Below are positions 1-64,000 of a stretch of DNA of 64,000 nt, in pieces. The position numbers were made by a program, and so were the translations under genes. Every line of letters starts with the position of its first letter. Position 1 is the first letter of the stretch. Location: positions 2,294,001-2,358,000 of the forward strand of contig NZ_CP031733.1 in NCBI RefSeq assembly GCF_003086355.1, read 5' to 3'. A model generated the notes under the pieces. It saw only the letters and a program-made list of their open reading frames with translations. It searched no databases and was not told the origin of the DNA. Source of the stretch: Streptococcus chenjunshii (GTDB taxonomy: Bacteria > Bacillota > Bacilli > Lactobacillales > Streptococcaceae).

Positions 1-11
1 CAAAACGGGAC

Positions 12-62
12 ACAAAAAAGACCAAGTATCACACAAGCATGTGTACAAAAATGTGCTAAAGG
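12..62. promoter_or_regulatory. Conserved ~50-bp motif shared with the ulaA promoter
   Basis: This stretch is nearly identical to 14421-14471, which overlaps and extends upstream of the -35 region of the ulaA promoter. The core holds ACACA-AGCA-TGTGT followed by ACAAAAATGTG, so it contains inverted half-sites. In the ula copy the motif sits just upstream of a promoter with a poor -35, as expected for an activator site. By analogy the promoter belonging to this copy would read leftward and lie just outside the window. The rest of 63-202 shows nothing recognisable. Confidence 0.55.
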
Positions 63-202
63 CGCTGAATGGCCTTCATTGCTCAGAAGTCAGGACAAAC
101 TTGGAGAGCTGGGAAACACTGGCAGATACCGGCACTATCGCTTTTACAATTAGATTAAAGCCAGCTGTCTGCGCTTTGAGGAACTGGGTAACTCAAGGAT
201 TA

Positions 203-2269
203 TTATTGGTTGGCTACAATATAGTCGTAAATTTTATCAGGGGCTGACTGGTCAAGCGTTTTGAAAAAATCCTTTCGGGTAAGCAATTTCAGCAACTGAT
301 TCATGGCTAACAGATGGACACTGCTCTTAGGTGCTGAAAGCAGTAAAATGTATTTAACTTTTGTCTGTGCTTTTATCACATAAGGTTTTTTCAAAACAAT
401 CAGACTCATACCTAAGTGGTTGCCGCCTGTATCTCTGGCATGCGGCATACAAAACAGGTCTGTCAGCTGCATAATCTTTCCGGACTGATAGTCTTCCAAA
501 AGTTTTTTTAAATATGACTCTTTAATGATTTTACTTCTCAGCAAGGGAGCGGCTGCCAGAATAATGCCTTCTTCATAGCTGGATATTTTAACAATACTTT
601 GAATAAATTCCAAGCGCAAAATATCTGATAAGTTTGGTTTGGCCGAACCTTTTTCCTTATCTGTATCAATTGCCGGGCTCAGTAAATAATCATATAATTC
701 ACCTTTGAGCTGCTCAGGATTTTTGATATCGCTGTTTTTACTGATAATAGCCATCAAGTCTGTTACCTTAGGGAAGCGAACCTGGCCGATACCAAATCTG
801 CTGTAGACTTTCTTGAGCAGGTGATAGCGTTCCTGTGGTGTCATTGCCGGATTGACAATAAAAATATTTTTGTTGGCTTGATATAAGTCAACGTTATTTT
901 CGGTTGAAAAAATCAAGTCAACCGAAGAAGTTTCCTGCAAAAAATGCTGACTGTCGTAAGGGCCGATGAAATGAAAATCCGGAAAAAGCAGCTTGAGCTG
1001 CTGAAAAATAAAACTTGAACTGCCGATACCTTTCTGACAAATAACAGCCGCAACTTTTTTTCCATCTTTTTTAATCCCGTAATCTTCAATAGCTACAATG
1101 AAATGCATGCTTAAATAAGCTACTTCTTCATCAGGAATCGGGAATTGATAGTAGGATTCAATCGCTTTTAAAGAAGAACGGACAAGCTGAAATAAGTTGG
1201 CATACTGTGAACGAATCCGTGCTGAGAAACTATTGAGAATCGGAATCTTATATAACATGCGGTAGTGAACCGCCCGAAAATGGCTGTACAGATTGCTTTT
1301 GACTTCTTTAATATTATAAAATTCAATACCGGATAAAAGTTCAAAACGATTGATGACCTTATTGACTAGATTAAGTATAACAGTCCGGTCAAAAGTGGCT
1401 TCTGAGATAGATACAGTTGTAAAGGTCAGAATCCATGAAGTCAAAAAACCAACAGCCTTTGGACTGGGAGAAAGGGCCAGAATTTTTTTGAGCACTGCTG
1501 CAGCAATCATGAATTCCTTGGATGATTTTAAAGAAGTATAGCCCACTGTATCCTGAGGGGCTGTCTTAGCCAGATAAGGCTTGAACAGGGTCAAAGTATA
1601 GGTAATTTCGAGCAGCTGCTTATCCGTAAGCGACAGTCCGTATTTTTCTACAGCATAGTGCCTAAAAATGGCTTTGATAGATGCTAAATCGTTAATTTTT
1701 TCATTATAAAACAAATAATCATAGAAAAAAGTCTGCCAATCTGAGGATAAGTCCTCTAAAATATAAGACATTGCCAAATAACGAATTTGATAGTCATCAC
1801 CCGATAAGTAATAACCGACAGTTCTGTCATTAGCAATACGGATATGATAAGGGAACAGTTCTTTTTGCAGCTTTTTAATATCTTCCATAACGGTCGATTT
1901 ACTGACTTTTAATGAAGCAAGGAAGTCGCTGGTTGACAGATAAGCTGTCCCCTTCCGAAAAAGAATAAAGTAAATATATTTGCGGCGTTCCTCTGCAGTC
2001 AGGAGATAATCATCAAAAAAATGCTCCTTATTAAAACAGTCAATAAAAAATTCTTTATTCTTAAAAGATAAGATAAGGTTCTGCTGCAGTAAAGACAAAG
2101 CTTGCTGATGATGGTCCTTTAAAAAATCATTAATATAATCCAGTGTATAAAGAATCTGTTTTTTTGATAAACCTGTCCTTGCCATGAGCTTGTTTAGGCT
2201 GATTTCTTCTTCACTGATAAGAATATTAATGATTTGGATTGATTTTTTATCTAACATGGCCTTCTCCAT
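203..2269 (-). CDS. PRD-domain transcriptional activator with PTS EIIB/EIIA-like domains
   Basis: A 688-residue BglG/MtlR-type regulator. It has N-terminal helix-turn-helix segments (about 1-150), two PRD regions (about 190-400), an EIIB-like domain (about 405-490, with the Cys of the ICQKGIGSS segment) and a C-terminal EIIA-like domain with its active-site His in CMPHA. Such proteins bind DNA and are switched by PTS phosphorylation of PRD, EIIB and EIIA residues. It is the last gene of the operon running from 6773, 23 nt after the aldolase gene, so it most likely controls this operon. The start is uncertain: ATG at 2269 has an AGGAT site, while an in-frame ATG four codons later (2257) is served by GGAG. 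Confidence 0.9.
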   Translation of the reverse strand: MEKAMLDKKSIQIINILISEEEISLNKLMARTGLSKKQILYTLDYINDFLKDHHQQALSLLQQNLILSFKNKEFFIDCFNKEHFFDDYLLTAEERRKYIYFILFRKGTAYLSTSDFLASLKVSKSTVMEDIKKLQKELFPYHIRIANDRTVGYYLSGDDYQIRYLAMSYILEDLSSDWQTFFYDYLFYNEKINDLASIKAIFRHYAVEKYGLSLTDKQLLEITYTLTLFKPYLAKTAPQDTVGYTSLKSSKEFMIAAAVLKKILALSPSPKAVGFLTSWILTFTTVSISEATFDRTVILNLVNKVINRFELLSGIEFYNIKEVKSNLYSHFRAVHYRMLYKIPILNSFSARIRSQYANLFQLVRSSLKAIESYYQFPIPDEEVAYLSMHFIVAIEDYGIKKDGKKVAAVICQKGIGSSSFIFQQLKLLFPDFHFIGPYDSQHFLQETSSVDLIFSTENNVDLYQANKNIFIVNPAMTPQERYHLLKKVYSRFGIGQVRFPKVTDLMAIISKNSDIKNPEQLKGELYDYLLSPAIDTDKEKGSAKPNLSDILRLEFIQSIVKISSYEEGIILAAAPLLRSKIIKESYLKKLLEDYQSGKIMQLTDLFCMPHARDTGGNHLGMSLIVLKKPYVIKAQTKVKYILLLSAPKSSVHLLAMNQLLKLLTRKDFFKTLDQSAPDKIYDYIVANQ

Positions 2270-2292
2270 TAGATCATCCTGCAGCAGTGCTG

Positions 2293-2928
2293 TTATGAAC
2301 GTCTAATATATCGTTTAACAGCCTGCCGCAACAGACGGGCGTGTTCCTCAATTGTGTGAGCGTTCCCGTTGGTCAGCAAAGACCCGATTCCCATACAGTC
2401 CACTCCGGCCTCTAGCCAAGCGTCTACATTTTCTAGAGTAACCCCGCCAGAAGAGAGAAGCGGAATAAAGGGAAGAGGTGTTTTTAGGGCGGCAACCAGA
2501 TTTGGCCCCCAGAATGATGATGTTGGGAAGGCTTTAATCATTGCCGCACTGGCTTCTAAGGCTGCAACAGCTTCTGTTACGGTCGTGCAGCCGGGCATAT
2601 AAGCGATTTGATAGCGATTGCAGATTTTCGCTACATCTTCTTTAAAAGTAGGAGCAATGATAAACTGCGCCCCTCTCATGATCGCTTCCCAAGCCGTCTC
2701 GCTGTCCAGAACCGTCCCGGCCCCTATCAGCAGTTCTTCTCCATATTCTTTATGCAGTTCTTCAATTAAATGACTGGCATTAAAATGAGTGTAACTGATT
2801 TCCAGACAGCTGACACCGCCGGCTAAACAGGCTGCTGCAATCTCTTTAGCCCTCTCTAAGCTTTGTGTGCGGACAATAGCCATAATTTTGCCGCTGTCAA
2901 TTTTATTTAATACAGCTAATTTTTTCAT
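2293..2928 (-). CDS. KDPG/KHG aldolase family protein
   Basis: A 211-residue class I aldolase of the 2-keto-3-deoxy-6-phosphogluconate / 4-hydroxy-2-oxoglutarate family, of normal length. The Schiff-base lysine is in the IKAFP segment and the catalytic glutamate in the LEISYT segment. The arginine that follows this glutamate in E. coli KDPG aldolase is absent, so substrate preference may differ. The expected reaction is cleavage of a 2-keto-3-deoxy sugar-acid phosphate to pyruvate and an aldehyde phosphate. It lies 4 nt after the DHDPS-like gene, so it is translationally coupled within the PTS operon. Family assignment is firm; the physiological substrate is not known. Confidence 0.88.
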   Translation of the reverse strand: MKKLAVLNKIDSGKIMAIVRTQSLERAKEIAAACLAGGVSCLEISYTHFNASHLIEELHKEYGEELLIGAGTVLDSETAWEAIMRGAQFIIAPTFKEDVAKICNRYQIAYMPGCTTVTEAVAALEASAAMIKAFPTSSFWGPNLVAALKTPLPFIPLLSSGGVTLENVDAWLEAGVDCMGIGSLLTNGNAHTIEEHARLLRQAVKRYIRRS

Positions 2929-2932
2929 GTTA

Positions 2933-3832
2933 CTACCTCATAAATCCTTCATATTCCTGATAAGCAGCTAGCACCTGAACAATCGCCTTTTTTTGACGGT
3001 CAGTCAGGCAGCTGCGTACTGGGGCCAGCGCTTGGCCAACAGGAATGCCAATTTGACTGAGTGAAAATTTCAAAACAGCCGGCACTGTGGCCAATTTAAG
3101 AACTTTGCGGAAAGCTTCGATACTGTTTTGAAGTTCCTGAGCTTCTGCCAGACGACCTGCAGCAAAAGACTGATAAATCCCCACATCTGTTTTGGTTAAA
3201 AGATTGGATGTTGCTGCAACTGCTCCCTTGGCTCCTAGTTTTAAGGCTGCTAAAATCTTCGAATCCGATCCGACAAGTACTGAGAAATCTTCGTGAGCCG
3301 TCAGTTCAATATAACGTTTAAGCTGTTCAAGATCGCCGCTGCTGTCCTTTACAGCGATAATGTTAGGTATTTTAGCCAAACGGCCTACTGTTTCTGCTTC
3401 CAAATTATTACCGCTGTTTTTCGGTATATTATACAAAATAACCGGCAAATCAACAGCTTGAGCAATAGCCCTATAATGATCGTATAACTCTTCTTGTGTC
3501 AATGAGAGAAAATACGGGGTAATAACAGAAACAGCAGCAACTCCTGCATCCGCCATGCGCCTGCTTAAATCAATAACTTCCCTAGTTGCAACAGCTCCCG
3601 TCCCAGCATAAACCGGCAGACGGCCTGCTGTTTTTTCGACAACAAGCTTAGCATAAGCCAATTTCTCATCCGGACTTAAGCCGTAAAACTCACCGTTGGT
3701 TCCAAGAATAAATAAACCCTGTACACCGCCTGCCACTAATTTTTCGATTAACTTTTCAATTCCTTCATCAGAAAAACTGCCATCAGCAGCAAATGGCGTG
3801 ACCATAGCTGTTATGATACCATCGATAGTCAA
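2933..3832 (-). CDS. Dihydrodipicolinate synthase / N-acetylneuraminate lyase family aldolase
   Basis: A 299-residue TIM-barrel class I aldolase of the DapA/NanA superfamily. The phosphate/carboxylate-binding GTNGE motif is near residue 45, YNIP near 133 and the Schiff-base lysine in IAVKDSS near 161. Its place in a sugar PTS operon, 4 nt from both neighbours, argues for a catabolic pyruvate lyase acting on a keto-deoxy acid rather than for lysine biosynthesis. Having two unrelated pyruvate aldolases in one operon is unusual. True dihydrodipicolinate synthase activity is not favoured by context. Confidence 0.87.
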   Translation of the reverse strand: MTIDGIITAMVTPFAADGSFSDEGIEKLIEKLVAGGVQGLFILGTNGEFYGLSPDEKLAYAKLVVEKTAGRLPVYAGTGAVATREVIDLSRRMADAGVAAVSVITPYFLSLTQEELYDHYRAIAQAVDLPVILYNIPKNSGNNLEAETVGRLAKIPNIIAVKDSSGDLEQLKRYIELTAHEDFSVLVGSDSKILAALKLGAKGAVAATSNLLTKTDVGIYQSFAAGRLAEAQELQNSIEAFRKVLKLATVPAVLKFSLSQIGIPVGQALAPVRSCLTDRQKKAIVQVLAAYQEYEGFMR

Positions 3833-3836
3833 TTCT

Positions 3837-4448
3837 TTATTTCCTTTCTAACGATTCGCCCAAGGCTCCTCCCGGATGCCAGAGATGGTACTGTTTCAAA
3901 TCAAGCCTGTTTTTTTCCTGTAAAACAATCGATAAGGCTTGTAAAATCAAGATTTCGACAACAACTGAGGCTCTGGGAGGTTTATTAAAAGAGTCTCCTT
4001 CCTGTTCTACACCAGCAAATAAGGTTAAATCAGTATTCTCCGACAGCCAGGAAGATGCCCCGCCTGTAACAGCAATGATAGTTACTCCCAGTTTTTTCAA
4101 AGCTCCAACCGTCCTTTGCAGCTCCTGTGTTTCTCCGCTGTTTGAGACAGCAATCACAATATCTCCGCCCATAACCTGTCCGGCAGAGCCATGAAGTGCT
4201 TCTGTCGCATCTAAAAAATAACTGGGGGTTCCGGTTGAAGAAAAGAGAGCCGCAATGTACTGTGAAACATGGCTGGGTTTGCCGATACCTGTAATATGGA
4301 CACGGCCTCCCTGCTGTTTAGCACTTAGGATAAGTTCGGCAGCCTGATAAATTTTGGACTTATCTAATTGCGCCATAAACTGACTGACTTCAGCTGCCAG
4401 TGTTTCTGTAAAATAGTTCAATTGTTTTTCTGCTATGTCGTTTGTCAT
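3837..4448 (-). CDS. SIS-domain sugar-phosphate isomerase, KdsD/GutQ-like
   Basis: A 203-residue protein that is essentially one SIS domain. The GIGKPSH segment, the STGTP segment, the ALHGSAGQV segment and the SNSGET phosphosugar-binding motif follow the layout of arabinose-5-phosphate isomerases (KdsD, GutQ), but the C-terminal CBS pair of those enzymes is missing. The likely role is aldose-ketose isomerisation of a phosphorylated sugar released in the pathway. It sits between the EIIC gene and the two aldolases and has a GGAGGGAG ribosome site. A 6-phospho-3-hexuloisomerase-type activity cannot be excluded. Confidence 0.8.
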   Translation of the reverse strand: MTNDIAEKQLNYFTETLAAEVSQFMAQLDKSKIYQAAELILSAKQQGGRVHITGIGKPSHVSQYIAALFSSTGTPSYFLDATEALHGSAGQVMGGDIVIAVSNSGETQELQRTVGALKKLGVTIIAVTGGASSWLSENTDLTLFAGVEQEGDSFNKPPRASVVVEILILQALSIVLQEKNRLDLKQYHLWHPGGALGESLERK

Positions 4449-4498
4449 AACTCCCTCCTGTTAACTGTTAAAACGTACTTCTTCCAGTTTTCAGCAAT

Positions 4499-5761
4499 TT
4501 AACGGCCCAGTAGCTTTAAAATAAAGTCCAGCAGGTTTCCAATGATGTTATAGTCAATATTAGGAAATGTAGAGCCCTCAATTCCTAAAGAACCGTAAAG
4601 CGGATAGAGCAGAACCGGCAAAAAGGCTAACAGGAGACCTTGAATAAAAGATCCCGCCAAAGCTCCCCGCCAGCCGCCGGTGGCGTTGCCAAATACTGCA
4701 GCTGTGCCGCCGGAAAAAAAGCAAATATGCGCTGCCGGAATAATGATAACCGGAAATTTGAATACAACCATGACAAAGACAGCGATTAAGCCAGCTATGT
4801 ACGAAGAAATGAAACCGATAATAACAGCTGTCGGTGCAAAAGGAAAGACTGTCGGAACATCCAAAGCCGGACGGGAATTGGGAATAAATTTTTCTGAAAT
4901 AGAGACAAAAGCCGCCGTAATTTCCGCCAAGAACATTCTAACTCCTGTCATCAAAATAGACATACCGGCAGTGAAGGTAAAGGCTTGAACAAATGGGAAG
5001 ACCAGCCAATGGGTATCACCGGCTAATGCCTGTGTTGCTGCCGGTCCCGCTTTCAAAGCCGACAGATAAAAAAGCAGCAGCATAATAACAGCCACACCCA
5101 TCAAGAAATCACGGAAGATGGATAACCAGCCGGGAAAATTAAAGCCTTCTGTTGTCTCTTCTTCATGCTTTTTAAAAAGTTTACCGATATAGCCTGAAGC
5201 GGCATAGCCAATCATATTAAAATGTCCGATTGCGGTAGCATCGCTGCCGGTAATCTTTCTCATAAAAGGCTGACATAACTGCGGTAAGGCTGCTGAACAA
5301 AAACCCAGAATCAAACCGCCGCTGATAATGGCCGCAACATCACTGATCCCGTGAGCTTTTAATACAAGTGACAGCACACAGGCAAAGAACAGGCTGTGCC
5401 CAGTTGTGAAGAAAATATTTTTAAAGGGTGTTAGTCTGGCGACAACTAAATTCATCACAAAACCCAAAATAAGCGTACAGCTTGTAACAAAAGCAAATTC
5501 GCTCTGTGCAAGAGCAGTCGCTGCTTCTGGAGAAGCAACAACTCCCACCAAATGGAACCCTTTCTGAAAAAGTGTATTAAAATTTTGAAGGGCCGCAGTC
5601 ATAATAGAACCGCCAGAGCTAAAGACAACAAAACCAATAACCGTTTTAAAGGTACCAGTCAGAACCTCAGGGCCAGTTTTTTTCTGGGCCAGAAGTCCGA
5701 CCATAGCCACTAACCCCAGCAAAATAGCCGGTGTGCTTAAAAAACTAATAATAAAATCCAT
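4499..5761 (-). CDS. PTS EIIC, ascorbate (UlaA/SgaT) family
   Basis: A 420-residue polytopic membrane protein of the UlaA/SgaT EIIC family, which moves a sugar or sugar acid across the membrane while it is phosphorylated through the partner EIIB. Many hydrophobic segments are visible, together with family features such as the GHF/GHS segments and TGVRMFLAEITAAF. The ATG at 5761 is chosen because a strong GAGGGGGG site lies just upstream; a longer reading frame to 5836 would begin inside the repeat. It is only about 37% or so similar by eye to ulaA at 12893, so it is a paralogue with its own substrate. EIIB and EIIA lie upstream, separated by the repeat at 5774. Confidence 0.88.
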   Translation of the reverse strand: MDFIISFLSTPAILLGLVAMVGLLAQKKTGPEVLTGTFKTVIGFVVFSSGGSIMTAALQNFNTLFQKGFHLVGVVASPEAATALAQSEFAFVTSCTLILGFVMNLVVARLTPFKNIFFTTGHSLFFACVLSLVLKAHGISDVAAIISGGLILGFCSAALPQLCQPFMRKITGSDATAIGHFNMIGYAASGYIGKLFKKHEEETTEGFNFPGWLSIFRDFLMGVAVIMLLLFYLSALKAGPAATQALAGDTHWLVFPFVQAFTFTAGMSILMTGVRMFLAEITAAFVSISEKFIPNSRPALDVPTVFPFAPTAVIIGFISSYIAGLIAVFVMVVFKFPVIIIPAAHICFFSGGTAAVFGNATGGWRGALAGSFIQGLLLAFLPVLLYPLYGSLGIEGSTFPNIDYNIIGNLLDFILKLLGR

Positions 5762-5773
5762 TTTTCCCCCCTC

Positions 5774-5930
5774 ACACAAAGATACAAAGGCCGTCAAAAA
5801 CGCAATGGGAAAATAGGCGTCCGACCGCTGAGTCACTAAAGACTCAAGGGAGGGCGGTCTTTTTCCCGCAGCGTTTAGGCCATGTTCAGTTCACACAAAG
5901 ATACAAAGGGCGTTTAAAAATCAAAGCAAT
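5774..5930. repeat. Structured intergenic repeat: one short copy plus a truncated second copy
   Basis: The first copy (about 5777-5892) starts with AAAGATACAAAGGCCGT and ends with GCGTTTAGGCCATGTTCA. Its arms pair: AACGC with GCGTT, and GGGAAAA with TTTTCCC. An internal stem (GACCGC with GCGGTC, GAGTC with GACTC) forms the tip. A second left end begins at about 5893 and decays after roughly 40 bp. The element separates the EIIB gene from the EIIC gene within one operon, its left end 13 nt from the EIIC start. The remainder up to 6040 shows no further structure. Confidence 0.85.
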
Positions 5931-6040
5931 AAAGAGGCTTATCGATAATTCTAAGAGTTACTGCTGCTAAAAGTAACCTTGCTCATAACTGACTTATACC
6001 TCACACCAGACTGTCTCTTTTTGCTAAAGCTGGGAACTGG

Positions 6041-6316
6041 CTAATTTAAAACACTTTCCAGCTTATTTTTGATTTCTTCTTTGTCTACAACACTATTGAT
6101 GCCGATAATTTTCTGAGGAATATGCTTTTCGGACAGCTCTTCAGCTACATCTGTCAATGTAATGACAATGTCTCCGTTAAAGCCCGGCAAAGCATCTAAC
6201 GATGCATGCTCTACCTCCAAAGGAAGCTTATGCTCCCGTATAACTTCCTCAACTTTAATTTTTAACATCAGACTGGAACCTACTCCTGCACGACAGGCTA
6301 CAAGTGCTTTAATCAT
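6041..6316 (-). CDS. PTS EIIB, ascorbate-type (UlaB-like)
   Basis: A 91-residue EIIB. The phosphorylated cysteine lies in the P-loop-like ACRAGVGSS segment near the N-terminus, and the length is normal for UlaB-type EIIB (about 90-100). It takes phosphate from the EIIA encoded just upstream and passes it to the sugar bound by EIIC. The ATG at 6316 follows an AAGGAGG site by 8 nt and is preferred over one six codons earlier. The gene overlaps the 3' end of the EIIA gene by 8 nt, indicating translational coupling. Confidence 0.87.
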   Translation of the reverse strand: MIKALVACRAGVGSSLMLKIKVEEVIREHKLPLEVEHASLDALPGFNGDIVITLTDVAEELSEKHIPQKIIGINSVVDKEEIKNKLESVLN

Positions 6317-6773
6317 AACTGCTGCCTCCTTCATACTTTTTTAATAATGATAGAAAATCCTGTTTTGTTGTCACCGCCGCCAATTGGCTTACAAATGTCT
6401 CATGGCTTAATAAATCGGCCAATCCCGATAATAATTCAAGGTGAGAGTGGTTAGCTGCAGCACTCAAAGGAAAAAGATATTTCACAGGATCGTTTGCTTT
6501 ATGGCCAGAAAACACAGGCCGCTTCAGTTTTGTAAACCCCAGAGCTGTCTTTAGAGCGCCGCTGCTTTCTGGTGCATGCGGCAGGGCAATATGTCTGGTA
6601 ATAACAATATAGGGTCCGCTTTCATGAAAAATATCAATAATCCGTTCAGCATAAGCGTCAGTTACAAAACCATTTTCCGCCAAAGGCTTTACCGATAATC
6701 TGATTGCATCCGTAAAATCTTGAGCCTCAACATCCATTAAAATGAAACGGCTATCTATAGCTTCCGATAACAT
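6309..6773 (-). CDS. PTS EIIA, mannitol/fructose-type as in ascorbate systems
   Basis: A 154-residue EIIA of the fructose/mannitol (PTS_EIIA_2) fold. The active-site histidine lies in the IALPHAPES segment near residue 68. It accepts phosphate from HPr and passes it to the adjacent EIIB. It is the first gene of the leftward operon 6773-203, and AAAGGAGGG precedes the ATG. The leader 6774-7069 holds an apparent terminator-type hairpin only about 40 nt upstream of this start. Confidence 0.86.
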   Translation of the reverse strand: MLSEAIDSRFILMDVEAQDFTDAIRLSVKPLAENGFVTDAYAERIIDIFHESGPYIVITRHIALPHAPESSGALKTALGFTKLKRPVFSGHKANDPVKYLFPLSAAANHSHLELLSGLADLLSHETFVSQLAAVTTKQDFLSLLKKYEGGSSYD

Positions 6774-6809
6774 AATGCCGCCTTCCCTCCTTTCTTCATG
6801 ACAATAGTA

Positions 6810-6880
6810 ACAAAAAAATAAGGGCTTTTTAAGCCCTGTTTTGGTCCGATTTTTGGCTTGCTGCCAGCTAAAAATCGGAC
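6810..6880 (-). promoter_or_regulatory. Tandem hairpins with terminator in the operon leader (candidate attenuator)
   Basis: Read on the minus strand, a perfect 11-bp stem (GTCCGATTTTT at 6844-6854 with AAAAATCGGAC at 6870-6880) is followed by a 7-bp stem (AGGGCTT with AAGCCCT, 6821-6837) and then TATTTTTTTG. The second hairpin looks like an intrinsic terminator and lies about 40 nt upstream of the EIIA start codon. No convincing promoter is visible between it and the gene, so transcripts probably cross it. It could instead be a second terminator for the upstream regulator gene. Confidence 0.5.
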
Positions 6881-6914
6881 TCTTAGTTTTAAATAAAAAT
6901 AAGAATAGTCTGTT

Positions 6915-6946
6915 TTTTTAATTTTATGTATGCATAAAATTAAAAA
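6915..6946. promoter_or_regulatory. Perfect 14-bp inverted repeat (candidate operator)
   Basis: TTTTTAATTTTATG at 6915-6928 is followed after four bases by its exact complement, CATAAAATTAAAAA, at 6933-6946. It is too AT-rich and lacks the T-tract placement of a normal terminator. It lies upstream of the operon's leader hairpins and downstream of the regulator's terminator, where an operator or activator site would be expected. Confidence 0.45.
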
Positions 6947-6971
6947 CTCATAAGCCGAAGCTTTACAGCAT

Positions 6972-7034
6972 AAAAAAGCTGGGACAGACCTCTGCGCTTG
7001 CTCTGCAATCCACCGTTGAGATCTGTCCCATTTT
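6972..7034 (-). terminator. Terminator after the PRD regulator
   Basis: On the minus strand TGGGACAGATCTC pairs with the later GGTCTGTCCCAGC, followed by TTTTTTT. It is placed 36 nt after the stop codon of the gene at 7070. The GGGACAG/CTGTCCC core recurs in several terminators in the window. Confidence 0.75.
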
Positions 7035-7069
7035 ATCTTATTTTATTATTATGTCAAAAACAGTCATTC

Positions 7070-8737
7070 TTACTCCAAATCGGCTAGTGAAGCCAGTTCT
7101 TCCCCCACTATTTTTTCAATTTGGGTTTTTAAAGCATAACGGTCTTTTTTATTAGAAATATAAGCTTGCAGACATTTTTCTAATTTTTGGCTGAACTGTG
7201 ATTCTGCTTGACTGCCTTGATTGTTGACAAAGCGTTTTAATTTGATAATATCGTCGTCATTCATAATGGGATGCACAACAATCAGAGGAAAACGGCTGTC
7301 TAAGGCATCACTGGTTGAAATAACCATATCTGCTTCCATAATATCATTAACGCTGTGGAACTGTTCAGAGGTTAAAACAGCTTCGATTTGACAGTTGTGC
7401 AGATGCGTTCGGCACTGACTGAGAAGCAGTTTCTGTACACCGATACCCTCATCACACACCAGAACAACCCTCTTTTGATTCTGAACGATCTTGTCCTGTC
7501 TTTGCAGTTCTCCGCCCAGATGGATTGTAAGATAAGCGATATCGTCGTCTGTCATACGAATCAGCCACGCTTCTTCTAAAATAGGAACACAAGCTTTAGT
7601 CATCGCAAATAAATCACTGTATTTTTCTTTGATGTGTTTGGTTAAAGGGTTCACCGACAAAACCCCGTAAGTTTTTCGGTAGAGCATAGCCTTGCAATGT
7701 GTTAACAGCTGGTTCAGCAGATAATCAGGGTTTTCGAACTCCAGGCCGTAGCGCTGCTGAATTTGGTTAAGAAATTCTTCCAAAACAGCACGCATTTCAT
7801 CATAGTCACGGCTTTCAAGATGACTGTCACGATCTTTGCGAAAAGAGAGCAAAAGCATAGCAATCAAGCTGATTTCAACATCGTCCAGCTGCAGTGCAAA
7901 GGCAGCCGACAGGCCGGCAGCAATCTCACGAGCCAGCTGGTATTCTTTCCTTTGCCATGTCATACTAAAATCTCTTCTGACCGCTTCTTTTTCAGAATCT
8001 GTCAGATCAATGCTGCGATAGCTCAGCAGCAAATAAGGCAGAACCTGTACCATAAACTGGCTGTCCTGAGCATTGAGCGTTTTCCCTAACCTTTCCTGAG
8101 CGGAAGAAAGCTGCTGCTGGAGGTAGGCTGTCACTTCATCAGAAAAATAACTGTTAAAACCTGTTAAATCAATGATTCTATCCCTAACAATGTCAACAAA
8201 GTTTTTATTCCCCTCAGTGTAAATCGTGTAGAGCAGCCGGTATAAAAACTGAATTTTTGACAAAGGATGGCATTTTAAATAATAGCCTCTGGCTTTAGTA
8301 ACTTGCAGCTGAATATCATATTCATCAGTCATCAGCTTATGACGAATGTCATTGAGATCATTGAGAATGGTGTTGCGCGATACCGCATTTAACTGCATCA
8401 GCTGATCAATGGTTACCCGCTTTTTAGAAACAGCAATGTAAGTCAAAGTCAGCTGGATACGTTCTTCTACACTCATCACATAGCTGTACTCATCCAGCTG
8501 TTCCAAAAGTTCCTGACAAGCTGCTTTTTGCTCTTTATTCAGGACAATGCCAACCCGCGGATAGCTGATTATCTTTTCCACCCCATTAGGCAGAGCCTCA
8601 TTAATTTTTTCTAAATGATAATAAATTTTTCGTCTGGACTGGTTGAGTTTCTTGGAGATTGCCATAACAGTCTCAGGTTCATTAAGACTCAGCAGATAAG
8701 ACAGGAGGGCATAGCTTTTTTTATCTAATATAATCAT
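7070..8737 (-). CDS. PRD-domain transcriptional regulator of the ascorbate operon (probable)
   Basis: A 555-residue BglG/MtlR-type regulator. It has N-terminal DNA-binding helix-turn-helix regions (about 1-130), two PRD segments (about 180-400) and an EIIB-like domain with the cysteine in VLVCDEGIG (about 425). It ends shortly afterwards and lacks the C-terminal EIIA domain present in the regulator at 203. It lies downstream of ulaF in the same direction, separated by a long repeat at 8753, so control of ula is likely but inferred from position. The start is supported by GAGGGAG upstream of the ATG. Confidence 0.85.
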   Translation of the reverse strand: MIILDKKSYALLSYLLSLNEPETVMAISKKLNQSRRKIYYHLEKINEALPNGVEKIISYPRVGIVLNKEQKAACQELLEQLDEYSYVMSVEERIQLTLTYIAVSKKRVTIDQLMQLNAVSRNTILNDLNDIRHKLMTDEYDIQLQVTKARGYYLKCHPLSKIQFLYRLLYTIYTEGNKNFVDIVRDRIIDLTGFNSYFSDEVTAYLQQQLSSAQERLGKTLNAQDSQFMVQVLPYLLLSYRSIDLTDSEKEAVRRDFSMTWQRKEYQLAREIAAGLSAAFALQLDDVEISLIAMLLLSFRKDRDSHLESRDYDEMRAVLEEFLNQIQQRYGLEFENPDYLLNQLLTHCKAMLYRKTYGVLSVNPLTKHIKEKYSDLFAMTKACVPILEEAWLIRMTDDDIAYLTIHLGGELQRQDKIVQNQKRVVLVCDEGIGVQKLLLSQCRTHLHNCQIEAVLTSEQFHSVNDIMEADMVISTSDALDSRFPLIVVHPIMNDDDIIKLKRFVNNQGSQAESQFSQKLEKCLQAYISNKKDRYALKTQIEKIVGEELASLADLE

Positions 8738-8752
8738 TGTTCTCCCTCAAGT

Positions 8753-9158
8753 TAAGATACAAAGGCCGTGAAGAACGCAAAAGGAAAATGACGGTAAGCC
8801 AGAAATCTATGATTTCGTCTGCGCACCTCTGCCAGGATGACTAGGGAGCGAGACAGAACCCCAGACCATAACGTTCGATGTCTCGCCCCCGCAAAGCCTA
8901 GCAGACATTTTAAAGCTTTGAAAAAGCGGCTAAAATGACGCTAGGCTACTGCGTCTTGTACGTAACACCGACAAAATTAAGGATTAGTTTTAAAATTATC
9001 CTTTAGATCTGTCTATGGGCTGCAAAGACGACAAAGCCTTCAGTCAGCTACGGCTGATGGTAGCCAGAAATCTGTACTTTCGAGCGGGCGCACCCGTCAT
9101 TTGCCGATATTCCTATAATTGTGCCTCTTTTTACGGCGGAACTTAGGCTGTGCTGTGA
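8753..9158. repeat. Long composite form of the structured intergenic repeat
   Basis: The left end (AAGATACAAAGGCCGTGAAG...) matches the short copies, but an internal block of about 280 bp follows. It includes GCCAGAAATC, GGAGCGAGACAGAACCCC and AGCAGACATTTTAAAGC. The same composite occurs in inverted orientation at 60893-61240, with long stretches of near identity. The right end ends in a degenerate TTAGGCTGTG. No intact reading frame is present. The following bases, 9159-9336, hold nothing recognisable. Confidence 0.8.
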
Positions 9159-9336
9159 TTTTTAAAACCTCTACTAACAATAGTATAATATAAAAATATT
9201 TATTTTTTCGCATTTCAACTTGAGGAATAAGTCAATTTGCTCATTGATAAAAATGCGGCTGACGGCCAGCTCTTAAGTTTTCCTTATTCGTTTTCGCTGC
9301 ACATTAGCCTTAAGTGAAACCGGCTAAGAGATTAAG

Positions 9337-9364
9337 GAGCTGAGACAGATAACTGTCCCAACTC
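9337..9364 (-). terminator. Hairpin after ulaF
   Basis: GAGCTGAGACAG at 9337-9348 pairs with CTGTCCCAACTC at 9353-9364 around a 4-nt loop, 12 nt after the ulaF stop codon. The T-tract on the minus strand is short (CTTAATCTC), so termination may be weak and allow read-through to the regulator. Confidence 0.55.
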
Positions 9365-9375
9365 GCTTTTGTCTG

Positions 9376-10092
9376 TTAATGATCAGCACCCTTTTGTCCG
9401 TAATAAGCATTCGGTCCGTGCTTGCGCAGATAGTGCTTGTCCAAAATATACTGAGGAGCCGGCTGAACATGCGGATTAATTTGTTCCGTCAGCCGATTCA
9501 TGCGGGCTACTTCTTCTAAAACAACACTGTGATAGACTGCCTGATCAGGATCTTTCCCCCAAACAAACGGACCGTGATTGCGGACAACAATGCCAGGAAC
9601 AGCCACAGGATCGAGTCCGCGCTCCTTAAAGGTCTCAATAATAACCGTTCCTGTCTCCTTTTCATAAGCGGTATTCACTTCATCAGGAGTTAGAGAACGG
9701 GCGCAGGGAATCGGGCCGTAAAAATAGTCAGCATGGGTCGTTCCATAGAAAGGAATGTCCCGCCCTGCCTGAGCCCAGCCGACAGCTTCTGTTGAATGTG
9801 TATGGACAATGCCGCCGATCTCTGCAAAAGCCTTATAAAGCTGAACATGGGTCGGCAGGTCGGACGATGGGTTGAGATCCCCTTCAATCACATTACCGTC
9901 AAGGTCTGTCACAACCATATTTTCCGGTGTCAGTTTTTCATAATCAACACCGGAAGGCTTGATAACAATACGGCCGCCTTCACGGTCAATTTCTGACACA
10001 TTGCCCCAAGTGAATTTAACCAAACCATGAGCCGGCAAAGCAATATTTGCTTCATAAACGCGCTGTCTCATAGCCTCTAGTGATTTAACCAT
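9376..10092 (-). CDS. ulaF: L-ribulose-5-phosphate 4-epimerase
   Basis: A 238-residue class II aldolase-type epimerase (AraD/UlaF family, about 230 residues). It interconverts L-ribulose-5-phosphate and D-xylulose-5-phosphate, the last step of ascorbate catabolism. The metal-ligand motif HTHS is near residue 97, and the family's GNVSEID, KPSGV and SSDLPTH segments are present. Its start codon directly abuts the ulaE stop codon, so the two are probably coupled. D-xylulose-5-phosphate is the substrate of the phosphoketolase encoded upstream at 14849. An ATG seven codons downstream is possible but its ribosome site would be too close. Confidence 0.94.
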   Translation of the reverse strand: MVKSLEAMRQRVYEANIALPAHGLVKFTWGNVSEIDREGGRIVIKPSGVDYEKLTPENMVVTDLDGNVIEGDLNPSSDLPTHVQLYKAFAEIGGIVHTHSTEAVGWAQAGRDIPFYGTTHADYFYGPIPCARSLTPDEVNTAYEKETGTVIIETFKERGLDPVAVPGIVVRNHGPFVWGKDPDQAVYHSVVLEEVARMNRLTEQINPHVQPAPQYILDKHYLRKHGPNAYYGQKGADH

Positions 10093-10956
10093 TTATTTTA
10101 ACCCCGCTTTCTCAATCAAAGGATAGAGAAAATCCTGAGCGGCCTTGATGGCCTTTTCCGTTTCCTCTACCGTTTCACAATTTTCAGACCACATTTCCAG
10201 TAAAAACGGGCCTTGGTAGTTAATGTCTTTTAAAACAGCAAACATCTCTTCCCAGTTGACACAGCCAGCCCCAAAAGCAACGTCACGGAACTGTCCCTTG
10301 CTTTCATGCGTAACAGCATAGGTATCCTTTAGATGCAGGGCAGCAATCGAACGATGGCCAAGGAAAAATTCACTGTAAATATCATTATGCCAAGCTGAGA
10401 CATTGCCTGTATCCGGATAAACAAAAAGATAAGGAGAATCAATTTCTTTTTCAACTGCCAAATATTTTTCAATAGAATTGATAAAAGGATCATCCATAAT
10501 CTCGATAGCCAGAATGACCTGAGCCGCCTCGGCCCAGTCGCAGGCCTTGCGTAAGTTTTTGAGAAAGCGCGACCGTGTCTGCGCAGTTTTTTCTTCATAG
10601 TAAACATCATAACCGGCCAGCTGGATAACCCGAACCCCTAAGTCCTGAGCCAGTTCAATGCATTTCCGCATCGTTTCTAAAGACCTGGCTTCAACCTCAG
10701 GTTTGCCGGAGCCTAAAGGGTAACGGCGGTGTCCCGAAAAACAGATAGTGGGAATCCGAACACCGGTTTCATAAACGGCCTTTACCAAATCAAGACGCTC
10801 TTCCTTACTCCAGTCCAGTCTGGCCAAGCGATCATCGCTTTCGTCAATCGACATCTCAACAAAATCAAATCCTAACTTTTTAGCAAAATGGAGCCGTTCC
10901 CGCCAGGAAAAGAATTTAGGTGTCGCCTTTTCATAAATACCAATAGGACGAGTCAT
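10093..10956 (-). CDS. ulaE: L-xylulose-5-phosphate 3-epimerase
   Basis: A 287-residue xylose-isomerase-like TIM barrel of the UlaE/SgaU family (E. coli UlaE is 284). It converts L-xylulose-5-phosphate to L-ribulose-5-phosphate. Recognisable segments are FVEMSIDESD, CFSGHRRYPLGS, EIMDDPF and FLLEMWSEN, which carry the metal-binding acidic residues. The ATG at 10956 follows a GGGGGTGA site and gives the family length; an upstream in-frame extension into ulaD is not supported. It starts 4 nt after the ulaD stop codon. Confidence 0.94.
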   Translation of the reverse strand: MTRPIGIYEKATPKFFSWRERLHFAKKLGFDFVEMSIDESDDRLARLDWSKEERLDLVKAVYETGVRIPTICFSGHRRYPLGSGKPEVEARSLETMRKCIELAQDLGVRVIQLAGYDVYYEEKTAQTRSRFLKNLRKACDWAEAAQVILAIEIMDDPFINSIEKYLAVEKEIDSPYLFVYPDTGNVSAWHNDIYSEFFLGHRSIAALHLKDTYAVTHESKGQFRDVAFGAGCVNWEEMFAVLKDINYQGPFLLEMWSENCETVEETEKAIKAAQDFLYPLIEKAGLK

Positions 10957-10960
10957 TGAG

Positions 10961-11626
10961 TCACCCCCAAATCCGTTTGATTTCATCTTTAAAGGCCCGT
11001 GCTGCCGCTGCCGGATCGTCAGCTTCAGTAATGCCCCGGCCTGCAATAAAGGTAAAGACATCAACCCCTTCAAAGAGTTTCAGGGTATCAACCGACAGAC
11101 CGCCTGTTACTGAAACGCGGAAGCCCATTTCAATGAGTTTTTTGACCTTGCTGAGATCTTTTTCTCCCCATGTTTCGCCTGCAAGCAGGGCATCCCGCGA
11201 CTGGTGGTAAATAGCCTGTGAAATACCGGCATCCAGCCATTGCTGTGCTTGTTCATAGGTCCAGTCCCCGTATAATTCAATCTGGATTTCACCGCGTTCG
11301 CCGCGAACGGCCTCAATAGCCTTACGGGCCGCCTCCATAGTTGGAATGGTCGCACAGCAGATACAGGTCATCCAGTCAGCACCGCGTTCTGCATTATTTT
11401 TAGCAACTGTACCGCCTGCATCAGCACATTTTGTGTCGGCCACAATCCACTTATCTGGAAAAAGGCTGCGCAGGACTTCTACTAATTCACTGCCGACTTG
11501 CAGCAGGCAAACTGTGCCGGCTTCAATAATATCCACTTCATGGCCCACAGACACGGCAGCCTTGACGGCTCCCTGCAAATCTGAATGGTCAAGCGCAACC
11601 TGTAAATTTGGAAGAGTTTTGGTCAT
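10961..11626 (-). CDS. ulaD: 3-keto-L-gulonate-6-phosphate decarboxylase
   Basis: A 221-residue protein of the orotidine-5'-phosphate-decarboxylase suprafamily (UlaD/SgaH). It decarboxylates 3-keto-L-gulonate-6-phosphate to L-xylulose-5-phosphate. The VALDHSD and VDIIEAGT segments and the Mg-binding ADTKCADAG motif are present. The ATG at 11626 lies 7 nt after AAAGGATG, better than the upstream in-frame codons. It sits between the EIIA gene and ulaE. Hexulose-6-phosphate synthase is a relative, but the ula context settles the assignment. Confidence 0.94.
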   Translation of the reverse strand: MTKTLPNLQVALDHSDLQGAVKAAVSVGHEVDIIEAGTVCLLQVGSELVEVLRSLFPDKWIVADTKCADAGGTVAKNNAERGADWMTCICCATIPTMEAARKAIEAVRGERGEIQIELYGDWTYEQAQQWLDAGISQAIYHQSRDALLAGETWGEKDLSKVKKLIEMGFRVSVTGGLSVDTLKLFEGVDVFTFIAGRGITEADDPAAAARAFKDEIKRIWG

Positions 11627-11727
11627 TTTTATCATCCTTTCAATAGTATTAATCGTCAAAACAGCGAAATAGCTGAACTGCTCTGGCTTACAGACCGGCA
11701 GACCAGCTGACGGTTCCGCAAAGCTTC

Positions 11728-12213
11728 TTAAGAATCCAAGTCCAGTCCTTCAAGATAAGGGCTGTCTTTCGATTCTTCCACCATCGCTAAAACGTCCTCG
11801 GGAGTCTGACAGTTTACTAAACGTTCAATTGAATTGTCAAGTTCAAACAGAGCAATAATCTGCGGAATAGCCACAGAAGTATGAATTTCCGAACTGGTTG
11901 CCGCCAAAGCCAGAAGGACAGATACCTCTTTTCCGTCTGGAAAAACAACGGGTTTAGTGAGTGTCACTAACGAAAAGGCATCACGGTTGACGCCGGCTTC
12001 GGGACGGGCATGGGGCATAGCCATACCGGGCATCAAAATATAATAAGGTCCGTATTCATCAGTTGAATCAATGATGGCTTGGTAGTATTCTTCTTTAACG
12101 GCTCCGCTGTCAATTAAAGGATCGACAGACAGTCTGACCGCCTCCTTCCAGTCTTCTGCCGTCAGCCCCAGACGTATAGACTGGTTTTCTTTAAAAGCTT
12201 GTGCTAAATTCAT
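11728..12213 (-). CDS. ulaC: Ascorbate PTS EIIA
   Basis: A 161-residue EIIA of the fructose/mannitol fold. The active-site histidine is in the MAMPHARPE segment near residue 69. It passes phosphate from HPr to UlaB. The ATG at 12213 has a GAGAGGGAAG site; the longer frame upstream is not family-like. About 100 nt separate it from ulaD and about 170 nt from ulaB. The latter gap holds a small hairpin (AAGGTGC with GCACCTT, 12342-12372) that may tune expression within the operon. Confidence 0.92.
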   Translation of the reverse strand: MNLAQAFKENQSIRLGLTAEDWKEAVRLSVDPLIDSGAVKEEYYQAIIDSTDEYGPYYILMPGMAMPHARPEAGVNRDAFSLVTLTKPVVFPDGKEVSVLLALAATSSEIHTSVAIPQIIALFELDNSIERLVNCQTPEDVLAMVEESKDSPYLEGLDLDS

Positions 12214-12383
12214 TATCTTCCCTCTCTTTATGAAATATAATCTAACCTGTTTTGACTGCATAAAGCAGTTAAAACAGACTCTAATACTGGATTTCCTCTC
12301 AACCAAACAAGCTCTCCTGCAATGCTGCTGGTTAACAGGAAAGGTGCCCTCAGCAAAATTGAAAGCACCTTATTAAAATATCA

Positions 12384-12662
12384 TTACAAAATAGCCTGTA
12401 ATTTCGTCTTGATTTCGTTGTCATCCATCAAATTATCAAGGCCGACAAGGTGCCCGTCAGTACGGCCCTCCAGCTCCTTGATCAGGTGATTGGAAGCAAC
12501 AACAATATCATAGCCTGAAGCTAAGCCTTTAGCTTCACCAACTGAACAGGAAGCCGATTCAATATTGGTAACCCCAAGCTGACGCAGAGCGTTTTCAACC
12601 TTCATTTTGATTACCATTGATGAACCCATCCCGTTACCGCAAGCTGTAAGTACTTTAACCAT
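12384..12662 (-). CDS. ulaB: Ascorbate PTS EIIB
   Basis: A 92-residue EIIB. The phosphocysteine lies in LTACGNGMGSS, the family P-loop, and the length is that of UlaB. It receives phosphate from UlaC and phosphorylates L-ascorbate during transport by UlaA. A strong AGGAGG site precedes the ATG. A 230-nt spacer with no reading frame of note separates it from ulaA. Confidence 0.92.
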   Translation of the reverse strand: MVKVLTACGNGMGSSMVIKMKVENALRQLGVTNIESASCSVGEAKGLASGYDIVVASNHLIKELEGRTDGHLVGLDNLMDDNEIKTKLQAIL

Positions 12663-12892
12663 TTGTTTTTCCTCCTGTTTTTATTTCGTTTTCACCCTAA
12701 AACTTCCAATTTTCAGCCGAACGCTCTGTATTCTAGAGGCCGCTCCTAAAGACAGCTGCCAAAAATGCAAAACTCGAATACTCAGCCTTTTATCAGTCAG
12801 CATCGTATCGCTGCAGACATTTAGTCTGTCAAAACAGCCTTGGAAGCAGAACGCCATAGTCCTTCGCCCTGTTTTCAGCCCTGCTGTCAAAC

Positions 12893-14353
12893 TCATTCTT
12901 CAGCCGGTGCATCACCGCGATAGTAAGCTTCTTTGTCCTTAGCTTTGATAAACTGAAGCTGAGGAATAGCAAGCAGGAAGGCACAGACAAGGATAAAGCC
13001 GATGATACCAATATATTTAAAGAGATAAGCAAAAGGTACCCAAGGGATTTCAAAGTCAATATTACCATGGTAGCCGCCGTAAGAAGCCAAACCAAGCAGG
13101 GAAACAGCCAAAGCGCCGACAGCCACCTGCAGAACCCCTGAAATAAAGGAAAGGACAACGGCTGCCTTCCAGCCGCCGCGTTTATCAGCATAAACTGCAA
13201 TGGCAGCATTATCAAAGAAGACTGGAACGAAACCGGTAATGATCAGAACCGGATTTTTAAAGACAATTAGGAGCATAATGGTCACTAATTGACCGATCAG
13301 CCCTGTTGCAAAACCAAAGAGGGTAGCTGAAGCTGAACCGAAACCGTAAGATGCTGCAACGTCAACCGCCGGAAATGAACCTGGCAGCAGTTTAGCAGAA
13401 ATCCCTTGGAATGCATTGGTTAATTCTGCGACGAACATCCGCACCCCCTGCATCAAAATAAAGAGATAAACGGAGAAGGTGAAAGCCGTAGAGACGACAT
13501 ACATAAAGAACGACTGTGTTTCCGGATTAAAGACGGTTCCTGTTGTGATAATATCAGGATCTGACATGATTTCCGGACCTAAAATATAAAGAATAGCACC
13601 GAAAAAGAATAGCATCAGCGTAGCCGAAGCGACAACCGTATCGTGGAAAATATTTAAGAAAGCCGGCAGTTTTAAATCATCCAGATTTTCTTCCCTTTTA
13701 CCGAGTTTCGGTGCCACTTTATCAACAAACCAGATGGCAAACTGCTGTTGGTGGCCGATGGCAAACCCCCCGCCGCCAGTCAGGCGCTGCGTAGCTTCCA
13801 CAGTCATATTAGAGCTGACAGCCCAGTAAAGACCGCAGACGACCCCAATAGCCACAGTTCCCCAGAACTGATTACGCAGTACCGGAATCAGTACAAGAAC
13901 CATCAATGTTACAGTTGCGGCCTGCTGCACCATAATATGGCCGGTAATAAATAAGGTCCGAATTTTGGTTATTCTGCGCAGAGCAACCAGCAGGATATTT
14001 AGGAAAAAACCAATCAGCAGAGCTGTTGTGGCTGTTCCTACAAAAGCTGGGAATTGTTCTTCAATCAGAGTATTTGCTGCAGTCAGCCCAAAATAAGGAT
14101 CAATAACAGCCGCACCGATATTAAACTTAGTGTTCAAAGCTGCCAGAATCGGCCGGAAAGTTGTAACCAGCCCAGAAGCTCCGACATTGAGAATCATATA
14201 GCCGACTGTCGCCTTAACAAATCCCGCAAAAACATCGTGCCACGGTTTTTTCAGCAAAATATAGCCGATCAAAACCAGAAGTCCGACGAAGAAAGCCGGT
14301 TGCTGCAAAATATTTTGCGAGAACCAGTTAAGAATACTTAGCAGTATATTCAT
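12893..14353 (-). CDS. ulaA: Ascorbate PTS permease EIIC
   Basis: A 486-residue polytopic membrane protein of the UlaA/SgaT family (E. coli UlaA is 465). It transports L-ascorbate as its 6-phosphate. About eleven hydrophobic segments are visible, with conserved GHQQQFAIWF, QGVRMFVAELTNAF and FDNAAIAVYADKRGG stretches. It is first in the ula operon, and AAAAGGAG precedes the ATG. The upstream region carries the promoter and the 50-bp motif shared with 12-62. Confidence 0.94.
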   Translation of the reverse strand: MNILLSILNWFSQNILQQPAFFVGLLVLIGYILLKKPWHDVFAGFVKATVGYMILNVGASGLVTTFRPILAALNTKFNIGAAVIDPYFGLTAANTLIEEQFPAFVGTATTALLIGFFLNILLVALRRITKIRTLFITGHIMVQQAATVTLMVLVLIPVLRNQFWGTVAIGVVCGLYWAVSSNMTVEATQRLTGGGGFAIGHQQQFAIWFVDKVAPKLGKREENLDDLKLPAFLNIFHDTVVASATLMLFFFGAILYILGPEIMSDPDIITTGTVFNPETQSFFMYVVSTAFTFSVYLFILMQGVRMFVAELTNAFQGISAKLLPGSFPAVDVAASYGFGSASATLFGFATGLIGQLVTIMLLIVFKNPVLIITGFVPVFFDNAAIAVYADKRGGWKAAVVLSFISGVLQVAVGALAVSLLGLASYGGYHGNIDFEIPWVPFAYLFKYIGIIGFILVCAFLLAIPQLQFIKAKDKEAYYRGDAPAEE

Positions 14354-14398
14354 GTTAACGACTCCTTTTCTAAATGTGCTTTGTTTTCTTATATCTTT

Positions 14399-14471
14399 AT
14401 TATAGATTCTGAAAGCCTAAACAAAAAGACCAAGAAACACACAAGCATGTGTACAAAAATGTGCTGAAAGG
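14399..14471 (-). promoter_or_regulatory. ula promoter with upstream activator-like motif
   Basis: On the minus strand a TATAAT (14399-14404) has no good -35 at the right distance. Directly upstream, 14421-14471 repeats the motif found at 12-62 (CACAAGCATGTGTACAAAAATGTG core). A weak -35 plus an adjacent conserved motif fits activation by a PRD regulator. The stretch 14472-14687 shows nothing else. Confidence 0.6.
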
Positions 14472-14687
14472 TTTTTGACCAAAAGGCTGATAATCTTATT
14501 TCAAGACCTTAAAAACTATTTATAGAGGTTAAATAAAAGCCGACTGCCAGTGTCTGCTGTCCTTTAATCATCTCATCCGACTTAGACTTAACGTTTTTTA
14601 GCTACTGTCGCTATAAAATTAGATAAGTCGATCATTTGCTTGAGGGTAAACACACTGAGCTAATCTTTAAAAATGGGAAAACTAAAA

Positions 14688-14797
14688 AAGAGAGAACTGT
14701 AAATTTCTTTCAATGAAAAAATTCACAGTCTCTCTTTAAACAAAAATAAGCAATTCTTCTAACATAAGAAAAACCGGGACTTTTATTTAGCCCGGTC
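14688..14797 (-). terminator. Two terminators between xfp and the ula operon
   Basis: On the minus strand CCGGGCTAAATAAAAGTCCCGG is a stem-loop (14772-14797) followed by TTTTTCTT, which suits xfp. A second long hairpin at 14688-14739 (AAAGAGAGA-CTGT arms) is followed by TTTTTTAGTTTT. Together they insulate ula from xfp transcription. Confidence 0.75.
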
Positions 14798-14848
14798 TTA
14801 AGAAGTTATTTTAAAACGGTCACAGTATTTGTACTTGGGCAGATAGGT

Positions 14849-17212
14849 TTAGTCTAATCCTTCCCACTGCCAGCCTTTAACCTCCGGAATATCATCACCA
14901 TGCTCCCGAATATATTGGGTATGGTAAGCGATTTTGTCATCCATTATTTTGGCAAAATCAGCTGCCTTATCTCCCAAAACAGCCACAGCAGCATCCTGTG
15001 CCAGGTGGAAGCGATCCAATTCAGACAGGACACGCATATCAAAAGGTGTGGTAATATCTCCGTTTTCTCGGTAGCCATGGACGTGAAGATTGTGGTTGCG
15101 TCGGGTGAAAAAGATATCCCGAATCATTCCTTCATAGGCATGAAAAGCGAAAATAACAGGTTTGTCTTTTGTAAAGACGGCATCAAATGCAGCATCGCTT
15201 AAACCTCGTGAATCGACATCTGGATGGCGGAGCTTAAGTATATCAACAACATTGACAAAGCGAATTTTCAGATCCGGGAAAGCCTTATGCAAAATCGTAA
15301 TAGCAGCCAAGGCCTCTAGGTTCGGTTCCGTTCCAGCAGCAGCAAAGACCACATCCGGCTCCTGCCCTTTATCAGTCGATGCCCAATCAATAACCTTATA
15401 ACCTTGTTCAGCCAGTTCTTCTGCTTCCTTGACGGAATAAAATTGAGGACGGGGATGTTTTGACGTCACAACTAAATTAATTTTATCCTCTGACTGCAGC
15501 GCCTTGTTCATTACAGCCAGCAAAGAATTGGTATCCGCCGGCAGGTATTCTCGAATAAATTCCAGTGTCTTTTCAGACAGATGAGTCAGAATACCCGGGT
15601 CTTGGTGGGTATAGCCATTATGATCCTGCTGAAAAACAGTGGAAGTAGAGATTAAATTTAAAGACGGATAATTCTTGCGCCAGTTCGTATGTGTTTTCGA
15701 TTTACGCAGCCATTTAAAGTGCTGAGTAATCATCGTATCTACCACGCGCAAAAAGGATTCATAAGAAGCAAAGAAACCGTGGCGTCCCGTTAAAACATAG
15801 CCTTCCAGCATTCCCTCAGCCTGATGCTCAGACAGCTGGGAGTCAATCACGCGCCCGACCGGACTAAGCCATTCGTCATAAGTCTCATCCCTGCGAGCCA
15901 GCCACTGCCGGTCCGTTTTAGTGAACACTTCATTCAGCCGATTGGATTTTGATTCGTCCGGACCAAAAATACGAAAATGATTTGGATTTGCTTCCACTAA
16001 GTCGGCAGCATACTTCCCGAATTCTATCATATCTTGAGCAATGGCAGCACCTGGATTTGCAGTATCTACAGCAAATTTTTTCCAGTCGGCAGTGTCTATC
16101 GGCTTAAGGATGCCGGCATTAGTAATTGGATTAGCAGACATCCGCCGGTCTCCTTTAGGAGAAATGGCAGCGACATCAGGAACCAATCGGCCGGCCTCAT
16201 CAAACAGTTCTTCCGGCCGGTAAGAGTTCAGCCACTTTATCAGAGCATCTGCTTGTTCCATATGCGCGGAATCGACAGGAATCGGAACCTGATGGGCACG
16301 AAAACCGCCTTCAATAGGTGCACCTTGCCATTCTTTAGGGCCTGTCCAGCCCTTAGGAATACGTGCAATAAGAACCGGCCATTGGGGCATACTGGCTTGT
16401 TCAGCCGGATGCTGCCGGGCCGCTGCCTGAATGGATTTTATCTTTTCAACAGCCTGATCCAGTTTTTCGGCCATCAGCTGATGAGCAGCCAAATCGGGAG
16501 TCTTAACATCTACAAAAATAGGATCCCAGCCCAGGCCTTGGAAGAATTGCTGCAGTTCTTCATCTGTACGGCGGGCAAAAATAGTCGGATTGTGGATTTT
16601 TCCGCCATTGAGATACAAAATCGGCAAAACTGCCCCATCATTAACAGGATTGATGAAGGTGTTCGACAGCCAGCCTGCCATCAAAGGGCCTGTTTCTGCC
16701 TCGCCATCTCCAATAACAGTTGCTGCAATAACATGAGGATTGTCTAGTACGGCACCAGCTGCATGTGACAGCGCGTAGCCCAATTCTCCGCCTTCATGAA
16801 TGGAGCCCGGAGTTTCAGGAGCAGCATGCGAAGCGATTCCTCCAGGGAAAGAGAATATTTTGCACAGTTTGGTAAAACCAGCTTCAGTTTGGGGAATGTC
16901 AGGATTTAATTCCGTATAACGGCCGTCTAAATAGGCATTTGCGACCATCACTTGGCCTCCATGGCCGGGACCTTCAATATAGAACATGTCCAAGTCATAT
17001 TTATTAATGACGCGGTTAAGATGGGCATAGATAAAATTTTGCCCCGGAACGGTTCCCCAGTGTCCAATTGGGTGAGCCTTAAGGTCATTTTTCACGAGCT
17101 CTCTTTTTAAAAGAGAATTGTCCTTGAGGTACATTTGTGCAGCTGAAAGATAGTTGGCTGCGCGCCACCAAGCGTCAACCTTTTTTAAGTAGTCTTCTGA
17201 TTCATAGGTCAT
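14849..17212 (-). CDS. xfp: Xylulose-5-phosphate / fructose-6-phosphate phosphoketolase
   Basis: A 787-residue thiamine-diphosphate enzyme of normal family length (about 790). It splits xylulose-5-phosphate with phosphate into acetyl phosphate and glyceraldehyde-3-phosphate. Diagnostic segments include [32 protein letters not shown] and [10 protein letters not shown] near the cofactor, and [12 protein letters not shown]. Ribosome site AAGGAG precedes the ATG. It is transcribed alone, between terminators, but its substrate is the end product of the neighbouring ula pathway, so a shared role in pentose catabolism is likely. Whether fructose-6-phosphate is also used cannot be told. Confidence 0.95.
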
Positions 17213-17257
17213 AAGTTTTCTCCTTGTGATTTTTTGAGCATAGCTCTTTTAAATAAA

Positions 17258-17309
17258 GGGGCGGGACGAGAATCAGCAGATGCGGGGAATCCATTGTTCG
17301 TCCCACCCC
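17258..17309 (-). terminator. Hairpin between the dehydrogenase and xfp
   Basis: GGGGCGGGACGA (17258-17269) pairs with TCGTCCCACCCC (17298-17309). On the minus strand it is followed by TTTATTT. The gap 17213-17553 also holds a longer inverted pair, AAGAAAGAAC (17476-17485) and GTTCTTTCTT (17536-17545), and otherwise nothing. Confidence 0.55.
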
Positions 17310-17553
17310 ATACAGTCGGCTGAACCGTCCTTTCCTTTGCCTAGGCAAGGAAGGCGATCAGACAACTTTTGCGTTTTATGTTTAAACCGGTATACTGTAA
17401 GACTTTGAGGTCCTTTTTACTCAAAGCCTGATTGTAGGCTGAAAGTCAGCATCAGTCTGCCTCATACACGTTTTTAAGAAAGAACCGGTTAGGTTAGACA
17501 GATAAATTTCCTGTGAACAAACCAGCAGCAGGCCTGTTCTTTCTTTTTTTCAG

Positions 17554-18621
17554 TTAGTCTAACTCTCCGGGATTGGAGGCAATCAAAACTTTCAGTTCTT
17601 TACCGGCCATCATCGCCTCAAAAGCATCGCGCCAATGTTCCAAATCAAAGACAGCAGTCACCATTTTTTCTTCATCGATAGCCCCTTTGCCTTCCAAATG
17701 AATGGCTATGGGCCAGTCATACGGGTTCTGTGAACGCGATCCCTGATACAGAATTTCATGCTGAATAATGGTTCTTTCATCCAGCTCGTTCAAGTCTTTA
17801 GCGAACAGCCCAACTTGCTGCAGGACCCCTCCTTTGCGAATCAAAGGGAGAGCTGCATTGACTGCTGGGATAGCACCGGAACAGTCATAAACCTTATCCA
17901 CACCCACGCCATCAGTTACCTCTCTTATAATTTGCGCCAAGTCTTCTTCCTGTGTATTAACGACAATATCTGCCCCTAATTCTTTTGCAATCTGCAGCCT
18001 GTCTGCATCTTTAGTCACCCCTGAGACAATAGTAAAGGCGCCGATTTCTTTGGCAATCTGCAGAGACAGCAGCCCCATTGGCCCAGGTCCGATAATCAGG
18101 ATAGTATCGTGAAAATCAAGCGGTGTCAGCTGATACATGGCATGCACACAGGAAGCTAGAGGTTCAGACATAGCAGCCAGTTTGTAGCTGACATTATCCG
18201 GAAGGATATGGACACTTTCCTCCCGTGTCAAAACATAATTGGCCATGCTTCCAAAGGCTTTTGTCCCAATTCCCGACCGCTTTTCACACAAGTTATACTT
18301 TTTCTCTTTACAGTAAGTACAGGTCCCGCAGGTATCAAAGGTTGTCTCACTGGTTACACGGTCTCCTACTTTGACTTTTGTGACCTCTTCTCCGACAGCT
18401 ACTACCTGTCCTGAGAATTCATGTCCTAAAACCAAAGGCGTAACAGCATTTTTATATTCCCCTTTATAGGTGTGAATGTCTGTTCCGCAGATACCTGTAT
18501 AGGCCACTTTCATCAACACACGGTCCCCTTTTACCTCAGGAACATCAATCTCTTCCAAAGACATATGATCAAAACCGGGTGCTGATTTTAAAACAGCCTT
18601 CATTTTTTTAGGAATACTCAT
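17554..18621 (-). CDS. Zinc-dependent medium-chain dehydrogenase, polyol-phosphate type (GatD-like)
   Basis: A 355-residue zinc alcohol dehydrogenase. The catalytic zinc Cys is in GICGTD, GHE is in LGHEFSG, four cysteines for structural zinc lie in the segment CGTCTYCKEKKYNLC, and the NAD-binding GPGPMG is near 180. Next to a galactitol-type PTS it probably oxidises the imported polyol phosphate to a ketose phosphate (galactitol-1-phosphate 5-dehydrogenase GatD is the closest functional analogue). Sorbitol or threonine dehydrogenase activity is possible. ATG 18621 follows GGAGGAG by 7 nt. The gene follows gatC by 47 nt. Confidence 0.85.
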   Translation of the reverse strand: MSIPKKMKAVLKSAPGFDHMSLEEIDVPEVKGDRVLMKVAYTGICGTDIHTYKGEYKNAVTPLVLGHEFSGQVVAVGEEVTKVKVGDRVTSETTFDTCGTCTYCKEKKYNLCEKRSGIGTKAFGSMANYVLTREESVHILPDNVSYKLAAMSEPLASCVHAMYQLTPLDFHDTILIIGPGPMGLLSLQIAKEIGAFTIVSGVTKDADRLQIAKELGADIVVNTQEEDLAQIIREVTDGVGVDKVYDCSGAIPAVNAALPLIRKGGVLQQVGLFAKDLNELDERTIIQHEILYQGSRSQNPYDWPIAIHLEGKGAIDEEKMVTAVFDLEHWRDAFEAMMAGKELKVLIASNPGELD

Positions 18622-18668
18622 TTTCATCTCCTCCATACCCATCATTTATAAGATTATCAGAATGCCTT

Positions 18669-19937
18669 TTAAAAAACGGAGTTAATCAATTCTGACAGCT
18701 TCAGGAAAATCCAGTTCAATAAGTTCCCGCCTGTATCAAAATTGGAAATTTGCGAAGCCCCCTTAGGAAATTTAATGACACCTTCTGCCATTTGGGTAAG
18801 TACAGGCGCATAGTCTGTTGCCATCCACAGAGCAAAGGTAATCACGACTGTCAAAGCAATAACAGAGTGTAAAATGTTACCCTTTCGTGTAGGCACAACC
18901 AAAGCAGCGAAAAATGGAATAGTCGCTAAGTCAGCAAAAGGCAGGACGCGGTTCCCTGGAAGCAAAACAGCAATCAAGAGAGTAATGGGAACCATCAGGA
19001 GCCCCGTTGACAATGCAGCAGGTGAGCCGGTTGCCAGTGCTGCATCCATCCCTAAGAAAATTTCACGATCGGCATAACGTTTTTGAAGCGTAGCCTGAGC
19101 GGCTTCCTGAATCGGAATAAGGCCTTCCATCAGAATCTTGACCATACGAGGCAGAATAAACATGACTGCTCCCATAGCCATGGCTGTCTGCAGAATTCTT
19201 GTGATATCATAACCGCCTAAAATAGCCATAGCACCACCGATGATAATCCCCATAATCATCGGCTCTCCAAAAATACCAAAGCGTTTTTGAATCGTCTCAG
19301 GTTCGACATCCAGTTTTCCAATACCGGGAATCTTGCTTACTGCCCAAGCAATCGGTATCCCAAGAAGCGCATAGCCCTGAGCTGAGCCGGTTGTTATCGA
19401 AACCCCTTCAAGCCCATAATAGTCCTGAACATAAGGAGCTGTTTTGTCTGCAATAATCTGGACAATGACAGTATAGCCGATACCGCAGACAATACCCCAG
19501 AAAAAGCTTTTAGTTACAATATAACCGGTCGCAGCTGCCGCACTCATATGCCAATAATTCCAGATATCAATATTAAGTGTTTTGGTCCAGTTAAAAGCCA
19601 GCATAATAAGATTCACTGCTAAGATAACCGGTATCATGACTGCTGCAATCGGCTGGGCCCATGTCGCTGCCGCAACAGCTGGCCAGCCCGCATCTACAAT
19701 TGTCAGCTCTAAACCAAACCGCTCAACCATAGCCTGAGCTGCAGGACCGACATTATCGGACAAAAGCCCTAATACCAGACTAATTCCCAGCATCCCTATC
19801 CCTACAGTTAAGCCTGACGTGATAGCATTTCGGATAGGCACCCGAAAAATAACAGCTAAGGTAAAAATGATTATCGGAAGCACTACGCTTGATCCCATAT
19901 TCAAAATACCTTGAACAACAGTTGTTAACGTATCCAT
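18669..19937 (-). CDS. gatC: PTS EIIC, galactitol family
   Basis: A 422-residue membrane protein of the GatC EIIC family (about 420-450). It transports and helps phosphorylate galactitol or a related polyol. Many hydrophobic segments are visible, with a GSAQGYALLGIPIAW stretch and a GLTVGIGMLGI segment near the N-terminus that are typical of the family. A good AAAGGAG site precedes the ATG. Two groups of repeats break up the cluster around gatB, so gatA, gatB and gatC are widely spaced for one operon. The actual polyol is inferred only from family. Confidence 0.9.
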   Translation of the reverse strand: MDTLTTVVQGILNMGSSVVLPIIIFTLAVIFRVPIRNAITSGLTVGIGMLGISLVLGLLSDNVGPAAQAMVERFGLELTIVDAGWPAVAAATWAQPIAAVMIPVILAVNLIMLAFNWTKTLNIDIWNYWHMSAAAATGYIVTKSFFWGIVCGIGYTVIVQIIADKTAPYVQDYYGLEGVSITTGSAQGYALLGIPIAWAVSKIPGIGKLDVEPETIQKRFGIFGEPMIMGIIIGGAMAILGGYDITRILQTAMAMGAVMFILPRMVKILMEGLIPIQEAAQATLQKRYADREIFLGMDAALATGSPAALSTGLLMVPITLLIAVLLPGNRVLPFADLATIPFFAALVVPTRKGNILHSVIALTVVITFALWMATDYAPVLTQMAEGVIKFPKGASQISNFDTGGNLLNWIFLKLSELINSVF

Positions 19938-19952
19938 AACCCACTCCTTTTA

Positions 19953-20425
19953 TAAGATACAAAGGCCGTGAAGAACGCAAAGAGAAAATAGGCGTCCGAC
20001 CGCTGAGTCACTAAAGACTCAAGAGAGGACGGTCTTTTTCTCACAGCGTTTAGGCCGTGTTCAATTTACAAGATACAAAGGCCGTTAAAAGAGCAAAGCA
20101 AAAATAGGAAAATTGACGAAGAGTCGCTGAGACTTTAGGAAATTTTATACTCACAGAGTAGCCACACTCGTAAGTCGTTGACGCCTCCAACAATTGCGTC
20201 TCTTTTTTGCACCGCTCTTAGGCCGTGTTCATTTCCAACAAGATTCAAAGCCCGTTTAAAGCTCACAGCAAAAATGACGGTAAGCCAGAAATCTTCGATT
20301 TCGTCTGCACACCTCTGCCAAGACGACAAAGCCTTCAGACGGCTACGGCTAGACAATGATTAAAAATCAGAATTCAGCTTGGTCCATTCTTTTTTGCAAA
20401 GAGTTTAGGCGTGTTCAGTTCAACA
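19953..20425. repeat. Three tandem copies of the structured intergenic repeat
   Basis: Copies lie at about 19953-20065, 20068-20236 and 20238-20425. Copy one pairs AACGC with GCGTT and GAGAAAA with TTTTCTC. Copy two pairs AAGAGC with GCTCTT and GCAAAAA with TTTTTGC. Copy three is a variant with the GTAAGCCAGAAATCTTCGA block. The array fills the space between gatB and gatC, its left end 15 nt upstream of the gatC start. Confidence 0.88.
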
Positions 20426-20447
20426 AAGATAGTAACCAGATGTTTTC

Positions 20448-20747
20448 TCACTGGCGGGCCTGTATTTTGGCAGCTTCTTCTAAAATTTGGGCTTCAACCT
20501 TGTCTTGTCCAATTCCAGTTAAGAATGCCATTGCTTTTATTGCCGGTATTTTATACTCTGTAGGCAGCATCGTTGTTGTAATCAGCATATCATTTGAATC
20601 CTGCTTAGAAACAGCCTCTGCTATTTTAATCTGTGTAATTTGTGCATCAATCTGATTGCGGGCAAATAAATCTTCAATCTTTTTCATAACAACTGTAGAA
20701 GTTGCTATACCTGCTCCACAGGCTACCAGTACTCTAACTTTTGACAT
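20448..20747 (-). CDS. gatB: PTS EIIB, galactitol family
   Basis: A 99-residue EIIB (GatB is about 94). The phosphocysteine is in LVACGAGIATS near residue 10. It relays phosphate from GatA to the polyol bound by GatC. ATG 20747 is preceded by GAGGAG; nine upstream in-frame codons are not supported. It is flanked on both sides by repeat arrays at 19953 and 20763. Confidence 0.9.
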   Translation of the reverse strand: MSKVRVLVACGAGIATSTVVMKKIEDLFARNQIDAQITQIKIAEAVSKQDSNDMLITTTMLPTEYKIPAIKAMAFLTGIGQDKVEAQILEEAAKIQARQ

Positions 20748-20762
20748 AATCAATCTCCTCTC

Positions 20763-20992
20763 AACAAGATACAAAAGCCGTTAAGAACGCAATGGGAAAA
20801 TAGGGGGCTGACTGACGAATCGCTAGATTCTAAGTCAGGACATCTTTTTCCCGCAGCGTTTAGGCCGTGTTCAGTTCCAACAAGATACAAAGGCCGTTAA
20901 GAACGCAATGGGAAAATAGGGACAGTCGGGCGATGACTCGCATCGCGACGGATATCATTCTTTTCACTAGGATTTTAAGCCGTGTTCCATTT
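20763..20992. repeat. Two tandem copies of the structured intergenic repeat
   Basis: Copies lie at about 20763-20878 and 20879-20992. The first pairs GGGAAAA with TTTTCCC. The second has the ending TTTTCACTAGGATTTTAAGC, shared with the inverted copy near 60900. The right end runs into the stop codon of gatA, and the left end is 16 nt upstream of the gatB start. Confidence 0.85.
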
Positions 20993-21464
20993 AAATGTTA
21001 TTTGTTTTTACTATCGTTACAATATCATCTGCAGAATGTGCTTCTCTCATTCGTGCCAATACTTCTGAGTTCTGCAGCAGCCCCATTAACGACTGAAGCA
21101 TTTCAAGCTGGGCATGAGGCTCTTTCAGCCCTAAGATAAAAGCAATTTCCGCAGCTACCGATTGATTAAAATCTTCCATGCTGACAAAGGCAACCGGGTC
21201 AGTTGTGACAATAGCAACAAATTCTTTTTTGATGCATTCAGCATCAGTATGAGGGATAGCGACACCCATTGTTTCTAACTGCAGGCCTGTAGGGAAATTT
21301 CTTTCACGTTCTATGATTTTTTCAAGAAAGCTTTTATGGACATAGCCCAAGTCGAAAGATTCTTGATAAATCTTCTGAAACAGAGCGCTCTTTGAGTCAA
21401 AATGTTCATTGACAAAAATTAGTTTGGGTGTGATATAATCCCGAAGTTTCATTTTTTCAGTCAT
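20991..21464 (-). CDS. gatA: PTS EIIA, galactitol family
   Basis: A 157-residue EIIA of the fructose/mannitol fold and of GatA length. The active-site histidine is in GVAIPHTDAE. It accepts phosphate from HPr and donates it to GatB. ATG 21464 has a GGGAGGAA site, and the upstream in-frame extension into the regulator gene is not used. It lies 31 nt after the regulator's stop codon, so the two are co-transcribed. Its stop codon touches the repeat at 20879. Confidence 0.9.
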   Translation of the reverse strand: MTEKMKLRDYITPKLIFVNEHFDSKSALFQKIYQESFDLGYVHKSFLEKIIERERNFPTGLQLETMGVAIPHTDAECIKKEFVAIVTTDPVAFVSMEDFNQSVAAEIAFILGLKEPHAQLEMLQSLMGLLQNSEVLARMREAHSADDIVTIVKTNNI

Positions 21465-21495
21465 ACGGTTCCTCCCTTCCATTAGCTTCCTTAAT

Positions 21496-23439
21496 TTACA
21501 ATCGTTCCATAAAATCAGAGACAGTCGTCGAATGCCATAATTGATCAATATAATCTGAACTGTCAATTTTTGAATAAAGGCTGATAAGGGCATCCTTATA
21601 AAAAAATTCATCTTCCTGAGACATGGAAATTAGCATAATCACTTTGACCATATTGCTGCCCCAGCGAATCGGTTTTTTCAAAGTCATAATCACTAATTGG
21701 GACTCACTTACAGCAATTGACAGGGCATGCGGAAGCGCTATGCCGGTATAGACACTGGTACTCCCTAAGTCTTCTCGGATCTGGATAGACTGACGGTATG
21801 ACTGATTCTTACGATTTTGAGGTGCTGATTTCTCTACAAGAAAATCGATACAGTCATTAGCAGTCCCCTTATCCACTTTTAAAAAAACATTGTCCCCAAT
21901 CAGCTGCTGAATCAAAGATTTTGTGTAAGCTTCTTTGCTTTCTATAACGGATAAAACCCGTCTGTTTCCCTTTTGAAGCTGCAAATAGCGGCTTTGCAGA
22001 TTTTCTAAATCAGCATCGGTCAATATAGGACTGATAAAAATAATCTTAGAAGCATCCATATCTGTATCTGACAGTGAAATAGAACTGATAATCATATCGG
22101 CCTGCTCAATTTTAGTTTGAGTCAGTTCACTAGCATCAATTTTGACCAAATGGTCAAAATTGGATATGACATGCGAGAGTGACCTTATATTCAGCTCAGT
22201 CGTTGCCAACCCCTGAGGACAGACGACATAGATCAGCAAAGGCTTAGCTAATTTTTCAATGGCAATTTCAAAGTGTACAGTTAAAAACGCCATTTCCCCA
22301 TCAGTCATATCGATAGAAAATGTATCCGAGAGTTCACGGCAGGACAGCCAAACAATATTGTAGAGAACGCTATACTTTTTTTTGATTTCTTCTGTGATAT
22401 CACTGCTGACAATAATCTTATTTTTCAAACGGAAAATCATTGGCTGAACATGGCTGATTAACATCTTAAACAGATGGCGATCTTGTCTCAAATCAATACT
22501 GAGAAGCCGACTAACACGATCGATCAAATTGCTGATAATACTGTTAATCTGGTCTCCAACAATCAAATCCTTGGTTTCATAGCCGACAGATAATAAAGTA
22601 TAAGACAGGTTAATAATCTCTAACAGCGGCATTGAGTTATCTTTAAAATAAAGATACTCCCTGAATAAGTCACAGGCAAAAGTATAGACCTCATAGTAAG
22701 AAAGTTTGTCAACAAAATTTATATTGTCATTGAGGGCAAATGTATGACCGTTTACATAACGCATCTTTGCAACCAATAAGTCGACAATGAGATAAATGCT
22801 GTACTGTTCACTTAAAGTAAAGTGATAGACTTCCGCATAATGATTGACAATTGACATGACACGCTCTATTTCCTCTTTGGAGAAGAAATAGGTAAAGCGC
22901 TTAGTTTGAGTAATGCTGGATAGATCTAAATGGAATTCTGCTATCAGGTAATTCCTCAGAAAAGTCCGAATTTCCTGCTCTTGTCCGACAATATGATATT
23001 TGCCATTACGACGTTCCATGCGAATACGATAGTCAGCAAATTTATTTTCTAATTTACCGATGTCTCTTCTGACAGAGGTTTCACTGACAAAGTACTGAAC
23101 GGACCAGTCGATAATGTCTACTTCTTTTTCATCAAAGAAAAGGGACTTCAGCAGCAAATATTCTCTGGATATATCGTTGATTTCTTCTGCATGGAAATGA
23201 AAATGGTTTAACAAATCCGCAAGATGCTTTTTTTCATTGGCATCAACAGCCAAGCGTATTCCTCTTCTAGGAATCTTTTCAATTTTATTAGACAGCTCTT
23301 CGATCTCACTATTTAAGAAAGACAAATCTGAGTAAATTGTCTTAGTTGAGACAGAATATTTATCAGCCAGTGTTTTACCTGTAATAAACTGTTCTGTCAG
23401 CAGCAAATCTCTCAAAATGCTTATCTGTCTGTAATTCAT
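21496..23439 (-). CDS. PRD-domain transcriptional regulator of the galactitol-type operon
   Basis: A 647-residue PRD regulator. It has N-terminal helix-turn-helix domains (about 1-110), two PRD regions (about 180-400), an EIIB-like domain (about 405-490, with Cys in YVVCPQGLATTE) and a C-terminal EIIA-like domain with histidine in GIALPHALS. It is the first gene of the cluster and is probably an activator controlled by PTS phosphorylation. ATG 23439 is chosen because GGGGGTGGTGAG lies upstream. The three PRD regulators of the window differ clearly, so each probably serves its own PTS. Confidence 0.9.
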   Translation of the reverse strand: MNYRQISILRDLLLTEQFITGKTLADKYSVSTKTIYSDLSFLNSEIEELSNKIEKIPRRGIRLAVDANEKKHLADLLNHFHFHAEEINDISREYLLLKSLFFDEKEVDIIDWSVQYFVSETSVRRDIGKLENKFADYRIRMERRNGKYHIVGQEQEIRTFLRNYLIAEFHLDLSSITQTKRFTYFFSKEEIERVMSIVNHYAEVYHFTLSEQYSIYLIVDLLVAKMRYVNGHTFALNDNINFVDKLSYYEVYTFACDLFREYLYFKDNSMPLLEIINLSYTLLSVGYETKDLIVGDQINSIISNLIDRVSRLLSIDLRQDRHLFKMLISHVQPMIFRLKNKIIVSSDITEEIKKKYSVLYNIVWLSCRELSDTFSIDMTDGEMAFLTVHFEIAIEKLAKPLLIYVVCPQGLATTELNIRSLSHVISNFDHLVKIDASELTQTKIEQADMIISSISLSDTDMDASKIIFISPILTDADLENLQSRYLQLQKGNRRVLSVIESKEAYTKSLIQQLIGDNVFLKVDKGTANDCIDFLVEKSAPQNRKNQSYRQSIQIREDLGSTSVYTGIALPHALSIAVSESQLVIMTLKKPIRWGSNMVKVIMLISMSQEDEFFYKDALISLYSKIDSSDYIDQLWHSTTVSDFMERL

Positions 23440-23473
23440 CTCACCACCCCCTTTCATTAGTCTGTTTTGTTCC

Positions 23474-23539
23474 ATTATAAGGGTTTACCTGTGTAAGACA
23501 AAGCCAATATTTTTCTTCATTAATGCGGAAGCGCTGCCA
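23474..23539 (-). promoter_or_regulatory. Promoter and cre-like site of the gat cluster
   Basis: On the minus strand TATAAT (complement of 23474-23479) has TTGTCT 16 bp upstream. Further upstream, 23526-23539 reads CGGAAGCGCTGCCA, which agrees at 10 of 14 positions with the palindromic cre core TGAAAGCGCTTTCA. Its position would fit CcpA influence. The remainder of 23540-23729 shows nothing. Confidence 0.5.
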
Positions 23540-23729
23540 ACCTTGATGTTGTTGCTATTGTTGTTATTCAGCGAATTCAGCTTTTGACCGTCACTAGTCC
23601 GTCAGATGGATCGTATGGCAAGATACACAGGCAGCGTAGCATAAATCTCCCGGTCCAAGTTTATTCTAATAGCACACAATCCGATATTGCTTTGTCAGTT
23701 TATAAAAATAAGCATCAGATAGCAAAAAA

Positions 23730-23768
23730 CACCTCTAAAGCTGAAAATAAAGTTCAGCTTTAGAGGTG
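23730..23768 (-). terminator. purA terminator
   Basis: CACCTCTAAAGCTGAA (23730-23745) pairs perfectly with TTCAGCTTTAGAGGTG (23753-23768). On the minus strand it is followed by TTTTTT. It lies 58 nt after the purA stop codon. Confidence 0.9.
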
Positions 23769-23826
23769 CGCTTCAAATTCAAGTTTCAATCATTTTATTC
23801 TTAAAAAGCAGTCGACGCTCTCATCC

Positions 23827-25146
<1,320 letters not shown>

Positions 25147-25202
25147 CTATCCTTTCTTGTCAGCATGGCAGGAATCCCACCTGCAGATTTGCCCTACAAT
25201 TC

Positions 25203-25231
25203 ATTATAGGAGATTTCTGAACATTTTTCAA
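25203..25231 (-). promoter_or_regulatory. purA promoter
   Basis: On the minus strand TTGAAA (complement of 25226-25231) and TATAAT (complement of 25203-25208) are separated by 17 bp. This is close to the consensus and gives a leader of roughly 75-80 nt before purA. Confidence 0.7.
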
Positions 25232-25306
25232 TATGCCGTAGTCAAACACTGCGTTTTCCCGAATAATCATGTAAACTAAAGATATACTGCTAGCAAGGAG
25301 AAAACT

Positions 25307-27586
25307 ATGTCAAAAATAAATCATATTTTGCAAAACAGCCCCAGAGACATTCCCATTCTTCAGGCTACCTTTGGATTAGAGAGAGAAAGCCTCCGCATCA
25401 ATTCTGATACTCATAAACTGGCCCAAAGCCCTCACCCTGAGTGTTTGGGCAGCCGGGACTTTCACCCCTATATTCAGACAGACTACAGCGAACCCCAGAT
25501 AGAGCTCATCACTCCTATCGCTTCTTCAACGGCAGAAGCCCTGCGTTTTTTACAGGCTATCACCGATGTCGCGCAGCGCTCGCTGGATCAGGCTGAATAC
25601 CTCTGGCCCTTATCTATGCCGCCGCAGCTTACAGAAGAAGAAATTGACATCGCACACCTGAACGATGACTTTGAATACCGCTACAGGGAATACTTAGCCG
25701 ATGTTTACGGCAAAATTCTCCAATCTATGTCAGGAATCCATTATAATATCGAACTGGGTAAAGACTTGGTGCAGCTGCTTTTTGCAGAGAGCGGCTACAG
25801 CTCGCTGACGGCTTTTAGAAACGCTCTGCATCTGAAACTGGCACAGAATTTCCTGCGCTATCAGTGGCTTTTGACCTATCTTTACGGTGCCAGCCCGCTG
25901 GCTGAACCGGGTTCCCTCAAAGAAAAGCTGGAAAAACCTGTGCGCTCCATCCGCAACAGCCATTTAGGCTATATCAACCACGATGATATCAAGGTTTCTT
26001 ATGACAGTTTAGAGCGCTATGTCACCGATATTGAAAGCTGTGTGGCAGATGGCCGTTTAATCGCCGAAAAGGAATTCTATTCTGCGGTTCGGCTGCGCGG
26101 CAGCAAGCATAACCGAGATTATTTGACCCAAGGTGTTACTTATCTGGAATTTCGCTGTTTTGACCTCAATCCCTATTCACCTGTCGGAATTGATCAGGAA
26201 ACCTTGGATACTGTCCACCTCTTCAGTTTGGCATTGCTGTGGCTGGACAGCTTAGAGCAGGTCGACGCTGAACTGGCTCAAGCTCAAGAGCTGAATGATC
26301 GAATTGCCCTCAGTCATCCCTTGGAAAAACTGCCTGACGATGCTCCGCTGGCTGAAATCACAGAGGCTATGCAGGCTGTCATTACCCATTTTCAGCTGCC
26401 ATCCTACTATCAGGAGCTGCTGGAAAAACTCTGCCGGCAAATAGACAGCCCGGCTCTGACAATCGCCGGCAAACTTTATCAGGAAGCTGAACAGGATTCA
26501 TTGGCCCTTTTTGGACAAAAAAAGGGTCTGGAGCATCATGCTTATGCCTGGCAGGACCATTATGCTCTTAAAGGGTACGAGACTATGGAACTCTCTACCC
26601 AAATGCTGCTTTTTGATGCTGTTCAGAAAGGCATCCATTTTGACATTCTCGATGAAGCCGATCAGTTTATCAAACTCTGGCACGGCAAGCATTTCGAGTA
26701 TGTCAAAAACGGAAATATGACCGCTAAAGACAATTATGTTGTTCCTTTAGCTATGGCCAATAAGACTGTTACGAAAAAAATTCTCAGAGAAGCCGGATTC
26801 CCAGTTCCAGGTGGTGCTGAATTTTCTGATAAAGACAGCGCTCTGCGCTACTATAAGCACATTCAAGACAAAGCTGTTGTTATTAAACCTAAATCTACCA
26901 ACTTCGGATTGGGCATATCTATTTTTAAAGAAGCGGTCAGCTTAGAAGCTTACGAGAAAGCGTTAAATATTGCATTTGCCGAAGACAGTGCCGTCCTGGT
27001 TGAAGAATATATTGCCGGAACCGAATACCGCTTCTTTGTTTTAGACGGTCAGTGCGAAGCTGTCCTCCTGCGTGTTGCAGCTAATGTTGTCGGCGACGGC
27101 AGACATACTGTCCGGCAGCTCATAGACCGGAAAAACACTAACCCACTCAGGGGGCAGGACCACCGCTCGCCCTTAGAAATCATTCAGCTGGGAGAAGTGG
27201 AAAAACTCATGCTGGAACAGCAAGGCTACAGTCCGGACAGTGTACTGCCCAAAGATGTTAAGGTTTATCTGCGCAGAAACTCCAATGTCTCAACAGGCGG
27301 TGACTCCATTGACTGCACCGAAAACATGGATAAATCCTATAAAGAGTTGGCTGCTGCTATGGCTAAAGCCATGGGAGCCTGGGTCTGCGGCGTGGATCTT
27401 ATCATTCCTGATAAAGAGAAACCTTCGACTGTGAAACAGCCTCGCTGCACCTGCATTGAGCTCAACTTCAATCCCTCTATGTATATGCATACTTACTGCC
27501 ACGAGGGACCGGGTCAAGCTATCACCCCAAAAATCTTGGCCAAACTCTTCCCAGAAGTTTCTGTCAGCTCAGACGGCAAAAACTGA
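25307..27586 (+). CDS. gshF: Bifunctional glutamate-cysteine ligase / glutathione synthetase
   Basis: A 759-residue GshF (family about 750-760) that makes glutathione from glutamate, cysteine and glycine. The N-terminal two thirds is the glutamate-cysteine ligase (FGLERESLRI near 23, then YSEPQIELITP near 60). The C-terminal part (from about 480) is an ATP-grasp glutathione synthetase with KPKSTNFGLGI and the LVEEYIAGTEYRF segment. ATG follows AAGGAG by 6 nt. It is transcribed alone, divergent from purA, and probably supports oxidative stress defence. Confidence 0.96.
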   Translation: MSKINHILQNSPRDIPILQATFGLERESLRINSDTHKLAQSPHPECLGSRDFHPYIQTDYSEPQIELITPIASSTAEALRFLQAITDVAQRSLDQAEYLWPLSMPPQLTEEEIDIAHLNDDFEYRYREYLADVYGKILQSMSGIHYNIELGKDLVQLLFAESGYSSLTAFRNALHLKLAQNFLRYQWLLTYLYGASPLAEPGSLKEKLEKPVRSIRNSHLGYINHDDIKVSYDSLERYVTDIESCVADGRLIAEKEFYSAVRLRGSKHNRDYLTQGVTYLEFRCFDLNPYSPVGIDQETLDTVHLFSLALLWLDSLEQVDAELAQAQELNDRIALSHPLEKLPDDAPLAEITEAMQAVITHFQLPSYYQELLEKLCRQIDSPALTIAGKLYQEAEQDSLALFGQKKGLEHHAYAWQDHYALKGYETMELSTQMLLFDAVQKGIHFDILDEADQFIKLWHGKHFEYVKNGNMTAKDNYVVPLAMANKTVTKKILREAGFPVPGGAEFSDKDSALRYYKHIQDKAVVIKPKSTNFGLGISIFKEAVSLEAYEKALNIAFAEDSAVLVEEYIAGTEYRFFVLDGQCEAVLLRVAANVVGDGRHTVRQLIDRKNTNPLRGQDHRSPLEIIQLGEVEKLMLEQQGYSPDSVLPKDVKVYLRRNSNVSTGGDSIDCTENMDKSYKELAAAMAKAMGAWVCGVDLIIPDKEKPSTVKQPRCTCIELNFNPSMYMHTYCHEGPGQAITPKILAKLFPEVSVSSDGKN

Positions 27587-27770
27587 AATTTGAGATACAA
27601 GTATCCAAATCTGTTTACTTTACAGCCTTCTCACGGCCGGTGATCTTATCTGGACGCTTCTTAATTGCCAAGTATCTTCCTCAATAGTCCGCCCCCTGTA
27701 AGTCAAGCCATCCCTATAAACTGTGGCAAGCTGCGAGTGCTCTATAGCAGTCTAAAGCTAGAAATGGAAA

Positions 27771-27812
27771 GGGACAGAACTTTAAGCCCTAAGGTTCTGT
27801 CCCTCTCTTTTT
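27771..27812 (+). terminator. Terminator after gshF
   Basis: GGGACAGAAC (27771-27780) pairs with GTTCTGTCCC (27794-27803), followed by TCTCTTTTTC. It lies in the 27587-28325 gap, which otherwise shows only AT-rich sequence before xpaC and no gene I can support. Confidence 0.8.
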
Positions 27813-28325
27813 CAACTAAGAAAACACACTCACCTCACGCTTAAAAACAAGATAGCTTGCTAAAAAGACTGACAGAAAAAATTGTTTTTTACATGATTTT
27901 TAGATAAAATAGAGGTAAGTTTGACGGGAGTTTTGAAGTTTGCAAAATGTCAAGAACAGGTTAAGCCGGCAGGTGTTTTTCTTTTGTATGACTATTTCAG
28001 AGAATGCTGAAAACTGCAGATACTCTTGCTGTCTGGAGTTTTTAACCTGAAAAAACTGAGCAGCTTAAAAAAGGGCTGGAGACCTTCCTTGTCAGCCTCC
28101 TTCACACAAACAGCTAATAATTGGATTTTTACGGTAAATTCTTGTCAGAAAAGCTTATTTTAGGCTGAAATGATAATAAGCAGTGCTGACAGCAGATAAA
28201 ACAGCTGTTTTATTTTCTCCTCTTAGTAAAAATCTGAGACGACAAATCCCAAGCAGACACAGCGGCCTAGAAAACAGCCTTTCCCCGCTGCCGCACTGTT
28301 CAACTAAAAGAAAGGGCTGGTGTTT

Positions 28326-29150
28326 ATGCCTTATTACGGCCGTCCGCCAAAACGAAATGGCATTTTTAGATGGGTCATCGGAAGTATTTTTATTTTGATT
28401 TTTTTAGGGGTTATTATGGACTACTTTCTGCCGATTTTATTGCTGTTAGGGGCAGGCGGGGGAATCTATTATTTAGCAACCCGAAAATCCAGTCTTGAAA
28501 AAGCTAATATTGCGCAGCGCTTACAGGACCTAAAAGACAGTATCCGGCTGGCCGACCGTCAGGTTAAACTTTTGGATAATTACCTAGATGAAAAAGAGTA
28601 TGCTCAGTACAGTGTCGTTGGGCGTCAGCTCCTGCCAAAATTAGCAGAAATCAAAACAGAAGCTGACAGTTTAAAGAATAATATGGATATTAATATCTAT
28701 AAAAGGGTGACCAAAAAAGCTGAAGCCGTTGAGACAGATATCAAATTACAATTGGAAAAACTGCATGTCAGTTCGGCTTCTGAGCCAATCAGCCAAGCAG
28801 AAAACGATTTACTCAGACAGGCTCCTGAACTTGTTAAAGTTTACGACAGTATCCAGACCGACCATCGAGCCATTCTCGAAAAAATCGAGGAAACGGATAA
28901 CAAAGCAGAGCTCACGGCACTTCATCAGGCTAACATGCAGCGTTTTCAGGATATTTTGGACGGTTACCTGAAAATTAAAGCTTCTCCTAAAAATTACTAT
29001 AATGCCGATGAACGCCTGGCTAAAGCCAAAGCGGCCTTAGAACAATTTGATCTTGATTTGGATGAGACCCTGCGCCAGCTCAACGAAAGTGAACTTAAAG
29101 ATTTTGATGTCAGTCTCAGAATGATGGGACAAAAAACAGAAGAACTCTAA
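28326..29150 (+). CDS. XpaC-like protein (5-bromo-4-chloroindolyl phosphate hydrolysis family)
   Basis: A 274-residue protein with a short Arg/Pro-rich N-terminus, one or two hydrophobic segments (about 15-50) and a long helical, charged C-terminal region likely to be coiled coil. This is the layout of XpaC-family proteins, which are regularly encoded next to TelA. The biochemical role is not established, and the family name comes from a phosphatase phenotype in Bacillus. An ATG at 28326 with AAAGGGC upstream is preferred over GTG two codons earlier. It lies 57 nt before telA and is very probably co-transcribed with it. Confidence 0.8.
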   Translation: MPYYGRPPKRNGIFRWVIGSIFILIFLGVIMDYFLPILLLLGAGGGIYYLATRKSSLEKANIAQRLQDLKDSIRLADRQVKLLDNYLDEKEYAQYSVVGRQLLPKLAEIKTEADSLKNNMDINIYKRVTKKAEAVETDIKLQLEKLHVSSASEPISQAENDLLRQAPELVKVYDSIQTDHRAILEKIEETDNKAELTALHQANMQRFQDILDGYLKIKASPKNYYNADERLAKAKAALEQFDLDLDETLRQLNESELKDFDVSLRMMGQKTEEL

Positions 29151-29207
29151 ACAGACTGACCGCCTTTCTCCAAACATCTAAAACATATAAGCAGCAAGGA
29201 GTTTATT

Positions 29208-30497
29208 ATGACAGATACCTTTAATTTTGATATTGATGCCATCGCCAACAACGCTGTTGCTAAAACAGATAAAACGACAGAAATTATTGCCTCCAGCGAT
29301 ACCAGTACGTCAGGAGGACTGTCTTTCTATGAAAAACTGACAGCTGAACAGCAACAAGCCATTTCGGAAAAAGCACCAGCTTTGGTTGATAACTTTATCA
29401 GCGATCAAAATGCCTTGCTGGACTTCGGCCAGTCGGCGGTAGAAGGTGTCAATACAACGGTCAACCATATTTTGGCTGAGCAGAGAAAGCTTGAAATTCC
29501 TCAGGTTGATGAATTGCTGCGCAATACCAACCGTGAACTTAATGGCTTTATCGCCAAATATAAGGATGCTAAACCAGCCGAGCTCGAGAAAAAACCAAAT
29601 TTCCTGCAAAAATTCTTTAAACAAGGCAAAGCAGGACTGCAGGAATTCTACTTTGATTCCAAAACCATTGAACAAAAAATGGACAGTATGGCAGCCAATG
29701 TGGTTCAGCAGGAGGAAACTCTGGCCAGAAATATCGTTTCTGCTGAAATGCTGATCGAAGATAACACTAAATCCATTGAGAATTTAGTCGGCGTGATTGC
29801 TTTCATTGAAGCCAGCCAGCAAGAAGCGGCGCAGCGGGCCGCTAAATTTCAGGAAGAACTGGCACAGCTGGACAGCTCTACTCCTGACTACCAAGTAAAA
29901 ACAGATGAGCTGGCCCGGATGACCGAAGTTATCAATACCCTTGAACAGCAGCACACGGAGTATGTCAGCCGCCTCTATGTCGCTTGGGCAACGACACCGC
30001 AAATGCGCAATATGGTTAAAGTCTCTTCGGACATGCGGCAAAAACTGGGAATGCTGCGCCGCAATACCATTCCTACCATGAAGCTTTCCATCGCCCAGCT
30101 CGGCATGCTGCAGCAGTCTGTGCAGTCAGGTGTTACAGCTGATGCTATTGTCAATGCCAACAATGCTGCTTTACAGATGCTGTCTGAGACAAGCAAAGAA
30201 GCCATCCCCGCTTTAGAAAAATCTGCTCAAAGCCCTACGGTCACCATTGCCTCAGTTACGTCATTAGCCGAGAGCCTCGTCGCACAAAATCAAGGTATAA
30301 TCGCAGCCATTGACAGCGGACGCAAGCAGCGGGCTCAGCTGGAAACCGCTATTGTCAAATCCGCTGAAACCATTAACGATTCTGTCAAACTCCGTGATGA
30401 AAAAATCGTACAGGCTCTGCTTAATCAAGGCAAAGAAACGCAGCAGGATGTCGAAAAAACGGATACTCCAGCTGCAGATGAAGAAACAGCAGACTAA
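29208..30497 (+). CDS. telA: TelA-family toxic anion resistance protein
   Basis: A 429-residue, mostly helical cytoplasmic protein of the TelA/KlaA family (about 380-430). Family segments such as ETLARNIVSAEMLIEDN and the long C-terminal helical region (YVAWATTPQMRNMVKV onward) are visible. It is associated with resistance to tellurite and cell-envelope stress, but the mechanism is unclear. AAGGAG precedes the ATG. It is paired with the XpaC-like gene just upstream. Confidence 0.9.
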   Translation: MTDTFNFDIDAIANNAVAKTDKTTEIIASSDTSTSGGLSFYEKLTAEQQQAISEKAPALVDNFISDQNALLDFGQSAVEGVNTTVNHILAEQRKLEIPQVDELLRNTNRELNGFIAKYKDAKPAELEKKPNFLQKFFKQGKAGLQEFYFDSKTIEQKMDSMAANVVQQEETLARNIVSAEMLIEDNTKSIENLVGVIAFIEASQQEAAQRAAKFQEELAQLDSSTPDYQVKTDELARMTEVINTLEQQHTEYVSRLYVAWATTPQMRNMVKVSSDMRQKLGMLRRNTIPTMKLSIAQLGMLQQSVQSGVTADAIVNANNAALQMLSETSKEAIPALEKSAQSPTVTIASVTSLAESLVAQNQGIIAAIDSGRKQRAQLETAIVKSAETINDSVKLRDEKIVQALLNQGKETQQDVEKTDTPAADEETAD

Positions 30498-30539
30498 TTT
30501 TTTAAACCTTAATCTTTCAAACAGCCTCAAACGAATCTT

Positions 30540-30575
30540 AGCCCTGCTAATCTAATCGTACAGGGTTGTTTTTAT
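30540..30575 (+). terminator. telA terminator
   Basis: CCCTG and CAGGG form a short stem (30542-30565), followed by TTGTTTTTATTT. It is placed about 45 nt after the telA stop codon. Confidence 0.65.
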
Positions 30576-30580
30576 TTATA

Positions 30581-31112
30581 TAAGATACAAAGGGCGTTCA
30601 AGCTCACAGTAAAAATAGGAGCCTGACCGCCGAGTCACTAAAGACTCAAGGGGGAGGGTTATACTCACCGAGCAGCCACATTCGTACATCAGCTTGCGCT
30701 TCCTGCGATTGCGTCTCTTTTTTACAAAGAGCTTAGCCCGTGTTCAATTCAACAAGACACAAAGGCCGTGAAAAGAGCAAAGCAAAAATAGGAGGCTGGG
30801 CGAAGAACCGCAAGGTTCTAGGACAGACTGTCTTTTTTGCACAGCTCTTAGGCCGTGTTCAATTCAACAAGACACAAAGGCCGTTAAAAATCCGTATGAA
30901 AGACGGTAAGTCCGAAATCTTCGATTTCGCAGACGCACCTCTGCCAGGACGACTAGAAAGGGGCGGCTGTTAGGACGGCTACGGCTGACGGCAAGTCCGA
31001 AATCTGAGATTTCTCAGTCAGTACCCCTGTCAAGACGGCTAAGGAGTGAGACAGAATCTCAACCTATAAGATTTCCTAACTGCCGCAGATTTTAAACCGT
31101 ATCTAGGTCAAC
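30581..31112. repeat. Three tandem copies of the structured intergenic repeat
   Basis: Copies lie at about 30581-30750, 30751-30866 and 30867-31112. In the first the arms read GGGC...AAGCTC...GTAAAAA and pair with TTTTTAC...GAGCTT...GCCC, whereas other copies have GGCC, AACGC or AAGAGC, and GAGAAAA or GCAAAAA. The changes are compensatory. The third is a long variant with two GTCCGAAATC blocks and a degenerate right end. The array fills the telA-hslO gap. Confidence 0.88.
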
Positions 31113-31198
31113 TTACCGCTGCTGTTAAAGGTTAAAAACCATTGCCGGCTGACCTTATAGAGGTTTCAGTTTTCTTCCCGTTCTCTTTGTCTTTTTTA

Positions 31199-31207
31199 TG
31201 TTAAAAT
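31199..31207 (+). promoter_or_regulatory. Extended -10 promoter of hslO (leaderless)
   Basis: TGTTAAAAT is an extended -10 element ending only 6 nt before the hslO ATG at 31214. No -35 and no ribosome binding site are visible. A start site 6-8 nt after the -10 would fall on the ATG itself. Confidence 0.6.
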
Positions 31208-31213
31208 AGCTTT

Positions 31214-32089
31214 ATGGATAAAATCATTAAAACAATTTCAGAAAACGGGGCCTTCCGTGCTTATGTCCTTGACTGTACAGAAACCGTACGGACTGCTCAG
31301 CAAAAACATCACACTCTGGCCAGCTCTACCGTTGCTTTGGGACGTGCCTTAATCGCCAATCAGATATTGGCAGCTAACCAGAAAGGCGACAGTCAAGTTA
31401 CGCTCAAAATCATTGGTGAGGGGGCTTTCGGCCATATTATTTCTATTGCAGATAACAAAGGAAATGTTAAAGGCTATATTCAAAATACTGGCCTTAACCT
31501 CAAAAAAACAGCCAACGGTCAAATCATCGTCGGGCCGTTAATGGGGAACGGCCATTTTGTTGTTATTACCGATTATGGAACTGGCAAGCCCTATACATCA
31601 ACAACACCTCTGATTTCGGGAGAAATTGGTGAAGATCTTGCCTATTATTTTACCGAAAGTGAACAGACTCCGTCTGCAATCGGTCTCAATGTCCTTCTAA
31701 ATGATGAGGACTGTGTCCAAGTCGCCGGCGGTTTTATGCTGCAGGCTTTGCCGAATGCTGCAGAGGCAGATATTGCCCGTTTTGAAAAACGCATTCAGGA
31801 AATGCCCTCTATTTCAAGTCTGCTTGCTTCGGAGAACCATATCGAGGCCTTATTAGCGGCTGTTTACGGAGACGATAACTATAAACGATTAGCGGAAACA
31901 GAACTCCGTTTTACCTGCGACTGCTCCCGCCAGCGCTTCACAAATGCCCTCAGGACCTTAGCCGCAGCAGAACTGCGAGATATGCTGAAAGAGGACCGAG
32001 GGGCTGAGATTGTCTGCCAGTTCTGCGGTCAAAAATACAATTTCACAGAAAAAGATTTAGAGGAGATAATAAATGACAAAACTGAATAG
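31214..32089 (+). CDS. hslO: Redox-regulated chaperone Hsp33
   Basis: A 291-residue Hsp33 of normal length. It is a holdase activated by oxidation through a zinc-binding cysteine switch. The C-terminal switch cysteines are present as CDC (near 236-238) and CQFC (near 269-272). The family-typical N-terminus [12 protein letters not shown] supports the ATG at 31214, although no ribosome site precedes it. Its 3' end overlaps dusB by 17 nt, so the two form an operon, a pairing common in streptococci. Confidence 0.95.
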
Positions 32090-33047
32090 TTCATTTAAGA
32101 TCGGTCAGGTGGAAATCCCTCACCGTACCGTCTTAGCCCCTATGGCCGGTGTGACCAATGCCGCTTTTCGAACCATCGCTAAAGAATTCGGGGCAGGACT
32201 TGTTGTCATGGAAATGGTATCTGACAAGGGAATTCAGTACAATAACAGCAAAACCTTGCATATGCTGCATATTGATGAAGAGGAGCATCCCGTATCCATC
32301 CAGCTTTTTGGCAATGATGGCGAAAGCTTGGCCAGGGCAGCTGACTTCATCCAAACCCATACTGCAGCTGACCTTGTCGATATCAACATGGGCTGCCCAG
32401 TCAATAAAATTGTCAAAAATGAAGCTGGAGCTATGTGGTTAAAAGATCCTGAAAAAATTTACTCCGTTGTCACAGCCGTTAAATCTGTGTTAAGTATTCC
32501 GCTGACCGTTAAAATGCGGACAGGCTGGGCTGATGCCAGCTTAGCTGTTGAAAATGCTCTGGCTGCTGAAAGCGCCGGAGCAGCTGCCTTAGCCATGCAT
32601 GGCCGCACCCGTGAACAAATGTACACCGGACACTGTGACCATGAGACATTGACCAGAGTTGCTCAGGCTATTCAGACGATTCCCTTTATCGCTAACGGTG
32701 ACATCCGCTCTGTTGAAGATGCCCGATTCATGATCGAAGAAGTCGGAGCTGATGCTGTTATGATCGGACGAGGCGCCCGCAGTAACCCCTATATTTTTAG
32801 TCAGATTAATCATTATTTTGAAACCGGAGAACTTCTGCCGGATTTACCTTTTAAAGACATGCTGGCTATCGCCCGCGACCATCTGAATCGGCTGGTTGAA
32901 CTCAAAGGAGAAGAGACAGCTGTTCGTGAATTCCGCGGCTTAGCTCCGCACTACTTACGCGGCACTGCGGGTGCCGCTAAAATCAGAGGAGCTGTAGCCC
33001 GCGCAAAAACAGCGGCTGAGGTGGAAACGATTTTCGCTGCTATCTAA
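32073..33047 (+). CDS. dusB: tRNA-dihydrouridine synthase
   Basis: A 324-residue flavoprotein of the Dus family (DusB-like). It reduces uridines in the tRNA D-loop. The FMN-binding LAPMAGVTN near the N-terminus, the catalytic cysteine in [10 protein letters not shown], the KMRTGW motif, [10 protein letters not shown] and IANGDI are all seen. AGAGGAG within hslO serves as ribosome site. It is translationally coupled to hslO by the overlap and followed by a terminator at 33131. Confidence 0.96.
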
Positions 33048-33130
33048 GAACGCTTAAAATAGCCGAGAAGCTCTGGACCTCTTTGGCTAAAATCAATAAA
33101 CAGGCTGTATCAAACCTTTGTATTTATAAC

Positions 33131-33180
33131 AAAAAAGGAGAGTGGGACAAACGTATATTTCTGTCTCATTCTCCTTTTTT
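33131..33180 (+). terminator. Terminator after dusB
   Basis: AAAAAAGGAGAGTGGGACA (33131-33149) pairs with TGTCTCATTCTCCTTTTTT (33162-33180). It has a T-tract on the plus strand and an A-tract mirror, so it could act both ways. Confidence 0.85.
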
Positions 33181-33303
33181 TGTTCTAACCATTTAAAGAC
33201 TGGCGTTTTTTTCAACTGTAACTGTGTCCGCCAAAAGCCTTAAGTGAAAAACGAACTTTCGTCTTCCCAATTAACAGCCAGCCTTAACGATTTTATTCTC
33301 TAA

Positions 33304-33385
33304 AAAAGACTGGTCCCCATGAGTTTGTCCCTATTCGTTAGATTTTGTGTCCAACTTTTTAGGGGCAGTGAATGACCAGTCTTTT
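33304..33385 (-). terminator. Terminator after the CHAP hydrolase gene
   Basis: AAAAGACTGGTC (33304-33315) and GACCAGTCTTTT (33374-33385) are exact inverted repeats about 58 nt apart. On the minus strand the stem is followed by TTTTTT. It lies 18 nt after the stop codon of the gene at 33404. Confidence 0.65.
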
Positions 33386-33403
33386 ATTAATTCTCAAATT
33401 ATA

Positions 33404-34903
33404 TTAGTCTTTCTGACCGACTACATAAGTCAGCTGTTTAGCTTGGGAAGCTGAGAAAGTACGGTAAGAAATAACACCGAGTCCCAGCGCATTAGATTCA
33501 GAGATTAGAACTGAACCGTCCTCTTTGACTTCTTCTACAATAGCGACATGGCCGTAGGTGCCATCAGCACCAGCCTGGCCTGGCGCAAACGAAACAGCGT
33601 ATCCAACTTCAGGCTTATGAACGGTTTCATATCCTGCCTTATTCTGCCAATCTCCGCCATTGCCCATATAGGCATCAAAGCGATAGCCCAGCTCCTCAGC
33701 ACGGTTAAAGACATACCAAGTACACTGTCCCCAAGGATAAGTTGCAGCAATATAACCAGAGGCGTTAACTGCAGTAGAGATACTGTATCCTACTGGAATT
33801 TCAGCATAAGTTACCCCTGAAATATTCTTCAGTTCTTCCGGAATTTCAGGAGTTCCGCCATGCTTATCGATCCATTCATCCAAATCTTCCATGATTTCTG
33901 CACGCTTTTTACCTGTCCCGGAAGTATCTGTAAAATAGACACCCCCGTCTGCAACAGTATCCAGCTGACCCAAAGCCAGTTTTTTAGCTTTATCGTCCTG
34001 CCGTTTAAAAGTCGTATTCTTATTTTGGATAATCGTTACCTTAGTCAGCTCACGAACTGCCTTTTCGTCATTATAATTAGCAGCATTCTCAGGATTGTTA
34101 TCAAAGGCGCCGTAACCAAAAACATTCGATCCGGGCAGTGCAGCAACACCCGCTGAACCGAGAGAGCTTTCAGCCATAGCAATAGCAACAATAGCACGAA
34201 CATCTAAACCGCTGGCTTCCTCCCACTCCAGCAGTTTTTTACCGTTAATACGGTTTTTATCATAGGATACTCCTGTTGAAGCCAGATAGCCGTCTAATTG
34301 TTCAGCAGTAATCCCGTAGCGATGGGATAACAAATTATGTGTATAAGCGTCATCACCCGTCCAGTGCTCAACATAAGCACGGTTAGTCGTTGTGGCATCA
34401 GCAATATCGCTGTCAGCAGAAAACGGCAGACCAAAAGCCATCAGTGGGCTGTTCAGGGGAGCGTCAGAGCCTTGCTTGACTGAAGAAGCCTTATCCGCAT
34501 TAGCTACTGACTGGCTGTTAATATTCTTTCCTGTTTTAGCTGTACCAGAGCCGGTGCTGGGTGCTGTAACTGCTTCTGTAGTTGTCGTCGTGCTGGTTGT
34601 TTCAGTCGTCGTCGCTTCTGTCACATCTGCTGGAGGTGTCTCCTCAGCAGGAGACTGCGCAGCACCGGAACCAGCATTTGCCCCTTCTTCATCAGCTTCG
34701 GAATCTTTATTAGTATCTGTATCAGGTTCCGTCACAGCCTCTTCTTCATCAGCAGGTTCGGCCTCTGTTGTGGTGGTCGTAGTCGTCGTTTCTGTCGGCG
34801 CATCATCCGCAATAATAGATGAGACCTGAGTTAATCCTGAAGCTTCTGATAAAATCAAGCCAGAAATAGTAAGCAATGCTAATAATTTTCTCTTGTAAGA
34901 CAT
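33404..34903 (-). CDS. Secreted peptidoglycan hydrolase with glucosaminidase-like and CHAP domains
   Basis: A 499-residue exported protein. It has a signal peptide (about 1-32), a Thr/Glu/Pro-rich low-complexity linker (about 35-185), a glucosaminidase/lysozyme-like region (about 185-345, with VAIAMAESSLGSAG) and a C-terminal CHAP amidase/peptidase domain (about 385-497). The CHAP catalytic cysteine is in PWGQCTWYV, the histidine in YGHVAIVEE, and the SESN segment follows. The probable role is cleavage of cell-wall peptidoglycan at division or remodelling. There is no LPXTG motif. AAGGAGAG precedes the ATG. The linker composition (TTTTEA) matches the neighbouring surface proteins. Confidence 0.85.
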   Translation of the reverse strand: MSYKRKLLALLTISGLILSEASGLTQVSSIIADDAPTETTTTTTTTEAEPADEEEAVTEPDTDTNKDSEADEEGANAGSGAAQSPAEETPPADVTEATTTETTSTTTTTEAVTAPSTGSGTAKTGKNINSQSVANADKASSVKQGSDAPLNSPLMAFGLPFSADSDIADATTTNRAYVEHWTGDDAYTHNLLSHRYGITAEQLDGYLASTGVSYDKNRINGKKLLEWEEASGLDVRAIVAIAMAESSLGSAGVAALPGSNVFGYGAFDNNPENAANYNDEKAVRELTKVTIIQNKNTTFKRQDDKAKKLALGQLDTVADGGVYFTDTSGTGKKRAEIMEDLDEWIDKHGGTPEIPEELKNISGVTYAEIPVGYSISTAVNASGYIAATYPWGQCTWYVFNRAEELGYRFDAYMGNGGDWQNKAGYETVHKPEVGYAVSFAPGQAGADGTYGHVAIVEEVKEDGSVLISESNALGLGVISYRTFSASQAKQLTYVVGQKD

Positions 34904-35344
34904 GAGACTCTCCTTAATTACTTTTTCTTATAACTATCTATTCGAAAATAAAATGTCATATAATATTTCTGTTATGTTACATTATAACATTTTTCTAATA
35001 TTTTTTCCTTAAAATAACTCGAAATATCAAATAATTTTTCCCTTTTTTCAGCAATTAAATACTAAAGCAACAAAAAAAGTATTTTAAGAAAAAAATAATT
35101 AGTAGCTGTAAGAAAGGTTCTTTTTTCTGTCTATAAATCTTCTCCTTTCACATTATATCAAAAAATAAAAGAAAGAAAAGTACTTTTGCTCATAGAAGCT
35201 ATTCGTAATTTTTCCCAATTTTTAATACTAACTATTAACAATAAAATCACTCGTTTTTTTATAAACATGACGCAATCCAATCTGCTATTTTTAACCTCTT
35301 CAAGAGGAGTGTCTTTGTTCGGCTGTGCTTTAAGAACTTTCCCG

Positions 35345-35510
35345 GCCCTATTATTGAATAGGCCTAACCACTGTGAGAAAAAGAGACACAATCGTTGGAA
35401 GCATCAGCGACTGACGAGTGTGGCTGCTCTGTGAGTATCCCCTATCCTAGAATCTAACGGTTCTTCGTCCGGTCTCCTATTTTCTTTTTGTGTTCTAACA
35501 GCTTTGCTAT
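35345..35510. repeat. Inverted, degenerate copy of the structured intergenic repeat
   Basis: Read on the minus strand it contains GAAAATAGGAGACCGGACGAAGAACC, then the CTCACAGAGCAGCCACACTCGT block, and ends GTGGTTAGGCC, as in the 20068 and 52766 copies. It lies in the 34904-35627 gap. The rest of that gap (34904-35340) is AT-rich promoter sequence for the CHAP gene without a gene of its own. Confidence 0.7.
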
Positions 35511-35523
35511 TCTTAATAAAATA

Positions 35524-35551
35524 AGTTCGGCACCTTGAAAGGTGCCGAACT
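35524..35551 (-). terminator. Terminator after the NlpC/P60-like gene
   Basis: AGTTCGGCACCTT (35524-35536) pairs with AGGTGCCGAACT (35540-35551). On the minus strand it is followed by TATTTTATT. It lies about 75 nt after the stop codon of the gene at 35628. Confidence 0.8.
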
Positions 35552-35627
35552 GAGGCTGAAATCAATTGGACAGTCTTAAATAAGCAAGTGCATTACGCAG
35601 CTGATAAGCTGAAAGAACCAAACCCCA

Positions 35628-36860
35628 TCATTCTGGGGCTTCGATAGCAGAAACACGTATAGAACTTGTTTCTGATTTATTTTGCGCTGCATTAGTTGAA
35701 TAAACCTTTAGCTCATCATTTTCTTGAAGCACTGTGCCCTCAGGAACTGCGGCCGTGTAGCTGCCGTCACTGCCAGAAGTTATTTCAGCAGTTGTACCGT
35801 CCGCAAAAACGACAGTCACTTTGATATTCGGCTGAGCTTGGCCTGAAACAGTTCTGTCACCTGCTGTTACTGGTGAGAACTGCGGTTTTTGGTAATCTGT
35901 ATATTTAGGACGTGCTACAAAACTCAGTTTCGATTGCAGGTAGCTGTTCAAATCTTCCACAGCCACTCCCGGATGGTTATCATTATCATCTTCATCATGA
36001 GAATGCATGATTTTCCCTTCGCCAAGATAAATAGCGGTATGGAAAATGTTGCCGTAGTATTTCCCTGTCGTATCTTCCCCTTCAGGATCCTGTTTGGAGA
36101 AAAAGAGGATATCGCCTTTTTGATACTGCGGATTTTCTGGATTATTCAGCCAAACATCAGTCTGGCTGCTCTCAGTCGTCAGCCACTTGGCTAAACGCCA
36201 AGCTTGCCAGTCAAAGCTGGCAGTCGGTGCACCGAAATCAACATAATCACCGACAACGGTATTTTCATCTTCAACATAAGTTGTATGGCTAAAATCATAG
36301 CCGGCAAGAACCTGACCTACGAATGAGGAGCAGGTTATAGGATAAGGAGACGTAGTTTCCCGATGAACAATGCCATCCTTTAATGGAGGAAATCTGGTTG
36401 GATCCCATTTCAGCTGAGTGCCTGCATCCGCAAAAGTCTGAGCACGTTTGACAGCATCCTCAGCTGCTTCTGAATGATAGTCGCCTGTCGGTCCTGTCCT
36501 CAGATCTATCGGAACAGCCCATTTCCCATCAATTGTAGGAACAGCAATATTTTCCGAAACACCTGTCGGCTTTTCTTCTTTTATGATATAGGTCATACCG
36601 GCCCCATCATCGACCGACATATGACCGCGGGTCCGGACTATCCCTGACAGCCCTTTGGTATGCATTAGCTTATAATAAGTATCAACTTGTGTGACATTAT
36701 CACTTGTCTCGGATACAGCATCATCTCTCATTTCTGTTTTTTGCTCTGTCGTTTCGGCATGAAGAACAGACCGTTCAGGTATAGCTGCTATCAGGCTGAA
36801 AGTGAGAACTGCACTAATTGCAATGGTCCCAAATTGGGGCATTTTTCCTAAAATTGTCAT
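35628..36860 (-). CDS. Secreted NlpC/P60-like cysteine hydrolase with Ig-like C-terminal domain
   Basis: A 410-residue exported protein. It has a signal peptide (about 1-35), a spacer, and a papain-like NlpC/P60-type domain with likely catalytic Cys177 in the ITCSSF segment and His274 in NIFHTAIYLG. A C-terminal bacterial Ig-like module (about 330-405, containing GQAQPNIKVTV and GSDGSYTAAVP) may bind the wall or a partner. Muropeptide cleavage is the likely activity, but the domain is divergent. ATG 36860 is chosen for AAGGGAGA upstream; a frame extending to 36983 has no signal-peptide logic. No LPXTG is present. Confidence 0.75.
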   Translation of the reverse strand: MTILGKMPQFGTIAISAVLTFSLIAAIPERSVLHAETTEQKTEMRDDAVSETSDNVTQVDTYYKLMHTKGLSGIVRTRGHMSVDDGAGMTYIIKEEKPTGVSENIAVPTIDGKWAVPIDLRTGPTGDYHSEAAEDAVKRAQTFADAGTQLKWDPTRFPPLKDGIVHRETTSPYPITCSSFVGQVLAGYDFSHTTYVEDENTVVGDYVDFGAPTASFDWQAWRLAKWLTTESSQTDVWLNNPENPQYQKGDILFFSKQDPEGEDTTGKYYGNIFHTAIYLGEGKIMHSHDEDDNDNHPGVAVEDLNSYLQSKLSFVARPKYTDYQKPQFSPVTAGDRTVSGQAQPNIKVTVVFADGTTAEITSGSDGSYTAAVPEGTVLQENDELKVYSTNAAQNKSETSSIRVSAIEAPE

Positions 36861-37071
36861 TTCATTCAATCTCCCTTCGTTAAAATACAAAAGCAATACG
36901 GGCACAGTCGTAAACATATAACAATTTAAACCGTCCCCCAACTCCTTTGTTTCTATTCTATTGTAAAAATCAACCCATTTCAATAAAGTGCAGATTATTT
37001 ATTGATGTCAAAAAGGTAATATACATTTACATCTTCTTAAAAATAACCGCTGACGTCGCATTTTTTATGTT

Positions 37072-37713
37072 GTGCTCACGGGAGCAACAGTTACAGTGGT
37101 TGATAAAGCAGAGACAACAACCACTACAGAAGCGGCTACCACTACAGAAGCAGCTACTACTACGGAAGCGACTACCACTACAGAAGCAGCTACTACTACG
37201 GAAGCGGCTACTACTACAGAAGCAGCTACTACTACAGAAGCGGCTACTACTACAGAAGCAGCTACTACTACGGAAGCGGCTACCACTACAGAAGCGGCTA
37301 CCACTACAGAAGCAGCTACTACTACGGAAGCGACTACCACTACAGAAGCAGCTACTACTACGGAAGCGGCTACTACTACAGAAGCAGCTACTACTACAGA
37401 AGCGGCTACTACTACAGAAGCAGCTACTACTACGGAAGCGGCTACCACTACAGAAGCAGCTACTACTACAGAAGCGGCTACTACTACAGAAGCAGCTACT
37501 ACTACGGAAGCGGCTACCACTACAGAAGCAGCTACTACTACGGAAGCGACTACTACAGTGTCAACAGGAGCTAATAATAAAGGCGGTAAATCTGGTTCAA
37601 ACAAAGGTTTACCAAATACAGGTGAACGAGCAGGTTTCTTCCTAACAGTTCTCGGCCTCATTATTATTGTTTTAGCTGGCAGTTACTTCTTTTTTATCAA
37701 AAAACATAGTTAG
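37072..37713 (+). pseudogene. C-terminal remnant of an LPXTG surface protein with TTTEAA repeats
   Basis: The frame encodes about 213 residues. Roughly two dozen hexapeptide repeats of the type ATTTEA (18-bp DNA units) are followed by the sorting signal LPNTGE, a hydrophobic segment and a KKHS tail. There is no signal peptide and no ribosome site. The frame is closed by a stop at 37051 and could begin only at a GTG (37072). It therefore looks like the 3' end of a larger adhesin whose front was lost. The Thr-rich linker resembles those of the genes at 33404 and 42573. If translated, it could not be exported normally. Confidence 0.6.
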
Positions 37714-37723
37714 ATAACTGTCT

Positions 37724-37755
37724 AAGCAAGCTGAGAGCACCTTCTCAACTTGCTT
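37724..37755 (+). terminator. Terminator after the LPXTG remnant
   Basis: AAGCAAGCTGAGA (37724-37736) pairs with TCTCAACTTGCTT (37743-37755), followed by TTT. Its presence suggests that this locus once ended a complete gene. Confidence 0.75.
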
Positions 37756-37800
37756 TTTAGCTATAAAACCATAATTACCGTGTATGAAAGGTAAATTACA

Positions 37801-40800
37801 ATGAAAGTTTTTATAAAAAATAACAAAGCCCTTATCATTACAGTTAATATGGCGGTCCTTTTATATTTGAACTCCTCCACTATCTTTGCAGAAACAACAG
37901 ATATCTCTTCCATAACAACAGGAACAGAGTCATCAAATATGATACAAGAGACTATTTCTGCAGATGGTAATAACGAACATTCAGCTAATGATTCTGAGGC
38001 TATTATTTTATCAAAAGAAAATAATGATGGATCAACAGTTACAATAGAGAACGAACAAGCTGTGTTGGAACAAAATCTACCAGAAATAAATACATCAGCT
38101 GTCAATAATGATACAGAAAACTACTCGGAAGAACTGCAGATCTCTGAAACCGAAGCAGATACATCAGTCAATGCAAACAATATTGGTGATATAAAAACTT
38201 TAGCAGAGGTAAATATTACAAACAGCAAATTAGGGGCACATGTCCCCGCATCAGCTACAGATTTTGTTGTTAATGTCAAAGATAGCCCATATAGTGCTGT
38301 AGGAGACGGTCAAACAGATGATACAGCAGCAATTCAAAAAGCAATTGATACTGCAGCTGCAACGGGCGGCGGCATTGTGGATATTCCCGCCGGTACCTAC
38401 CTGATTGACACCGTGAAATATCTGATCGATCCGAATCAGACGTACAGGGGAGGGCTGCAACTGAAAAGCAACGTTACCCTGCGCATGGCGGACGACACCG
38501 TGCTTCAGGCTATCCCCAACGGTGAGAAAGCTTACGCCCTGATCAGCATCTTTAACGCGGACAATGCCCATGTGATCGGCGGTACGATGATCGGCGACCG
38601 CGACACCCATACTTCGCAGGAAGGCCAGACCGGATACGGCGTGCGCATTGCGCATGCTACCAATGTGGTTGTTGAAAACGTAACCGCCAAAGAATTCTGG
38701 GGCGACGGCTTTTTTGTGTCGGAAGGGCACAGCAGGATAGAACGCGGCAGTGAAAACATCACGTTTTACCGCATTGTTTCCGACCACAACCGCCGTCAGG
38801 GCCTGTCCATCGTCAGCGGCAGGAACATCAAGATACTGAACTCCGAATTCAGCAATGCCGACGGAACGGATCCGCGTGCAGGTATCGATATCGAGCCCGA
38901 CAGGGGAACAGACCAGGTCAGCGATGTGGAAATACGCGACAGCGTGTTTACGGGTAATTATTATGGTCTTGTCGTCGGCAACCACTGGCGCGGCGCTTCG
39001 ATCAAGAACGTCACTTTCGTCAACAATACCTTGAAGGACAACAAGGTCGACGTCAACCTGGTCGGGCTGGAAGGCGGGCTTATTGCCGACAACACCATTT
39101 ACAACGATCACAGCGTCAACCAGTACAATCCGAACGATCGCCTCCACTACGGCATCCGACTGCAAAACGGCACCCATATCGCGACGCAGAACGTCACCGT
39201 CAAGGACAATACGATTTACGGCGGCAATGTTGTCGACAGCACCGGCAGCGGCAGCAATACCGTCGAAAACAACGCATATAAACCAGCGGTCTATATCCGC
39301 GGCATAGCGCACGCAGGGCAAACCCTGACCGCACAGGTATATGATGGCGACTACGGCGAGCCGAACGTGCATAAGGCCGTGCTGGTTCCGTCCTCCGCCA
39401 TTTCCTACCAGTGGTTTGCCGACGGCGCGCCCATTGACGGCGCGACACAGTCCACTTATGTACCGACCGATGCCGACAGCGGCAAGGCCATTACCGTGCA
39501 GGTGCAGTTTACCGACAAGGCGGGCAATGCCGAAACGGCGCTCAGCGCCGCCACCCAGCCGGTGAACTATGTCAACAGCGCGCCGACCGGCATCCACCTG
39601 TCGCCGCTGGTCATCCACGGCGATACCTATCAGGCGGAGCTAGCAGGCAACCTGAAAACCACCGACCCCGATGCGAACGACACCCACACCTACACCGTCA
39701 GCGACAGCCGTTTTGAAATCGTGCACGGGGACACTCTACGCCTGAAAGAGGGGCAATACCTTGACTACGCCGGCGAAAAAAGCGTTACCCTGACGATTAC
39801 CGCCACAGACCCGTTCGGCGCCAGCTACAGTCAAACCTTTACACTGGAAGTGGTTCCTTCCAAAAATATAGCGCCGCAGGGAATCACGCTTTCCGGCGAC
39901 AAATTGGCAGAAGGGCAGACAGGAGCCATTGTGGGGCAGCTGACCACGCTTGACCCCAATATCGGCGACACACACACCTACACCGTGAGCGATGCACGTT
40001 TTGAAGTGACTGCTGATGGTATACTAAAACTGAAAGAAAACGAGAAAGTCGAGTATGTTAATGAAGATACTATCACTCTACAAGTAATTGCAACTGATAA
40101 AGCAAATAGAATTTATACTAAAACGTTCGTCTTGCAGGTGCAAGATGATCCTAGTTATCCTATTATTCCTCAATCAGATAATGAAAATGGAGACAATACT
40201 GAGACAGAACCATGTGATGCCTCTGAAACAGCTACCACTACCAGCATAGTATTTTCACGCAGTGATATGGGCAACTATTCTGAAGACCCACTGATTCCTT
40301 ATATTGGTGAATGGGGGGCAACAGATCCGGCATATATTGAACAAGCGGAAATAATAAAAAATAAAGGTGGTCGTAAGTTTTTACCTTACGTTAACACAGT
40401 GCACGGACTAGTCAATTATCCAGAGATAGCTGAAGAATTAGGTATTACGAACGCAGCCGACTATACGAAAGAATTTATATTGAACGAAATAGCTACGGCA
40501 AAAAAAATTTATGGCGATTTAATGGACGGTGTCTTTTTAGACACTTTCACATCCGGATTGGGAAATTGGTGGCGTCCGACAGTTCCATGGTATAAAGATT
40601 TAGTGGATAGCATTCGTGAAATTTATGGTGAAGACTTTTTTATTGTTGGGAATCCAGGAGAAAAAGTATCTGATGAAGTGTTAAACCTAGATGTTGATGT
40701 TTTAATCACATTTGAAGGAACAGCAGAAAAATATTTGACCTCCGATGTGCATCCGGATAATATGGCACTGGCACATGCTGATAGCTCCCGCTTGTGGCAT

Positions 40801-41952
40801 GTCGTATATAATATTACAAAAGATAATATTAATGATGTACTGGCCAAAGCCGATTCAATGAATATAGATCATCTATGGTTATCTGATGGAGAAATTATCA
40901 ATGGACCTAGACGTGATGGTATGCCAGCACAATCTCCTTATAAAGATGTTCCTAGCGATTGGGTAATTGAAGCGATGATAGAATGGCAAAATAAAAAAAT
41001 GCCTTCAGGGAACGATCTAGAAAATGGTTCAAGATATATTAGTCCAATTTCATATTGGAATCCAGATTCTTTAGATTATGCTGATAGGCATAGGTATGAA
41101 AATATATTAAAATTAACCGATAGACTTGGTATTGTATTGATGAGCCATTATGAAGGTTTGTCTTGGAATATGAAAGATATAGCCACATTAAGATATCAAT
41201 TAAGTTGGTCTGGTTTTGAAGATGTGGATACTGATTTATCCAATTATATGTATCGCATAAAGGTCCCTACAAACGTTAAGGTGCAGAGCTACACAGATAT
41301 CGTGTGGGAAGATGGATTAGATGGATACTTCTATGCTCCTGCACAAATAGGAAATAAAGCATTGTGGCTAGAATATAACGGTACAGATGAATCCACTGAT
41401 CCGTGGACAATTGAATTTGATATCGTAGATAAAGAAACCAAAGAGCCTATTTGTAATAAAATAGGTTCTAGCATAACACACAATGTTGCTTGGATAGAAT
41501 ATAACAATGTCGATGAAAACACAATATCTGACGACACAAAAGCTACCGAGGATATGGCAGGAAATGAAGATGCAGATAAAACGATAGAGGAACAACTCAA
41601 ACCCTCTATAGAAAGTTCTACTTCTGCAAATGTAACTGTAGATACACTACTAACAGAAGAAACTCAAAAATCGTCCTCTGAAACAGTCATTTCTGCTGAG
41701 AATAAAACTACTACTCAGGTTGCTTCTCCTAAAGATGCTCTCCTTATTGCAGCTAAAAATGATAGCAAAAAATTCACACCGACAGTCTCTAATGGTAAAC
41801 TCAACGAATTTGAAGAGTTACCAAATACGGGAGATAGCGAGGGAAAGTCCTCTTTTCTAACTACTTTGATTGCCAGTCTGCTTCTTTTTTTCAATTATTG
41901 TATTTTTATTGCAAAAAAGGTAACTACTTTATTCACTAAAAACCAACGATAA
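37801..41952 (+). CDS. Chimeric LPXTG surface protein: beta-helix, Ig/cadherin-like modules, spherulin-4-like domain
   Basis: A 1383-residue wall-anchored protein. A signal peptide (1-30) and a Ser/Thr/Glu-rich region (to 150) lead into a right-handed beta-helix of the pectate-lyase-3 / alginate-epimerase type (about 152-490; GDGQTDDTAAIQKAI start). Next come an Ig-like module (about 495-595), two cadherin-like repeats (about 600-790) and a spherulin-4-like domain (about 815-1065; DGVFLDTF and VLITFEGT). A region of unknown fold (1078-1230), a spacer and the sorting signal LPNTGDS (about 1340) follow, then a membrane segment and basic tail. Beta-helix proteins of this type act on or bind acidic polysaccharides; spherulin-4 relatives include galactosaminogalactan hydrolases (GH135/GH114-like). 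Target polysaccharide unknown. GAAAGG precedes the ATG. Confidence 0.8.
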   Translation: MKVFIKNNKALIITVNMAVLLYLNSSTIFAETTDISSITTGTESSNMIQETISADGNNEHSANDSEAIILSKENNDGSTVTIENEQAVLEQNLPEINTSAVNNDTENYSEELQISETEADTSVNANNIGDIKTLAEVNITNSKLGAHVPASATDFVVNVKDSPYSAVGDGQTDDTAAIQKAIDTAAATGGGIVDIPAGTYLIDTVKYLIDPNQTYRGGLQLKSNVTLRMADDTVLQAIPNGEKAYALISIFNADNAHVIGGTMIGDRDTHTSQEGQTGYGVRIAHATNVVVENVTAKEFWGDGFFVSEGHSRIERGSENITFYRIVSDHNRRQGLSIVSGRNIKILNSEFSNADGTDPRAGIDIEPDRGTDQVSDVEIRDSVFTGNYYGLVVGNHWRGASIKNVTFVNNTLKDNKVDVNLVGLEGGLIADNTIYNDHSVNQYNPNDRLHYGIRLQNGTHIATQNVTVKDNTIYGGNVVDSTGSGSNTVENNAYKPAVYIRGIAHAGQTLTAQVYDGDYGEPNVHKAVLVPSSAISYQWFADGAPIDGATQSTYVPTDADSGKAITVQVQFTDKAGNAETALSAATQPVNYVNSAPTGIHLSPLVIHGDTYQAELAGNLKTTDPDANDTHTYTVSDSRFEIVHGDTLRLKEGQYLDYAGEKSVTLTITATDPFGASYSQTFTLEVVPSKNIAPQGITLSGDKLAEGQTGAIVGQLTTLDPNIGDTHTYTVSDARFEVTADGILKLKENEKVEYVNEDTITLQVIATDKANRIYTKTFVLQVQDDPSYPIIPQSDNENGDNTETEPCDASETATTTSIVFSRSDMGNYSEDPLIPYIGEWGATDPAYIEQAEIIKNKGGRKFLPYVNTVHGLVNYPEIAEELGITNAADYTKEFILNEIATAKKIYGDLMDGVFLDTFTSGLGNWWRPTVPWYKDLVDSIREIYGEDFFIVGNPGEKVSDEVLNLDVDVLITFEGTAEKYLTSDVHPDNMALAHADSSRLWHVVYNITKDNINDVLAKADSMNIDHLWLSDGEIINGPRRDGMPAQSPYKDVPSDWVIEAMIEWQNKKMPSGNDLENGSRYISPISYWNPDSLDYADRHRYENILKLTDRLGIVLMSHYEGLSWNMKDIATLRYQLSWSGFEDVDTDLSNYMYRIKVPTNVKVQSYTDIVWEDGLDGYFYAPAQIGNKALWLEYNGTDESTDPWTIEFDIVDKETKEPICNKIGSSITHNVAWIEYNNVDENTISDDTKATEDMAGNEDADKTIEEQLKPSIESSTSANVTVDTLLTEETQKSSSETVISAENKTTTQVASPKDALLIAAKNDSKKFTPTVSNGKLNEFEELPNTGDSEGKSSFLTTLIASLLLFFNYCIFIAKKVTTLFTKNQR
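38360..40015 (+). other. GC-rich segment of probable foreign origin inside the chimeric gene
   Basis: Codon choice switches abruptly to G/C-ending codons (GCC, GGC, ACC, GAC, CTG) at about 38360 and back to A/T-ending codons near 40015, without breaking the frame. The switches fall inside the beta-helix and inside the second cadherin-like repeat, not at domain borders. The flanks are typical of the host. This is direct compositional evidence for import from a GC-rich donor. The block also has long open frames on the opposite strand, as expected of GC-rich coding DNA. Confidence 0.8.
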
Positions 41953-41963
41953 AACATTTATAA

Positions 41964-42008
41964 AGACTTAACTCTGTATGCTATAACATGTAGAATTAAG
42001 TCTTTTTT
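41964..42008 (+). terminator. Terminator after the chimeric LPXTG gene
   Basis: AGACTTAA (41964-41971) pairs with TTAAGTCT (41996-42003), followed by TTTTTTTA. The gap onward to 42513 is AT-rich and holds no gene I can support. Confidence 0.7.
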
Positions 42009-42513
42009 TATATCAAACTAAAGTCAAAAATTAATTTATATCTCTGACACGATCAAAAAATGAATATCAAATATTTCTTCTAATAGTTTTTCTAGATGGT
42101 GGATAATGTTGTCTAACATAAGAATAAAACTCTTATAGAACCAAACCACATAGGATTTGCTTTCATTTCTTAAGTGAATTGAACAAGTTTGAGCAGAAAC
42201 CCGCAAGCGAGAATTTTAAGAACAGGATAGTTAAAACATTAACTGCTGTATGAACTCCAAAAAATAGAATGTTTCGTGCTTAAATTAGTTATCCATAAAA
42301 AAAGGTCGAATTTCAGATTTTTAACTAACTATTAATTTTCGTATATCAGAGAGATACACACGTTAAGTCCTTAGAAGTATGTTTTATAAAAAAGGAAATT
42401 ATCCAATTCTCTTTAATTATATAACTATATTCCAATGAGAATGGATCTCTTTTAGGAAAAAAACAGAACACTTCCTATCGATAGAAATGTGACCTTTCTA
42501 TTCCGATTTGCTC

Positions 42514-42546
42514 ATAAAAAAGAATCCGAGATTAACTCAGATTCTC
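42514..42546 (-). terminator. Terminator after the Cna-like adhesin
   Basis: AGAATCCGAG (42521-42530) pairs with CTCAGATTCT (42536-42545). On the minus strand it is followed by TTTTTT. It lies about 30 nt after the stop codon. Confidence 0.85.
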
Positions 42547-42572
42547 ATTTTTTAATATTTTGCGCTTTTAAA

Positions 42573-44315
42573 CTAAGCTTTTTTACGGCCGGCAAAGAAT
42601 AACCCTGCAACAGAGAGAACAGTGATACCTGCTAACATAACAACTGTATTTTCCTGATCACCTGTGCTTGGCAGTTTTTTCTTAGATTTGCTGCCTTTAT
42701 CACCACTTGTAACCGGAGCAGGTGTCGTGCTAGTGCTCGATTCTTGGCTACCGGCAGGTGGAGTTGTTTCCTCTGGAGTCGTAGTCAGAGTTGTTGGTTC
42801 TTCCGTTGTTGTCGTTGAACTTTCTGTTGTGGCAGCCGCTGTTGTAGTGGTCGGCGCTGCTGTTGTGGTCGTCGGACTTTCCGTTGTAGTAGTCGCTGTT
42901 GTGGTGGTTGGCGCCGCCGTCGTGGTCGTCGGACTTTCTGTTGTAGTAGCCGCTGTTGTGGTGGTTGGCGCTGCTGTCGTGGTCGTCGGACTTTCTGTCG
43001 TGGTAGAGGTTGTTGTCGTAGTGGTAGTTGTTGTCGTGGTTGTTACAACAGGCTCATTGACAACATCCCTTGAAACAGATTTATCGCTGCCAAAATCACT
43101 TTCTGAGATTTTAATAGGATCAGCTAAGGTTTGATACCCTGAAGGTGCCTGTATCTCTGTAATCGTATAGTTCCCTTTCAGCAGTCTGGTAATGGTCACA
43201 TTGCCTTCCGAATCAGTTGTGAAATCACCAACAACTTCACCATTAGCATCGCGCGTGACTCTAAATACAGCTCCTGAAAGCGAACCGCCATCAGCAGATA
43301 CTTTATGCAGGTTGATAGAGTAAACATAACCTTCTGCACTGCCACCAGCTTCTTTGTAGGTTTCCCGATAATTGACACGAGCCAGTTCAGTTCCATTTGC
43401 TACCAGTGTAGCCCTGTTGAAAAAGTTCTCACCGTCTGCCGGTTTATAGGAAGGCACAACATCGTAAGTGATATAATAGCCATCTTCCGCATTGATGTCT
43501 CCTAAATTAACCGAAAAACCACTGCCATCTTCAGTATAATTAACTGTAAACTCACTAGTAACGTCAACACCATTTTGAAAGACCCAGCTGCCATTCTGTG
43601 CCACCCAAGTGCCTTTTTCAATTTTAAACGTTTCAGGCAAATAGCTGACTCCAACGGACTGTAAACTATCGGTCACAACAGCTGATAGAAGGCCGACTCC
43701 AGCACGGTTAATCGGTACTTGATAGTGAATGACATCGTCAGAACTGATCCAGCCTGATTTTGTTAATGTTGTCTGTCTTGCCTCCCCGACACCATTATAC
43801 TCTACAGAGCCTGCATCAAATGTTCTTCCTTCTATATCTAACACAACTGGAACTGTCCCTGCCTGTGTCACCACATTGTGGTTAATATAAACATAGAAAA
43901 AGAATGAACCAGTTACGTCTGAATGTGTTTCTACATAATTTGTATAAGTCAGAACAACCTGTCTACTGGATGGATCAATCACTGCATTAGCTACAAGATT
44001 GCCATCTGTATCCCGGATTTCAAATGCTTTCGAGTCGCCAAAAGCCAGATTAGCCGGTAAATTCATTGTCGTTGTATCACCAGCTTTTACCTGACCGTTG
44101 GGCAGACTGAAATTAGCATTAATTCTGAATCTCTCATATCTGTTAAGACCGTGATCCAAAACAGCCCCCCGTTCATCAGTGATACTCAGGGATGTGATCA
44201 CATTATCCTGTGCCGCAGCTGAAACCTGGTGTTCTTTTAGCCAGAGGCCAGCAACGAGAAACACTGTTGCCAACAATAAGGAAACGATTGTTCCTATTAG
44301 TTTTCTTTTTTTCAT
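42573..44315 (-). CDS. LPXTG adhesin, Cna/Cnm-like collagen-binding type
   Basis: A 580-residue wall-anchored protein. It has a signal peptide (about 1-35), an N-terminal region with the fold features of Cna-type collagen-binding or SdrG-like adhesin domains (about 40-345), one Cna_B module (about 348-435; NLHKVSADGGSLSGAVFRV) and a Thr/Glu/Ser/Pro repeat linker. The sorting signal KLPSTGDQE, a hydrophobic segment and GRKKA end the protein. The layout resembles the collagen-binding proteins Cnm/Cbm of mutans streptococci, but the ligand is inferred. The second of two adjacent ATGs is used because of AGAGG spacing. A consensus promoter lies at 44384-44412. Confidence 0.82.
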   Translation of the reverse strand: MKKRKLIGTIVSLLLATVFLVAGLWLKEHQVSAAAQDNVITSLSITDERGAVLDHGLNRYERFRINANFSLPNGQVKAGDTTTMNLPANLAFGDSKAFEIRDTDGNLVANAVIDPSSRQVVLTYTNYVETHSDVTGSFFFYVYINHNVVTQAGTVPVVLDIEGRTFDAGSVEYNGVGEARQTTLTKSGWISSDDVIHYQVPINRAGVGLLSAVVTDSLQSVGVSYLPETFKIEKGTWVAQNGSWVFQNGVDVTSEFTVNYTEDGSGFSVNLGDINAEDGYYITYDVVPSYKPADGENFFNRATLVANGTELARVNYRETYKEAGGSAEGYVYSINLHKVSADGGSLSGAVFRVTRDANGEVVGDFTTDSEGNVTITRLLKGNYTITEIQAPSGYQTLADPIKISESDFGSDKSVSRDVVNEPVVTTTTTTTTTTTTSTTTESPTTTTAAPTTTTAATTTESPTTTTAAPTTTTATTTTESPTTTTAAPTTTTAAATTESSTTTTEEPTTLTTTPEETTPPAGSQESSTSTTPAPVTSGDKGSKSKKKLPSTGDQENTVVMLAGITVLSVAGLFFAGRKKA

Positions 44316-44383
44316 CATAAACCTCTTTATTCATGTTTATTACTGTTATACCGCCTTGCACAGCACCTGTACATAGCGTTAAA

Positions 44384-44412
44384 ATTATATCTCAATTAAA
44401 GGTTTTTGTCAA
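44384..44412 (-). promoter_or_regulatory. Consensus promoter of the adhesin gene
   Basis: On the minus strand a perfect TTGACA (complement of 44407-44412) and a perfect TATAAT (complement of 44384-44389) are separated by 17 bp, about 70 nt upstream of the adhesin start. The rest of 44413-44650 shows nothing. Confidence 0.8.
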
Positions 44413-44650
44413 TATTCTCAGACTTCTTTATTTACTTTAATGTAAAGATTCTTCATCTATTCTAAGAAATTAACTCTGATAAAAAAGACAGGCGTTTCCC
44501 GGTATTTATCTGCAAGGTAAGAGCAAATCTGGCGAATTTATGTACACAATCCTTATATCTGCTAATGTTTTAGGCAGAATTCTTTACAGAAAAAACTGAT
44601 AAACATGATGCTAAATTTACTTCATGAATGTCCGTACAGCACTGCAAGAA

Positions 44651-45616
44651 CTATAGATTAGGCGAGCTTTTTTTATTGACGATAACTGTCCCTGAACCTG
44701 TAAAAATATTGCCCAAATTATCGAGGGAAGTGATGACAGCCCGTGACTGGGGATGAGACTGGACAAAAGCTACAGCCGCTTCAACTTTAGGCAGCATACT
44801 GCCTGCAGCAAACTGACCCTCTGCTATATAAGCATTCATTTCGTCAGTTGTTACTGTTCCAAGCTGCTTTTGCCGAGGGGTGTTGAAATTGATATAGACA
44901 TGGCTCACACCGGTCAGAAGAACAAATACATCAGCTGCAATCAGATCTGACAGTAAACCGCTAGCAAAGTCTTTATCAACAACTGCTTCAACACCCGTCA
45001 GAGTTTTTGTTTCCGGGTCCTCAGCAACCGGAATTCCGCCGCCGCCCGCTGTAATGACGACAGTTTCAGCAGCAAGAAGCTGCTTAATAGTAGTAATTTC
45101 TCTGATACTGACCGGCTTTGGGGAAGGAACGACCTTGCGCCAGCCTCGGCCAGCATCTTCCTTGAAAACTTCTGTGCTCTTCTTCTGCTGGTGCCGCACT
45201 TCTTCTTCAGATAAAAAAGGGCCAATCGGTTTTGAAGGGGCAGCAAAGGCCGGGTCGTCCCAATCGACCACGACTTCTGTTACAACTGATGCAACTTCTT
45301 TTTTTAGACCCTGACGGTTTAATTCATTAATCAGCGCTGTCTGCAGCCAGTAGCTGATACTACCTTCTGTCATAGCCACTAAGGTATCCAGAGGCATGGC
45401 TGGGTTTTCAGGAGAATCCGCAGCCAACTGCTGCAGAAGAAGATTGCCAACTTGCGGGCCGTTCCCGTGTGTAATAACAATATCATCTCCGTTTCTAATA
45501 AATGCCACCAGATGTTTGGCTGTATCAGCCAGAGCTCTTTGCTGGGCCTGAGCTGAACTGTCTGCAGTTAAAATAGCGTTTCCTCCCAAAGCAATCACGA
45601 TTCTTCGTTTCACCAT
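44651..45616 (-). CDS. aguC: Carbamate kinase of the agmatine deiminase pathway
   Basis: A 321-residue amino-acid-kinase-fold enzyme. It converts carbamoyl phosphate and ADP to ATP, CO2 and ammonia. The ALGGNAIL N-terminal phosphate loop, ITHGNGPQVGN, ITAGGGGIPV and VDKDFASGLL segments are diagnostic. As the last gene of aguB-aguD-aguA-aguC it yields the ATP of the pathway. An ArcC of an arginine deiminase system would look alike; operon context makes it AguC. Confidence 0.95.
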   Translation of the reverse strand: MVKRRIVIALGGNAILTADSSAQAQQRALADTAKHLVAFIRNGDDIVITHGNGPQVGNLLLQQLAADSPENPAMPLDTLVAMTEGSISYWLQTALINELNRQGLKKEVASVVTEVVVDWDDPAFAAPSKPIGPFLSEEEVRHQQKKSTEVFKEDAGRGWRKVVPSPKPVSIREITTIKQLLAAETVVITAGGGGIPVAEDPETKTLTGVEAVVDKDFASGLLSDLIAADVFVLLTGVSHVYINFNTPRQKQLGTVTTDEMNAYIAEGQFAAGSMLPKVEAAVAFVQSHPQSRAVITSLDNLGNIFTGSGTVIVNKKSSPNL

Positions 45617-45742
45617 AATCTTTTCTCTCTTTTTAGTTTTATAATAAAGAAAAGGGAAAACAAGTGCGTTTGTCTCCTTTTTCTTTCTGCTCTTAAAATA
45701 TAAATACTGACCCGTTTATCCCCAAAGGACAGCAGATCATGT

Positions 45743-46840
45743 TTAAACCTTAGGCTGATGCTGCGTGATACAATGAATATTGCCGCCGCCGTAAGCAATT
45801 TCTTCTGTTCTAACACCGACAACCTCATGATCCGGAAACATTGCAGCTACCTGCCTCATAGCTAAATCGTCATTTTCATCACCGTATTGCGGTAAAATAA
45901 TACCGCCATTGACAATCAAAAAGTTCATATAAGAAGCTATTGAAACTTCTCCTTCCCTACGCGGCAAAGTCCCTTCGACAAAGTCAATGGTATCTGCCCC
46001 TTTAAGATAGCAAGGTTTTTGAGTTACGCACAGTTTGTGCACCTTAAGTCTGCGGCCTTTTGCATCAACAGCATTCATTAATGTTCTGTAAGCTGCCTGT
46101 GCTTCCTGATAAAATGGGTGATCTTGATCTTCAGTATAGATACAGGCAACTTCTCCGGGTCTGATAAAGCAAGCAACATCATCAATGTGGCCATTTGTTT
46201 CATCAGGGTCTATTCCATCTTTTATCCAAATAATTTTTTCAAGATTTAAATGCTCTTTCAGTTTTTCTTCAATAGCATCTTTGCTCATATGGGGATTGCG
46301 TCCTTCGCTCAGCAAGCACATTTCAGTCGTAATCAGAGTGCCCTCACCATCTACAGTGATAGACCCGCCCTCCAAAACAAAATTATCTGTGCGATAAGAA
46401 TCTATCCCTTCAATTTCACAAATTTTTTGCGCCACTTGGTCATCTTTGTCCCAAGGAAAATAAAGACCGTCTACTAATCCGCCCCAAGCATTGAAAACCC
46501 AGTCGTTAGCCCGAAGCTGACCTTTATCATTGACAAGAAAGGTAGGACCGCAGTCTCTTACCCAAGCATCGTCTGAAGACATTTCAACCAGCCTGACCTC
46601 TTCGGGCAGATGGGCTCTGGCATTCTGATACTGATCAGCACTGACACACATTGTGACAGATTCAAAACGGCTGATTGCGCTGGCGACATTAACAAAGGCT
46701 ATCTGAGCCGGCTTACCGCCATTACGCCAGTTATCCGGCCGTTCCGGCCAGATCATCCAGACCTGCTGCTGCTTTTCAAATTCTCCCGGCATCCGAAAGC
46801 CATCCTGCCTAGGAGTTGTCTTTAATATACGTTTTGCCAT
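45743..46840 (-). CDS. aguA: Agmatine deiminase
   Basis: A 365-residue enzyme of the guanidino-modifying superfamily. It hydrolyses agmatine to N-carbamoylputrescine and ammonia. The DCGPTF segment near 94, the EGGSI segment, the NGHIDD catalytic His/Asp and the nucleophilic cysteine of [10 protein letters not shown] near the C-terminus are present. GGAGG precedes the ATG. A repeat array starts 11 nt upstream of the start codon and separates it from aguD. The ammonia raises cytoplasmic pH, a known acid-tolerance role in mutans streptococci. Confidence 0.96.
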
Positions 46841-46850
46841 AACATACCTC

Positions 46851-47290
46851 CACCAAGATACAAAGGCCGTGAAGAACGCAAAGAGAAAATAGGAGACTGG
46901 ACGAAGAGCCGCAAGACTCTAGGACAGGCTATCTTTTTCTCACAGCGTTTAGGCCGTGTTCAATTCCACCAAGATACAAAGGCCGTGAAGAACGCAAAGA
47001 GAAAATAGGAGACTGGACAAAGAGCCGCAAGGCTCTAGGACAAGCTATCTTTTTCTCACAGCGTTTAGGCCGTGTTCAATTCCACCAAGATACAAAGGCC
47101 GTTAAAAACGCAAAGAGAAAATAGGCGGTAAGTCCGAAATCTATGATTTCGCAGACGCACCCCTGCCAAGATGACTAGAAGGGTGCGGTCGGCTGTTAAG
47201 ACGACAAAGCCTTCAGTCATCTACGACTGGCTAAGCCTCAAATGGCAGGATCCCTCACTCCCGCAGCGTTTAGGCCATTCTTCATTTGAT
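46851..47290. repeat. Three tandem copies of the structured intergenic repeat
   Basis: Copies lie at 46851-46966, 46967-47082 and about 47083-47290. The first two are exactly 116 bp and differ at only about three positions, one of which restores an AGAGCC/GGCTCT stem in the tip. The third is a longer variant with the GTAAGTCCGAAATC block. The array fills the aguD-aguA gap and its right end almost touches the aguD stop codon. Confidence 0.9.
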
Positions 47291-47295
47291 ACAGA

Positions 47296-48654
47296 TTAAG
47301 TTTTTATTTTTTTAACAGCAATGATCGCTTCTCCTATCATAATAAAAATAACCGAACCGATAGTAACCGGCAGCTGCTCCGCCAACGTTTCAGCAGTAAA
47401 AGATAAAGGCAGAGCTGTAAAAATCAGTGAAATAATAATTAAAAGCATAGGAGCAGCAACCAGTAGTTTGAGCAAACTTTTCCCGCCGCCCACTTTAAAA
47501 GGACGAGGATGATCGGGATCAATCTCCCGAAGTTTATAGAATGCAGGAAATACTGGAACATAAGAAAGCAAAAACATAACCAGATTCAGCGAGAAAAACG
47601 ACCAAAATAAGTCCTGATTAGGCAGCAAAGGGGCTACCGCCACCACAAGGCTGGCTACTGCTCCGTTAGCAATCGCTGCACCGATCGGCATATCGTTTTT
47701 TGAGCTTCTTTTAGCAAAGAAAGCTGGCATATCTCCATTTTGGGCAGCATAGGAAGCCGTATTGTTCACCCCTAATGACCAAGAAATCATATTGCCAAAA
47801 AGGGTTAACAAGAATAAGAAAGCCATTAAGATAATAAACCAGCCTGTACTTGACCCTGTTAACAGCTGAAAACTGTCCATCATCCCGCTGCTTGTTGAAA
47901 TTTGGTCAACCGGAATGGCCACCCCGATGCCAAAGGCCGAAAAAATATAGATAGCAGCGATAACTAAGCCAGCTGCAATTATAGACTGAGGAATTTGTTT
48001 TTTAGGATTTTCCATACCATCTGCAAATGTACAGATAACCTCAAAGCCCAGCAAGTTAAAAATGATGACTGATATATAAGACAGGCTGTTGATATTAAAA
48101 GAGGGCAGCAGAGAACGGAGAGTCATCTCATTGGCCATACCTTTCGTGAAGGCAACGTAAAGTCCCAGTCCGCCCACCAGCAAGGCTAAAATCATTTTAA
48201 TAAGCGCTGCTCCATTTAAAATCCAAATACTGTCACTCACCGGATAAAAACTAATCCATACGATAAGCCAGATAAAAAGCAGCTCCAGTACAAGAGCAGA
48301 CAGGGTTGTAAAACGAAAACCTGTAATGGTTGTCAGCAAACCGGGTGTCATAACGGCTAAAGAAGCCAGCCAGAGTGGAAAATTGATCCAGTAATACCAA
48401 GAGACACGCGATCCCCACCGATGGCCAAAAGCCTTGGTTACCCAGTCATAAATGCCCCCTTCTCCAATATAGCTTGTTCCCAGCTCGGAAGAAATCAAAC
48501 CGTAAGGAAGAAGGAAAGCCAGCAAAAGAAAAATCCACCAAAAAAACTGGGAATTTCCTATTGCAGCTACTGGGGCAGCTGCTTCTGCAACAAAAACGAC
48601 ACAGATAACAGAAAGTACAGCGCTAAACAGGCTAAATTTTTTCTTTTCTACCAT
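47296..48654 (-). CDS. aguD: Agmatine/putrescine antiporter
   Basis: A 452-residue APC-superfamily transporter with about twelve hydrophobic segments. It exchanges external agmatine for internal putrescine. The N-terminal VFVAEAAAPVAAIGNSQFFW segment and GEGGIYDWVTKAFG are typical of this antiporter family. ATG 48654 follows AAAGGA; the frame extends further upstream without support. It lies between aguB and aguA, as in S. mutans and Enterococcus. The aguB-aguD spacer 48655-48954 shows no gene. Confidence 0.92.
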   Translation of the reverse strand: MVEKKKFSLFSAVLSVICVVFVAEAAAPVAAIGNSQFFWWIFLLLAFLLPYGLISSELGTSYIGEGGIYDWVTKAFGHRWGSRVSWYYWINFPLWLASLAVMTPGLLTTITGFRFTTLSALVLELLFIWLIVWISFYPVSDSIWILNGAALIKMILALLVGGLGLYVAFTKGMANEMTLRSLLPSFNINSLSYISVIIFNLLGFEVICTFADGMENPKKQIPQSIIAAGLVIAAIYIFSAFGIGVAIPVDQISTSSGMMDSFQLLTGSSTGWFIILMAFLFLLTLFGNMISWSLGVNNTASYAAQNGDMPAFFAKRSSKNDMPIGAAIANGAVASLVVAVAPLLPNQDLFWSFFSLNLVMFLLSYVPVFPAFYKLREIDPDHPRPFKVGGGKSLLKLLVAAPMLLIIISLIFTALPLSFTAETLAEQLPVTIGSVIFIMIGEAIIAVKKIKT

Positions 48655-48954
48655 AAAATTGTCCTTTCCAGCAGCTATAAGAAAGGAAGCAAAACAGTTC
48701 AAACAGTCTCGGGTAAAGCATACAAGAGGAAACAGCAATCAGTATGTCATAAGAAATTAACTGTCTCTTGCCCCGGTCTTCATACTAGAGCTTAAATAAT
48801 GCTGTTCCCTTTTCCCGTACAACGAACCAGATTCTAAAAACCTCTACTAAAAGAAGCGAAGAATCCAGCAAACCGCTGCAGGGTCCGCTTTTAACAAGTC
48901 AAAGAAATCTAGAGACTTTCGGATTCGCTCCCTTTTTTGCTGTCTTTCTATTAC

Positions 48955-49965
48955 CTATGATAACAGGTCCTCTAATTCTAATTTAGCTTTCGCCTGCTTG
49001 TCTGTATCATAAGGATTTTTTTGAGCAAAATCTCTCATTAGGTAAACCAATAAGCCGCGAATTGAAGTCAAACGGTTCCCTGCTTGTTCAAAGCAAATAG
49101 ACTGCGGACCATCCATAACTTGGTCTGTGACCTCTTCACCTCGGGTAGCAGGCAGGCAGTGCATAAAACGGCATTGATCTCCAGCCTTAGCCAAGAGCTG
49201 TTCATTCACTTGATACTTAGGATAGAAAATCTGCATCCTTTCCGCTTCTGACAGTTCCGCTTCATATAAGCCGTACCAAACATCGGTATAAAGGAAATCC
49301 GCTCCTACAACAGCCTCCTCATCGTCCGTAACCGCGTAGTTCCCCCCTGACTGAGCACAGATACTGTCCAGTATAGCCTGATGCCTTTCATTTAACTGAA
49401 AACCTTTAGGACCGAAATGGATAAATTCCATCCCCATTTTAGTCGTCATCAAACCGACTGAAAAGCAGACTTGTGTTGCATCACCTACAAAAACAACTTT
49501 ACAGTCTTCTAACTGTTTGCCGGTTGGTAAATGTTCCAGCATTGTACATAAATCACCAAGTTCCTGAGTTGGATGATTATAATCAGACATCCCGTTAATA
49601 ACCGGGACAGATGCACAGCGTGCTAAATCGACGACACTTTGGTGGCGCTCTACACGCGCCATTAAAATATCATCTAAACGGGATAAAACAGTACTTGTAT
49701 CTTCAATGGTTTCATGGCCCCCAAGCTGAATCTGCCCTGGAGCTAAATACTGAGCATGCCCGCCCAGCTGTGTCATCGCTGTTTCAAATGAAACCCGAGT
49801 GCGAGTAGAGGACTGCTGAAAAATCATGCCGAGAGTTTTATGCTTAAGCAAAGGCGGATAATAGCCATTTTCAATACAAGCCTTAATCTTAAGGGATAAG
49901 TTTGCTATATTGAGCAGTTCTTCTTTGCTAAACGATTCTGTGGTGATATAATCCGTTTTTTTCAT
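48955..49965 (-). CDS. aguB: Putrescine carbamoyltransferase
   Basis: A 336-residue transcarbamoylase. It converts N-carbamoylputrescine and phosphate to putrescine and carbamoyl phosphate. The carbamoyl-phosphate motif [10 protein letters not shown] is near 52, and HPTQELGD and [10 protein letters not shown] are present. It resembles ornithine carbamoyltransferase, but the agmatine operon context and a C-terminal helical extension ([18 protein letters not shown]) support putrescine specificity. ATG 49965 follows AAGGAGA; eleven in-frame upstream codons are excluded. It is the first gene of the operon. Confidence 0.94.
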
Positions 49966-49997
49966 AATGTCCGTCTCCTTATTCTTCTTTTGCAGCA

Positions 49998-50027
49998 ATT
50001 ATATCCCTAAAAAGAAAACGTTTACAA
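49998..50027 (-). promoter_or_regulatory. agu operon promoter with overlapping cre site
   Basis: On the minus strand TATAAT (complement of 49998-50003) has a poor -35 (TGTAAA) 17 bp upstream. The -35 lies inside TTGTAAACGTTTTCT (complement of 50013-50027), which matches the cre consensus WTGNAANCGNWNNCW at every position. CcpA bound here would block RNA polymerase, and the weak -35 suggests an activator is needed. Confidence 0.75.
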
Positions 50028-50077
50028 TAATCTTTGCGTTCTAATCTTAACGTATAAAAAAACAAGCCCTGAATAAG

Positions 50078-50146
50078 GGTTTATAAAAGGTTTAGACCGA
50101 GGTTTATAAGGTTCAACCTAAAGAGTTTATTCGTCTATGATATAAT
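50078..50146. promoter_or_regulatory. GGTTTA direct repeats and the aguR promoter
   Basis: Four GGTTTA-like units begin at 50078, 50089, 50101 and 50110, spaced about 9-12 bp, between the divergent agu and aguR promoters. They are candidate AguR sites. On the plus strand an extended -10 (TGATATAAT, 50138-50146) lies about 30 nt before aguR, with no clear -35. Confidence 0.5.
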
Positions 50147-50177
50147 TTAGATAGTAAAGGATAGGGGGTGATACTAT

Positions 50178-51134
50178 ATGACTTTGATTTACATTTACAA
50201 TCTTTTGCTTACTATTCTCTATACAACAACATTAGCCCTGTGTTTCCACAATTTTCTTTTTGAAAAGAGTCAGCACATCAAAAAAGGTTTACTGGCTCTA
50301 ACTGTTTTCTTTATTTTTTTCACCTTGGATAATTGGATTATTTCTATGACAGAGCTCATTGCTTCCTTTGAGAGATACTATAATCAGACTTTCTCTGGAC
50401 TTCCTCTGATTAAAACGGTTACCTTTCTGGTCAGAAACTATTGCATGATTTATACCATCAGATTACTGAAGCAGGAGAACGTTTGGGCTGCTGATTATGT
50501 TCTTTTAACAGTAAATATGATTTGGATGCTGATTATGCCGCTCTTCCCCAGCTCACAAACACAGGTCTTCCTTTATTATCTCCCCAATCAATTGTTTTTA
50601 GCCTACTGCGGACTTCAGGCTGTTCCGAGAAATACAAAACCTCTCAATCAAATCAGTCAAAAATATTTAAAAAAAGCTGCTCTGGTGATGATGCTGTTTG
50701 CCTTCTTGATTTTACTGGAAGACAGTTTTGTTATTTTTAACATTGATAACTATGACAAACTGGCTATGCGCATTCAAAATCGTAATTTTTCTGAAGATCT
50801 TTTTTCTGTTTCTGTTTCTATCATTACGATTGCCTATCTCATAAGAGATTACCCTCATCATAAACAAACGGAAAGAAGGAAACTCGATAAAGAAGAAAGA
50901 GCAAAATATTACATTGATGCTTTTTGCCGAGATTACCAGCTCACCAAACGGGAGAAAGAGATTTTCCTTTTACTTCTTGAACATCGGCATAATCAGGAAA
51001 TAGCGGATGCACTCTTTTTATCTTTAGGAACTGTCAAAACTCATATCCACAACATTTATGTAAAGCTTAATGTCAACAAACGTGAAGCTATTGATGATTT
51101 TTATCAGACATACTGCCAAAAACTGAAAGACTGA
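50178..51134 (+). CDS. aguR: LuxR-type membrane regulator of the agmatine operon
   Basis: A 318-residue protein with about six or seven hydrophobic segments (residues 1-225) and a C-terminal LuxR-type helix-turn-helix (about 250-315: LTKREKEIF, EIADALFLSLGTVKTHIHNIY). AguR of S. mutans and lactococci is a membrane-bound activator that senses agmatine, and this gene has the same divergent position from aguB. AGGGGGTGAT precedes the ATG. The sensing mechanism is inferred from relatives. Confidence 0.88.
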   Translation: MTLIYIYNLLLTILYTTTLALCFHNFLFEKSQHIKKGLLALTVFFIFFTLDNWIISMTELIASFERYYNQTFSGLPLIKTVTFLVRNYCMIYTIRLLKQENVWAADYVLLTVNMIWMLIMPLFPSSQTQVFLYYLPNQLFLAYCGLQAVPRNTKPLNQISQKYLKKAALVMMLFAFLILLEDSFVIFNIDNYDKLAMRIQNRNFSEDLFSVSVSIITIAYLIRDYPHHKQTERRKLDKEERAKYYIDAFCRDYQLTKREKEIFLLLLEHRHNQEIADALFLSLGTVKTHIHNIYVKLNVNKREAIDDFYQTYCQKLKD

Positions 51135-51219
51135 CTGCTTTTATACAGACAGACTTTTACTGCCAAAATATGATAGCGTAAGTCAGCTATCTTTTCAAAT
51201 AAGCCTGCAAGCCCCATAC

Positions 51220-51249
51220 TTGACAAGCCCTGTCGGAGGTTTTTATAAT
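51220..51249 (+). promoter_or_regulatory. Consensus promoter of yaaA (leaderless)
   Basis: TTGACA (51220-51225) and TATAAT (51244-51249) are both perfect and separated by 18 bp. The yaaA ATG follows the -10 after 6 nt, so transcription should begin at or beside the start codon. Confidence 0.75.
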
Positions 51250-51255
51250 GGAAAT

Positions 51256-51990
51256 ATGATAACATACCTAATTCCTACTGCAAAAGAAATGAAGTTTTCA
51301 GGCCAGACTTATCCACACTTTGTCCCAAATAAAACCCGACCCCTCATTCAAAAACTCTGTCAAAAATCAGTTGAAGAACTGACGGACTTCTATAATATCA
51401 AGCCAACAGCTGCGGCTCTTGAATTTGAACGTTTGCAGGCTTTAAAAACAGGACAGGCGGCGGCCTATCCTGCTTTGACATTATTTAACGGGCTGATGTA
51501 CCGGCATATTGAAACTGATGCTATCCCTGAACAGAAACTAACAAAGCAAGTCTATATTGCCTCAGCACTGTACGGCATCATTCCGGCAGATCGGCCGATT
51601 GCCCCCCACCGTTTAGACTTCAGTCATAAGTTAAAAATGCACGGACACTCTTTGAAAAGTTACTGGCGTGAAGATTATGACCATTTTGCCCATAAACAAG
51701 AACTGATTATTTCACTGCTGTCAGCCGAATTCGCAGATGTTTTTTCGCCAGAGCAAAGAAAACGGTTCATTACTCTGGAATTTATGGAGGAAAAAGAGGG
51801 GCAGTTAAAAAAACATGCAACTATCTCAAAAAAAGCACGGGGACAGTTTTTAAGCCAAGCACTCAAAGAAGACTGCCAGACTGTTCAGGACATCAAAGAA
51901 CTGCAGTTCCATGGTTTCGCTTACCGGCCTGATTTATCCACAGCCGGCCGGACGCTTGTTTTTGTCAAAACAGCAGCACATAAACATTAG
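51256..51990 (+). CDS. yaaA: YaaA-family peroxide stress protein
   Basis: A 244-residue member of the YaaA/DUF328 family (UPF0246). The N-terminal ILIPTAKEM-like motif appears here as YLIPTAKEM, and the C-terminal HGFAYRPDLST is present. In E. coli YaaA limits intracellular iron damage under peroxide stress; direct DNA binding has been reported. The ATG at 51256 gives the family N-terminus. A GGAGG 16 nt upstream is too distant and lies within the promoter spacer, so the transcript is probably leaderless. Confidence 0.88.
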   Translation: MITYLIPTAKEMKFSGQTYPHFVPNKTRPLIQKLCQKSVEELTDFYNIKPTAAALEFERLQALKTGQAAAYPALTLFNGLMYRHIETDAIPEQKLTKQVYIASALYGIIPADRPIAPHRLDFSHKLKMHGHSLKSYWREDYDHFAHKQELIISLLSAEFADVFSPEQRKRFITLEFMEEKEGQLKKHATISKKARGQFLSQALKEDCQTVQDIKELQFHGFAYRPDLSTAGRTLVFVKTAAHKH

Positions 51991-52010
51991 CGCAGTCAAA
52001 AGCATCAAAA

Positions 52011-52054
52011 AACACTGAAAAGCAAGCTGTATATGGAGCTTGCTTTTCAGTGTT
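52011..52054. terminator. Bidirectional terminator between yaaA and nrdG
   Basis: AACACTGAAAAGCAAGCT (52011-52028) pairs perfectly over 18 bp with AGCTTGCTTTTCAGTGTT (52037-52054). On the minus strand it is followed by TTTTTTGATGC, which suits nrdG. The plus-strand T-tract is weaker. Confidence 0.88.
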
Positions 52055-52133
52055 TGCTGTTCTCAACAAATTTAAAAAACGAATCGATCAACAAACTGTG
52101 GATAAAGTCACAGTTAGATCCTGTCTTGTCAGG

Positions 52134-52748
52134 TTAGATCAGCTTATCTCGGCTGACCTGTTCAAAATTTTCCTGACCGTCATTAAGTTTATCCCAGATA
52201 ACAACCTCCCCAGTCTGCAGCGATTTTTGAACATCGATAATCCGTTGATTAGAAGAGCCGCGAAACTGAAGCATAAGATTTTTTTTCTTAATATCAAAGC
52301 GGCCATCAACCAAAATATCAATTAAACTAAGCATTTCAAGTTTATCTGGAGTTTCCTGCATCAGCTCTTCCCAAGTATATCCCGTCCATGACCAGATGTC
52401 TTTGCTAGGCAGTTCCCGCCGGACACGTTTAATCAGTTTCAAAAGGATTCCCGTGTTTAAAAAGGGTTCACCGCCAAGAAGAGTCAGTCCCTGAACATAA
52501 GGCTGGGCCAAATCTTCCATGATCTGCTCCTCAAGTTCCTCCGTATAAGGAATACCAGCTTTAAAAGACCAGGTTGCCGCATTATAACACCCTTGACAGT
52601 GAAACATACATCCTGAAACATATAATGAATTTCGAACCCCTTCACCGTCAACAAAATTAAAGGCCTTATAATCAATAATACGCCCCTGACTTAATTCTTC
52701 TGATTTCCATTCTTTCGGTTTCGGCGTATTCCACGTTGCTTCACTCAC
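52134..52748 (-). CDS. nrdG: Anaerobic ribonucleotide reductase activating protein
   Basis: A 204-residue radical SAM protein. It installs the glycyl radical on NrdD. The iron-sulfur motif appears as CMFHCQGC (CxxxCxxC) near residue 47, with GGEPF nearby. The start is a GTG at 52748 preceded by GGGGGG; reading frames further upstream run into the repeat at 52766, giving a spurious extension. It is the last of the nrdD-side genes on the minus strand, although a repeat separates it from the acetyltransferase gene. Confidence 0.93.
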   Translation of the reverse strand: MSEATWNTPKPKEWKSEELSQGRIIDYKAFNFVDGEGVRNSLYVSGCMFHCQGCYNAATWSFKAGIPYTEELEEQIMEDLAQPYVQGLTLLGGEPFLNTGILLKLIKRVRRELPSKDIWSWTGYTWEELMQETPDKLEMLSLIDILVDGRFDIKKKNLMLQFRGSSNQRIIDVQKSLQTGEVVIWDKLNDGQENFEQVSRDKLI

Positions 52749-52765
52749 CTCAACACCCCCCCATT

Positions 52766-52935
52766 CACCAAAATACAAAGGCCGTGAAAAGCTCACAGCA
52801 AAAATAGGAAAACTGACAAAAAATGTTAATTCCTAGGAAGTTTTATGCTCACAGAGCAGCCAAACTCGTACGTCGGCTTGCGCTTCCTACGATTGCGTCT
52901 CTTTTTGCATAGCTCTTAGGCCATGTTCAATTCTA
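52766..52935. repeat. Medium-size copy of the structured intergenic repeat
   Basis: The left end reads AAATACAAAGGCCGTGAAAAGC and the right end GCTCTTAGGCCATGTTCA. It carries the block CTCACAGAGCAGCCAAACTCGT, also found in the 20068, 30581 and 35345 copies. GCAAAAA pairs with TTTTTGC. The left end lies 18 nt upstream of the nrdG GTG. Confidence 0.88.
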
Positions 52936-52991
52936 TCAGCCAGCAGCGGATAAGGCAAAGCCGGCTGCCTAACCTTTTCTCTTGCCGTATT

Positions 52992-53492
52992 TTATTCCAG
53001 CTCAATCCAGTAACGCTCAGCAGTTCCTCTAGTATCATCATAGACACCGCCGTTAGCAAGAATAACTCTGCGGCTGGCTTCATTCGCTATGTCACATGTC
53101 AGCAGCACCGAGCTAATATTCTTCTTTTTGGCTTCTGTTAATCCTAATCGCAGCATCTCTTTAGCATGGCCTTTCCCGCGCTCTGACGGGCGGACAGAAT
53201 AACCGATATGGCCGCCCTCAATAAGTAAGCTGTCATTGAGACGCAGCCGCAGATTCAGAAAACCTAAAGCCCGGCCCGAAGCATCAAAAGCAACGAACTG
53301 AATGGCCGGTACAAAATGATCTGGAATATTAATCCCCATTTCACTGTCTAAGTTATTCTGCAGCCAACTATCGTAGTCGAAATGCTCATTATCCCAAAAA
53401 CCGCCATCATGGCTGGCAGCTGTTTGGTTAAATTCCGCCATTAAATCAAGGACAGCTTTCTTATCGGCTGAACTTGGTCGCCTTAACTGCAT
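52992..53492 (-). CDS. GNAT-family N-acetyltransferase
   Basis: A 166-residue GNAT protein. The acetyl-CoA motif A appears as RPSERGKGHAKEML (about 107-120), and the C-terminal NGGVYDD segment and beta strands typical of the fold follow. The substrate is unknown. A strong GAGGAGG site precedes ATG 53492, which is 11 nt from the stop codon of the oxidoreductase gene, so the two are co-transcribed. In streptococci this gene commonly sits between nrdD and nrdG. Confidence 0.9.
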   Translation of the reverse strand: MQLRRPSSADKKAVLDLMAEFNQTAASHDGGFWDNEHFDYDSWLQNNLDSEMGINIPDHFVPAIQFVAFDASGRALGFLNLRLRLNDSLLIEGGHIGYSVRPSERGKGHAKEMLRLGLTEAKKKNISSVLLTCDIANEASRRVILANGGVYDDTRGTAERYWIELE

Positions 53493-53503
53493 ACAGTCCT
53501 CCT

Positions 53504-54460
53504 CTAATCCGGCAAAGTCATACTGAGGCACCCAAAACTATGCTCGGAACGGTTGATTTGATCGCAAATCCAATGACTGAGCAGGCTTGACTGCTCAGTA
53601 ACAGGATTTTTAAAAACAATCGCACCTTCTTCTTTATGATCTAGGACAGCTTGTAAAAAACGGTCTATGACCCCCTCAAAGCCTCTTTTATAAAGGGTTG
53701 TATCCCAGGAACCAAAAGATTTGCCGTAAGACTTATCCCCTTGATAAACAGTCATTTCAGATAAATTGATTAATGTATGTGTCTCCTGCGGAGACTGCAC
53801 CTCAATGACTTCCTGACGGGAACCTGCCTGCAAATTCATAGAAACTTCGGCAAGCTCCGTCTCACTCTCAAAGATAACCTTAATCTGGACCAATTGGCTA
53901 TTTTGCTTTTTGCAGATAAACCAGCCGTTTACCGGCTGCTGATCCATAAGAAAGAGAGCAGTGTCTAAAGGATGAATAAAGAGATCAAAGAGCTTATATT
54001 GGAAATCTGCCGGCGCATTGATGTCATTTTTGCTGGCAATAATCCGGGTCTTATTTGAAATGGTCTTTAATTCAGTAACTCTGGGGGCAAAACGGCGATT
54101 AAAGCCTGCCATGAGAAAAGTACCGTTTTCTGCTGCCAAATTGTAAAGTGCTCTGCTGCTCTCATAAGATTCTGTCAAAGGTTTATCCATATAGACCGGA
54201 AGACCGCGTTTAAGAAAAAGCTCCGCTGTTTTCCAATGTACCTCGGTCGCTGTATGGATAAAGACACCATCCAAGGGAGCAGCCGCCAACTCTTCTAACG
54301 AACCGTAAATTTCAGCCTGGCCAAAGAGAGAAGCCGCCTCCTGCAGCACCTCTGCTTTTCGGGTGAAAAGATGCCAGCGGATACCCGTTAGCTGACGCAT
54401 ATAAGGCAGATAGGCTTTCTGGGAAATACTGCCCAGACCAATGATTCCGATATTGAGCAT
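53504..54460 (-). CDS. Gfo/Idh/MocA-family oxidoreductase
   Basis: A 318-residue NAD(P)-dependent oxidoreductase. It has an N-terminal Rossmann domain starting NIGIIGLGSIS with the GxGxxS nucleotide motif, and the family's YMDKPLTES segment with its catalytic-region Lys near 95. The C-terminal alpha/beta substrate domain follows. Substrates of this family are usually sugars or sugar derivatives; none can be named here. AGGAGG precedes the ATG. It is linked to the acetyltransferase gene downstream. Confidence 0.9.
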   Translation of the reverse strand: MLNIGIIGLGSISQKAYLPYMRQLTGIRWHLFTRKAEVLQEAASLFGQAEIYGSLEELAAAPLDGVFIHTATEVHWKTAELFLKRGLPVYMDKPLTESYESSRALYNLAAENGTFLMAGFNRRFAPRVTELKTISNKTRIIASKNDINAPADFQYKLFDLFIHPLDTALFLMDQQPVNGWFICKKQNSQLVQIKVIFESETELAEVSMNLQAGSRQEVIEVQSPQETHTLINLSEMTVYQGDKSYGKSFGSWDTTLYKRGFEGVIDRFLQAVLDHKEEGAIVFKNPVTEQSSLLSHWICDQINRSEHSFGCLSMTLPD

Positions 54461-54488
54461 AGCAGGCCTCCTAATCTTTTTGAGCGGA

Positions 54489-54626
54489 TTACTGTTTAGT
54501 TTTTGCCAAAAAACGTGCTCTCAACTCTCTGACACGAGCGTGCTTATCAAACCTTTTCATCACATTTTTCTCGTGGAAGCGCTCCACCTGCTGCATCCCT
54601 TTATAATCTAATTGATACTTCCCCAT
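54489..54626 (-). CDS. Small conserved basic protein (45 residues)
   Basis: The frame starts MGKYQLDYKGMQQVERFHEK and ends FLAKTKQ. It is 45 residues long, rich in Lys, Arg and Gln, with no membrane segment. AAAGGA lies 7-8 nt before the ATG. A similar tiny gene follows nrdD in many streptococci, as I recall, so it is very likely real. Function is unknown. It lies between nrdD and the oxidoreductase gene on the same strand, 28 nt before the latter. Confidence 0.75.
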   Translation of the reverse strand: MGKYQLDYKGMQQVERFHEKNVMKRFDKHARVRELRARFLAKTKQ

Positions 54627-54649
54627 AATTTTTCCTTTTGAGATAAGAA

Positions 54650-54860
54650 GAGGCTGGGACAAAAGTCCTGCCTCATTTTACTTTTCAAACAAATGAGTTT
54701 GACGCAGTGACTGATTAGAAGTCCTTATCCCTTGTTGCCCAAGGGATAGCGGTCTCCCTAATCAGCTGTGCGGAGGCGGAACAGTAAAATCGAAAGCATC
54801 ATGTTACGACAATTGACCGATTTTCGTTCCGCTCTCTCTTCATCTTTTTCTTCTAATCGC
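54650..54860. repeat. About 210-bp repeat after nrdD, copied in inverted orientation after recA
   Basis: The element begins with a hairpin (GAGGCTGGGAC with GTCCTGCCTC). It contains ATCCCTTG-N5-CAAGGGAT and a block with CGAAAGCATCATG. The reverse complement of 62495-62692 matches it along its length with scattered differences. It directly follows the nrdD stop codon and could help termination. It is unrelated to the AAAGGCCGT family. Confidence 0.85.
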
Positions 54861-54861
54861 T

Positions 54862-57060
54862 TTACTGACCTGGGTGTTTAATCGTTGAACCGTTCATATG
54901 TTTGACCCGGGCCGAAATTTCTTTATGACGGCCGTGCACCATCGGCCGAGCCTGCGGATTTCCTAAATAGCCGCAGGTGCGTTTAACAACATCAACTGTC
55001 TTCGGGTCGCTGTTGCCGCAGTTAGGACAAGTAAAACCGCGTTCAGTCGGCTGAAAATCGCCTTCAAAACCACATTCATAGCATTTATCAATTGGCGTAT
55101 TCGTACCAAGGTAGCCTACTCGGTCATAAGCATAATCCCAAACAGCCTCAAGCGCCTTCGGATTCTGCTGTAAAACCGGATACTCACAGTAGTGGATGAA
55201 ACCGCCGGTTGCCCCAGCTTCTGGGTAGACCTTTTCAAAATCCAGTTTCTCAAATGGTGTTGGATTTTTTCGAACATCATAATGGAAAGAGTTGGTGTAG
55301 TACTCTTTGTCAGTAATGTCAGCGACTGAACCAAATTTTTCCAGATCCAGACGGCAGAAACGGTCAGTCAGGCTTTCTGAAGGCGTAGAGTAAACCGAGA
55401 AATGGTAATCATATTCATCTGACCAGTCATTGCAGAAATGTTTCATAGCCTTCACAATATTGACTGTAAATTCCTTGGCTTCCGGATTATTTTCCCAATT
55501 GCCGCCATAAAAGACTGTAGCAACCTCATAAAGCCCAATATAACCGAGTGAAACTGTGGCACGGCGGTGTTTAAAGAGTTCATCAACATTATCATACTTG
55601 CCGAGCCGCTGTCCAAAGGCGCCGTACTGGTAAAGGATAGGAGCATTGGCAGGTGTGGCTTCCTTAACACGTTCGACACGGTAAACCAAAGCATCCTTAG
55701 CAATCGCCATCCGTTCGTTGAAAATTTCCCAAAACTTATCCATATCACCATTTGCTTCCATGGCAATACGCGGCAGATTAACAGTCACAACCCCAAGGTT
55801 CATACGGCCGGAGTTAACTTCAGCTCCATTCTCATCTTTCCAACCCTGCAGGAAAGAGCGGCAGCCCATAGGCACCTTAAAAGAACCTGTCAGGTCAACG
55901 ATTTTATCATAAGAAAGAACATCAGGGTACATCCGTTTTGTCGCACATTCAAGCGCTAATTCTTTGATATCGTAATTAGGTGACCCTGGCTCCAAGTTAA
56001 GACCGCGTTTCAAAGTAAAAATCAGCTTAGGAAAAATAGCTGTCCGGTGTTCGCTCCCCAGACCCTTGATACGGATATTGAGGATAGCCTTTTGAATTTC
56101 GCGTTCAAACCAAGAGGTCCCCAAACCAAAGCCAAGTGACGTAAACGGTGTCTGCCCGTTAGATGTAAACAGAGTATTAATTTCATACTCCAAAGACTGC
56201 ATGGCATCATAAATATCTTTCTTTGTTTTAGCCTGTGCATAATCTTCACGCTTATCTGCCACGACCCAAGCTTCAGCATCCTTAAGATGTTTTTGATAGT
56301 TCAGTTCAGCATAAGGAGCCAAGGTTTCGTCTATGCGGTCAGCAGAGCAGCCGCCGTACTGGCTGGAAGCTACATTGGCGATAATTTGCGAAATCTGAGC
56401 TGTCGCTGTTTGAATTGATTTGGGACTCTCTACTTCAGCATTGCCGATTTTAAAGCCATTAGCAAGCATTCCCTTAAAGTCAATCAAACAGCAGTTAGTC
56501 ATCGGTGTGTAAGGGCTGTAGTCCAAATCATGATAGTGGATATCCCCTTTTTGATGAGCATTTGAAACATGAGGCGGCAGCATTTTCAGCCCCAGCGATT
56601 TGCCGACAATACCGGCAGTGAGATCGCGCTGAGTATTGAAAACATCGCTGTCCTTATTGGCATTTTCATTGACAACTGTCTGATCCTTATTGATCAGTTT
56701 ATCAATCGTAAAATTAATGTCTGTTGCCTGAGAACGCTCAAAATCACGCTGAGTGCGATAATTAATGTATTCCTTCGCAATAGCGTACTCTCCGGCAGCC
56801 AGCAGTTCATGCTCAACAATGTTTTGAATTTCATAGATTTTGATATTATCACTAAAACGCTCATAAATCTCAGCCATGATACGATCTGAGATAGCCTCTA
56901 ATTTAGCTTCAATAAGCGGTGAAATCTTTGTCACATTATTGCTGGCTTTTAAAAGAGCACTATAAATTTTATTAGCATCAAAAGATACTAAACGGCCGTC
57001 ACGCTTAATCACTTTGATACTTGGCTGAGTCACAATGTTTTCTTTTTCCAGTGTAATCAT
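54862..57060 (-). CDS. nrdD: Anaerobic (class III) ribonucleoside-triphosphate reductase
   Basis: A 732-residue enzyme of normal length that reduces ribonucleotides without oxygen. It has an N-terminal ATP-cone (about 12-100, IKVIKRDGRLVSFD), a catalytic barrel and a C-terminal zinc site with CYECG and CPNCGN. The glycyl-radical loop is RTCGYLGNP near 700. NrdG, encoded at 52134, activates it. The promoter carries two NrdR boxes. AAGGAG lies upstream of the ATG. Confidence 0.97.
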   Translation of the reverse strand: MITLEKENIVTQPSIKVIKRDGRLVSFDANKIYSALLKASNNVTKISPLIEAKLEAISDRIMAEIYERFSDNIKIYEIQNIVEHELLAAGEYAIAKEYINYRTQRDFERSQATDINFTIDKLINKDQTVVNENANKDSDVFNTQRDLTAGIVGKSLGLKMLPPHVSNAHQKGDIHYHDLDYSPYTPMTNCCLIDFKGMLANGFKIGNAEVESPKSIQTATAQISQIIANVASSQYGGCSADRIDETLAPYAELNYQKHLKDAEAWVVADKREDYAQAKTKKDIYDAMQSLEYEINTLFTSNGQTPFTSLGFGLGTSWFEREIQKAILNIRIKGLGSEHRTAIFPKLIFTLKRGLNLEPGSPNYDIKELALECATKRMYPDVLSYDKIVDLTGSFKVPMGCRSFLQGWKDENGAEVNSGRMNLGVVTVNLPRIAMEANGDMDKFWEIFNERMAIAKDALVYRVERVKEATPANAPILYQYGAFGQRLGKYDNVDELFKHRRATVSLGYIGLYEVATVFYGGNWENNPEAKEFTVNIVKAMKHFCNDWSDEYDYHFSVYSTPSESLTDRFCRLDLEKFGSVADITDKEYYTNSFHYDVRKNPTPFEKLDFEKVYPEAGATGGFIHYCEYPVLQQNPKALEAVWDYAYDRVGYLGTNTPIDKCYECGFEGDFQPTERGFTCPNCGNSDPKTVDVVKRTCGYLGNPQARPMVHGRHKEISARVKHMNGSTIKHPGQ

Positions 57061-57081
57061 GTCTATTCTCCTTACTCGTCT

Positions 57082-57151
57082 ATTATAACACGCGCAAAAA
57101 AAAAATCAATATGTTGTGCCAATTTTTTTAATTAGACACAATATATTGATT
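57082..57151 (-). promoter_or_regulatory. nrdD promoter with two NrdR boxes
   Basis: On the minus strand TATAAT (complement of 57082-57087) has TTGATT 16 bp upstream. ACACAATATATTGATT at 57136-57151 and the complement of AATCAATATGTTGTGC at 57104-57119 both resemble the NrdR box. They are 32 bp apart, three helical turns. The proximal box overlaps the -35. Confidence 0.8.
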
Positions 57152-57169
57152 TTAGGCCTGTACTTTGGC

Positions 57170-58747
57170 CTATTTTATCTGATAAATCGTAAAAGCAGAG
57201 AGGCCGTCTAAACTCAGCACATCATAGTTGGCAAGCAGATGATCTCTTAGCGTTTCTGATATTGACTGACTGTTATTAACAACAACATAGCTGGCTCCGT
57301 TTTGCAATAGTTCATCTTCTAAAATTTTAGCATTGGCAGCTTTTGCTGTATAAACAGACGGGAGCGAAAACTGTGAGCTGCTGGCCAACTCTCCGGTTAG
57401 ATAAATCTTAGCCGTCCTGTCCCACACGTAAACGGTATTATCACCAGACACTGATTGCTTGAGGTACTCAGCAACAGTCTCCCGTTCTTGATTGACATTA
57501 TGATTAATGGCATAGGATACTAAGGGGACAGCAAAAGCAAACAAAGCGACCAGCAAGGGCAGATAAGCGTGCCGGCCAAGGAAAATACCAAAGATTTTAC
57601 CGACACCTGTTGTTTTCTTACGGCGATGTGAGTGCCAGCTGCGTCTGGCCTGATAGACAGTATTAACCCTTAAAGCTGTTAAAATCAGCCCAAAAGGCAA
57701 CAGCCCCAGCAAATGATAGGTCTGGAAATCCTGCACCAGACAAAGCATGGTAAATTCAGCCAAAAAAACAAGACAAATCAGCCATTTAATGACTTTGTTT
57801 TCCGGGTATCTCTTTAACTGACCAGGCAAGGCAAAGACCCCCAAAAGAAGACCTGAAGCCAAAGCTAAGAAAACCTGAAACAGCAAAGACAGCCATAAAT
57901 TAGCGTTACCGCTGGCAAAAAAAGTAAATTGATAAATCACAGCCTGTGCAATGTAGGAAGACAAAATTTGCAGATTTAAAAGAAAATAAACGGCGAAATA
58001 AATAACTAAAATGACCCCGAAAATAATACACAAAAGCTGATAAAAACCTCTCGCCAAATGCCTCTTAGATAAATTATAGACTGCTATTGTTACAAAAGAC
58101 AGCACCCAAAAGACTAATGTCCGCGGTTCAAACAAGATTGAAAGTGCTCCGGCAAAACCGTATAAAATAAAAGCTTCATCCGTAGTAATATCTGCAAAAT
58201 ATTTAGTCAGAAACCAAAGACCGATCAGTACAAAAGGCATAGCCCACTGAACAGGGTACAAGCCGCCAAAGCCAAGTGTCCCGTTTAAAAGATAGAAGAA
58301 ACAGATGAAACAGTAGGCAACTTCTGTACTGGCTGTCAAAAACCTTACCGTCTTATAAAGATAAATGCCTGATATATACATGGCTAAGAACTGCACAGGG
58401 AGCAGCCAAACAGTTGAGCCCAGAAGATAGCTGAAAGCAATTAAAACATAGTAAAAGAAACCGCCCGTTGCAAAGATATCACTGTAGGGAAGCTGCCCTT
58501 TAGTCATCATCAAGCCGGTGTAGAGATTCTGCGATTGAACACTATTTGCTAAATCCGTAAACAAAGGAAGAGCCACTGTACACACAGCCAAAACGATACT
58601 GAAGAGTAAGATTGAGAATTTATGTTTACCTAAGACCCTAGTACTTGGCTTCTTTGGCCTGACCGCCGTTTCTTTTTCCAAATCATTCTGCTCACGGCGG
58701 CCGACACGGCTGTATGTTCTGTCAGCCAGGGCTTTTTCTTTTGACAT
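57170..58747 (-). CDS. Polytopic membrane protein, glycosyltransferase-like
   Basis: A 525-residue protein. It has a basic N-terminal cytoplasmic region (about 1-45), about eleven hydrophobic segments (about 48-410) and a C-terminal soluble domain (about 415-525). The topology resembles lipid-linked-sugar glycosyltransferases of the GT-C type, but I see no confident catalytic motif, so the function is open. AAGGAGA precedes the ATG. A gene of this kind next to nrdD appears conserved in the mutans group as far as I recall. The gap 58748-59006 shows a small AAAGG/CCTTT hairpin only. Confidence 0.75.
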   Translation of the reverse strand: MSKEKALADRTYSRVGRREQNDLEKETAVRPKKPSTRVLGKHKFSILLFSIVLAVCTVALPLFTDLANSVQSQNLYTGLMMTKGQLPYSDIFATGGFFYYVLIAFSYLLGSTVWLLPVQFLAMYISGIYLYKTVRFLTASTEVAYCFICFFYLLNGTLGFGGLYPVQWAMPFVLIGLWFLTKYFADITTDEAFILYGFAGALSILFEPRTLVFWVLSFVTIAVYNLSKRHLARGFYQLLCIIFGVILVIYFAVYFLLNLQILSSYIAQAVIYQFTFFASGNANLWLSLLFQVFLALASGLLLGVFALPGQLKRYPENKVIKWLICLVFLAEFTMLCLVQDFQTYHLLGLLPFGLILTALRVNTVYQARRSWHSHRRKKTTGVGKIFGIFLGRHAYLPLLVALFAFAVPLVSYAINHNVNQERETVAEYLKQSVSGDNTVYVWDRTAKIYLTGELASSSQFSLPSVYTAKAANAKILEDELLQNGASYVVVNNSQSISETLRDHLLANYDVLSLDGLSAFTIYQIK

Positions 58748-59006
58748 TGCTTTACTTCTCCTTGATTAGTCTACTTCCAGTATAACAAAATATGCGGTTT
58801 AGTCAATTTTATCAGAAAAAACCGCTGATTAGCTCTATCCTCTAAGTTTAACAGCAGTTCCAGTCTAACCGCATCTGAACAATTAATAATTAAGTTTTCT
58901 ATAAACAGATAATCTATCACAAACAAACGGTCTTATCTCAAAACATAGCCCGTAAATTAATACGGTCTGTCTGGGCTCTAAAAGGTTAAGCAGCCTTTCA
59001 CTGCAT

Positions 59007-59028
59007 AAAAAAAAGAGCTGGGCTCTTC
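59007..59028 (-). terminator. Terminator of the ireB-ruvX-DUF1292 operon
   Basis: On the minus strand AAGAGC-N3-GCTCTT (about 59014-59028) is followed by eight T. It lies about 47 nt after the DUF1292 stop codon. Confidence 0.85.
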
Positions 59029-59074
59029 TCAAAAATTGACAGCAGTTGCTGATAGAATAAATCTGAACTCCGCA

Positions 59075-59374
59075 CTAATCCTCATCTAAGAAACTGTTAA
59101 ACACTTCTTCAATCATATTCCATTCAGCTTCTGAATCTTCCGGAATCGGCTGCAGATCCCCTTCTGTCCCGTCTTCATTTTCGGTATATGAATAAGCCTG
59201 AATTTCAATTTCGTCCTGTTCAGCTTCCTCCGCGCCAGCCGGAACTAAAAGAACATAGTTTTTGCCAAATTCTTCCTGCCCATCAATTGTTAATAAAATT
59301 TCAAATAAAGTTTCGTTCCCTTGCTCATCAACAAGAGTAATCACTTCATGCTCATGGTCATGCTTATGTGTCAT
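59075..59374 (-). CDS. DUF1292 family protein
   Basis: A 99-residue, very acidic protein starting with a His-rich stretch ([10 protein letters not shown]). It has the family pattern [19 protein letters not shown] and a C-terminal acidic tail. Function is unknown. AAGGAGA precedes the ATG. It is regularly the third gene of the ireB-ruvX-DUF1292 operon in Firmicutes, as here. Confidence 0.92.
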
Positions 59375-59429
59375 TTATGTCTCCTTAAACATATTCATTT
59401 AATTGAAGTCGGGGAAACTGTTTTCAGTT

Positions 59430-59849
59430 TCAAAAATTACGATCGAGATAATTTTGCAAAATCAGCTGAGCCGCTAATTTATCAATCACCTTTTTTCTCT
59501 TTCCGCGGCTGAGATCGGCTTCTTCAACCAGCATACGCTCTGCCTGCATCGTTGTCAGACGCTCATCTTGGTAATCAACCGGAAGATTAAATAATTTTTC
59601 CAACCTCTCGCCGTAGGCTTGGCTGGCCGTAACACGAGGTCCGCTGGTATTATTCATATTTTTGGGAAGACCGATGACAAATTTATCAACCTTATACTCT
59701 TTTACTAATTCACTTAATCGGTCAAAGCCAAATTCCCCTGCCTTTTCATTAATTTTAATAATTTCCAAGCCTTGAGCTGTCATGCCTAAAAGATCGCTGA
59801 CGGCTACTCCAACCGTTTTGGATCCGACATCGAGTCCCATTATTCTCAT
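59430..59849 (-). CDS. ruvX: Putative pre-16S rRNA nuclease / Holliday junction resolvase YqgF
   Basis: A 139-residue RNase H-like protein of the YqgF/RuvX family (about 138). The first catalytic Asp is in [15 protein letters not shown], and the IGLPKNMN and DERLTT segments are present. Roles in 16S rRNA 5'-end maturation have been shown in E. coli, and resolvase activity has been proposed for relatives. Its ATG overlaps the ireB stop codon (ATGA), so translation is coupled. Confidence 0.95.
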
Positions 59850-60115
59850 TTCAAATCAATCCCATTTCCCTTAAGGTAATAACGGACCAGCTCTTCAACG
59901 ATTTCATCACGTTCATATTTGCGAATTTGGTTTCTGGCATCATTGTAACGCGGCACATAAGCAGGATCTCCGCTTAAGACGTAACCGACAATCTGATTAA
60001 TGGGATTGTAGCCTTTTTCCTCTAAAGAACGGTAGACTGCAGTCAGTGTTTCACTAATTTCTTTTTTATTACTGTCATCTAAATTGAAGCGGACGGTTTC
60101 ATCTGTAAACCCCAT
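59846..60115 (-). CDS. ireB: IreB family regulatory protein (UPF0297)
   Basis: An 89-residue protein of exactly the family size. It begins [11 protein letters not shown] and has conserved Asn-Pro-Ile-Asn-Gln, GDPAYVPR and [16 protein letters not shown] segments. In Enterococcus faecalis IreB is a substrate of the Ser/Thr kinase IreK and modulates cephalosporin resistance. It is first in the operon with ruvX and DUF1292. GAAGG precedes the ATG. The spacer 60116-60417 holds promoter sequence for this operon and for the divergent LytTR gene. Confidence 0.94.
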
Positions 60116-60417
60116 ACTGACACCTTCTTTCTAATAACTTTACCCCTTATTATAACGTATTCCCAGCAATTAAACAAGATTTTAACACTGGAAATACAGG
60201 CTTTTCCGGGCTAAAATGGAGTTTTTCCAAGAATAAGCAGTGCTTTTTGCCTCAAACTCCAGAAAAACAGCTCTTGCTCAAGAACACAATGATTAAACAG
60301 AGATGCCTACACACTAAATACCACTTAGCATTGAAAAACGACCATCTAGCCCAGCTCTCTGGAAAATCCTTTCAAAATCAATTATACTAAATAAAAAAAC
60401 GAGAGGGGCAAGCAGGA

Positions 60418-60858
60418 ATGAAACTTGAAATTATTAAAGACTTAAGCTTCAAAGAGACCTTAATTAAAATGTACCTCAGCCGCATCGATGCTAAGAACCA
60501 AAGAATCATTGATTTTATAAAACAAGTCTCTGACTGCGATTACCTTTACGGAAGCCGGAACAGCAGTATCTACCTAGTGAAACCGGAACAAATTATTCGG
60601 TTTTACACAGAAAACAAAAAAGTTTTCTTTGAAACCCCGCACTCGAACTATAGTTCTAAATATCGTCTCTACCAGCTTGAAGAGATGCTTCCCAAACATT
60701 TTATCAGAATTTCCCATAGTGAAATCATCAATCTTAAATATATAAAGCAACTTAATTTAAATTTTAAGGGCACTATTCAGGTCATCTTCAAAACCGGACA
60801 AAACAGTTTTGTTTCCCGCCGTTCCATTTCTAACTTTAAAAAGGCATTGGGACTTTAA
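60418..60858 (+). CDS. brsR: LytTR-domain transcriptional regulator, BrsR-like
   Basis: A 146-residue protein. Its C-terminal half is a LytTR DNA-binding domain (about 48-146; FIRISHSEIINLKYIKQL and FVSRRSISNFKKAL). It lacks a receiver domain, as in the LytTR regulatory systems HdrRM and BrsRM of S. mutans, where a membrane partner restrains the regulator and bacteriocin and competence genes are targets. It lies next to ireB/ruvX, spx and recA, as BrsR does in S. mutans. TATACT at 60383-60388 may be its -10. The assignment to BrsR rather than another LytTR protein rests on location. Confidence 0.82.
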   Translation: MKLEIIKDLSFKETLIKMYLSRIDAKNQRIIDFIKQVSDCDYLYGSRNSSIYLVKPEQIIRFYTENKKVFFETPHSNYSSKYRLYQLEEMLPKHFIRISHSEIINLKYIKQLNLNFKGTIQVIFKTGQNSFVSRRSISNFKKALGL

Positions 60859-60892
60859 CTCTAAACTGCCAAGTCGTTTTTACCTGATTTTT

Positions 60893-61240
60893 GAACTAAA
60901 CACAGCCTAAAGTCCTAGTGAAAAAGATGAAACTTGTCGATGCGGGGGATATTACAAAACAACCCTAGCCGTAGATGACTGAAAGCAGGCAAACATCCTA
61001 GCCTCCCAAATCATTGCTTGTACTATAACAAGAGGCAGTAGCCTAACGTCATTTTAGTCGCTTTTTCAAAGCTTGAAAATGTCTGCTAAGCTTTGCGGGA
61101 GCAAGACGTCGAACATTATGGTCTGGGGTTCTAACTCGCTCCCTAGTCATCCCGCAGAGGTGTGCCTGCAAAATCATAGATTTTTGGCTTACCGCCTATT
61201 TTTTCCTTTTGCGTTTTTCACGGCCTTTCTACCTTATTGG
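60893..61240. repeat. Inverted long composite repeat between brsR and brsM
   Basis: The reverse complement matches 8753-9158: the AAAGGCCGTGAAAAACGC end, the GCAGGCACACCTCTGC block, GGGAGCGAGTTAGAACCCC and TAGCAGACATTTTCAAGC. Its AAGGCCGT end lies just before the brsM ribosome site. It splits what is normally a tight regulator-antagonist gene pair. Confidence 0.88.
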
Positions 61241-61249
61241 AGGATACCT

Positions 61250-61711
61250 ATGAAATTATTAAAACAAATCATCCCCTCTGCTTTTATCGGTATGGGAATC
61301 GGCACTCTTGTTAACTTTATGTTCGTCCTTGTAACAGGCAGAGATTTCAGCTTCGGACTCCCTGCATTCATCGATCAGTTCCCCTCAGAGACAGTCGCTG
61401 CAGGACTGCAGCTTATAATCTTTGCAGTATTGGGTATCAGTCAGGGATTAGCCGGCAATTTATTCACGATTGCTCACTATAAACAGAATCTTTTAGTAAT
61501 AAGCATTCTGCATTACCTGCTTATTATTTTCCCCCTTCTCTCAGCGGCTTGGTATTTGCGCTGGTTTTCAGCTTCTTGGTTAGCCTTTCTTGCCCTGCTG
61601 CTTAGCGTCAGCTTTACTTATCTGCTTATCTATACTTTCAACTACCTTATGATAAAAAGAGATATCCTGTCCATCAATCAAAAATTGAAAGAACACGGGG
61701 AAGAGGAATAA
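61250..61711 (+). CDS. brsM: DUF3021 membrane protein, BrsM-like
   Basis: A 153-residue protein with four hydrophobic segments (about 8-30, 48-70, 80-102, 108-132) and a charged C-terminal tail, typical of DUF3021. Such proteins are the membrane inhibitors paired with LytTR regulators in streptococci. TTGGAGG lies 6 nt before ATG 61250; a longer in-frame reading would start inside the repeat and is rejected. It belongs functionally with brsR at 60418 despite 390 bp of separation. Confidence 0.83.
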   Translation: MKLLKQIIPSAFIGMGIGTLVNFMFVLVTGRDFSFGLPAFIDQFPSETVAAGLQLIIFAVLGISQGLAGNLFTIAHYKQNLLVISILHYLLIIFPLLSAAWYLRWFSASWLAFLALLLSVSFTYLLIYTFNYLMIKRDILSINQKLKEHGEEE

Positions 61712-61758
61712 AAACGGCTCTCTTTCTATGTGTATTTTCATAACAGCCTTAACAATAC

Positions 61759-61889
61759 AAAAAAGGCTCATAAACCTGCAGGTGATATCCTCCCCATATA
61801 GTGGACAGTGAAAAAACAAAAATTCTTTTGTGATTTCATTATCTACTTAACAGGGAGCAGTTCACAGGCAGGATCTATGAGCCTTTTGT
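61759..61889. terminator. Long inverted repeat between convergent brsM and spx
   Basis: CAAAAAAGGCTCATAAACCTGC near 61759 and its near complement GGCAGGATCTATGAGCCTTTTG near 61867-61888 enclose about 85 bp. A T-tract on either strand would make it bidirectional. The internal CATATAGTGGACAGTGAAAAAAC looks somewhat like an IS3-family end, so an IS remnant is possible. Confidence 0.5.
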
Positions 61890-61900
61890 TTGCTGTATAC

Positions 61901-62299
61901 TTACAAAGCCGCACGAAGACGAGCTTCGGTATTTTCTACATTACGAATAGAGCGCGGCAAAAAAGCGCGGATATCATCTTCCTTATACCCCACTTGAAGC
62001 CGCTTATCATCAATCAAAATTGGGCTTTTAAGAATACGCGGGTTATTCTGAATCAGGTCAATAACCTCACTGACACTTAAATCCTCTATATTGCAATTAA
62101 GGGCTTTTGCATAGCGATTTTTTGAGGAAACAATACTTTCAATGCCATTTTCTGTCTTAGTAAGGATGGCCAAAATTTCTTCTTTAGTCAGCGGTTCTTT
62201 TCCTAAATTCTGTTCTTTATAAGGAAGTTGATGAGCATTGAGCCAAGTCTTAGCCTTCTTGCAGCTCGTACAACTTGAAATCGTATATATTTTAATCAT
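61901..62299 (-). CDS. spx: Spx-family transcriptional regulator
   Basis: A 132-residue ArsC-like Spx protein of exactly family length. The redox CxxC is in SSCTSCKKAKTWL near residue 10, and RSPI-like KSPILIDDKRLQVGY is near 85. Spx binds the RNA polymerase alpha subunit and redirects transcription under thiol or oxidative stress. Streptococci carry two paralogues; the one beside recA corresponds to the second (SpxB/SpxA2) in S. mutans. The second of two ATGs (62299) is chosen because AGAGAG is too close to the first. Confidence 0.93.
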   Translation of the reverse strand: MIKIYTISSCTSCKKAKTWLNAHQLPYKEQNLGKEPLTKEEILAILTKTENGIESIVSSKNRYAKALNCNIEDLSVSEVIDLIQNNPRILKSPILIDDKRLQVGYKEDDIRAFLPRSIRNVENTEARLRAAL

Positions 62300-62342
62300 G
62301 TTCATTCTCTCTTTCTATCCCATGATAGATACATTGTAACAT

Positions 62343-62377
62343 AGTTCACTGAACAAAACATAGGTCTTTGGACCTAT
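62343..62377 (-). promoter_or_regulatory. Two palindromes in the spx promoter region
   Basis: GTTCACTGAAC (62344-62354) is a perfect odd palindrome and ATAGGTC-N4-GACCTAT (62360-62377) a 7-bp inverted repeat. Both lie about 45-80 nt upstream of the spx start, next to a possible -10 (TACAAT). They are candidate operators; no regulator can be named. Confidence 0.4.
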
Positions 62378-62494
62378 TTTTAAAATGAAACATAAAATTA
62401 ATATTTGTCTCTTAACACTAAACTAGATAAAATAAGGGCTTTGTCACAGACAGTTCGAATCCAGCATCTGAATGTGCTTCGCTTTCTTATTTTT

Positions 62495-62692
62495 AGGTTC
62501 AGGAAAGAGAGTGTGACAACAATCGGTCAATGGTCATAAAATGATGCTTTCGATTTTGCCGTCCCGCCTGCTCACAGTTGATTAGGTAGGCCGCTATCCC
62601 ATGTGCAGCAAGGGATAAGAACGTCCAATCAGCCACTGCGCCACATTCATCTGTTTAAAAAAGAAAATAAGGCAGGATTTTGTCACTGCCCC
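62495..62692. repeat. Inverted partner of the 54650-54860 repeat, after recA
   Basis: It contains CAATCGGTCAATGGTCATAA, ATGATGCTTTCGATTTTGCC, ATCCC and AGGGAT stem arms, and AATAAGGCAGGATTTTGTC. All of these match the reverse complement of the element after nrdD. It ends at the recA stop codon. The portion 62378-62494 holds nothing recognisable. Confidence 0.85.
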
Positions 62693-62693
62693 T

Positions 62694-63848
62694 TTACTCT
62701 TCAATTTCAATTGCATCATCAAGATCCAAAACAAGATCGCCATCTTTTGCTTGTTTTTCTGATTCAGCTTCATTTTCTGCTGGATTTTCCTGATTTGGGT
62801 CTCCTTCAAGCAGGCCGTATTCTACACGAACTTGTCTATCCACTTCATCAAAAATTTCAGGGTGCTCAGCCAAAAATTTCTTAGCATTTTCTGAACCCTG
62901 ACCGATTTTTTCATTCTTGTAAGAATACCAAGCTCCTGCTTTTTGGATGATATCCAGTTCACTGGCTATTTTTAGAAGCTCTCCTGTACGTGAAATCCCT
63001 TCACCGTACATAATTTCAACAAATGCTTCCTTAAATGGAGGAGCCACCTTATTTTTGACAACCTTGATCTTGGTCTCTTTACCAACATTGGTATCCTTAC
63101 TGCTGCCAGTTCCTTTAATTTGTGTGTTGCCGCGGACATCCAGACGCACCGAAGCATAAAATTTAAGCGCCCGTCCGCCGGGAGTTGTTTCCGGATTGCC
63201 AAACATAATTCCGACCTTTTCTCGCAGCTGATTGATGAAAATGGCAATTGTTTTCGTTTTATTAATTGAAGCCGAGAGTTTGCGCATAGCTTGGCTCATC
63301 ATACGTGCCTGCAGCCCAACATGGCTGTCACCAATATCTCCATCAATTTCGGCACGCGGTACAAGTGCAGCTACAGAGTCTACTACAACAAGGTCAACCG
63401 CACCCGAATCAATTAACTGACCGGCAATTTCAAGACCTTGTTCACCTGAATCCGGCTGTGACAGGAGAAGTTCATCAATATTAACACCAAGAGCCTGTGC
63501 ATAAGCCGGATCAAGCGCATGCTCTGCATCAATGAAAGCAGCAATGCCGCCTTCCTTTTGTGCCTGAGCTACAGCATGTAGGGCGACAGTTGTCTTCCCA
63601 GAAGATTCAGGGCCGTAAATCTCAATGATACGCCCTTTAGGGTAACCGCCCACCCCGAGAGCAATATCAAGTGCAAGACTTCCGGAACTCATCACCTGAA
63701 CTTTTTGCTCAGCACGTTCTCCAAGGCGCATAACAGCTCCTTTTCCGAAATCTTTTTCAATGTTTTTTAAAGCGGTATTGAGGGCTTTTTGGCGCTCATC
63801 GCCGAATTTTTTAGTAATTTCTTCTGTTTTTTTTGCTTTTTTTGCCAA
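62694..63848 (-). CDS. recA: RecA recombinase
   Basis: A 384-residue RecA of normal length, the recombination and SOS co-protease filament protein. The Walker [10 protein letters not shown] and Walker [11 protein letters not shown] motifs, the MSQAMRKL loop 1 segment and the [22 protein letters not shown] loop 2 region are intact, with an acidic C-terminal tail. The start is a TTG (63848) preceded by GGAGAAAA, which gives the family N-terminus [15 protein letters not shown]; the frame further upstream is non-family. An inverted repeat (ATAAGAAAAG with CTTTTCTTAT, 63901-63944) lies upstream. Its neighbour beyond the window is not seen. Confidence 0.97.
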
Positions 63849-64000
63849 TGTTTTCTCCTTTATTACAATGATAAAAAGGTTTAGATAGTGCGAAAAAGTG
63901 ATAAGAAAAGCTTTCTTGACATTGGGAATCAGCCCTTTTCTTATTGTCCCATCTTTTATTATCACAAAAATAATATCATGCTAACCTTATATATTATAGC

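What the first reader, a model, noticed from the sequence alone, without database searches (positions are those of the whole stretch)
37801..41952. LPXTG protein joining an epimerase/lyase-like beta-helix, cadherin-like modules and a spherulin-4-like domain
The reading frame is intact from signal peptide to LPNTG anchor. It holds two carbohydrate-related catalytic-type folds usually found in different organisms: a pectate-lyase-3/AlgE-like beta-helix and a spherulin-4/GH135-114-like barrel. Ig/cadherin-like spacers and a 150-residue region of unknown fold accompany them. One inference is a wall-anchored enzyme that trims exopolysaccharide in mixed biofilms, such as galactosamine-containing or uronic polymers. 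I know of no described streptococcal protein with this architecture.
Basis: partly seen in the sequence, partly recalled or inferred. Interest (0 to 1): 0.8.

Follow-up and report, generated by a model that had tools for sequence, protein, structure and literature searches.

The report
Mosaic wall-anchored streptococcal glycan protein
A streptococcal surface protein has been pieced together from parts with different DNA origins, including a sugar-handling module also carried by very different bacteria, and it sits in a genome that can make the kind of slime its second sugar-handling domain is built to recognise.

Summary
In detail: 37801-41952 (+) is one intact 1383-aa frame with signal peptide, AlgE-fold beta-helix (143-492), Ig-like and two cadherin-like modules (493-790), spherulin-4 (Sph3-fold) barrel (about 805-1060), a further beta domain and LPNTG. 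Both folds are of enzyme type, but the beta-helix lacks AlgE's Asp152/His154 and has its own invariant set (GDG, RRQG, DIEP), shared with phage tail proteins. The barrel keeps Sph3's Asp/Glu pair (D914, E972), while the third putative catalytic acid is Thr (T915; Glu in 16 of 18 rows).

New: (1) the gene is a sharp mosaic: codons 187-730 have third-position GC 0.72, the rest 0.25, host genes 0.33-0.50. (2) The beta-helix/Ig/cadherin cassette occurs with other anchors in Cardiobacterium, Neisseria, Johnsonella and Lachnoanaerobaculum, and a shorter relative in a Saccharibacterium. (3) The genome has a pel operon and a second LPXTG spherulin-4 protein with all three acids; Sph3 is reported to disrupt streptococcal Pel aggregates.

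Best reading: a wall-anchored matrix protein whose barrel engages Pel-type GalNAc polymer while the beta-helix engages another glycan. Activity is unproven.

The parts
37801..41952 (+). whole gene, 1383 aa
   Evidence: open frame; 91% identical full-length homologue P0001
37801..37893 (+). signal peptide, about residues 1-31 (no YSIRK motif)
   Evidence: read directly from the translation
37894..38226 (+). Thr/Ser/Asn/Glu-rich N-terminal region, residues 32-142; residues 1-142 are the fastest changing part (76.1% to P0001)
38227..39276 (+). right-handed beta-helix, residues 143-492; PF12708 N-cap; motifs WGDG 300-303, NRRQG 330-334, GIDIEP 361-366
39277..39570 (+). Ig-like domain, residues 493-590
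   Evidence: homology to repeated Ig modules of Cardiobacterium/Neisseria proteins
39571..40170 (+). two cadherin-like domains, residues 591-690 and 691-790
   Evidence: PF00028 in homologues, PF08758 sub-threshold here
38359..39990 (+). GC-rich in-frame segment, codons 187-730 (GC3 0.715 against 0.251 outside)
   Evidence: change-point analysis, codon strings
40213..40980 (+). spherulin-4 / Sph3-like (beta/alpha) barrel, residues about 805-1060
40540..40545 (+). D914 (Sph3 Asp166 position) and T915 (Sph3 Glu167 position, Glu in 16 of 18 rows)
40714..40716 (+). E972 (Sph3 Glu222 position), Glu in 18 of 18 rows
40981..41550 (+). second, mainly beta domain, residues about 1061-1250, next to this barrel also in P0071 and P0075; fold not settled
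41818..41832 (+). LPNTG sorting motif, residues 1340-1344, followed by hydrophobic stretch and positive tail to 41949
   Evidence: read directly
35628..36860 (-). divergent neighbour: NlpC/P60-like + Big_6 protein (410 aa with the start used by P0132); PF00877 is below its cut-off here
   Evidence: 56% identical to the N-terminal half of P0071, whose C-terminal half is 60% identical to residues 808-1244 of the finding

Best explanation
It is a sortase-anchored matrix protein of a Streptococcus that can make Pel. SHOWN: the coding sequence is a mosaic of a GC-rich beta-helix/Ig/cadherin segment and a low-GC spherulin-4 plus anchor part. The spherulin-4 barrel resembles Sph3 in sequence and predicted fold and keeps the two residues used as nucleophile and acid/base. 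The same genome encodes a pel operon. INFERRED: the wall-proximal barrel engages alpha-1,4-GalNAc polymer made by its own cell (Pel) or by neighbours, binding it and possibly cutting it slowly. The beta-helix head, held out on the Ig/cadherin arm, engages a second glycan through the invariant GDG/RRQG/DIEP face. The protein would thus tie or trim the matrix at the cell surface in mixed biofilm. The cassette was most likely acquired from other bacteria of the same community, with recombination inside the conserved module.
Against: T915 replaces an otherwise conserved Glu, so hydrolysis may be lost. The gene lies about 0.68 Mb from the pel operon and I had no expression data. Pel operons are reported from several streptococci (PMC7112168), yet the barrel was found in 1 of 197 genus genomes, so it is no general part of Pel biology; how many of the 197 have pel was not tested. 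The C-terminal model is moderate (pLDDT 69.9), Foldseek's own superposition on Sph3 is loose (TM 0.28-0.30 by query length, rmsd 8-11 A), and the profile of A1 did not find Sph3 by sequence. The beta-helix ligand is unknown. Without the DNA of the Lachnospiraceae homologues the source of the GC-rich part is not settled: composition points to Cardiobacteriales-type DNA, the tree to the Lachnospiraceae rows.
Confidence: 0.5

Rival explanations
1. Two-headed wall-anchored enzyme: the beta-helix acts as a lyase/epimerase/hydrolase and the barrel as an active GH135 endo-alpha-1,4-N-acetylgalactosaminidase, trimming exopolysaccharides.
For: Both folds are enzyme types. Asp/Glu pair kept. The beta-helix has an invariant polar face (D302, R332, Q333, S336, E365 in 28 of 28 rows), and relatives include phage proteins annotated as tail spikes.
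Against: AlgE's Asp152 and His154 are not matched in either register considered. T915 stands in the barrel. The similar beta-helix of PfbA showed no catalytic arrangement and no activity (PMC3718772, passages).
Confidence: 0.2
2. PfbA-like adhesin for host glycoproteins: beta-helix and barrel are both catalytically dead and serve as binding surfaces.
Against: Outside the N-cap the sequence is not PfbA-like (about 50-56 residues match in 14 other genus genomes). The closest homologues are Gram-negative and Lachnospiraceae proteins. The kept Asp/Glu pair and 98.5% identity of the barrel to P0001 speak for more than a scaffold.
Confidence: 0.2
3. Peptidoglycan- or wall-glycan-handling protein working with the neighbouring NlpC/P60-like protein.
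For: P0071 joins the two neighbours' halves in one protein. A spherulin-4 gene lies just before a lysin gene in Streptococcus phage vB_SthS_VA460.
Against: No spherulin-4 family enzyme known to me acts on peptidoglycan (recalled). Streptococcus sp. H31 has the neighbour (76%), but no full-length relative from it appeared, which scored a capped set of candidates. One fusion only.
Confidence: 0.08

Closest known systems
Sph3 / GH135 (Aspergillus spherulin-4 family, PF12138)
   Different: Thr at the Glu167 position; joined to a further beta domain, Ig/cadherin arm, beta-helix and LPXTG anchor; activity untested
AlgE-type mannuronan C5-epimerases (AlgE4, AlgE6, 8ja4)
   Different: Asp152 and His154 not matched; a different invariant set (GDG, RRQG, DIEP)
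PfbA (Streptococcus pneumoniae LPXTG beta-helix adhesin)
   Different: No spherulin-4 barrel; clear sequence similarity restricted to the N-cap
Beta-helix/Ig/cadherin proteins of Cardiobacterium, Neisseria, Johnsonella, Lachnoanaerobaculum; shorter relative in a Saccharibacteria MAG
   Same: Module 143 to about 790 at 43-59% identity in the first four; beta-helix + Ig only (40%) in the Saccharibacterium
   Different: Choline-binding repeats, Ig arrays or an apparent N-terminal hydrophobic segment instead of LPXTG; no spherulin-4 barrel
P0075 and P0071, spherulin-4 proteins with sortase-type ends
   Same: Barrel plus following domain at 47% and 60%; ends LPKTG and SPKTG
   Different: YSIRK/MucBP or NlpC/P60 partners instead of the beta-helix cassette; Glu at the 915 position
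Phage tail spikes and fibres (PHROG 2234, crAss001 gp22 7qoj)
   Same: Beta-helix with the same motif set
   Different: At most 42% identity among the 80 viral-contig loci kept; virion proteins

Membership tests
GH135 / Spherulin4 (PF12138) | Profile match over the curated cut-off | tested here: met
   42.2 bits against 30.2; 45.6 bits in genome search
GH135 / Spherulin4 (PF12138) | (beta/alpha)8 barrel like Sph3 | tested here: met
GH135 / Spherulin4 (PF12138) | Nucleophile Asp (Sph3 Asp166) and acid/base Glu (Sph3 Glu222) | tested here: met
   D914 and E972, mapped through P0131 to 5c5g (the two residues are 56 apart in the chain, as 166 and 222 are); 18 of 18 rows each
GH135 / Spherulin4 (PF12138) | Third putative catalytic acid (Sph3 Glu167) | tested here: not met
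   T915 here and in P0001; Glu in 16 of 18 rows. Hence described as a spherulin-4-fold protein, not filed as an active GH135 enzyme
GH135 / Spherulin4 (PF12138) | Endo-alpha-1,4-N-acetylgalactosaminidase activity | not testable with these tools
   needs purified protein
AlgE mannuronan C5-epimerase A-module | Parallel beta-helix with the AlgE-type N-cap | tested here: met
AlgE mannuronan C5-epimerase A-module | Catalytic Tyr149, Asp152, His154, Asp178 (list from PMC7385640) | tested here: not met
   In the printed alignments Tyr149, Asp152 and His154 fall on D302, F305 and S307; Asp178 lies beyond the matched part. In an alternative register, shifted by one coil and resting on recalled AlgE4 letters, Tyr149 and Asp178 would meet Y279 and D302, but Asp152 and His154 would meet R282 and A284. 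No residue-level structural alignment was available
PfbA-type surface adhesin | LPXTG-anchored beta-helix with PfbA-like sequence along the helix | tested here: not met
   The 14 other genus genomes that match do so only within residues 11-66 of the segment; phmmer to 3zpp is significant only for 152-209
Sortase-anchored surface protein | Signal peptide, LPXTG, hydrophobic stretch, positive tail | tested here: met
   Read in the translation; PF00746 was not listed at E <= 1
Phage tail spike family PHROG 2234 | Profile match and virion context | tested here: not met
   Profile 97.4 bits, but the gene ends in LPNTG and none of the 20 other window genes scanned (one of which had no Pfam family) matched a phage structural family

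The most novel reading that the evidence does not exclude
The 650-residue beta-helix/Ig/cadherin cassette is a glycan-handling module passed between phyla within dental-plaque-type communities, each receiver hanging it on its own anchor. In this Streptococcus, recombination inside the module joined it to a spherulin-4 barrel that has turned from hydrolase into Pel-binding lectin, so that the protein physically links a cell's own Pel matrix to a partner's glycan, while the second LPXTG spherulin-4 protein remains the cutting enzyme.
Probability: 0.25. Interest if true: 0.78.

Novelty: new variant of a known kind. Interest (0 to 1): 0.58.

Why it matters
Pel was recently reported to drive aggregation of Streptococcus intermedius (PMC12345266), but I saw no sortase-anchored protein that reads Pel in the listings of my searches (only the top rows of long lists, open-licence papers only). 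This gene supplies a candidate, with a paralogue that keeps all three acids as a built-in comparison. It is also a clean example of foreign DNA of very different composition inside one reading frame, with breakpoints resolved to a few codons, which makes module transfer in biofilms directly testable.

Tried and rejected
Viral-contig scans with P0024 and with the whole protein found no relative, so no viral contig was seen to carry the cassette itself. In plasmids no record holds 80% of the protein in one place; 47 records match parts, the 15 listed ones mostly in the Ig/cadherin region. No clean empty site: 6 of the 12 same-genus relatives were fetched; the 6 keep hsp33-dus, none shows this gene or its NlpC-type neighbour in the fetched stretch (tblastn hits over 60 bits; one stretch was only 6.2 kb), what follows differs, and L082 has SpaA-type relatives there (36% and 22%). 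Assembly chimera rejected because P0001, from another assembly, spans both junctions. AlgE membership rejected on Asp152/His154. The profile of A1 found no spherulin in the PDB by sequence, so Sph3 was reached through P0131 and by fold. Foldseek superpositions were loose for both models (beta-helix rank 1: TM 0.48, rmsd 16.9; barrel), and I rely on VIA-align, whose lists exclude no other family. That the named cassette carriers are oral is recalled. The beta-helix alignment A2 used 27 of the 117 proteins, chosen by me for simple architecture; A1 used all 17. Tree rows were BLAST pieces spanning at least about 180 query residues (150 for loci); shorter ones were dropped. One search scored only the 7989 candidates sharing most words.
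Full report
THE OBSERVATION. The frame at 37801-41952 (+) is intact for 1383 codons, starts with a signal peptide and ends in LPNTG (1340-1344), a hydrophobic stretch and a positive tail (read directly; PF00746 was not listed). Pfam places PF12708 at 157-204 and Spherulin4 at 841-1030, both over cut-off. P0001, from another assembly, is 91% identical end to end. By segment, identity to P0001 is 76.1% (1-142), 91.7% (143-492), 89.8% (493-590), 88.0% (591-790), 98.5% (791-1060), 94.7% (1061-1250) and 90.2% (1251-1383). The barrel is therefore the most constrained part.

A MOSAIC GENE. Third-position GC jumps from about 0.2-0.3 to about 0.6-0.85 and back. A two-change-point fit (segments of at least 50 codons) gives codons 187 (185-196) and 730 (728-733), GC3 0.715 inside and 0.251 outside, with a log-likelihood gain of 148. 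The largest gain in 17 other genes of 400 or more codons in the window is 8.1, and in 20 shuffles of this gene's codons 9.5. 24 host genes of the window have GC3 0.33-0.50, so both parts differ from the host. The switch takes only a few codons at both ends, while identity to seven homologues continues across it (43-68% in the edge stretches 143-186 and 731-785, 45-73% in the segments between). The simplest reading (inference) is recombination within the conserved module: a GC-rich copy replaced the centre of a GC-poor one. P0001 spans both junctions, which speaks against an assembly error.

THE CASSETTE ELSEWHERE. Residues 143 to about 790 match Johnsonella ignava (57%) and Lachnoanaerobaculum gingivalis (56%) proteins that carry choline-binding repeats, Cardiobacterium (52-53%) and Neisseria (43-48%) proteins with Ig/cadherin modules, and, for beta-helix and Ig only, a Saccharibacteria MAG protein of 574 aa (40%). 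The C. hominis DNA is 64.6% identical over 1.6 kb, with GC3 0.774, and that genome has 110 matches to residues 143-600, most of them to the Ig part only. In the order of C. hominis 4 of 32 genomes hold the beta-helix. In a tree of 93 rows (59 different) the window and P0001 are sister to 55 rows that include the Johnsonella and Lachnoanaerobaculum proteins (99/99), within a wider set that also holds Cardiobacterium and Neisseria rows (93/95); the root is a midpoint and outer branches are long. Composition and tree thus point to different nearest sources, which the missing Lachnospiraceae DNA would settle. In the genus, 15 of 197 genomes match the segment, one of them the own genome and the other 14 only over its N-cap. 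The barrel region is in 1 of 197 genus genomes and 1 of 398 phylum genomes, each time the own one.

GENOME CONTEXT. The divergent neighbour (35628-36860) has Big_6 over cut-off and NlpC/P60 below it; it is 56% identical to the first half of P0071, whose second half is the barrel region. In the genus its NlpC part was matched only in the own genome (1 of 197; 12 others match only the Ig part). Its nearest named relative is from Streptococcus sp. H31 (76%), then Actinomyces proteins, some named C40 peptidases (43-49%). Six fetched relatives keep hsp33-dus but show neither gene beside it. The own genome has a second spherulin-4 protein (480 aa, LPKTG, Pfam 131.9 bits) with the three acids in place, found in 1 of 197 genus genomes. 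It also has a pel operon: PelG 387.8 bits, PelF 338.3 bits over cut-off, a DUF2194 protein, a DUF4832 protein, an epimerase, and two proteins in the pelD and pelE positions, assigned by position only. Gram-positive pel clusters, with DUF4832 genes in streptococci, are described (PMC7112168, passages). In S. intermedius, Pel aggregates are disrupted by PelA and Sph3 but not Ega3 (PMC12345266, abstract and passages). That makes GalNAc polymer the most likely ligand of the barrel.

CONCLUSION. Shown: intact architecture, mosaic composition, family and fold assignments, residue states, pel operon. Inferred: transfer route, binding or slow cutting of Pel-type polymer, a glycan-binding head, the tether role. 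The individual folds are known. I did not meet the combination, the within-gene mosaic or the pairing with Pel in the database and paper searches made. For papers these show only the top rows of some long lists, and only open-licence papers are held.

Noticed in passing
window 37072-37713 (+): Open frame of TTTEA-type repeats ending in LPNTG, a hydrophobic stretch and a positive tail, with no convincing start: looks like the tail end of a lost LPXTG protein between the NlpC-type gene and the finding.
   Followed up: partly
G000:C1 about 593018-594460 (locus L018 850-2292, +): Second LPXTG-anchored spherulin-4 protein, 480 aa, LPKTG, with the Asp-Glu and Glu acids of Sph3 in place; seen in 1 of 197 genus genomes.
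   Followed up: yes
locus L191 3906-14184 (G000:C1:1642000-1660000, -): pel operon (pelF and pelG by profile, pelD and pelE by position) with a DUF4832 gene and an epimerase gene next to rapZ-cofD-whiA.
   Followed up: yes
window 33404-34903 (-), 42573-44318 (-): A CHAP-domain protein and an LPXTG protein with Big_8/SpaA domains and long Thr-rich repeats flank the finding: a block of surface genes between dus and the agmatine-type operon.
   Followed up: partly
window 44651-51134: Amino acid kinase family, peptidyl-arginine/agmatine deiminase family, amino acid permease, carbamoyltransferase and LuxR-type regulator: probably an agmatine deiminase operon.
   Followed up: no
locus L002 7530-9254: Saccharibacteria MAG encodes the same type of beta-helix plus an Ig-like domain with an N-terminal hydrophobic segment.
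   Followed up: partly
locus L187 6737-8026: S. thermophilus phage vB_SthS_VA460 hypothetical protein with a spherulin-4-like barrel, a short way downstream of the holin and just before the lysin; possible phage enzyme against Pel-type polymer.
   Followed up: no
P0071: Single protein joining the NlpC/P60-Big_6 half and the spherulin-4 half that are two neighbouring genes in the window.
   Followed up: yes
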